Below, piece by piece: positions 1 through 32,039 of a stretch of 32,039 bases of DNA (position 1 is the first letter of the stretch; each line of letters opens with the position of its first letter). Source of the DNA: Terriglobales bacterium. Lineage in GTDB: Bacteria > Acidobacteriota > Terriglobia > Terriglobales > Acidobacteriaceae. The stretch covers positions 1-32,039 of the forward strand of contig DASSIZ010000007.1 in assembly GCA_035691485.1 (NCBI GenBank), written 5' to 3'. The position numbers and the translations under genes are program-made. The notes under the pieces are model-generated. The model was not told where the DNA came from. It saw only the letters and a program-made list of their open reading frames with translations, and searched no databases.

Positions 1-54
1 TTCGCGGATCGGGGCCAGACAACCCGCAGGCCATTCAAGACAAAGAGGGAAAAT

Positions 55-141
55 TGGTGCCGGGAGGGGGACTTGAACCCCCAAGGGCCGAAGCCCGGCG
101 GATTTTGAGTCCGCTGCGTCTGCCAGTTCCGCCATCCCGGC
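55..141 (-). tRNA. tRNA-Leu (anticodon CAA)
   Basis: The reverse complement folds as a class II tRNA. The acceptor arm GCCGGGA pairs with TCCCGGC and is followed by an encoded ACCA end. The anticodon stem GCGGA/TCCGC encloses loop CTCAAAA, giving anticodon CAA, which reads UUG. A variable arm of the type CGGGCTTCGGCCC and the T arm with GGTTCAAGTCC are present. The long variable arm and the anticodon both indicate leucine. The CCA is genomically encoded. Confidence 0.96.
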
Positions 142-162
142 CTTGCTATGGCGAGTAGCTGT

Positions 163-191
163 AGGTTATTGCACGGCCGCCTGGTTTGCAA
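163..191 (-). promoter_or_regulatory. Candidate sigma70-type promoter of tRNA-Leu
   Basis: On the minus strand TTGCAA (186-191) is separated by 17 bases from TAACCT (163-168), which lies about 21 bases upstream of the tRNA 5' end. Spacing and position fit a housekeeping promoter, but the -10 box is weak, so the call is tentative. Confidence 0.35.
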
Positions 192-206
192 CCAGCGCCG
201 GAGCCC

Positions 207-233
207 AGCCACTCAGTAGGAGCCACTCAGTAG
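207..233. repeat. 14-bp tandem duplication
   Basis: The 13-mer AGCCACTCAGTAG occurs at 207-219 and again at 221-233, so a 14-bp unit is present twice in tandem. It lies in the non-coding region upstream of the tRNA promoter and looks like a recent local duplication. No function is evident. Confidence 0.8.
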
Positions 234-393
234 AAGAAAATCCCGCCAATGTTCCGGCGGGACTCTCCCCAGAGCAGATGCCGGATTCAACTCGCCGTGA
301 GACCCGTTTCAGGAACCTGACACATCCCCGCAAACACGCGGCATATGCCCTGCCCCCTCGCCCCTAGCTGCTAGAATAGATAGTTTTGGACTT

Positions 394-414
394 GGTCCCA
401 TTCGCCCTGGGACC
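394..414 (+). promoter_or_regulatory. Inverted repeat in the leader of the P5C dehydrogenase gene
   Basis: GGTCCCA (394-400) and TGGGACC (408-414) form a perfect 7-bp inverted repeat with a 7-base loop. It ends a few bases before the AAGGAT ribosome-binding site (about 419-424) of the gene starting at 432. A TAGAAT -10-like hexamer lies at 372-377, so the repeat would be in the 5' leader as an RNA hairpin, or could be an operator. Function is inferred from position only. Confidence 0.45.
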
Positions 415-431
415 GAAAAAGGATCGCAATT

Positions 432-2015
432 ATGGCTACTGTCCACGCACCCGAAGCTGTCGCTGTCGGCCCCTTCCGCAACGAACCCGCCACCGACTTC
501 GCCAAGCCGGAAAATCTGCAGGCCATGCGCACCGCCATTGAAAAAGTGCGCGCGCAACTGGGCCGCGAGTACCCGCTCATCATCGGCGGCCGGCAGCTCA
601 CCACCAAAGACAAGATCCGCTCCATCAATCCGGCCAATCCTCATGAGCTCGTCGGCTTGTTCCAGAAGGCGGGCAAGGAAGAGGTGGAGCCGGCGATGAA
701 GGCAGCCCTCAAAGCCTTCGAGTCCTGGAGTCGCACCCCGGTCGAGGAGCGCGCCGGCCTGCTGTTCCGCACCGCCGACATCATCCGCCGGCGCAAGCAC
801 GAGTTCTCCGCCTGGATGATTTTCGAGGTCAGCAAAAATTACGCCGAGGCCGATGCCGACATCGCCGAGCTGATTGACTTCCTCGAATTTTACGGACGCG
901 AAGCCCTTCGCCTGGCCAAGGCCGAGCCCCCGGTACAACTGCCCGGCGAGCGCGATTATCTCTGGTACATTCCGCTCGGGGTGGGCATCGTGATTCCGCC
1001 CTGGAATTTCCCCGGCGCAATCATGGGCGGCATGACCAGCGCTTCCATCGTGAGCGGGAACACGGTCATCCTGAAGCCCTCCAGCGATTCCCCGGCGATT
1101 GCGCAGAAGTTCGTGGAGGCGCTGATTGAGGCGGGAATGCCGGAAGGCGTGGTCAATTTCTGTCCCGGCGCCGGCGCCAGCTTTGGCGACGCGCTGGTCT
1201 CACATCCCAAGACGCGTTACATCGCCTTCACCGGATCGCGCGAAGTCGGCCTGCGCATCAACCAGGTGGCGGCGCAACAGGCCCCCGGCCAGATCTGGAT
1301 CAAGCGCACGGTGCTGGAGATGGGCGGCAAGGACGCCATCATCGTCGATGCCGACGCCAACCTCGAGGCCGCGGTCGAAGGCGTTGCTGCATCCGCTTTC
1401 GGCTTCCAGGGCCAGAAATGTTCCGCCTGCTCGCGCCTGATCCTCGATGAGAAGGTTTACGACCGCTTCCTCGACATGCTGAAAGCGCGCGTCGAGAAGA
1501 TCACGCTCGGCGATCCCACCCAGAACTCCAGCATGGGCGCGGTGATCAATGAAAGCTCCATGAAGTCCATCCTGGGCTACATCGAGCACGGCGTGAAGGA
1601 AGGCCGCCTGATCACCGGCGGTCGCCGCGACACCAAGCACGGCGAAGGCTTCTTCATTCAACCCACCGTGATTGCCGACCTCAAACCGAAATCGAAGCTG
1701 GAGCAGGAAGAGATTTTTGGACCGGTGCTGGCGGTCATCAAATCGCGCGATTTCAACCATGCCCTGGAAATTGCCAACGATACGGAATTTGGCCTTACGG
1801 GAGCGGTCTATTCCAGTTCGCGCGAGAAGCTGGAGAAGGCGAAACGCGAGTTCCACGTCGGCAACCTGTACCTGAACCGGAAGTGCACCGGAGCGATGGT
1901 GGGCGCGCACCCATTTGGCGGCTTCAACATGTCCGGCACCGACTCCAAGGCCGGCGGGCCCGATTACCTGTACCTGTTCACGCAAGCCAAGTCGATCGGT
2001 GAAAAGCAGACTTAA
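432..2015 (+). CDS. L-glutamate gamma-semialdehyde (delta-1-pyrroline-5-carboxylate) dehydrogenase
   Basis: This is a 527-residue aldehyde dehydrogenase superfamily enzyme of the RocA/PruA type. It oxidises glutamate-5-semialdehyde to glutamate with NAD+, the last step of proline and arginine catabolism in the cytoplasm. Visible signatures are PWNFP (190-194), the cofactor-binding K215 in [14 protein letters not shown] (266-273), the general base E296 in LEMGGKD, and the nucleophile C330 in GQKCSACSR. The length matches stand-alone P5CDH (about 515-550), so there is no fused proline dehydrogenase as in PutA, and no PRODH gene is in the window. The ATG follows AAGGAT at good spacing. A perfect inverted repeat sits just upstream. 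The family is certain; the symbol rocA or pruA depends on naming convention. Confidence 0.94.
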
Positions 2016-2025
2016 TGTTGCGTAT

Positions 2026-2054
2026 TTGACAAGCCAGACGGCGTGCTCAACAAT
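2026..2054 (+). promoter_or_regulatory. Candidate promoter for the response regulator/kinase operon
   Basis: A perfect TTGACA (2026-2031) is followed after 17 bases by AACAAT (2049-2054), a 4/6 match to the -10 consensus. It lies about 50 bases upstream of the response regulator start, directly after the dehydrogenase stop codon. Confidence 0.42.
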
Positions 2055-2102
2055 ATCGGGCAACATCGAAGCGGCCTCTTTGCGCGCCGCGAGGACCTCT
2101 CT

Positions 2103-2474
2103 ATGGCGAGAATTCTCTGCGTTGACGACGAGCCCAACGTCGTCACTTTGAAATGCGCAATCCTGGAAGCCGCGGGCCATGTGGTTACCGCCTCCACCTC
2201 GGCGCATGACGCCATCGAGAAGCTCGAGAGCAACAGTTACGACGCCGTGGTGACCGACTGGCGGCTCGGCGATGCCAATGGGCGCGCCGTGGTCCAGGCA
2301 GCCAAGACTCACTCCAGCACGCCGGTGGTAGTTGTTTCTGGATACGTGGCGGAAGCCTTCCAGGCCGCCGAACCGCTCGCCGATCTGTACCTGGAAAAAC
2401 CGGTCAATCCGGAAGAGCTGGTCACCATCGTGAACGAGCTGCTCAAGACCAGCGACAGAGCTGCTTCCCACTGA
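2103..2474 (+). CDS. Single-domain response regulator (CheY-like receiver)
   Basis: The product is a 123-residue stand-alone receiver domain with no output domain. The acidic pair is seen in LCVDDEP, the phosphoacceptor Asp in AVVTDWRLGD, the conserved Ser of VVVVSGY, and the Lys in YLEKPVNPEEL, so all switch residues are intact. An in-frame upstream start at 2043 exists, but the ATG at 2103 is preceded by GAGG (2091-2094) at 8 bases and begins exactly at the receiver core (MARILCVDDEP). The histidine kinase gene follows with a short gap and the same strand. The kinase itself has no receiver, so this protein is its likely partner (inference). A regulator with no output domain presumably acts through protein contacts or as a phosphorelay intermediate. 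Confidence 0.9.
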   Translation: MARILCVDDEPNVVTLKCAILEAAGHVVTASTSAHDAIEKLESNSYDAVVTDWRLGDANGRAVVQAAKTHSSTPVVVVSGYVAEAFQAAEPLADLYLEKPVNPEELVTIVNELLKTSDRAASH

Positions 2475-2583
2475 TCTCAATTTGCCGCACATCCCCTGCG
2501 CCAAATTGCGCCATCCAAACTTTGAGCACGATTCCCGCAAGACCGCACGACTGGCGGACCATAGTTGTCCGCCCCAGGGCGAA

Positions 2584-3789
2584 ATGTCACTGTGTGGACT
2601 CATCTTCGAGACCTCCAGGCATTTGCACATCATCGTGCAAGGCTGTGCAGTGGTGCTGCTGGCCGGCAGAATTCACCTGGTGGAACGCCGCGGGCGCAAG
2701 GACAAGGATACGATCGATCCCAGGCGTCAGATTGAAATCACCACCCTGCTCGAAAGCATTCCGGAAGCGGCCGTGATTATGGATTCCAACGGCCGCATCG
2801 TAGACGCCAATAGCGCGGCGGCAAGCCTGATCGGCAAAACGCGCGAGCAAATTCATGGCATAAGCGCCGAAGAAATCAGCGGGTTGGTGAAGGGACCTGA
2901 AGGCAAGCCGCCGGATCTGCGCGCTGCGCTGGCAGGCCACGCCGTCAGGCAGGCGCGCCGCATCGTGCACAACCCAGTCAGCGGCGCGGTCTACGAACTG
3001 CTGGTATCAGCCAATCCCATCCATGACGATCGTGGGGACGTAATTGCCGTTCTGATGATTGCGCGCGACGTCACCGAACTGACCCACCTGCAGCAGCGCG
3101 TCGGCGACATCGAGAGGCACCGCGCCATCGGCCAAATGGCAGCCGCCCTGGCGCACGACTTCAACAATATTCTCGATACCATCGGCCAGGCCGCGGCCGT
3201 GCTGGCGATGAGCCAGGACCGTCCTGCCGCAGTGCGCAAGCCCCTGCTCGACATGATCCAGAACACGGTCCATCGCGGAGCCGAAATGGTGCAGCACATC
3301 CGCGAGTACATGCGCAACGGGCAGGGCGCGCTGCGGCCCCTGGACGTGTGCAACATCATCGAGGAAGCGGTCGAACTCACCCGGCCGCTGTGGGAGAAGG
3401 CGAATGTCGAAGTCGCCACCCGCCTGCAGTCGGCGCCCAAGGTGAACGCCAATGCTGCCGACCTGCGCCGGGTGTTCACCAACCTGATCATCAATGCCAT
3501 TGAAGCGATGCCGGGCCGCGGCCGTATCACCATCACTTGCGAGTCTCGCGGAAACAGCGTGGTCGCGACGGTGTGCGACACCGGAGTCGGCATTGCGCCG
3601 GAAGCCCAGAAGCGCATCTTTTTTGCTTACTTCACCACCAAGCCATCGGGAACCGGCCTGGGCTTGTCGGGCGCGCAGAAGATCCTGCTTTCCTACGGCG
3701 GCAACATTTCCTTCCGCAGTCAGGTAGGAAAAGGAACAGCTTTCACGATCGTGCTGCCGTCGGCGGACGGAACCACGAAAACGGCCTAG
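2584..3789 (+). CDS. PAS domain sensor histidine kinase
   Basis: The region codes for a PAS domain (beginning around LLESIPEAAVIMDSNGR) and an HisKA-like dimerisation segment whose phosphoacceptor His lies in ALAHDFNN. It ends with a HATPase domain with N box (NLIINAIEAM), G1 (DTGVGI), F box (FAYFTTKP) and G2 (GTGLGLSGA). The HxFNN form of the H box is typical of NtrB-like and orphan soil-bacterial kinases. The frame is open from a TTG at 2482, but there is no ribosome-binding site there. The ATG at 2584, after AGGGCGA, is preferred with moderate confidence, giving 401 residues. Only one short hydrophobic stretch is seen near the N-terminus, so the kinase is probably cytoplasmic. It is downstream of a single-domain response regulator, its probable partner. 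Confidence 0.88.
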   Translation: MSLCGLIFETSRHLHIIVQGCAVVLLAGRIHLVERRGRKDKDTIDPRRQIEITTLLESIPEAAVIMDSNGRIVDANSAAASLIGKTREQIHGISAEEISGLVKGPEGKPPDLRAALAGHAVRQARRIVHNPVSGAVYELLVSANPIHDDRGDVIAVLMIARDVTELTHLQQRVGDIERHRAIGQMAAALAHDFNNILDTIGQAAAVLAMSQDRPAAVRKPLLDMIQNTVHRGAEMVQHIREYMRNGQGALRPLDVCNIIEEAVELTRPLWEKANVEVATRLQSAPKVNANAADLRRVFTNLIINAIEAMPGRGRITITCESRGNSVVATVCDTGVGIAPEAQKRIFFAYFTTKPSGTGLGLSGAQKILLSYGGNISFRSQVGKGTAFTIVLPSADGTTKTA

Positions 3790-3944
3790 TCGCGACTTCC
3801 CATCCCGATCTCCGAACTGGTTCTGCTCCTTGCTGCTTCGCAAACGCCATTGCAGGACAAGGTCCGCACCGCATTTCCAACGCCGTCCTTTCAAAAATCC
3901 ATGGATAATGGCCGCAGTTCGATCCAACCGCTCATTGGAGTCTT

Positions 3945-5210
3945 GTGCGAACAGAGGCCCTTGACGTATCGGCACCGGTTTGCGCCGGCGGCAGCATCAC
4001 CTCGCGTGGCGCGGTGATGCGCAGCGCCAGCATTGCACTGGCTATCTTTGTCGCGGCATTCTGTTTGCTGTTCATCCGCATCGGCCAGCGCCGCGAGATG
4101 GTGTTCGACGAGCAGTATTACGTCGGCGCAGCGCGCGCTTTCCTGGCGCACGCTTCCGCCAGGAATGTGGAACATCCTCCGGTCGGCAAATACCTGATCG
4201 CCGCCGGCATGGGGCGGTTCGGCGATAACCCCGTGGGATGGCGGATCGCGCCGGTTCTGTGCGGCGGTTTCGCGCTGGTGGCGGTCTTCTGGTGGTGCGA
4301 GCTGTTGCTGGAGAACAGGCGCTTGGCGCTGCTCGCCGTTCTGCTCACCGCCGCCAATGGTTTCTGGTTCGTGCTGGCACGGACTGCGATGCTGGAGATA
4401 TTTGTCTTCACCTTCAGCATTTGGGCGGTGCTTGCATACACGGCTGCACTGAAGCTCCCTTGCAGCGTGTCAGTGCGGCGGGCGCTCCTGCTCGCGGCCG
4501 GCGTCTTGTTTGGATTGGCGGTAGGCTGCAAATGGAATGCGCTGGTGGGATTGGCAGTGACACAGGCGATCAGCGTCACCCTGTTGACGGTGGGCCGCAG
4601 CTCATTGGCAGGACGCAATCTCTCCTCCGCCGGCCTGGGCTGCACGTTATGCGCTTTGTGGCTGGCACCGGCGTTGATCTATGTAGCCGCGTACCTGCCG
4701 CTTTATCACGCAGCAGGCAAGCCGTTCACGCTTGCGGACATGGTGGCCATGCATCGCTGGATGGTGAACTACCACAGCCATTCCCCCGGCGACCCGGCGT
4801 TGGCGCTGCCCTGGTACCAGTGGGTGATTCGCACCGCTCCCCAGCATGCTCCCGATTACCTGGTCGGCAATATCGTAATCGTGTGGGCGGGACTTGTTGC
4901 CCTGGTGGTTTGTATTTACCGGGCGATCAGGCGCCTGGAGTTTGCCGAAATCGTGATTGTCCTGTTTTACCTGGCGAATCTGCTGGTGTGGGCGATCGCT
5001 CCCCGGCCGTTTACCTACTATTACTACTATGGTTTTGCGAGCATGTTTCTTGGTCCGATGATCGCCGCTGCCTTTCGCGGCGTGCCTGCCGTTTTTGGAA
5101 TTCGTCCCGCGTTGGTGTTGGCGCTGGCAGCGACGGTGGTGTTTCTGGGGTATTACCCAGCCATGGTGGGCTTGAATGCAGCCTGGACGTGCGTACTGGG
5201 TTGCCGCTAG
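3945..5210 (+). CDS. PMT/GT39-family membrane glycosyltransferase
   Basis: This is a 421-residue, multi-pass membrane protein. The N-terminal half carries the protein O-mannosyltransferase signature set: FDEQYY (54-59, the catalytic Asp-Glu), EHPPVGKYLIA (76-86) and GDNPVGWR (93-100). Many hydrophobic helices follow. Family members transfer a sugar from a polyprenyl-phosphate donor on the outer face of the membrane. The acceptor (protein or glycan) cannot be told. The GTG at 3945 is chosen because GGAG precedes it by about 6 bases; the ATG at 4017 has no such site. The protein is shorter than classical PMTs (over 500 residues) and ends soon after the last helices, so the C-terminal soluble region is reduced. 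It is convergent with the LuxR-type gene 44 bases downstream. Confidence 0.82.
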   Translation: MRTEALDVSAPVCAGGSITSRGAVMRSASIALAIFVAAFCLLFIRIGQRREMVFDEQYYVGAARAFLAHASARNVEHPPVGKYLIAAGMGRFGDNPVGWRIAPVLCGGFALVAVFWWCELLLENRRLALLAVLLTAANGFWFVLARTAMLEIFVFTFSIWAVLAYTAALKLPCSVSVRRALLLAAGVLFGLAVGCKWNALVGLAVTQAISVTLLTVGRSSLAGRNLSSAGLGCTLCALWLAPALIYVAAYLPLYHAAGKPFTLADMVAMHRWMVNYHSHSPGDPALALPWYQWVIRTAPQHAPDYLVGNIVIVWAGLVALVVCIYRAIRRLEFAEIVIVLFYLANLLVWAIAPRPFTYYYYYGFASMFLGPMIAAAFRGVPAVFGIRPALVLALAATVVFLGYYPAMVGLNAAWTCVLGCR

Positions 5211-5254
5211 AGCGCGGTGCTCATCCGGCGAACGAAAGAATGCCCGCCGCCGGG

Positions 5255-5893
5255 TTATCTTCCGGTCGCGGCAGCGGCTTCCGCCAGGATCCGGTGGTGG
5301 ATGGTGAAGAGCGCCAATTCCAGGCGGTCGGAGACGCCAATCTTGTCGTAGATATTGCGCAGGTAGTTCTTGATCACCTGCTCGGTGGTGCCGAGTTCGG
5401 TGGCAATATCCTTGTTCTTATATCCCTGCACAATGAGCGCCACGATGCGCAGTTCCTTGGGCGTGAGGCGGTCGCGAACGCGCGCGCCCACCATGTCGTT
5501 CTCCTGCTCCTCGGGCGCCAGCGTCTGCTGCTGGATCCAGGTTTCTCCCTGGGCGACCTTGCGCACGCACTCCAGCAATGCCGGTCCGGTGACGTTGCGA
5601 TAGACGACGCCGTGTACGCCGGAGTTGACGAACGCGTGCCCGTTCTCGCCGGTCTCGGCGAGGATGACCAGGCGGGTCTTGGTGTGCGCGGCCAGTTGGA
5701 CAAGTTCGGCGAGATTGGGAGCGAGATTCGCCGCAAAGGCGAGCACGTTAGGCCGAAATTTTTCCAGCGACATCGGAATCTGGTCCGATGACTGAACCTG
5801 CGCCACGATCCGAATTTCGTCTTCCACGCCCAGGACCTTGGCGATTCCGGCGCGGAAGATAGCCTGTTTGTCGGCCAGGACCATCTTCAGCAT
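5255..5893 (-). CDS. LuxR-family response regulator with degenerate receiver
   Basis: The 212-residue protein has an N-terminal receiver-like fold and a C-terminal LuxR/FixJ helix-turn-helix (about 143-200; LTPKELRIVALIVQGYKNKD, then VIKNYLRNIYDKIGV). The receiver is atypical. Only one acidic residue (D8) remains of the usual pair, the phosphoacceptor position aligns to A54 in NVLAFAANL, and the switch Lys is Arg (R99 in VVYRN). It is therefore unlikely to be controlled by classical Asp phosphorylation. The ATG follows the TAA of the upstream PilZ gene with no intervening base, with GGGAGG just before, so the two are translationally linked. It probably binds DNA and is regulated by protein or ligand binding (inference). 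Confidence 0.9.
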   Translation of the reverse strand: MLKMVLADKQAIFRAGIAKVLGVEDEIRIVAQVQSSDQIPMSLEKFRPNVLAFAANLAPNLAELVQLAAHTKTRLVILAETGENGHAFVNSGVHGVVYRNVTGPALLECVRKVAQGETWIQQQTLAPEEQENDMVGARVRDRLTPKELRIVALIVQGYKNKDIATELGTTEQVIKNYLRNIYDKIGVSDRLELALFTIHHRILAEAAAATGR

Positions 5894-6229
5894 TTACTTG
5901 GCCTCCCGCGGCTTGCGCTGCGGCACGAACTGGTAACGATCAATCACGCACGCCACGCCCCGCCGCTTGCCGCTCTTGGGCGAGTCCACCCGCACCACGC
6001 GCCCGGCACAATTCACATTCACATCGTTGCTGGAACCGATGATGGTAGCGGGCAACGTGATCTGAAAACTCACTGTGGAACCCTTGCGGAACGGGAGGTT
6101 GGTGGTGATGAACACGCCCGCGGCGCTCAAGTCGTTGGTGGTGGCTTTGCCAGTGCGCTTCGCAGTGCCGTTCTTAATCTTGACGGCTAACGTAAGAGGA
6201 AAACGCCGGCCAGTGCGCGCTTCGGACAA
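5894..6229 (-). CDS. PilZ domain protein (putative c-di-GMP receptor)
   Basis: This is a small stand-alone PilZ domain. Both c-di-GMP-binding motifs are present: an RxxxR-type motif in EARTGRRFPL at the N-terminus and DLSAAG (DxSxxG), followed by beta strands ending in RRGVACVID. The frame is open further upstream to a GTG at 6349, but that extension has no similarity to the domain. A TTG at 6229 has a GGAGG (6237-6241) at 7 bases and starts just before the first motif, giving 111 residues, so this start is preferred. The gene abuts the LuxR-type regulator gene downstream, and the pair probably couples c-di-GMP to transcription (inference). Confidence 0.83.
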   Translation of the reverse strand: MSEARTGRRFPLTLAVKIKNGTAKRTGKATTNDLSAAGVFITTNLPFRKGSTVSFQITLPATIIGSSNDVNVNCAGRVVRVDSPKSGKRRGVACVIDRYQFVPQRKPREAK

Positions 6230-6366
6230 GAGAATGCCTCCGTCGTTCCGGAACCCAACTCCTTGATTTGCTGGGGGCGTTATACCACAGCAGACACGCT
6301 GCAAAAAAGAAACAAGGTGGAGTCTCCGGGTGGTAAGCCAACTCGGCACAGGTGCTTACCTTGGTC

Positions 6367-6400
6367 CCACCAGGGAAGTCCGACCCAGACTCCCTGGTGG
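6367..6400 (-). terminator. Strong hairpin between the small membrane-protein operon and the PilZ gene
   Basis: CCACCAGGGA (6367-6376) and TCCCTGGTGG (6391-6400) form a perfect 10-bp stem with a 14-base loop. It lies after the stop of the minus-strand gene at 6415 and before the PilZ start. There is no T-tract on either strand, so it may be a factor-dependent or attenuated terminator, an mRNA 3' stabiliser, or an operator. Confidence 0.5.
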
Positions 6401-6414
6401 CGGCAGGACAGCAA

Positions 6415-6654
6415 TCAAAAACGGGGGCGGCTGAACATGGAGGCAAAGCCGTAGCCGAAAAGCAGGCCCAAGAACGCGGCCGCGCCGGAGGCGGGCAGAA
6501 CATACTCCGCCGCTCTTTTCTTGACATCGAGCTTCTCGTCGATTTGCTCGCGCAATTCGAGGACGGAAGCGTGGATCCGCCGGCGTTGTTCGGCAGCGCG
6601 CGTCTCCAGGATGTCGGTCGGAACGTTGGCGCCGAGGTTCGCGGAAGCGCTCAT
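6415..6654 (-). CDS. Small DUF3618-like membrane protein
   Basis: The product has 79 residues: an amphipathic charged N-terminal half (about 14-50, with LREQIDEKLDVKKRA) and one membrane helix (about 53-72), ending in a short basic tail. The EKLDVKKRA segment before a helix resembles DUF3618 proteins. The start ATG overlaps the stop of the upstream gene by 4 bases (ATGA), so it is the third gene of a tightly coupled trio. By position and character it corresponds to YqjK of the E. coli yqjDEK operon, though sequence similarity to YqjK itself is not claimed. The role is unknown; membrane-linked stress physiology is the usual suggestion. Confidence 0.75.
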   Translation of the reverse strand: MSASANLGANVPTDILETRAAEQRRRIHASVLELREQIDEKLDVKKRAAEYVLPASGAAAFLGLLFGYGFASMFSRPRF

Positions 6655-7076
6655 AGCTGTACCCTCGCTTCATTGGAAATCCAAACCTTGTCGTCTTTCA
6701 GGACGCGCATCGTCCGCTCAGGAACCACGCCGTGTTCGCGCACGGAGCGGACCGCGAACAGCACGGCAAGACCGCCAATCACGGCGTAGAACACGAACAC
6801 GATCGCGAGTGCGATGGCGGGACCATACGGATTGTCGCCGAAAGCCACACTGATTGCAGCCACGATGGCGCCGGTCAGCAGCAGCCAGCTGGTGCCCAGC
6901 ATGACCAGACCGATGACGAGGACGGGCAGCGCCATCTTCCAGGCGCTGAGCTTTTCCTTCATTTCCGACTGCAGCATGGCCAGGCGGGTACTGAAAAATT
7001 CCTTCGCCTCGTCCTTCAATTCGGCAATCACCCCGGCCAGGGTGCGTCCGTTCAGGTTGATGTTGCTAGTCGCCAT
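6651..7076 (-). CDS. YqjE-like holin superfamily III (DUF1469) membrane protein
   Basis: This is a 141-residue protein with an amphipathic N-terminal helix (LKDEAKEFFSTRLAMLQSEM) and two hydrophobic hairpin helices (about 47-77 and 85-108), the layout of Phage_holin_3_6/DUF1469 proteins such as YqjE. The longer frame begins at 7100, but the ATG at 7076 has a clear GGAGGG site immediately upstream and is preferred. The start overlaps the end of the upstream gene by 11 bases, and the stop overlaps the next start by 4 bases. Despite the family name there is no phage context here; these are chromosomal inner-membrane proteins of unknown precise function. Confidence 0.85.
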   Translation of the reverse strand: MATSNINLNGRTLAGVIAELKDEAKEFFSTRLAMLQSEMKEKLSAWKMALPVLVIGLVMLGTSWLLLTGAIVAAISVAFGDNPYGPAIALAIVFVFYAVIGGLAVLFAVRSVREHGVVPERTMRVLKDDKVWISNEARVQL

Positions 7077-7515
7077 GATCCCTCCAAAATCGCAGCACAA
7101 TGCCCAGCACCACGCCGAGAATGGCAGCGCTGGCGATGAATCTCATCGGGTCCTCGCGCGCCATGAGTTCGGCTCGGGTGCGCGCGTCCGAGACCGCGCG
7201 CTGCGCTTTTTCCTTCACTTCCTCGGCCATTTCACCGGCCTTGCTGGAAAGCTCTTCCTTGGAGCGCCCCCGGATCACGGTGAAACGCTTTTTCATGTCC
7301 TGCAAGCGATCCGGCAGTTCCTTCACCTTCTCGACCGCATTGCCGACCATGTTTCCCACGCGCTCGGCAGCGCTGTTCAGCGCCAGATTGGAGCGGGTTT
7401 CCACCCTTCCTGCCGGCGTGAAGTTCGGGTGATACTGCGGCTCGTCGGTCAAAGGGCCCGGCTCCGCATAAGCCTCGAAACGCGTTTGATTGTTCGGGTA
7501 CACCCGATTTGCCAT
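7066..7515 (-). CDS. YqjD/ElaB-like (DUF883-like) tail-anchored protein
   Basis: The 149-residue protein has a hydrophilic, helix-rich middle (about 45-120) with many charged residues and possible coiled coil, then EDPMRF and a single C-terminal membrane helix (about 125-143). This matches the tail-anchored ElaB/YqjD/DUF883 layout, whose E. coli members bind ribosomes and the inner membrane in stationary phase. Starts at 7539 (GTG), 7521 and 7515 (both ATG) are possible. 7515 is chosen because the G-rich GGGGGGGAA lies at suitable spacing. It is the first gene of the overlapping trio with a YqjE-like and a DUF3618-like protein. Confidence 0.78.
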   Translation of the reverse strand: MANRVYPNNQTRFEAYAEPGPLTDEPQYHPNFTPAGRVETRSNLALNSAAERVGNMVGNAVEKVKELPDRLQDMKKRFTVIRGRSKEELSSKAGEMAEEVKEKAQRAVSDARTRAELMAREDPMRFIASAAILGVVLGIVLRFWRDHGD

Positions 7516-7718
7516 AGGCATTTCCCCCCCCACGTTCACCGGACGGTGACCGGTTTACCTAAAGGTTGGATGATGATTCCTCCGGGGATGTTGGGGGAAA
7601 AGACAGAGATGCAGCAGCTTCAGGGGCCGGAAGCATTGTTTGCGTACCGGATGCCGTGCTGGTCCAGAGATGCAGTTGGCCAGAAGCAGCTTCGCCGAGA
7701 GCGCCGGCCTAAGATTAG

Positions 7719-8081
7719 TTATGATTTGTGAGCTGCATAATCGCTTGCGCCCAGCAAGTGCAGCGAGACATAGGCCTCGCTGCCGACAACCCAACTGTCG
7801 TGGCCGGGTGCGATGTAAAAGACATCGCCAGCCTTCATTTCGACGACACGGCCATCATCCATGGCGGCGGTGGCGCGGCCCGATATGACGATTCCGACAT
7901 GCTCAATGTCGCAGCTTTTTTTCCCGAGTGCCTGGCCGACGTCGACGGACCACTTCCATCCCGGCTGGTAGGTGGCGCGGCCGATCGTCATCCCGCCGAT
8001 ATGGACAAGTTCGAACTTGCCCTTATCGAACGTGCGGACCTCGTCGGGTTTTTCGAAGCGTTTTAAAACGACGTCGAGCAT
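7719..8081 (-). CDS. Cupin domain-containing protein
   Basis: This is a 120-residue single-domain cupin. Typical cupin-like features are GWKWSVDVGQ near the centre, a His in IEHVGIVISG, and the second motif MKAGDVFYIAPGHDSWVVG with its GDxxxIxxGxxH pattern. The metal ligands of motif 1 are only partly conserved, so enzymatic activity is uncertain; it could be a small-molecule binding protein. The ATG has GGAGG directly upstream. It stands alone between the yqj-like trio and the DUF2207 gene on the same strand. Confidence 0.85.
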   Translation of the reverse strand: MLDVVLKRFEKPDEVRTFDKGKFELVHIGGMTIGRATYQPGWKWSVDVGQALGKKSCDIEHVGIVISGRATAAMDDGRVVEMKAGDVFYIAPGHDSWVVGSEAYVSLHLLGASDYAAHKS

Positions 8082-8125
8082 GGGACCTCCGGAACCGCGA
8101 GTCTTGGCCAGAAATAATATGCTGC

Positions 8126-9874
8126 TTAGAACGCCCCGCCGCCGCCGCCGCCGAAGCCACCGCCGGAAAATCCTCCACCGCCACCGCCGCCACCCCAGCC
8201 CGAGCCGGTAGAACTGGCCCGTGGGGCTGCGACGAAAGTCTGGTGCACGGTCTGCGCCATGGTGTGCATGTTGCTGGAGAAGAACACAGGATTGAACATG
8301 CCGCTGCCGGGTGGGCCGCTATACCAACTGGGCGGTTGGGTCACAATGCCGGCGAACGCCTGCGCCCAATGGTTCTCGACGCCTAGCGCCATTGCGTAGG
8401 GCAGAAATTTCTCGAAAGTGTCGGGAGGCATGCGCTGAATGCGATCGCGATCCACGCGGTTCATGAACTCCTGGAAGCCCAGGATCTCCACCCGCGTGCG
8501 CGCCCCGAGCAAGGTCTTGCAGGTCATCTGGCGCGCGAACAGCCAGACAATGACAAGCGCAATCGCGATTGCCACCACCGTCAGCCACACCGAATCGAGC
8601 AAGTTCATGTAGCCGGTGACCTGGCCGAGTACGAACGGCGCCGCACTGATGATGGCGCCCAGCACCGAATATCCCGCCGCCGATTGCGGGTCGAGCCAGT
8701 ACATGCCCTTGCGCTTGAGGGCCGCGAAGATGTCCTGCTGGATCACGGGAATCGCCGTATAAAAGCGATTGCGCAGGCTGGACAGGTTGGTATTTTCCCC
8801 GCCCCAGAAAATGTTTTCCAGCATCACGCGCTCAAATGGCGCCAGGTCCGACCACTGCGTGTTCGGCTTCAGCAGGTGAAGAACATAATCCTTGCCGTGG
8901 AACAGCAGGCCAGGAGTTTCGATCTGCTCGATTTTGACGTAGCCGCGGACCGCCAGGTCGACCAGCGTCGAAGTGATGTCGCGGGGATCGATGCTGTCGT
9001 CCAGCAGCGTGCCCGCCTCGGCCGGCGTCATTCCTTTCGGCGGCTCGTACATGGGCGCAACCGAGATGCCCGGATTAGGGTCGCGGCCCTTGTAATACCA
9101 GAGCGTAAACATCACCAGCAGGGCCCAGAACGGAATGAACACCGCGGGATTGCCGCGCAGAAACCATCCCAGGCGCGCCAGAGCGCCGGGCTGATGCAGG
9201 ATGCCCTTGGGGATGAATACGTCTACCGTGAGCCCGCCGCGCATGGGCAGCGGGTTGTTGGTTTCGAACTCGACATGCGAGCCTCGGACTTCGGCGGTCG
9301 CCTCGCGGCTGGTCGAACCGTAAGCGCCGGTGAATGCCTGCGCGCGCAAGCTGCCGGCGGAAGCTTCGGGAAGCGAAACCAGCGCTGAGGCAGCATCAAT
9401 TGGCACCGGCCAGTCGTTGCCGGTCACGTTCCAGTAGAACTCGTCGTGATCGTCGAAATAGCGGACCGCGTTCGGCGTGCTGTAGGTGATCAAGACGATC
9501 TTGGTGGTGTCGACAGCCTCCGGGATGTAAATCTTGATCTTCTTGTAGTGTCCGTCGCGGCTGATTTCGTGCTTCAGCGGGCGTTCGTTCTCGTCCGTAA
9601 CCGATTCGACCTTGATGAACAGCGAGTAATTGGTGCCTCTCGGCCCGGGATACTCGACAGGAATGCTGCGCCAGATGCCGTTGTATTGGCCAACGAAGGA
9701 AAGGGTGATGCGTTCGCTGATGATAGCGCCGCCACGGTCATCGATGGCGATGGTGGAATGAAAGTCGGCAATACGCCAGTTGCGCGCGGAGGCGGAGGCG
9801 GCAACGCCGAAGAGAAGCAGTAGGAGCAGAGTGACGCGGGCGAGGGCGCCCGCGCTCCAACACTTCCGGTGCAT
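8126..9874 (-). CDS. DUF2207 domain membrane protein with glycine-rich tail
   Basis: The product has a signal peptide ([17 protein letters not shown]), then an exported N-terminal DUF2207 region ([33 protein letters not shown]). A membrane helix ([16 protein letters not shown]), a cytoplasmic segment and two more helices follow. The tail is almost pure glycine with Phe/Ser (8128-8210), a common ending in this family. It follows lemA, a frequent pairing. Three starts are possible: ATG 9931, overlapping the lemA stop as TGATG, and ATGs 9886 and 9874. 9874 is chosen because it gives a normal-length signal peptide. The 5' end carries two palindromic repeats, one inside the signal-peptide codons. 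Function unknown; an envelope role is inferred. Confidence 0.85.
9836..9853. repeat. Hairpin repeat GCGGGCG-AGGG-CGCCCGC inside signal-peptide codons
   Basis: GCGGGCG (9836-9842) and CGCCCGC (9847-9853) form a perfect 7-bp stem with a 4-base loop. In the minus orientation it reads GGAGCGCGGGCGCCCTCGCC. To my knowledge this resembles a dispersed palindromic motif in some soil bacterial genomes, which I could not verify here. It encodes SAGALAR of the DUF2207 signal peptide. Confidence 0.6.
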
Positions 9875-9886
9875 GGTTAGCGTCAT

Positions 9887-9905
9887 CCCCGGCGTGGCAC
9901 CGGGG
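9887..9905. repeat. REP-like palindrome at the lemA/DUF2207 junction
   Basis: CCCCGG (9887-9892) and CCGGGG (9900-9905) flank GCGTGGCA-like spacer bases in the context GTCATCCCCGGCGTGGCACC. The core looks like a repetitive extragenic palindrome. It is placed just upstream of the preferred DUF2207 start. Confidence 0.55.
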
Positions 9906-9930
9906 CTCACAGCATTTTTATCTCTCACCA

Positions 9931-10482
9931 TCAGAACTTGACGCTGGGGACTTCGCGGTCGGCCGGAGTTTCCAGTTCAAAGAACTGACGCGGCGTGAAG
10001 CCGAAGGCGCCGGCCAGCATGTTCGCCGGGAAAGTCTGGATGCGCGTGTTGTAATCGCGCACCACGGCGTTGTAATAGCGGCGCGAGTTCTGCACGTCTC
10101 CCTCGATGTCGGACAGCGATTTCTGCAGCGACATGAAGTTCTCGTTTGCCCGCAACTGCGGGTACGCCTCGGCGACTGCAAACAGGGACTTCAGCGCCAT
10201 GGTGAGTTGGCCTTCCGCCTGCGCGCGATCGGCGGGAGCGGTGGCTGACATCGCCGCCGAACGCCACTTGGCGATGTTTTCAAATGTGCTCTTTTCGTGC
10301 GCGGCATAGCCCTTGACGGTCTCGACCAGGTTGGGGATCAGGTCGTGACGGCGCTTGAGCTGCACGTCAATATCGGACCAGGCGGAGTCGGCGCGAATCT
10401 TGAGTTGCACCAGGCTGTTGTACAGGCCAATGACGATGCCGATAATGACCACCAGTACGCCAATACCGATGAACAGGCCCAT
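9931..10482 (-). CDS. LemA family protein
   Basis: This is a 183-residue LemA protein with an N-terminal membrane helix (about 3-22) followed by a helical bundle. Family-typical strings are [41 protein letters not shown] and [12 protein letters not shown]. The N-terminal helix anchors the bundle to the inner membrane. The ATG has a strong AAGGAGG site. It overlaps or abuts the DUF2207 gene downstream (stop TGA shared in TGATG), and lemA-DUF2207 linkage is widespread. The molecular function of LemA is not established. Confidence 0.95.
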
Positions 10483-10554
10483 GAGGCCTCCTTATGGAAG
10501 CGGGTTGGAAATTGCCGTGCCTATGATAACCGAGTACCAGGCCGCGGGCAGCAC

Positions 10555-13500
10555 TCAGTCCAGGCTGCCCACTTTTGCGTACGGCATGGCCGCCGTTCTC
10601 TCCAGCTTGTCCCAGTTGAAAGCCCGGCCGGTCATGGCGCGTTTCAGGGTCTTGATCAGCACGATGGAGAACAGCTGGCGGTAGGCGAAACGCTGCAGCC
10701 AGACGTGCAGCAGCAGCTTCATGTCCTCGCGATTGTCGGCGGTGCGGCGCTCCAGGAAGAACGCCAGCGCCGAAGCGACGAAGTCAATGATCAGGAACAT
10801 CGCGAAATAGAGGACCAGTTTTTCGAAGCTGCGGAAATCGGCGGTTTCCGGGTGAAAGTAGCGGTCGAGAAGGTACATGAACGTGCCGTAGACAAACATC
10901 AGGTCGATGAACGGCGAGACCAGCGGCAGCAGGATCTGGAAGATCACGATATTGGGCAGCGCCACCCAGCCCAGCACCCCCTTGCGACCGAACGCAGCCC
11001 GGTGCTTGTACACCGACTGCATGATGCCGAAGGACCAGCGGAAGCGCTGCCGCATCAGGCCGCGCGCGTTCATCGGCGCCTCGGTATAGGCGAGTGCCCG
11101 GTCCTCGTACTGGACGCGATAGCCGCGCCGCAGCAGTGCCATGGTGAGGTCGGCGTCTTCGGCCACGGTGTCCACATGAAACGCTCCCACTTCGCGCACT
11201 GCCGCAGTTCGCCAGGCGCCGATCGCGCCGGGAACCACGCTGACCGCGCCCAGCACGTTCAGCGCGCGGCGCTCGAAGTTCTGGCTGGTCACATATTCCA
11301 GCGCCTGCCAGCGCGTCCACCAGTTGACGCGGTTGCCAACTTTCGCGTTTCCCGCGATGGCGCCCAAGCGTGCATCCAGGAAGTGCGGCACCAGGCGCGA
11401 GATCGCATCACGCGCGATGACCGTGTCGGCGTCAATGCCGACAAAAATTTCTTCGTGCACGAACTCCAAGCCGTAGTTCAGCGCCTCGGCTTTGCCGGAA
11501 TTCGGTTTGGTGAGCAGGGTGACGCGACCGTCCCGGATCTCGTTCGCGAAGGCCTCCTGGGTCACGTCCAGAGTGCGGTCGGAAGAGCCGTCGTCGACCA
11601 CGATGACCCGCAGCTTCGGATAGTTGGAATGAAGGGCAGCACGCACCGTGCGCACAATTACCTTTTCTTCGTTGAAGGCGGGAATCACCACTGCGACCGC
11701 GGGCTTGTAAGCTTCCCCAGCCTCCAATTGCGCACCGTCGTGCTGGCGTATGCGGTCGCGAAAGCGGTCAAAGACCGCCGCCGCGCCGACCAGGAACAAC
11801 CGCGCTGACATCAGCACGTCGCCCAGGAAAAATATTATGACGATGGCCGCTCCAATGACGCCGAAGAGCCAGAACCCGAAGTGGTCGATGCGCGCCGACC
11901 AGCGCTCGTTCTTCGCAATCGGCACCATAACCTGGTTGTAGGGTTTCCCGAGCAGTTGTGAAACCGGCACGATCTCGTAACCGCGCTGGCGCAGTCCGTC
12001 AATGATCAGCGGCAGCGCCTTCACCGTTTGCGTGCGGTTGCCGCCGCCATCGTGCAGCAGAACGATGTTGCCGCAGCGCTGGTCGTCTGGATCGCAGGGC
12101 GGCAGGTGCGCCATGACTCCCTTGGCGATGTCCGCCGCCGGGGGGTCTTGCCAGTCGTGCGGATCGATCTTGTCACCGACGGTGATGTAGCCCATTTCCT
12201 GGGCGATTTCCAGCGGCCGCACCTGGTCAGCGGTGTCTGGTTCCTGGTCGATCGAGTAAGGAGGGCGGAACAGTACCGGCTTTACGCCCAGTCGCGCCGC
12301 GAAGAGGCGTTCGGCGAGGTTCAGCTCGACCCGCATATACCCCTTACGGATATTGCTGATATCGGGGTGGGTGAAAGTGTGATTGCCGATCTCGTGGCCG
12401 TCGGCGTACACCTGCTCCGCGAGGCGCGGGAATTTTTCCGCCTGCAGCCCAATCATGAAAAACGCCGCCTTGGCATTTTTCTCTTTCAGAACCTTCAGAA
12501 TTTTGGGGGTCCAGTCGGGATCAGGGCCGTCATCGAAGGTGAGCGCGATTTGCTTGGGGTTAGCGCCATACTGGTTAACCTGATAAGGCCGCGGCAGAAC
12601 GGTCATGGTTTCATCGGTGATGAGGCCGGTGGAGGAATCGAGGGTGAAGGCGCGCTCGCCGGCAGCAGGCTGGCTGCCAATGCGGACCACTTCGCCTGCG
12701 CCTTCCATGTCGACATCCTGGCCCGGCGGCACCAGCCGCAGTTCCTGCACCACGCCCACCTTGCCGGGCTGATCGAACACCGGCCACAGCGAGCGGTCCT
12801 CCGACCCCAGTCGCCACAGCGCAAACGTGTTGATGCCCAGCTTGACCGCCGCGCGCATCTGGTTGAGCGCGGTCACGCCATCGAGATACCAGACGTCGTG
12901 GCGCTTGCCCTTTTCGTCCTCGTAGGCAAAGTGCGGATTCATGCTGTCGGGATCGAAGTTGATCTTGGCTTCCGAATCGGACGCGCTCAGCCATGCTTCC
13001 TGGTTGTCAATGCTGCGCGCGCTATCGACTTTCGGCTTGCCCTTCCTCTGCTCCACCACCGACCAGTCGTAGCCATAGCTGCCGATGGCGCAGATCAGCT
13101 TTTCCTTGGGGATGACCTTCAGGGTATTGACCAGGTTCTTGGTAAACCATTCCTGCGAAGCGATCGGCCCGGGATCGCCGCCCTGGAAGTGCTCGTCGTA
13201 ATTCATCAGAATCACGCCATCGGAATGGGCGGCCAGGTAGGCATAATCGAAATCGTCGTCGTTGACCGGCACGGCGACGTGCAGTTTCATGCCCCGCGCC
13301 TGGAAATCGGAATGCAGTTCATCTACTAATTGGCGGAAGCCGGGTTGCGCCGAGCGCGGAAAGCCTTCGAAGTCGAGCGTCAGGCCCTTGTAATTGTCGC
13401 TGGAAAGAAACTGCGCAACATCACGCCGGAAGGAGGCACGCGCCTCCGGGCGGTTGAGAAACGGTTCGATGTTCGCGATCCACTGGTTGGTCGTGGGATT

Positions 13501-14040
13501 GAAGTTATTGACCAGCGGCAGGACTTCGGTTTCCGCGCTCTCGTCCTTGAGGAACTTCATCACCGGACGTTCTTTGCTGTCCGGTGTGTGCACGACGCCG
13601 TTTTTCACCACGTCATAGAGCGTCAGATCCGGGCTTACCGCCTGCATGCGGCCGTCGCCGCTGACTACGTGCAGCCACTCGGGATAAAGAATATCGATTT
13701 GCCGAACATACTCGCGCAACGACGAATACGCGGCGGCGTCCCATGTGACATAAAACGCTGCCCGCACCCCTTCGCCGGAATTCAGGACAACCTGGGTGGG
13801 CGGTTTTTTGGGCTTGGCGGCGGAAAAACGCGGGCGGGGACGTTTGCGCTCCTTTTCCTTCAGCGCTTTATACGGCCGGTGCCGCTCGGGAAGCAGCAGC
13901 GTACCGAGCGTCTCCTGCGTCAGTGCGCTGAACAGGAAAAACACTACCAGCATGGAGACGCTCAAACCCAACACGTCCATCAACCGGCGGATGCGCCTCC
14001 ACCGTTTGCGCTGCGGGTCGTAAAAGATCGGCTTCGCCAT
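10555..14040 (-). CDS. GH18-like / NodB deacetylase / GT2 fusion membrane protein
   Basis: The 1161-residue protein has three catalytic regions. A membrane helix (about 22-40) precedes a GH18-like domain (90-425) with GLTLDFEGF (D223, E225 kept; the two earlier Asp of DxxDxDxE replaced). A NodB deacetylase (495-700) has TFDDGPDPD (501-509), HTFTHP (H554, H558), FRPPY (591-595) and LLHD (661-664). A second helix (722-742) leads to a processive GT2 (780-1005) with DDGSSD, D870-A-D872, EDAD (961-964) and QRFRW (998-1002), then more helices. Expected topology: hydrolase and deacetylase outside, GT2 in the cytosol. This is like PgaB plus PgaC in one chain, suggesting synthesis and trimming of a beta-linked amino sugar polymer (inference). 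It is divergent from a GT39-like gene. Confidence 0.92.
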   Translation of the reverse strand: MAKPIFYDPQRKRWRRIRRLMDVLGLSVSMLVVFFLFSALTQETLGTLLLPERHRPYKALKEKERKRPRPRFSAAKPKKPPTQVVLNSGEGVRAAFYVTWDAAAYSSLREYVRQIDILYPEWLHVVSGDGRMQAVSPDLTLYDVVKNGVVHTPDSKERPVMKFLKDESAETEVLPLVNNFNPTTNQWIANIEPFLNRPEARASFRRDVAQFLSSDNYKGLTLDFEGFPRSAQPGFRQLVDELHSDFQARGMKLHVAVPVNDDDFDYAYLAAHSDGVILMNYDEHFQGGDPGPIASQEWFTKNLVNTLKVIPKEKLICAIGSYGYDWSVVEQRKGKPKVDSARSIDNQEAWLSASDSEAKINFDPDSMNPHFAYEDEKGKRHDVWYLDGVTALNQMRAAVKLGINTFALWRLGSEDRSLWPVFDQPGKVGVVQELRLVPPGQDVDMEGAGEVVRIGSQPAAGERAFTLDSSTGLITDETMTVLPRPYQVNQYGANPKQIALTFDDGPDPDWTPKILKVLKEKNAKAAFFMIGLQAEKFPRLAEQVYADGHEIGNHTFTHPDISNIRKGYMRVELNLAERLFAARLGVKPVLFRPPYSIDQEPDTADQVRPLEIAQEMGYITVGDKIDPHDWQDPPAADIAKGVMAHLPPCDPDDQRCGNIVLLHDGGGNRTQTVKALPLIIDGLRQRGYEIVPVSQLLGKPYNQVMVPIAKNERWSARIDHFGFWLFGVIGAAIVIIFFLGDVLMSARLFLVGAAAVFDRFRDRIRQHDGAQLEAGEAYKPAVAVVIPAFNEEKVIVRTVRAALHSNYPKLRVIVVDDGSSDRTLDVTQEAFANEIRDGRVTLLTKPNSGKAEALNYGLEFVHEEIFVGIDADTVIARDAISRLVPHFLDARLGAIAGNAKVGNRVNWWTRWQALEYVTSQNFERRALNVLGAVSVVPGAIGAWRTAAVREVGAFHVDTVAEDADLTMALLRRGYRVQYEDRALAYTEAPMNARGLMRQRFRWSFGIMQSVYKHRAAFGRKGVLGWVALPNIVIFQILLPLVSPFIDLMFVYGTFMYLLDRYFHPETADFRSFEKLVLYFAMFLIIDFVASALAFFLERRTADNREDMKLLLHVWLQRFAYRQLFSIVLIKTLKRAMTGRAFNWDKLERTAAMPYAKVGSLD

Positions 14041-14121
14041 GAATTCAGGTACTTATCCTACAATGACGGACACACGGGATACAGCCGCTGGCGGGCGCAC
14101 CATTCATCTGGTGGAGTATTC

Positions 14122-15612
14122 GTGGCAGTGTCACTCAGGAAAGATTCTGATTATTGGATGCAGAATAGCACCAAAACGGTGGAGCATCAGGGCTTTCGCG
14201 GCCTGATATACGCGAACCACCATTGGTTTTTGGGGTTCACCGGCGGCGCGTTTGCGCTTCGCCTGTTCTTCATCCTCCGCTTCCCTTACATCACGTTTGA
14301 CGGCGTCGTGTACGGCAATCTCGCCAAGAACTGGCTGCTGCACCACGTCTACGGACTCGGCGAGGGCGGCACGATTGTTCCAACGTACATCCGGCTTCCC
14401 GGATATCCGGCATTTTTGGCGGCGTTGTGGGCGGTGTTCGGCCTGGAGCACTACAACGCCGTTCGTTTCGCGCAGGCGATCCTTGACCTTGGGACTTGCT
14501 TTGTTACCGCAGACTTGGCGCGGCGCGTGATCGGCGGCGCACCACCCGCTTCCGAGGCAGTCGCAAAATGGGCGTTCGCGCTGACAGCGCTCTGCCCGCT
14601 GCTGGCCAACTACACTGCCGTACCGTTGACGGAGACGCCGGCGATCTTCTTGGCGGCATTGGCCCTGGATTGCGCGGTAGCAGGCTTGCAATCCGACAAT
14701 GGTCATGCTCTGCGGTGGTGGGCTTTTTGCGGGCTCGCCATCGCCGCAGGCATCTACCTGCGTCCCGACGGCGGAATCATGCTGATTGCGATTGGCGGAT
14801 GCCTGCTGTTCCGGCTCGCGCTGAAGCCTGGTAAAGCGCGCACCTTTTGGGCCGGAATCGTGCTGGCGGTCTGCTCTCTCGGCCCGTTGCTGCCCTGGAC
14901 GGCGCGCAACTTCAGCGTGTTTCACCGCTTTCAGCCGCTGGCGCCGGCGCACGCAAACGCTCCGGGAGAGTTCTATGCCGCCGGTTTCGATCGCTGGATG
15001 CGCACCTGGTTCGTCGATTACGCGTCGCTGGAGGATGTAGGGTTCAGACTCGACAGCGAGGACCTTGACATCGGCCTCCTGCCGGCACGCGCCTTCGACA
15101 GCGACCAGGAACGCAACCAAACTGAAGATTTACTCAGCCGCTACAACGAAACCGACACCATGACGCCAGAACTCGACGAGCAGTTCGACGCTTTGGCTCA
15201 CCAGCACATCCAGCGCCACCCTCTCCGTTACTACGTCGAACTGCCGCTGCTCCGCGCCGCCGACCTATGGCTCCGACCGCGAGCGGAGATGTTGCCGCTC
15301 AGCGCGCACTGGTGGCGGTTCCGCGATGATCCCCGTGATTTTGCCTGGGCTTTGTTGCTGGCCGCGATCAACGCCTTTTACGTCCTGATCGGCATTGTGG
15401 GCTTATTGCGCTGGCGACAGGTGCACTACGCGGGCATGCTGGCCGCTTTTGTGCTTTTGCGCACGGTCATCATCACCGCAGTTGCCTTCCCTGAGCCGCG
15501 CTATGTGCTGGAATGTTTTCCAGCAGTGATCGTCTTGGGAGCGGCCGGTCTTGGCCTACGGCGTCAGGGGCGAGTCGCTGGAACGGAAGTTGGTCTGAAA
15601 ATGATCGAATAG
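14122..15612 (+). CDS. GT39/PMT_2-like membrane glycosyltransferase
   Basis: This is a multi-pass membrane protein of 496 residues. The N-terminal part has TFDGVVYGNLAKNW (catalytic-type Asp about 60) and YIRLPGYPAFLAALW (89-103), as in PMT_2/ArnT-like enzymes. Helices continue to about 300, followed by a periplasmic loop (EDLDIGLLPARAFD onward) and more helices near the C-terminus. The frame is open back to 13330, but that part is antisense to the GH18/NodB/GT2 gene and is not coding. GTG 14122 has GGAG five bases upstream; the ATG at 14158 has no well-placed site. Transcription diverges from the fusion gene through an 81-bp gap, suggesting co-regulation. Donor and acceptor are unknown. Confidence 0.82.
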   Translation: MAVSLRKDSDYWMQNSTKTVEHQGFRGLIYANHHWFLGFTGGAFALRLFFILRFPYITFDGVVYGNLAKNWLLHHVYGLGEGGTIVPTYIRLPGYPAFLAALWAVFGLEHYNAVRFAQAILDLGTCFVTADLARRVIGGAPPASEAVAKWAFALTALCPLLANYTAVPLTETPAIFLAALALDCAVAGLQSDNGHALRWWAFCGLAIAAGIYLRPDGGIMLIAIGGCLLFRLALKPGKARTFWAGIVLAVCSLGPLLPWTARNFSVFHRFQPLAPAHANAPGEFYAAGFDRWMRTWFVDYASLEDVGFRLDSEDLDIGLLPARAFDSDQERNQTEDLLSRYNETDTMTPELDEQFDALAHQHIQRHPLRYYVELPLLRAADLWLRPRAEMLPLSAHWWRFRDDPRDFAWALLLAAINAFYVLIGIVGLLRWRQVHYAGMLAAFVLLRTVIITAVAFPEPRYVLECFPAVIVLGAAGLGLRRQGRVAGTEVGLKMIE

Positions 15613-15777
15613 CAGGTCAATTGCCGGGCGATTGGCATCCTTGTTGCTCTGTGCCAGGTACTTCATGGCTTCGACAAGCAGGCGCTGCCCCTCGACGTAA
15701 CGCGGGTCGGAGCTGCGGTCACGCTTGTGGCGGCGAGCGGCATTCGGCGGTACGGGAATAGTGAAAACTTTGGCCAT
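15556..15777 (-). CDS. Small hypothetical protein
   Basis: This 73-residue open frame (MAKVFTIPVPPNAARRHKRD start) has a basic stretch at about 15-25 and a helical middle (RLLVEAMKYLAQSNKD). There is no membrane segment or signal peptide. It overlaps the 3' end of the plus-strand glycosyltransferase gene by 57 bases tail to tail. The amino-acid composition looks protein-like, but the ribosome-binding site is weak and no family is recognised. It may be spurious. Confidence 0.42.
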   Translation of the reverse strand: MAKVFTIPVPPNAARRHKRDRSSDPRYVEGQRLLVEAMKYLAQSNKDANRPAIDLLFDHFQTNFRSSDSPLTP

Positions 15778-15973
15778 GTCGTTAGTCTCGGCTGCTGGTT
15801 CGTAATGAGCGTTTGGACGCCCGGGTGAGTTGCCGTTGCTCCGGCGGGAACAATTCCCTCTTGGAAGTGCGAGTATAAGCCGGGTTCAATCTCCATTCCA
15901 CAAGAGAAATCGCCCGGTAACCAAAAAATTACGCCACTTTTGGCACTAGAACCGGTGCGATTCCGGGACAAGC

Positions 15974-16702
15974 CTATTGCGACTGAGGACGCACCACCTT
16001 CGTCTTACCAGTCGTCTTAAGCTTGAACACATCATCGGCCAGCTTTTGGTTCATCTTGATATTGCTGTACTTCGCCAAGCGGTAATTGCCATCCGGATCA
16101 ATAAACTGCTGCTGCACCGAAATGCCGCGCGCCGGATCAATCCACAGCAGGATAGTCTGGAACATGTTGCGTACTTTAGCCTGCTTGGGCGTCAAAGTCA
16201 GCTTCGCTGCCTGCACGCCGTCCACGTTCTCGGTGCCGTCATAGCGGACATCGAAGGACTTGGGCAAATCGTGACCGCGCCCGCCAAAACCAAGAACCAG
16301 GAAACTCTCGAAATCCGCCCGGTTCTTGCCCGCGCTGTACTCCGTCACTTGCTCGATGCCAGGCTGGTACACCTCAACTTTGCCCTCTTTGAAGAGAACG
16401 TACTTTTGCGTTGGGGAGGTGATAATGGCGGACATTTCGACGCCATGGCCGGCGCGCCGGTAATAAATCGTTCCCTTCTGCAGGTCGTGGTCGTTCACCA
16501 CCTTCGAGAACTGGTCCCAGACGAAGTCAGCTTGCGCCGTCTGAAAGGTCGCAGCCGCGCGGTCCATCGAAACCAGCACCGATTCCAGGCTTCCCGCGCT
16601 GGCTTTAGCCTGCGGCTGGGCGGCAGGAGCCACCGGAAGCTGCGCCAGCATTGCCGCGGATGCGAGGAAGAGGAACGTCGTGATGGTGAGCGTGCGTTTC
16701 AT
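15974..16702 (-). CDS. LolA-like outer-membrane lipoprotein carrier family protein
   Basis: The 242-residue exported protein has a signal peptide (MKRTLTITTFLFLASAAMLA), a low-complexity Ala/Pro/Gln linker, then a LolA-type beta domain. Recognisable parts are VLVSMDRAAATFQTAQADF, KGTIYYRR, KYVLFKEGKVEVYQPG and the late strand TILLWIDPARGISVQQQF. The fold binds lipid acyl chains and, in LolA, carries lipoproteins across the periplasm. This acidobacterial-type variant lacks gene linkage to LolB or LolCDE here, so it may be a paralogue for other lipids. Its promoter region contains the CAGTC/GACTG repeat. A small membrane protein and serS lie upstream on the same strand. Confidence 0.82.
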   Translation of the reverse strand: MKRTLTITTFLFLASAAMLAQLPVAPAAQPQAKASAGSLESVLVSMDRAAATFQTAQADFVWDQFSKVVNDHDLQKGTIYYRRAGHGVEMSAIITSPTQKYVLFKEGKVEVYQPGIEQVTEYSAGKNRADFESFLVLGFGGRGHDLPKSFDVRYDGTENVDGVQAAKLTLTPKQAKVRNMFQTILLWIDPARGISVQQQFIDPDGNYRLAKYSNIKMNQKLADDVFKLKTTGKTKVVRPQSQ

Positions 16703-16709
16703 CGTGAAG

Positions 16710-16793
16710 TCTTCAGTCGGTCAGTCTCTCCGTCGCCTCGCTCGGTTCAAGATCGCAGATTCTGCCAGACTGAACCACTAACAGACCGAAAGA
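16710..16793. repeat. CAGTC/GACTG-rich imperfect inverted repeat (copy 1)
   Basis: The gap holds CTTCAGTCGGTCAGTCTC on the left and CCAGACTGAACC plus ACAGACCGAAAGAC on the right, which are roughly reverse complementary. In reverse orientation it shares the order TTCAGTCTG, CCGAGCGA, GACTGAC with the copy at about 24549-24685, so both appear to be members of one degenerate element family. Confidence 0.5.
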
Positions 16794-17162
16794 CTATCTC
16801 GTCACCCACACTTTGTAGCCAACCACCAATCCCTTGGCGTCGCGCACCGGCTCGTAGCGGGTGATGTCCACCTCGCCGGCAATCGGCTCGATCACGCGCA
16901 GCAGGTCGGATTCGAACGTCGCCGGATCGCCTCGCACAGCCGACGCGTCCACCTGGAACAAGAACCCGCTTTGCCCATCAGGAAAAACAACTACTCCGGT
17001 TTGATGCGGCAGCCGCTCAATCGGTTTGTCCTTGAAGTTCAACCAGTAGGGCGCAAGAAAGATGAAGGCGAGAATCAGCGTGACCATGATGTCGTAACGC
17101 ACGCTGCCGCGCTTGTCGGTCCAGAGTATGTAACCGCGAATTGTCTGCCAGATACGGGACAT
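16794..17162 (-). CDS. Small membrane protein of unknown function
   Basis: The 122-residue protein has one clear membrane helix (about 26-43, MVTLILAFIFLAPYWLNF) after a short basic cytoplasmic segment. An extracytoplasmic domain follows with GVVVFPDGQSGFLFQV and a closing VVGYKVWVTR strand. No family is recognised, but the composition and intact frame support a real gene. It is between the LolA-like gene and serS on the same strand. Its ribosome-binding site is weak. Confidence 0.7.
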   Translation of the reverse strand: MSRIWQTIRGYILWTDKRGSVRYDIMVTLILAFIFLAPYWLNFKDKPIERLPHQTGVVVFPDGQSGFLFQVDASAVRGDPATFESDLLRVIEPIAGEVDITRYEPVRDAKGLVVGYKVWVTR

Positions 17163-17301
17163 AAGGGCTGCGATTTACAGTTGTCGGTTTCTCGACGCGC
17201 GAATCCTGACCGGGAGTCGCGCAAATTAAGTTCCTATCAGTCTATTGAGATTCCGTGGCCCTTGGCAATGTCCGCACGAGACACAACCGACAGCCTGGTT
17301 G

Positions 17302-18594
17302 TCAGAATTTCTTCGGCGTAATCCTGTCCGCGCCCATGTACGGCCGCAACGCCTCCGGGATCACCACGCTGCCATCCGCCTGCTGGTAGTTCTCCAAGAC
17401 CGCCAGCCACGTTCTTCCCACCGCGAGCCCGCTCCCGTTCAGCGTGTGCACGTATTCGCTCTTGCCCTTGCCCTCCGGCTTGAAGCGGATGTTGGCGCGC
17501 CGCGCCTGGTAGGCCTCGAAGTTCGAGCACGAAGAAATTTCGCGGAACAATTGCTGGCCCGGCAGCCAGACTTCCAGGTCGTAAGTCTTGGCCGACGACG
17601 GCCCCATGTCGCCGGTGCTGAGCGCCATCACGCGATAATGCAGCCCCAAGCGGCGCAGGACTTCCTCGGCGTTGGCGGTCAGTGACTCCAGCTCGTCGTA
17701 GGAAGTTTCCGGCCGCGCGAACTTGACCAGCTCGACCTTCTGAAATTGGTGCTGCCGGATGATGCCGCGCACGTCTTTGCCATAGCTGCCTGCCTCGCTG
17801 CGGAAACACGGCGTCCAGGCGGTCAGCTTGATCGGCAGACGCGCGGCGTCGAGCACCTCGTCGCGGTATAGATTTGTAACCGGGACTTCCGCCGTCGGAA
17901 TCAGGTACAGGTTCGTGTCGCCATGCGGCACTTTGAACAGGTCCGCCTCAAATTTTGGCAACTGTCCGGTTCCATACATCGAGTCCTTGTTGACCAGGAA
18001 GGGAGGCAGCACTTCGGTGTAGCCATGCTCGCGCGTATGCAGGTCGAGCATGAAGGCCGCGAGCGCCCGCTCCATACGCGCGCCCAGGTCCCAATAGACG
18101 GCGAAACGCGCGCCGGTCAGCTTGACCGCGCGTTCCAGGTCGAGCACTCCGAGTTCGGCGCCCAGCTCCCAATGCGGCTTGGGTGTGAAATCAAATTTTG
18201 GCGGGGAGCCCCACCGCCGCACTTCCAGGTTCTGCTCCGGCCCCTCCCCGACAGGAACGCTCTCGTGCGGCAGGTTGGGGATGGTCTTGAGGATGTCCTG
18301 CATCTCGGCTTCGGCGCCGGAGGCCAACTTCTCCAGTTCGGCGACTTCCTCGCGCACGCGCCGCATTTCCGCCATCTGCTGCGACGCGTCCTGTTTCTCC
18401 CGCTTCAGGCGCGCAATTTCTTCCGAGGCTTTGTTCTGCGCCGCCCGCAGGCGCTCCATCCTGGTGATCACTTCGCGCCGCCGGGCGTCCACTGCGGAAA
18501 AATCGCGCAGCACCTGCTCCGGCTTCATTCCCCGGTCGCGCAGCTTGCGTTCGATCAGCGGCAGGCTACCCCGCACAAAGTTCAGGTCGAGCAT
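17302..18594 (-). CDS. serS: Seryl-tRNA synthetase
   Basis: This class II aminoacyl-tRNA synthetase of 430 residues charges tRNA-Ser with serine in the cytoplasm and can also charge tRNA-Sec. The N-terminal coiled-coil tRNA-binding arm spans about 30-110 (heptad-like charged helix). The catalytic core has [12 protein letters not shown], motif 2 [20 protein letters not shown], and motif 3 with [20 protein letters not shown] and [10 protein letters not shown]. The length is the normal bacterial one. The start MLDLNFVR is the standard SerS N-terminus, although no strong ribosome-binding site precedes it. It is divergent from the alkaline phosphatase gene across a 121-bp gap. Confidence 0.98.
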
Positions 18595-18715
18595 AAACGG
18601 AGTAGTTTAGCAGCAGCCCGCCAAGTCTCACTATGCCGCCGTCACGACAGTTCTGAGTTAGGAGTCAAAGCGGCAACTTAATTTCTTACCGCGCGACGCT
18701 GTACACTGTGGCGCG

Positions 18716-20323
18716 ATGAAATTATCAATCGTAAAAATCTGCGCGCCCCTGCTGGCCTGCATGCTGGTCTCCGGCACCACCGTGGCCAGCGCTTACAATG
18801 CGAATCCGAAGCTGGTGGTAATCATCGTCATTGACCAGTTTCGTCCCGACTTTCTCGAGCGCGCTCGCGACCAGCTGGGCCCTTCCGGCTTCCGCCTGCT
18901 CACCGAGCGCGGCGCCTTCTTCACCGATTGCTATTACGACTACATGAACACGGAAACCGGGCCCGGGCACGCCACGCTCTTCACCGGAACCTACAGCAAC
19001 GCGCACGGCATCGCCGCCAACCAATGGTGGGACGATCAGCACCCCGCATGTCAGGACAAGTCGCATATGGTCACTTCGGTGTGCGATGACGCCACGCAAC
19101 TGGTCGGGCCGGGCGTATCCGGTCCCGGCGCCTCGCCTCACAACCTGCTCAGCGACACCCTGGGCGACGAACTGAAACTGGCCACCGACGGCGCTTCGCG
19201 CGTATTCAGCGTCTCCTTCAAAGACCGCGCAGCCGTGTTGCCCGGCGGCTTTGCCGCCAACGGCGCCTTCTGGATTGATCACAAAACCGGCGCCTGGATC
19301 AGTTCCACCTTCTACCTGCAGCAGCTTCCGGCTTGGGTGCAGCAATTCAACGCCTCCGGCAAGGCGGATGGTTATTGGAACCGCGAGTGGAGAGACGCCC
19401 GCGGCGCCGTCTTGCGGAAAACTACGCGCGGCTCGGCGGATTTTTATGAGACGGTCGGCGCCACCCCTTTCGGCAACGATTACGAATTCGATTTCGCGCG
19501 GGAACTGGTCGAGCAGGAAAAGCTCGGCGAAGGCCCGGCCACCGACCTGTTGGCGTTGAGCCTGTCGCCGCCAGACATTCTCGGGCACAAAACCGGCCCC
19601 AATTCCCCCGAAGTGAAGGCTATGGTCCTGGCGCTCGACCGCCAGCTTGCCGATTTCTTCAGTTTTCTCGGCCGACGGGTTGGGCTGGCGAATGTCTGGA
19701 TCGTGATTTCCGCTGACCACGGGATCTCGCCCGTTCCTGCCTATGCCCACAGTCTGCGCCTGCCCGCCACAGCGCTTGATCCCGCTAAACTCAAATCCGA
19801 CCTGAATGCCGCCATCGCCTCTCGTCTGCATCACGCCGGTAATTACGTGGAAGGACACGACGGTGAATACCTTTTTCTTTCGGAGAGCGCTTTCAAGGCG
19901 GCCGGCATAAGCAGCGAGGGCGAGGCGGAACAATTGGCCGGGCAAGCGCTCGCTGCACTCGGTGTCCGCTCTTACGTGTCGCGCACGCAGCTTGCAAGCG
20001 GGGCGTTGCCCCACGATCAGGCGGGGCGTCAGTGGCTGCATAGTTACTCGTCGTACGGTGGTTGGTACATCGTCATGGTTCCCGCTCCCTACACCTTTCT
20101 TTGGGACTCGCGTACCGGGACAACGCACGGTTCCAGCTACCGTTACGACCAGCATGTTCCGCTCGCCTTCTTCGGATTGCCTTTCCAGGCCGGTGTCTAT
20201 CGCGGCCGCTGTGAGCCGGTGGACATGGCCGCGACCCTGTCTTCTCTGCTCGGCATCAATCCTCCGAACCGCGCTGCCGGGCGGGTGTTGACCGAAGCCG
20301 TGCGCAGGGAGAACACGCGATGA
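18716..20323 (+). CDS. PafA-type alkaline phosphatase family protein
   Basis: This is a 535-residue secreted metalloenzyme (signal peptide 1-26). Alkaline phosphatase superfamily ligands are all visible: D40 in VIDQF, the nucleophile T81 in TETGPGHAT, N102, D and H in SPPDILGHKTG, DH in VISADHG, and the late H in RYDQHVPLAF. The spacing of D40/T81/N102 equals that of PafA (D38/T79/N100), and SFKDRAAVLP carries K169/R171, matching the PafA monoesterase pair. It therefore most likely removes phosphate from monoesters in the periplasm to supply phosphorus. The stop overlaps pyrD by 4 bases (ATGA), an unusual pairing. The assignment rests on motif positions only. Confidence 0.88.
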   Translation: MKLSIVKICAPLLACMLVSGTTVASAYNANPKLVVIIVIDQFRPDFLERARDQLGPSGFRLLTERGAFFTDCYYDYMNTETGPGHATLFTGTYSNAHGIAANQWWDDQHPACQDKSHMVTSVCDDATQLVGPGVSGPGASPHNLLSDTLGDELKLATDGASRVFSVSFKDRAAVLPGGFAANGAFWIDHKTGAWISSTFYLQQLPAWVQQFNASGKADGYWNREWRDARGAVLRKTTRGSADFYETVGATPFGNDYEFDFARELVEQEKLGEGPATDLLALSLSPPDILGHKTGPNSPEVKAMVLALDRQLADFFSFLGRRVGLANVWIVISADHGISPVPAYAHSLRLPATALDPAKLKSDLNAAIASRLHHAGNYVEGHDGEYLFLSESAFKAAGISSEGEAEQLAGQALAALGVRSYVSRTQLASGALPHDQAGRQWLHSYSSYGGWYIVMVPAPYTFLWDSRTGTTHGSSYRYDQHVPLAFFGLPFQAGVYRGRCEPVDMAATLSSLLGINPPNRAAGRVLTEAVRRENTR

Positions 20324-21267
20324 CCGACCTTCCCCGCCGGCGCAACGGACCACCGGAGCTGGGTGTCAGCTTTGCGGGCATCAAGCTGAAGAACCCGATC
20401 ATCGCCGCCAGCGGCACCTTCGGCTATGGCATCGAGTTCGAAGATATCGTCACTCTGCAAAAGCTGGGTGGATTCGTGGTCAAGGGGCTTTCGCTTGAGC
20501 CCATGCCCGGCAATCCGCCGCCGCGGTTGTTTGAGACCTCCGCGGGCATGCTGAATTCCATAGGGCTGCAGAATATCGGGGCGCGGGCGTTCGTCGCCGA
20601 GAAGCTCCCGCTGCTCAACAAGGAAAAAAACATCGTTGTCTTCGCTAACGTCTTCGGCTACACCCGCGAAGACTACCGCGACGTCATTAAAATTCTTAAC
20701 GAGGGCGAGGGGATCGCGGCCTACGAGTTGAACGTTTCCTGCCCCAATACGCGGCACGGTGGCATGGTGATCGGCAGCGACCCGATGCTCCTGGAAGAGG
20801 TGGTGTCGCTCGCCAAAAGCGCGTCGCGGCGACCGTTGATCGTCAAACTGTCTCCCAACGTGACCAATATTCCGCTCATGGCGCGCGCCGCCGAGAACGC
20901 CGGCGCCGATGCCCTTTCCCTGGTCAATACCTTCGTCGCCATGGCGATTGACGCGGAAACGCGCCGGCCGCGCATTTCCAACATCGTCGGTGGCCTGAGC
21001 GGGCCGGCCATCAAGCCGATTGCGCTGCGCATGGTTTACGAGGCAGCCCACGCTGTCAGCATTCCCGTGATCGGCATCGGCGGCATCTCCACCGCCGTTG
21101 ACGTTGTGGAATTCATGCTCGCGGGCGCGGCAGCGGTCGAGATTGGGACCGCCAGCTTTTGGGATCCCTGCGCCACGGAAAAAATCGTGGACGGACTCGA
21201 AGGCTGGTGCCTGGAGCACCGCGTCAACAACATCTCTGAACTGGTCGGCGCGCTGAAAACCGACTAG
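20320..21267 (+). CDS. pyrD: Dihydroorotate dehydrogenase, class 1B catalytic subunit
   Basis: This 315-residue FMN enzyme oxidises dihydroorotate to orotate in pyrimidine synthesis. Signatures are the FMN-binding ASGTFGYG (30-37), the catalytic C141 in ELNVSCPNTRHGG, IVKLSPN, SLVNTF, GGLSGPAIKP and GIGGIST. The cysteine (not serine) base and the lack of a membrane-binding N-terminal extension place it in class 1. Class 1B usually needs the PyrK electron-transfer subunit, but no pyrK is in the window. The start overlaps the upstream phosphatase stop by 4 bases, so the two are translationally coupled. Confidence 0.95.
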   Translation: MTDLPRRRNGPPELGVSFAGIKLKNPIIAASGTFGYGIEFEDIVTLQKLGGFVVKGLSLEPMPGNPPPRLFETSAGMLNSIGLQNIGARAFVAEKLPLLNKEKNIVVFANVFGYTREDYRDVIKILNEGEGIAAYELNVSCPNTRHGGMVIGSDPMLLEEVVSLAKSASRRPLIVKLSPNVTNIPLMARAAENAGADALSLVNTFVAMAIDAETRRPRISNIVGGLSGPAIKPIALRMVYEAAHAVSIPVIGIGGISTAVDVVEFMLAGAAAVEIGTASFWDPCATEKIVDGLEGWCLEHRVNNISELVGALKTD

Positions 21268-21358
21268 TGCAACCGGTAACCTATCGGCGGGTTACCCCAG
21301 TTCACCAGCATCGACCGAGATCTTGCATCTGGGCCGCGCCGAGTGCATCCTTAGACGC

Positions 21359-21706
21359 GTGACTCGGCCAGTGTCCAGAACGTGGACTATGGTGTTGCTT
21401 GGGACCATGGTGTTCCTGGGGCAACTCCCACTGATTTCGCCGGCGCTGAGCGCCAGGACTTCGGTTGCCGCGTGTCACCATCACGCCAATCCCCCCGAGA
21501 TTCCGTCCGGCCCGGCAAGTCACGACTGTTGCGCGGTTGGCCACAATGCCGCCATCGTGCTGCAACACGATCTCAGCTCTGCCACTGATGCCGTGACCAT
21601 GCCCCTGGCGGCGCAGCCCTCAACCACGCCCGCGTCCGGTCAGCGGCTGGCTGCGATGGTCTTGCGCGCCGACTCTCCTCCTGGTCCGACGTTCCTGCGC
21701 ATCTAG
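21359..21706 (+). CDS. Small secreted Cys/His-rich protein, putative metal-binding
   Basis: This is an approximately 115-residue protein with a signal peptide (hydrophobic MVLLGTMVFLGQLPLISPA), then a short region with a CHHH cluster and a HDCCAVGH motif. The frame opens at TTG 21323; GTG 21359 is preferred since it gives a basic N-region, and ATG 21389 is also possible. The Cys/His arrangement suggests binding of copper or another soft metal (inference). It lies about 100 bases upstream of a Met-rich outer-membrane protein gene on the same strand. No well-defined family is recognised, and the start is uncertain. Confidence 0.6.
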   Translation: MTRPVSRTWTMVLLGTMVFLGQLPLISPALSARTSVAACHHHANPPEIPSGPASHDCCAVGHNAAIVLQHDLSSATDAVTMPLAAQPSTTPASGQRLAAMVLRADSPPGPTFLRI

Positions 21707-21808
21707 AAATCCTTCGCACTGCCCTCGCGGCATTCCTGATCTTTTCCCGGGCGAGCCCGGGACCGGGAACTTGGTACTTCCACACAGGTCGAACTTTGGA
21801 GATAAGTT

Positions 21809-23137
21809 GTGCGTGTCGCTTTGCTTTTATTTCTGACTGTCGCCTTGGCATCAGGCACGGCAGCCCAGGATTTGGTTACGGAACCGGAACACGCTGACAT
21901 GACGAGTATGTCCGGAATGCATCAGAACATGCCCGGAATGGCTGGCATGGCTACGCCGCCGCCACCATTGATCGGTTTCGTTGAAGAACACGCCACCGGA
22001 GGCACCGATGCCGAACCCGCTTCCACGCCAATCCCGATGCTCATGACCATGAAGAGCAACTGGACGCTGATGTTGCACGGCGTGGTCTTCCTGAACGAGA
22101 TTCAGCAGAGCGGGCCGCGCGGGGCCGGCAAGCTGTTCTCGACGAATTGGGTGATGCCGATGGCGCAGCGCAAAATCGGTAAAGGTGCGATTACGCTGCG
22201 CATGATGCTCAGCCTCGAACCTGCCACCGTCACGCAACGCAGGTATCCCGAACTGTTGCAGCAGGGCGAGACCGCCTTTGGGCATCCGCTTGTCGACGGG
22301 CAGCACCCGCACGATTTCTTCATGGAACTGGCCGCCATGTACGACTACAAAGCCAGCGAGAAAACCCTGCTCTCCCTGTATGCGGCGGCAGTAGGCTCGC
22401 CCGCGCTGGGCCCCATCGCTTATCCGCATCGCGAGTCGGAGGCGGAGAACCCGCTGGCACCCTTGGGACATCACCTCCAGGATTCCACCCACATCGCCGA
22501 CGACGTGCTGACCGTCGGCGTTACTCATCGCAGCGTGCGTCTGGAGGCCTCCGGTTTTCACGGCCGCGAACCCGATGAATATCGCTGGGACGTGGATGCC
22601 GGACGCATCGACTCCTGGTCGGCGCGCCTCACCGTCAGCCCGGCGCGAAACTGGAGCGCGCAATATTCGATCGGGCAACTGCACAGCCCTGAGGCGCTGG
22701 CGCCCACCGAAGACGTGCGCCGCATGACTGCCTCGGTGACCTACAACCGCCCGTTCACGAACGGAAATTGGGCGTCAATGCTGCTGTGGGGACGAAATCA
22801 GAGCTTGTCGGATGGCAATGTCGGAAACGGCTACTTGTTGGAATCGAACTTGCAATTCATGTCGAAAAATCGCATCTGGACCCGGGTGGAGAATACGGAC
22901 CGCACCAACGACCTGCTGCTGGCGGGAAATCCTGCGCCTCCAGGTTTTTCCGAGCGCTACTTCACGCGCGTGCAGGCCTTCACCGCAGGCTACGACCGTG
23001 AGATCGGGCACTGGCAGCACCTGAGCACGGCGCTCGGCGGTCAGTTCACCCTGTACGGAGTGAGCGACTCGCTCAAGCCATTCTACGGTGCGCATCCGGC
23101 GGGCGGATTAGTGTTTCTGCGCGTGCGCCTGAAATAA
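21809..23137 (+). CDS. Putative outer-membrane protein with Met-rich N-terminus
   Basis: The product has 442 residues: a signal peptide (VALLLFLTVALASGTAAQ) and a mature N-terminus with many Met, His and Gly (MTSMSGMHQNMPGMAGM). A long beta-strand-rich body follows, with alternating hydrophobic strands and a C-terminal strand ending FLRVRLK, typical of a membrane barrel. HPHDFF near the centre is a conserved-looking motif. Such Met motifs bind Cu(I) in CopA/PcoA/CusF-type proteins, so copper handling is proposed by analogy only. GTG 21809 has GGAG at 8 bases. It follows the small Cys/His protein gene. Confidence 0.72.
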   Translation: MRVALLLFLTVALASGTAAQDLVTEPEHADMTSMSGMHQNMPGMAGMATPPPPLIGFVEEHATGGTDAEPASTPIPMLMTMKSNWTLMLHGVVFLNEIQQSGPRGAGKLFSTNWVMPMAQRKIGKGAITLRMMLSLEPATVTQRRYPELLQQGETAFGHPLVDGQHPHDFFMELAAMYDYKASEKTLLSLYAAAVGSPALGPIAYPHRESEAENPLAPLGHHLQDSTHIADDVLTVGVTHRSVRLEASGFHGREPDEYRWDVDAGRIDSWSARLTVSPARNWSAQYSIGQLHSPEALAPTEDVRRMTASVTYNRPFTNGNWASMLLWGRNQSLSDGNVGNGYLLESNLQFMSKNRIWTRVENTDRTNDLLLAGNPAPPGFSERYFTRVQAFTAGYDREIGHWQHLSTALGGQFTLYGVSDSLKPFYGAHPAGGLVFLRVRLK

Positions 23138-23139
23138 AA

Positions 23140-23222
23140 ATAAGTAGTTAGGAGTTAGTTAGTTGTTAGTAGTTCGGAGCGAGCGGCTATGAGGAGCTGC
23201 GCTGGTCGCCGCTGACCACTGA
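23140..23222. repeat. GTTAG/TTAGT-rich degenerate direct repeat tract
   Basis: Between the convergent genes ending at 23137 and 23231, AGTAGTTAGGAGTTAGTTAG is followed by TTGTTAGTAGTT and then by CCGCTGACCACTGACTGAC. The words are short, degenerate and tandem. The tract resembles the other CAGTC/GACTG-type intergenic sequences of this window. Confidence 0.45.
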
Positions 23223-23230
23223 CTGACTTC

Positions 23231-23677
23231 TTAGGATTGTCCTGATATTTTCAGCCGCAATTCCTCGGGAATGCGCTCGCGGATTTCCGCCGGCAAACGG
23301 TCGTGCACGGCGCGCGCTCCCAACCGGGCGGCATCCACCATCGCCAGCGGCGCGGGGGTGGCCACGGCGACGATCACCCATACCAGCGCCGATAGCGCGA
23401 ATCCCGCTAGCGCCACAATCTCCAATAGCAGCGCATGACGCGGCGTGAAGTGGTAAATCACCCCGAAAGCCAGCAGGAATACCGCGGCAGATATGGCCGT
23501 CAGGATAATCAGCGAGACATCGATAGTGCGGTGCACCTTTTGCCAGTAACGGCAGTGCTCGCATTCGCGAAAATGCTCTTCGTAGTCACCGCGCATGTCG
23601 GGAGCAAGACCGGAAATGTCATATCGCCAGCCGGCGAGAATGGCGCCCACGAATTTATCTGTGCACTGTTGTCTCAT
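23231..23677 (-). CDS. Membrane protein with zinc-finger-like N-terminal motif
   Basis: This is a 148-residue protein. The N-terminus carries EEHFRECEHCRYW (H35, C39, C42), an HxxxCxxC pattern like anti-sigma zf-HC2 domains. Two membrane helices follow (about 53-75 and 82-107), and a short charged C-terminal tail (AEIRERIPEELRLK) ends the protein. It could be an anti-sigma-like or metal-sensing protein, but no sigma factor gene is adjacent. The ATG is 3 bases after the stop of the MBL hydrolase gene on the same strand, so the two are cotranscribed. Confidence 0.75.
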   Translation of the reverse strand: MRQQCTDKFVGAILAGWRYDISGLAPDMRGDYEEHFRECEHCRYWQKVHRTIDVSLIILTAISAAVFLLAFGVIYHFTPRHALLLEIVALAGFALSALVWVIVAVATPAPLAMVDAARLGARAVHDRLPAEIRERIPEELRLKISGQS

Positions 23678-23680
23678 CGC

Positions 23681-24484
23681 TTACAACCGGATCGTTTCCA
23701 GGGGATGATGCTGCGAAGCCAGCAGCACGCGGTTCCGCAGCAGGTCCCGCCGAGGCGCCAGCGCCCGCTCTGCGGCGCGTCGCGCCAGGTCGGGATGGTT
23801 GTTCTGCTCTGATAGATGCGCCAGCACCAGAAAGGCTGCATTTCCATCATAGTCTGCGGCAAACCATTGCGCGAGCGTATCGTTAGACAAGTGTCCGACA
23901 CGCGACATAACCCGCTGCTTTACCACCCACGGATAGGGCCCGCCGCGCAGCATTTCGACATCGTGGTTGGATTCGATGACCAGCGTGTCGCAGCCGCTCA
24001 GGTTGTCCGCCACGCTGGCCGGCATGTATCCCAGATCGGTGGCAACTCCGATTTTTATGCCCTCGGCGCGAAACGTGAAGCCCACCGGATCGGCCGCGTC
24101 ATGCGGGATGGTGAAGGGCGCGACCGTAATGTCGCCGATGGTGAAGCTTCGTCCCGCTTCAAATCGCTCCAGCTTCTGCAACTCCGGCTTGACCCCTTCA
24201 TTCTTGTCGCGAGCCCAGCGCTGCCATGCCTGGTAGGTCGCTCCCGTCATAAAGACCGGGATCTTCAGCTTGCGCGCCAGCACGTACAGGCCGGCAACGT
24301 GGTCGGAGTGCTCGTGCGAGATGATGACCGCGGAAAGGCTCAACAGCTGATCGCCGCTCATCTGCATGCGGCGTCCGATTTCGCGGCACGACACGCCCGC
24401 GTCCACCAGGATGCGGGTGCGCGAACTTGCCAACACGCTGCAGTTTCCCCGGCTCCCACTTGCCAGGACTGTAAGGGAGATCAT
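23681..24484 (-). CDS. MBL-fold hydrolase, YycJ/WalJ-like
   Basis: The 267-residue metallo-beta-lactamase fold protein has the start region [13 protein letters not shown], metal motif [28 protein letters not shown] and [10 protein letters not shown], matching YycJ/WalJ-type MBL proteins, for which nuclease activity has been proposed. The ATG at 24484 is chosen over an upstream start at 24541 because the fold begins [15 protein letters not shown] directly. No strong ribosome-binding site precedes it. It is cotranscribed with a small zinc-finger-like membrane protein gene. Confidence 0.88.
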
Positions 24485-24548
24485 GCCCGAGAATAGCCGG
24501 GGTGGTATGTGGAAAGGGAGTGACAAGCGAGTTAACACCACGTTTCGG

Positions 24549-24685
24549 CTTCAGTCCCCGAATTTCAGTTTCAGTCCTGTTTCGGTACGGGAAAAAGTCT
24601 TTTCAGCCGGTCAGTCTTTCAGTCTGAGCGGCGGACTGATTGACAAGACCGAGCGACTGGCTGACCAAGCGACTGACAGACTGGC
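24549..24685. repeat. CAGTC/GACTG-rich imperfect inverted repeat (copy 2)
   Basis: In the gap between divergent genes, the left half contains TTCAGTCC, TTTCAGTTTCAGTCC and GGTCAGTCTTTCAGTCTG. The right half contains GGACTGATTGAC, GCGACTGGCTGACC and GCGACTGACAGACTGG. The two halves are roughly complementary and could form an extended imperfect hairpin. It shares ordered words with the copy at 16710-16793. Confidence 0.55.
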
Positions 24686-24728
24686 TCTGCTACACTTCTC
24701 GGTTTTCGTTTCGCTCAGCGAGGCAATC

Positions 24729-25583
24729 ATGGAGATCAAGACCGTCGGCGTGATCGGCGCGGGCACCATGGGCAGCGGGATCGCGCACGTATTCGCCCGA
24801 TCCGGGTACCGGGTGCGGATGCGCGATGTGGAGCAGCGCTTCCTGGACCGCGCTATGGACACGATCGCAAGGAACCTGGAACGCGAAGTCAGCAAGAACA
24901 AGATTACCGGCGATCAGCGCGCACAGGCGCTCGGGAACATCGAAGCCGCCGTCGGTCGGGCTGGGCTGGCCACTTGCGATTTCGTGATCGAGGCGGCGAC
25001 GGAAAAGTTCGAGGTCAAAGCGGAATTGTTCCGCGAACTCGACCGCATTTGCAGGCCGGAAATCATCCTGGCCAGCAACACCAGTTCGATTTCCATTACC
25101 AAGCTGGCGGCGTTGACCAAGCGCCAGGATAAGGTCATCGGCATGCATTTCTTCAATCCCGTGCCGATGATGAAGCTGGTCGAGGTCATTCGCGGGCTGG
25201 CGACCGCGCAGGAAACTTATGACACAGTTTCCGGGCTGGCGACCAGGCTCGAAAAAACTCCAGTGGAGGTCAATGATTATCCCGGGTTCGTCTCCAACCG
25301 CGTGCTCATGCCGCTGCTCAACGAGGCCATGTACGCGGTCATGGAGGGCGTGGCTACGCCGGAAGCCGTTGACGAGGTGTTCAAGCTTGGCATGGCCCAC
25401 CCCATGGGGCCGTTGACGCTGGCCGACTTTATCGGCCTCGACGTATGCCTCGACATCATGCGCGTGCTGGAATCCGGCTTGGGCGACCCCAAGTACCGTC
25501 CCTGCCCGCTGCTCATCAAGATGGTGGACGCCGGCTGGTTGGGTCGCAAGAGCGGTCGCGGGTTTTACAAATACAGCAGTTAG
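24729..25583 (+). CDS. 3-hydroxybutyryl-CoA dehydrogenase (3-hydroxyacyl-CoA dehydrogenase)
   Basis: This 284-residue NAD(P)-dependent enzyme interconverts 3-hydroxyacyl-CoA and 3-oxoacyl-CoA (Hbd/PaaH-type). The N-terminal Rossmann motif is [17 protein letters not shown]; the substrate region has SNTSSISIT; the catalytic His is in [17 protein letters not shown]-terminal domain motifs are [25 protein letters not shown] and GRKSGRGFY. The length is the normal stand-alone HBDH. The open frame extends back to 24366, but that part is the repeat region; ATG 24729 has GAGG at about 6 bases. No thiolase or crotonase is adjacent. Confidence 0.95.
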
Positions 25584-25609
25584 CCGCCGGCGGAGGTGCG
25601 GCCGGGCCG

Positions 25610-26359
25610 CTACTCGTTGAAGCTGAAGCTCATGCTCACGCCGGCGATGGCGACCACGTCGCCATCCTTGAGTTCGTGCTGGCCTGCGATCAGCGCGTCG
25701 TTAATCTTGACCTTGTATTTCTTCTCTGACGCCGCGATGTAGTACTTGCCCTCGCGATGGTTGATGACCGCTGCAACCTTGGGGGCAAACCAGCCTTTCA
25801 GCCTGATCGACGCCATGTCGCTCTTGCCCACAACAGTCAGCTTGCCGGCGAGAACGTATTCGCTTTGGTCGGTCTTGCCGGCCAGAATGCGAAAAACGCC
25901 GGTGCGTTCTTTCGCCGGAGCAGGAGCCACGGCTGCGGCTGGAGCTCCGCCTGCCGGCGTGGTCGGCTGGTGCGCCAGCATCTCTTTCGCCTTCCGGGTA
26001 TCGAGCACGACTGTGGCTTCCAGCGTCGGCACCATGGGAACGGCGAGGTCGGCGCCGGGATGGGCCGCCTCTTCGTGCCCTTTGAAGAGGACGGTGTGCT
26101 TGCCGATCAGGATCTCGTCGCCATCCTTGAGCACAACCTTGCTGATCCTCCGGTTGTTGACGAAGGTGCCGTTCAGGCTGTTGTTGTCTTCCAGCGCGTA
26201 ATGGTCCCTGTCCCAGTAGATCTTGGCGTGATGCCCGGACACGGCGAGGTTGTCCACCTGGATCAGATTGTCCGGCAACCGCCCGATCGTCACCACGCCT
26301 TGGGTGAGCGCAAACTCCTTCAAGACTGCCTGTTCAAACTTCAAATAGAGTTTTGCCAT
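25610..26359 (-). CDS. Double FHA domain protein
   Basis: The 249-residue protein has an N-terminal FHA domain (about 4-95) with the phosphothreonine-binding set G26-R27, S41-G-H-H44, and N63-G64. A Pro/Ala linker (98-150) follows, then a second FHA-like region (about 155-249; LTVVGKSDMASIRLKGW, DGDVVAIAGVSMSFSF). The second lacks the Arg, Ser and His contacts and is probably a scaffold. The ATG has GGAGGGAG upstream and lies inside the 3' end of the PP2C gene (19-base overlap). FHA plus PP2C implies Ser/Thr-phosphorylation signalling; the kinase is not in the window. Confidence 0.9.
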   Translation of the reverse strand: MAKLYLKFEQAVLKEFALTQGVVTIGRLPDNLIQVDNLAVSGHHAKIYWDRDHYALEDNNSLNGTFVNNRRISKVVLKDGDEILIGKHTVLFKGHEEAAHPGADLAVPMVPTLEATVVLDTRKAKEMLAHQPTTPAGGAPAAAVAPAPAKERTGVFRILAGKTDQSEYVLAGKLTVVGKSDMASIRLKGWFAPKVAAVINHREGKYYIAASEKKYKVKINDALIAGQHELKDGDVVAIAGVSMSFSFNE

Positions 26360-27174
26360 TCCGGACTCCCTCCGCCAAAAATCCGGCGGAATAGTTTCTT
26401 GTACCAGGGCAGCTCCTCGAAGCGGAGCAACAGCACGGTGATGTTGTCGGAGCCGCCGCCTTCGCGCGCGGCTTCCACCAGCCTGTCGGACATGAGTTGC
26501 AGGCTGGAGGTGCCCTGCAAGATTTCCTGGATCTGGTCATCCGTCACATGGCGAATCAGTCCGTCAGAGCACAGCAGCAGAATGTCCCCGGGCATGGCCA
26601 CCTGGTCGTCGAGGTCGGCCTGCACTTTGTCCTCGGGCCCAAGCGCGCGGATGATGATGTTCTGCATCTCCGATTTCTGAGCTTCTTCCATGGTCAGCAA
26701 TCCGCGGCGTACCTGCTCCATGACCAGGGAATGGTCGCGCGTGAGTTGCTGCAGGACGCCGTTGCGGAGGAGGTAGACACGGCTGTCGCCGGCGTGCCCG
26801 ATGGCGAAGAAGCTGTCGGCGACGAGCGCCGCCACAATGGTTGAGCCCATGCCCGAATGCGCCGCCTGGTGCGTGGCCGCCTCGTAAATCGCCGAATTCG
26901 CCAGGTGGATGGCGCTGCCCAGCGCCTTGGCCCGCTCCGATACGCCTTCGATTTGTTCCCCGACCGGCGGATAGGAGCCGTCCTTCGCCTCCCGGAAGTA
27001 AGTGAGAACGGTATCCACGGCAAGCTTGCTGGCAACTTCGCCGGCAGCCTGCCCGCCCATGCCGTCGCAAACAACGTAAATGCCGTAGCGGGAATCGTAG
27101 CCGAAGTTGTCTTCATTGTTCTGGCGGACGCACCCGACGTCGCTCTTCCCCGCAACTTCGACTGAGAGGCTCAT
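26341..27174 (-). CDS. PP2C-family Ser/Thr protein phosphatase
   Basis: This 277-residue protein is a stand-alone bacterial PP2C (Stp/PrpC-type). Motifs in order are RQNNEDNF (18-25), VVCDGMGGQAAGEVAS (34-49, metal-binding D37), GHAGDSRVYLLRNG, LTRDHS, LLCSDGLIRHV and SDNITVLLLRF. It has no membrane helix and should dephosphorylate Ser/Thr phosphoproteins in the cytoplasm using Mn/Mg. It overlaps the downstream FHA gene by 19 bases, so the two are made together. A Ser/Thr kinase partner is expected elsewhere. Confidence 0.96.
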   Translation of the reverse strand: MSLSVEVAGKSDVGCVRQNNEDNFGYDSRYGIYVVCDGMGGQAAGEVASKLAVDTVLTYFREAKDGSYPPVGEQIEGVSERAKALGSAIHLANSAIYEAATHQAAHSGMGSTIVAALVADSFFAIGHAGDSRVYLLRNGVLQQLTRDHSLVMEQVRRGLLTMEEAQKSEMQNIIIRALGPEDKVQADLDDQVAMPGDILLLCSDGLIRHVTDDQIQEILQGTSSLQLMSDRLVEAAREGGGSDNITVLLLRFEELPWYKKLFRRIFGGGSPEWQNSI

Positions 27175-27529
27175 GAGTTCGGCGTAATGCTAATCCAAAT
27201 CCTGCGTTCTCGGTTGTCGGTTTTCTGTCTTCCAGTTCCCCGTACTTTTCTGGTCACCCGTGGCCTTGAGAACCGGCCACCGACAACGTTTCTTCGCTCC
27301 CGCGCCGGCCCCTCTTGCCGGCACTCCTTTCCGGGATGCAGCATTTGCGGACAATAACCAGAGGGGATTGCCTCGGGCGATCTTCAGGGAAACCCCAAAT
27401 CCCTGCCTGATGAAGGGAGAGGATGGCGGATTGTACGTTTGGATTTTCCCGCAACGCAAGATGTTTGTGGCGCTACTGCGCCTTTCTCGCGCAGGGAATC
27501 CGTTATCATCGCTTGCCCGCGCCGGCGCC
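27175..27529. other. 355-bp intergenic region without a gene
   Basis: This stretch lies between the PP2C start and the M1-like peptidase stop. It holds CTCGGTTGTCGGTTTTCTG (about 27208) and an imperfectly complementary GAGAACCGGCCACCGACAAC (about 27273), giving a possible large inverted repeat. A small palindrome CAGGGA/TCCCTG (27385-27405) without a T-tract is also present. Open frames here have no protein-like content. The PP2C promoter is expected in it, but no clear boxes were found. Confidence 0.6.
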
Positions 27530-29965
27530 TCAGTCGGCCAGCACGTCGTGGTTATAGTTGACCAAAGCGCGTTTCGGTGGTTCGGTCAGGCCGCGCAGCG
27601 GGATGTCCTTCTGGTCCTGGGTGGTGTTGCCTTTCATCCGCACCTGCCCAATGCGCGCCACACGGCCGTCGTTGAGTTCAATGTACACGGGCACCACCAT
27701 GATGAAACTATCGTCAACGTTGCTCTGCGTGATTCGCAGGTCCAGGTGCACGCCATCGGCAGCGGTCCGGAACGCAGCCTCGGTCTTGTATTTCGGAATG
27801 TCGGTTCCATAAACGAACTCGTTGAAAAACCAATCCATGTTGCCTTTGCCGTCGACATTCATGGTCGGTGTCATGTGCTTCTCGACCATGGCCTTGAAGT
27901 CTTCCGTCGAGGCCGGACGGTTGCGATAGGTCTCGACGAAATCCTTCATCATTGCTGAAAACTTTTCGTCGTGCGTGGCGTGTTCCCACATCATCATGCG
28001 GATCATGTGCAGGATGTAGGCGCCCTTGGGGTAAATGAGCCGCCGCGGAATCTCCAGTCCCGCCTTGGTATTGCGCAGGCGATAACCCATGACCACCGGC
28101 CCCATATCGATGGCGCGGTGCCCCAGATTATTGCGCTCTGTCAGTAATTCGTGCTCGTCCGCCCAGAAGCGCTGGAACTCCTGCTGGTTTTTCTGGATGA
28201 GCTGGATGTACATGGAAGCCGAGAAATCGGCGAATCCCTCGCTCATCCACTGGTCGCGGTAGCAATGGAAGCCGACCGTGTGTCCCCACCATTGGTGCGC
28301 TACCTCGTGCGCCGCGACGGTTTTCCAGTATCCGCGGACATCATCCAAATGCAGTTGATGCCGAACCGTCGCGTCAAAAAACGAGCAGATCGGCATGTAA
28401 ACTAATTCCGGCCATGATTGGCCGTAATTGCACGCGGTTTGTTGCGTCATGGCAATGCGTTTGTAGGAGGAGGGTCCGAAATAAGCGTCATATAGCCCCA
28501 TCGAGATGATGGCCTCGGCCAGGGGCTTCTTCATCATTGTCGTCGTGTTCATCGTTCCCAGCGCGACCATCGGCTGGTAGTTCCTCTGTCCGGCCACGGG
28601 CGGCTCGGCCAATCTCTGGAGCTGGCGGATGGAGTCGGGCACCTCGGTGTTCGCGAATGCCTGAATCAAGTAGCCTCCCTTCTCGAGCTTTGATTCTTCC
28701 CGCTTGAAGGAACCGAAATTAAAACCGGCTACCGCCTGTGGCGCCTCGCTGCGCCACTCGGTGATGTTGACATCCCCTTCCGTTTTGTCGCTTACCAGGT
28801 CTCCGGTGGATACCATCTGCAGTCCTTTCGGAATCCTGAACCGGAGGTCGTAGGTGGCGTAATCACCGAGAGCAGAGTTCGGATACCAGTTCCTGCGCGC
28901 GACCGGGAAATAGTTGCCGCTACCCGTGTCCACCACCGCCTCCTTGCCCTCGTATTCCGAAATCACAGTGAAGCGCTCTTTCGCGACCAGCTCCTTCGGC
29001 AGGATGATCCAAAAATCCGGATCTTCCTTCTTGTCCTCCTGGATAAAGGCCAGCGGCCTCCCGTCGCTGGTGCTGACTTTCTGCACCCGCAGCGTGTGAA
29101 ATAGGTCGAAGCCCACCACGCGCACCCCGTCGGACTGCGCTACGAACGTAGTGGCCGCCCTCCCATGCAGCATGCCATTCTTATCGATCTTCGTGTCGAG
29201 TTGCTGGTGTTCTATGTCAACCGCAGAGTTCAGCTGTGTCCCGCGGGCAATCCCCGCAGCGTATTCGCCGGAGTAGTGAAACGCGGCCCAAATCCCGCTT
29301 TTCGCCTCTTCATAGGTGCGCAGGGCGACCTCTTCCGGCGCGACCTCCCTAACGCCATGCGGATCGATGACAAACAGCGTTTTATCGCTATAACGTGTCC
29401 CGTGGATGAACGCGATGAACAGTCCTTGTTTTTCTTTTCCCAGCAGGTCGGCAAGGATGCGCGCGCTCAGGTTGTAGTGCAGGTTCTTCCGCATCGCTGC
29501 CTGGGACTCTTCCAGTACCGCGCTGGCGCCGCCATCCGCGCCTTGCGCCACCGCACAACCGGCGCGAATCTCGGCGTCCGTGTCGTCGGTGAAGCGAAAC
29601 ACTACACGTTCAAAATGCTCTTCATACGCCGGTTGCTTGGTCAGTAGCGCGAGCATCTTGTTCTCCATCTCCACCGGCGGCGTAAGCATGAAAGTCCCCT
29701 CGCCGACGAAAACCGCTCCGGTCACCTTGCCCTTGACCGGCTCGAGGAAAGAAAAAACTCCGCTGCGAAATATAAACTTGCCGGCATCCCGCTTTAAGAC
29801 GAAGTCTTTGGCCGAGAACAACCCGTTCCCCACCCGGATGTGCCGGAGTTGCTGATAGGCGGGATCGGCATTCGCACCAGGGACGTCTGTTGCTGGCGCC
29901 GCCTGCTGCGCGCTGGCCCCGGCAGCGAACAATGAAAGCCAGAGGAGAACGGCAAGTGCGGCCAT
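27530..29965 (-). CDS. Large secreted M1-like metallopeptidase
   Basis: The 811-residue exported protein has a signal peptide (ALAVLLWLSLFAAGASA) and a beta-rich N-terminal half with no recognised family. A gluzincin catalytic domain follows. Zinc ligands are H553 and H557 in HEVAHQWWGH and E576 in WMSEGFADF, and a candidate active-site Tyr lies in IYPKGAYILHM (about 645-650). The canonical M1 exopeptidase motif GxMEN upstream of HExxH is not found; the equivalent stretch reads ACNYGQSWPELVYMP. Aminopeptidase specificity is therefore doubtful, although the fold and zinc site are clear. The ATG has GAGGA at about 6 bases. It stands downstream of atpC on the same strand. Confidence 0.88.
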   Translation of the reverse strand: MAALAVLLWLSLFAAGASAQQAAPATDVPGANADPAYQQLRHIRVGNGLFSAKDFVLKRDAGKFIFRSGVFSFLEPVKGKVTGAVFVGEGTFMLTPPVEMENKMLALLTKQPAYEEHFERVVFRFTDDTDAEIRAGCAVAQGADGGASAVLEESQAAMRKNLHYNLSARILADLLGKEKQGLFIAFIHGTRYSDKTLFVIDPHGVREVAPEEVALRTYEEAKSGIWAAFHYSGEYAAGIARGTQLNSAVDIEHQQLDTKIDKNGMLHGRAATTFVAQSDGVRVVGFDLFHTLRVQKVSTSDGRPLAFIQEDKKEDPDFWIILPKELVAKERFTVISEYEGKEAVVDTGSGNYFPVARRNWYPNSALGDYATYDLRFRIPKGLQMVSTGDLVSDKTEGDVNITEWRSEAPQAVAGFNFGSFKREESKLEKGGYLIQAFANTEVPDSIRQLQRLAEPPVAGQRNYQPMVALGTMNTTTMMKKPLAEAIISMGLYDAYFGPSSYKRIAMTQQTACNYGQSWPELVYMPICSFFDATVRHQLHLDDVRGYWKTVAAHEVAHQWWGHTVGFHCYRDQWMSEGFADFSASMYIQLIQKNQQEFQRFWADEHELLTERNNLGHRAIDMGPVVMGYRLRNTKAGLEIPRRLIYPKGAYILHMIRMMMWEHATHDEKFSAMMKDFVETYRNRPASTEDFKAMVEKHMTPTMNVDGKGNMDWFFNEFVYGTDIPKYKTEAAFRTAADGVHLDLRITQSNVDDSFIMVVPVYIELNDGRVARIGQVRMKGNTTQDQKDIPLRGLTEPPKRALVNYNHDVLAD

Positions 29966-30090
29966 GTGAGTTCCTCACTTTCGCAGCCCAAACCGGAGAT
30001 CGCTACGGCAGCCTACTTCCGGGCGATGAGTAGCACGGAACGGGGACATGGGCGCTTATTTTCGAAGTTTGTTACGGAATCGGAACAAGG

Positions 30091-30501
30091 TCAGGATCGG
30101 CGGTGCTGCGCCACTTCCAGGCGCGAGTTGGCCCGCTCCAGCGCCACCAGCGCCCGCTGGTAATCCACTTCGCCGCCGGCGGACGTCAGGCGCTGTTCGG
30201 CGCGCTCCTTCGACTTGCGGGCACGCTCCACATCGATGTCCTCGGCGCGCTCGGCGGTCTCCGCCAGCACCGTCACTTTGTCGGCAAGGACCTCGGCGAA
30301 ACCCCACGCCACGGCGACGTGGTACTCCATGTTGTCGGCCTTGTAGCTGATCTCGCCGACCCCCAGTTCGGTGATCAACGGCGCGTGTCCGGGCAGGATG
30401 CCCAGATAGCCATTCTTGCCGGGAATCTGGATCTCCTGGACCACGTCGGTTTCCACCAGCCGCTCGGGGGTGACGATCTCGAGTTGTAAAGAGTCAGCCA
30501 T
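30091..30501 (-). CDS. atpC: ATP synthase epsilon subunit
   Basis: This 136-residue F1 subunit forms part of the central stalk. It starts with the beta-sandwich (LQLEIVTPERLV, IQIPGKNGYLGILPGHAPL) and continues with VAVAWGFAEVLADKVTVLAE, then the C-terminal helical hairpin rich in Arg/Glu/Ala. The length is normal. It follows atpD with a 107-base gap. That gap contains an imperfect GATCACTGATTACCGATCACC repeat and has no clear terminator. Confidence 0.97.
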   Translation of the reverse strand: MADSLQLEIVTPERLVETDVVQEIQIPGKNGYLGILPGHAPLITELGVGEISYKADNMEYHVAVAWGFAEVLADKVTVLAETAERAEDIDVERARKSKERAEQRLTSAGGEVDYQRALVALERANSRLEVAQHRRS

Positions 30502-30608
30502 CAGCCATCGCTATCGGGACTTAACCCCCGACGGGTTTTCCGGACAACAACACTAAACTTCTGCGCCCGCCGGCCGATCACTGATTACCGATCACCGGCT
30601 GCGAATTC

Positions 30609-32039
<1,431 letters not shown>

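Follow-up and report, generated by a model that had tools for sequence, protein, structure and literature searches.

A gene with GH18, CE4 and GT2 modules in one chain: a putative synthase and processor of an amino-sugar polymer in a Terriglobales bacterium

Layout of the gene and its product

At 10555-14040 on its minus strand, the 32,039-nucleotide window carries an ATG-started frame of 1161 codons with no internal stops. The features of this frame are listed below.

10555..14040, minus: whole gene, 1161 aa, in the order TM, GH18, linker, CE4, TM, GT2, TMs
13918..13974, minus: first membrane helix, residues 23-41 (hydropathy peak 2.34)
12721..13788, minus: GH18 TIM-barrel module, residues about 85-440 (Pfam PF00704, phmmer, VIA)
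13366..13386, minus: GH18 catalytic segment GLTLDFE (D223, E225), residues 219-225 (column conservation)
12571..12720, minus: small beta linker between GH18 and CE4, residues about 441-490 (strands in structure models)
11941..12570, minus: CE4 deacetylase of the NodB/PgdA type, residues about 491-700 (Pfam; motifs TFDDG, HTFTHP, RPPY, DxxDW, LLHD)
11824..11880, minus: second membrane helix, residues 721-739 (hydropathy peak 2.61)
11026..11703, minus: GT2 synthase catalytic domain, residues 780-1005 (D817, DAD 870-872, ED 961-962, QRFRW; Pfam)
10762..10950, minus: C-terminal membrane helices, residues about 1031-1054 and 1075-1093 (hydropathy)

All three Pfam matches were over their cut-offs: GH18 at residues 190-412 (E 1.3e-13), Polysacc_deac_1 at 493-597 (3.7e-31) and GT2 at 780-1005 (1.5e-34). 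The motifs LDFEGF, TFDDGPDPD, RPPY, EDAD and QRFRW start at residues 222, 501, 592, 961 and 998, respectively. Around the start of the linker, all 31 sequences of alignment A1 share PGQDVDMEG (439-447) unchanged. The structure model of residues 74-705 was confident (pLDDT 86.3, pTM 0.78); that of the full-length chain was weak (pLDDT 65.2, pTM 0.44) and was used for domain hits alone.

In two other species of the genus a single open frame holds the modules in this order, at 86-87% identity, and relatives elsewhere share the arrangement at about 32-66% identity; in a third relative from the genus (84-88% identity) the gene is broken over contigs. Because the one-frame order recurs in the congeners and elsewhere, chance or an assembly artefact was ruled out as the source of the fusion. 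Conservation was examined in 148 full-length rows, dereplicated at 90% identity to 103, with partial rows at contig ends left out (rows L188 and L190-L193 lie outside both sets; L189 duplicates the gene of L125, which belongs to them). All three active sites are near-invariant among these 103 relatives, and dN/dS between the window protein and the two unbroken congeners was 0.07-0.11 for GH18, CE4 and GT2 (Nei-Gojobori, dS 0.8-1.0). The intact frame and the deacetylase and glycosyltransferase motifs described in the original prediction were thus borne out by the uninterrupted reading frame, its order in relatives and the Pfam matches, as was the reading that one chain holds three complete enzyme modules.

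Membrane helices were called from a sliding Kyte-Doolittle average, which is not a trained topology predictor. The first-helix region is hydrophobic in 100 of the 101 homologs with residues there (two of the 103 rows are missing), the second helix reaches the threshold in 90 of 103, and the two C-terminal helices do so in 100 and 101 of 103. With one helix before GH18 and another between CE4 and GT2, the GH18 and CE4 modules would lie on the membrane face opposite GT2. This placement of hydrophobic helices supports the earlier proposal of domains on opposite faces. The sidedness itself is what we infer; K/R counts of 8 ahead of the first helix and 13 behind it leave it unsettled by the positive-inside rule.

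The three catalytic modules and their relatives

The GH18 module scored 51.8 bits against PF00704 (cut-off 29.6) and is the only match to that family in its own genome. It was matched by phmmer to YdhD (3cz8, 1.6e-27) and by VIA to a Chromobacterium chitinase (5jh8, Z 34.0, rmsd 2.3 over 306 residues), the VIA list being filled by GH18 chains so that other parts of that model were barely tested there. Across phmmer, Foldseek and VIA the nearest structures were chitinases and SleL/YdhD. The region, which the original prediction allowed might not be a glycosidase fold at all, is a real TIM barrel. It carries the catalytic D-x-E where strand 4 ends and the Tyr/Asp of MxYD, and conservation in the 103 homologs is 102 for D223, 101 for E225, 103 for Y281 and 101 for D282. 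The two replaced Asp residues reported earlier are real, with K218 and T221 standing where the DxxDxDxE pattern has Asp, but they do not point to an impaired site. Both columns vary across the family (at T221: M 48, S 18, T 11, N 8, C 8, V 7 of 103), the aligned residue is T in YdhD and N in 5jh8, and such replacements are normal in the YdhD-like branch. A GH18 module killed by these replacements was rejected for the window protein, where Asp223, Glu225, Tyr281 and Asp282 are kept. YdhD, SleL (YaaH) and class V chitinases share its fold and catalytic D-x-E, and YdhD likewise has Thr at the second Asp of the pattern; the solved chains listed, some of them parts of longer proteins, have no synthase aboard.

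In two lineages the GH18 site is lost and the module kept. Within the Acidobacteriota, the two genomes sampled from one genus show this, with E225Q in one (G185) and D223G, E225Q and D282G in the other (G325), and so do 5 of 5 Rhodobacterales loci examined. Such losses would fit a module that chiefly binds or guides the polymer, with catalysis secondary. We consider this very improbable, given that D223 and E225 are retained almost throughout, the window protein included, and that dN/dS is low. Directly downstream of the decayed-GH18 gene, the Rhodobacterales loci, Sulfitobacter among them, encode a DUF3131 protein; on the wider and rather doubtful reading given below, this protein may have replaced the decayed GH18.

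In the CE4 module, D503, D504, H554, H558, R592 and D629 are each found in 103/103 homologs, and all five motifs of the family (TFDDG, HxxxH, RPPY, DxxDW, LLHD) are present. Foldseek matched the module to peptidoglycan deacetylases. By BLAST it is 36-41% identical to the CE4 domains of MatB-like proteins and NodB (36-37% over about 210 residues for NodB); against PgaB only a ten-residue motif alignment was returned, and against IcaB none.

The GT2 module is equally well conserved, with D817, D870, D872, E961, D962, Q998, R1001 and W1002 each in 103/103 homologs. The D, DxD, ED and QxxRW motifs of processive GT2 synthases are present together with membrane helices. The best NCBIfam model was PgaC_IcaA at 188 bits, followed by NodC at 100; both equivalogs were below cut-off (TIGR03937, PgaC/IcaA, 188.2 of 422.3 bits; TIGR04242, NodC, 100.1 of 550). 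BLAST gave 226, 209 and 209 bits to MatB-like proteins, 142 to E. coli PgaC, 110 and 102 to NodC and 99 to IcaA. In a GT2 tree, NodC and BcsA were split (96/97) from the sequences of the present layout (henceforth trifunctional), the MatB-like proteins and PgaC/IcaA. The branch to BcsA in this tree is longer than 9 changes per column, long branches join one another, and 12 of the 36 inner branches stay open.

The nearest characterised kind of protein is Streptomyces MatB, with CE4, a TM and GT2 in one chain. MatB-like proteins of Streptomyces and Kocuria plasmids, which have the MatB layout and were used as stand-ins for MatB itself, are 37-41% identical to the window protein in CE4 and 37-38% in GT2, so that the CE4-TM-GT2 order comes with kinship in both domains. 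Unlike MatB, the window protein has an N-terminal membrane helix and a GH18 module ahead of CE4. A MatB-like ancestor that gained GH18 was considered and dropped, because the tree, if anything, nests the MatB-like proteins within the trifunctional sequences (92/93 and 94/92, not starred), which makes loss as possible as gain.

Other polymer systems resemble the protein in part. NodB and NodC are separate proteins with no hydrolase; NodC is 31-33% identical to the GT2 domain. E. coli PgaB and PgaC share with the window protein its predicted synthase, deacetylase and glycoside hydrolase activities. They too are separate proteins, and the PgaB hydrolase is GH153 (PF14883), placed C-terminal to its CE4. 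PF14883 is present in E. coli PgaB and absent from the eight Pfam families of the window protein. The comparison with PgaB/PgaC that had been drawn earlier holds as a functional analogy, and kinship of the hydrolase or the deacetylase with PgaB was rejected at the sequence level (Pfam, BLAST). Fusions of icaB-like clades in Gram-negatives, as described in PMC7112194, carry the deacetylase and mostly a GT on one chain, in operons where pgaA was not detectable; they differ in having the GT N-terminal and in the absence of a PgaB-type hydrolase. Four points are established: the GH18, CE4 and GT2 folds, active-site conservation, the order of the domains and the kinship to MatB-like proteins.

Distribution and genomic context

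The idea that the layout is peculiar to the window genome did not hold. It is present in several bacterial phyla, in 51 of 297 sampled Acidobacteriota genomes and in 22 plasmid records of other phyla, and the proteins are annotated mostly as plain 'glycosyltransferase'. A species-genome collection was scanned with patterns specific to the window protein and gave 70 records, all with Acidobacteriota titles; because of those patterns, the distribution outside this phylum rests on the plasmids and on one row in Table 4 of PMC3413522. That row lists 'GH18-CE4-GT2' (ZP_09465738) of Acetivibrio cellulolyticus as a non-cellulosomal multifunctional enzyme and gives no function. On the evidence of this row, its three modules follow the same order in one chain as in the window protein, and its host is Gram-positive, unlike the window organism. 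In the open-licence PMC literature searched, the layout is in print at least once, and the window protein is a member of a layout listed without a function.

All 22 plasmid records reach the GH18 region and none is from Actinobacteria, from which three records have CE4 and GT2 only. We considered GH18 as a mark of outer-membrane bacteria and dropped it, because two published cases contradict this plasmid pattern: the Gram-positive Acetivibrio protein (PMC3413522), and the report in PMC7112194 of deacetylase-hydrolase PgaB in two Gram-positives, Lachnoclostridium and Kitasatospora, as well as of hydrolase-less clades in Gram-negatives.

The distribution also bears on whether the modules serve one pathway. 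Since the closest solved kin of GH18 include spore cortex SleL and YdhD and those of CE4 include peptidoglycan deacetylases, GH18 and CE4 might remodel peptidoglycan, as SleL, YdhD and PgdA do, with the GT2 making an unrelated glycan in a fusion of convenience. The order is kept across phyla, and the one-chain CE4-GT2 pair of MatB serves one pathway according to the account in PMC5972031; we regard such a fusion as highly improbable.

Genomic context was searched for partners. PF14883 had no match in 41 genomes (its own and 40 relatives). PgaA had matches in all 41 and was over cut-off in none; each of the matches listed covers a small stretch of the 800-position model, and matches also occur in 12 of 14 control genomes, which makes them uninformative. 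Because no PgaA match was over cut-off in the 41 genomes, outer-membrane export is left unexplained. LemA-DUF2207 was rejected as a general partner. Of the 149 loci whose downstream sequence extends for 1 kb or more, 6 have it downstream on the same strand, the six comprising the window locus and three genus relatives, two of them seen twice; three further loci have LemA and DUF2207 at a distance of 6-10 kb on the opposite strand. MprF was likewise rejected as a general partner: it is near 3 of 3 sphingomonad loci examined, yet the window genome gave no match to PF09924. In a search for a conserved exporter beside the synthase, neighbouring ORFs were clustered across 87 loci, each 12 kb or longer and without dereplication; one common cluster emerged, at 57 loci, in the place of the divergent PMT_2-type gene. 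The remaining clusters, compared by clustering alone, cover at most 33 loci each.

Proposed function and product

We propose, at roughly even odds (about 0.5), that the protein is an inner-membrane, single-chain polysaccharide synthase and processor that would make, deacetylate and trim a GlcNAc polymer. The polymer, its linkage, the reaction order, the sidedness and the export are steps that we infer within this best explanation. PgaC/IcaA, MatB, and hyaluronan and cellulose synthases thread their product outward, and the cytoplasmic GT2 with its membrane helices would similarly polymerise UDP-GlcNAc into a GlcNAc homopolymer threaded outward. The tethered periplasmic CE4 would strip acetyl groups to leave a cationic chain. 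As GH18 enzymes use the N-acetyl group of the substrate as their nucleophile, the GH18 module, ahead of CE4 on the same chain, would cleave the polymer where acetylated sites remain; deacetylation would then shield the chain and determine how long it is. With PF14883 unmatched in the 41 genomes, GH18 may do the trimming done elsewhere by PgaB.

To our knowledge, no product is known for any trifunctional protein, and the hints on linkage diverge, with GT2 slightly favouring poly-N-acetylglucosamine (PNAG) and GH18 and CE4 favouring a beta-1,4, chitosan-like chain. GH18 enzymes and NodB/PgdA-type CE4 enzymes related to these modules act on beta-1,4-linked GlcNAc, a habit that would be a poor fit with beta-1,6 PNAG, and GH18 enzymes are not known to hydrolyse beta-1,6 GlcNAc. 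For the CE4 relatives, the beta-1,4 preference is stated in PMC5972031. The protein could then unite on one chain the counterparts of NodC, NodB and a chitinase: GT2 would make a chitin-type chain, CE4 would convert it to chitosan and a chitinase-type GH18 would cut it. The close match of CE4 to NodB with no real match to PgaB or IcaB, and the chitinases and SleL/YdhD nearest to GH18, argue for this possibility; so do the GT2 scores, where IcaA, a true PNAG synthase, falls below NodC and counts against PNAG. Against it, E. coli PgaC and the MatB-like proteins outscore NodC, and the tree separates GT2 from NodC. MatB, which its authors assign the same type of CE4, makes PNAG that is dispersin-B-sensitive and positive with mAb F598, from an intracellular GT2 joined by a TM to an extracellular CE4 (PMC5972031, in its account of MatB). 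We see the beta-1,4 chain as a serious but less probable alternative and, on the MatB analogy, modestly prefer a PNAG-like product over a chitosan-like one.

A wider reading, which we offer tentatively and hold to be rather doubtful, is that the layout is a third self-contained design for PNAG or chitosan, with GH18 mounted on a MatB-type synthase-deacetylase in the role that GH153 has in PgaB. As GH18 and GH153 are unrelated, trimming hydrolases would then have been taken into such systems on two or more occasions. A PNAG product would further imply that this GH18 hydrolyses beta-1,6 GlcNAc.

The natural losses of the GH18 site in two lineages offer ready-made comparisons, and one-gene systems express easily, which makes the linkage and the purpose of a PNAG-type trimming hydrolase directly testable. 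If the proposed function is true, many soil, plant-associated and oral bacteria would be able to make a deacetylated amino-sugar polymer with a single gene, and searches for pgaABCD or icaADBC would overlook such systems.

Modules, fold and predicted topology

We examined the product of positions 10555-14040 on the reverse strand, an uninterrupted ATG-initiated frame of 1161 residues. The original prediction of three modules in one membrane protein was borne out, as GH18, polysaccharide deacetylase (CE4) and GT2 domains all scored above the curated Pfam cut-offs within this single frame. Membrane helices were located by hydropathy and their regions compared across 103 dereplicated full-length homologs, drawn from 148 full-length rows; three control regions were hydrophobic in 0, 0 and 4 of the 103.

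Domains and membrane helices of the 1161-residue protein (in brackets, dereplicated homologs in which the helix region is hydrophobic)
Residues 23-41: membrane helix 1 (100/101)
Residues 190-412: GH18
Residues 493-597: polysaccharide deacetylase (CE4)
Residues 721-739: membrane helix 2 (90/103)
Residues 780-1005: GT2
Residues ~1031-1054: membrane helix (100/103)
Residues 1075-1093: membrane helix (101/103)

Since one helix precedes GH18 and another separates CE4 from GT2, GH18 and CE4 are predicted to share one face of the membrane with GT2 on the other, in agreement with the proposed opposite-face arrangement. As the UDP-sugars used by GT2 synthases are cytosolic, the GH18/CE4 face should be the periplasm. 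Helix 1 is flanked by 8 K/R before and 13 K/R after, charges that do not decide sidedness.

A model of residues 74-705 built on 36 sequences was confident (pLDDT 86.3, pTM 0.78). Its first part superimposed on chitinase 5jh8 with a Z of 34.0 (rmsd 2.3, 306 residues) and on SleL with a Z of 32.8 (rmsd 2.8, 309 residues). As modeled, the GH18 region has a glycosidase fold, and the match to 5jh8 refutes a non-glycosidase alternative. Foldseek matches to this model were GH18 chitinases/SleL and CE4 peptidoglycan deacetylases; those to a weak full-length model (pLDDT 65.2, pTM 0.44) also included hyaluronan and cellulose synthases.

Conservation and decay of the active sites

In all 103 homologs, D503, D504, H554, H558, R592 and D629 of CE4 and D817, D870, D872, E961, D962, Q998, R1001 and W1002 of GT2 are invariant, and the count over all 148 rows agrees. 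The GH18 residues are nearly as well retained (D223 in 102/103, E225 in 101/103, Y281 in 103/103 and D282 in 101/103). The GH18-like site had been described as having two Asp replaced; the replacements are real (K218 and T221), but both columns vary across the homologs. YdhD of B. subtilis (3cz8), the best solved-sequence match to GH18 (E 1.6e-27), likewise has Thr at the T221 position, and Chromobacterium chitinase 5jh8 has Asn there. The pattern is thus, as judged from the alignment, that of an ordinary GH18 branch with the catalytic Glu and adjacent Asp intact. Compared with two other species of the genus, the window's GH18 had dN/dS values of 0.07 and 0.11. The trifunctional protein is real and conserved, and probably fully active.

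Catalytic residues have been lost elsewhere. In the Acidobacteriota genus g52, both genomes sampled, G325 (loci L125/L189) and G185 (locus L188), have Gln in place of the catalytic Glu, and G325 additionally carries D223G and D282G; in this genus the GH18 module is apparently retained as a pseudoenzyme. In Rhodobacterales, neither the catalytic Glu nor the Asp of MxYD is retained in any of the five loci examined (L130, L190, L191, L192 and L193) of nine plasmid records, and PF00704 had no match in the three proteins scanned among them. A DUF3131 gene lies directly downstream in all five, and its product is a possible replacement hydrolase. Since the module was kept in both lineages after these losses, it can outlast its chemistry, which argues for a second role there, binding or structural.

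Relation to known systems and the likely product

Each domain was compared separately with fetched references by BLAST. The MatB-like references, Kocuria and Streptomyces plasmid proteins with the CE4-GT2 layout of MatB, were closest to CE4 (41%, 40% and 37% identity), followed by NodB (37% and 36%); PgaB gave ten-residue alignments only and IcaB none. For GT2, a stand-alone Deinococcus GT2 (233 bits), the MatB-like proteins (226, 209 and 209) and a haloarchaeal GT2 (201) scored highest, ahead of E. coli PgaC (142), a Levilactobacillus GT2 (141), other PgaC (136 and 134), NodC (110 and 102), IcaA (99) and BcsA (58). That IcaA ranks under NodC argues against inferring linkage from these scores. 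In a 40-row GT2 tree, the trifunctional, MatB-like and PgaC/IcaA sequences lay on one side of a split (support 96/97), with NodC and BcsA opposite; long branches meet in this tree (BcsA exceeds 9 changes per column), and 12 of its 36 inner branches stay open. The MatB-like and PgaC groups fell among the trifunctional sequences with weak support, which does not decide between gain and loss of GH18.

PF14883, the PgaB hydrolase domain, had no match in 41 genomes (its own and 40 relatives), although the E. coli control worked, and the trifunctional protein is the sole PF00704 match in its own genome (98.5% complete). The proposed comparison with PgaB and PgaC is therefore one of function. By sequence, the protein is a MatB-type synthase-deacetylase paired with GH18.

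In Streptomyces, evidence from mutants, an antibody and dispersin B is reported to show that MatAB makes PNAG (PMC5972031). By analogy, GT2 would build and thread a GlcNAc polymer, CE4 would deacetylate it in the periplasm and GH18 would cut it. Since GH18 catalysis requires the N-acetyl group of the substrate, cutting would fall where CE4 has not acted. In contrast, the PgaB hydrolase of E. coli and Bordetella is described as cutting deacetylated PNAG (PMC5933820). The domains conflict over linkage: GH18 and the NodB/PgdA-type CE4 suggest beta-1,4, whereas GT2 leans toward PgaC/MatB-like beta-1,6. MatB has the same CE4-GT2 mismatch, remarked on by its authors, yet its product is PNAG (PMC5972031). 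We therefore modestly prefer a PNAG-like beta-1,6 product over a beta-1,4 one.

Neighborhood and distribution

The genes beside the synthase and four other frames of the window are as follows.
8126-10482 (-): LemA and DUF2207 genes, starting 72 bases downstream of the synthase
~14150-15612 (+), start approximate: PMT_2-type (ArnT-like) glycosyltransferase gene, divergent, immediately upstream
4238-5791, 6814-7731, 21809-23137 and 25757-26680 (+): open frames >300 aa (putative genes), no Pfam match at E 0.001

Among dereplicated loci whose upstream sequence extends for 1.4 kb or more, 69 of 94 retain the divergent PMT_2-type gene; same-strand downstream LemA/DUF2207 is confined to the window's genus (6/149 loci). 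Within 6-8 kb flanks, MprF, AcvB/VirJ and both halves of a two-component system (sensor kinase and response regulator) were near the synthase in all three sphingomonad loci examined (L127, L134 and L194), which hints at surface-charge control there. In the window's own genome, however, PF09924, used to look for MprF, had no match.

Across 297 Acidobacteriota genomes sampled over the phylum, own genome included, 54 matched at E 1e-60 or better. Of these, 51 read as carrying the whole or nearly whole chain, among them one with an internal stop and one whose match is split in two within a single frame; a contig end truncates one more, and the other two have GT2 only. Scanning species genomes turned up 70 loci, partly repeats of the same genomes and partly cut at contig ends. 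In 22 of 303 matching plasmid records, 80% or more of the chain lay together in a single location; these records come from sphingomonads, Rhodobacterales (nine), one Deinococcus and Prevotella nigrescens. A gene name was present in 20 of these, in 19 merely 'glycosyltransferase' or 'glycosyl transferase family 2'. Pfam confirmed GH18, CE4 and GT2 in the scanned sphingomonad, Deinococcus and Prevotella proteins. Three Actinobacteria plasmid records had CE4 and GT2 only, the layout of Streptomyces MatB; PF00704 was absent from the Kocuria protein on Pfam scanning, and the window's GH18 had no BLAST match to any of the three references. On the opposite strand, a GH18-like 'chitinase' gene (22.9 bits, below the Pfam cut-off) at 8023-9009 of the Kocuria locus L131 adjoins the GH18-less fusion.

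A 'GH18-CE4-GT2' protein, ZP_09465738 of the Gram-positive Acetivibrio cellulolyticus, appears among non-cellulosomal multifunctional proteins in Table 4 of a 2012 paper (PMC3413522), whose covered sections list it without discussion. A search of the open-licence PMC literature found no functional account of the layout. The window protein thus adds one more example to a layout that print already lists, and by function it is related to MatB; the surprise is limited, yet the layout allows a clear and cheap experiment.
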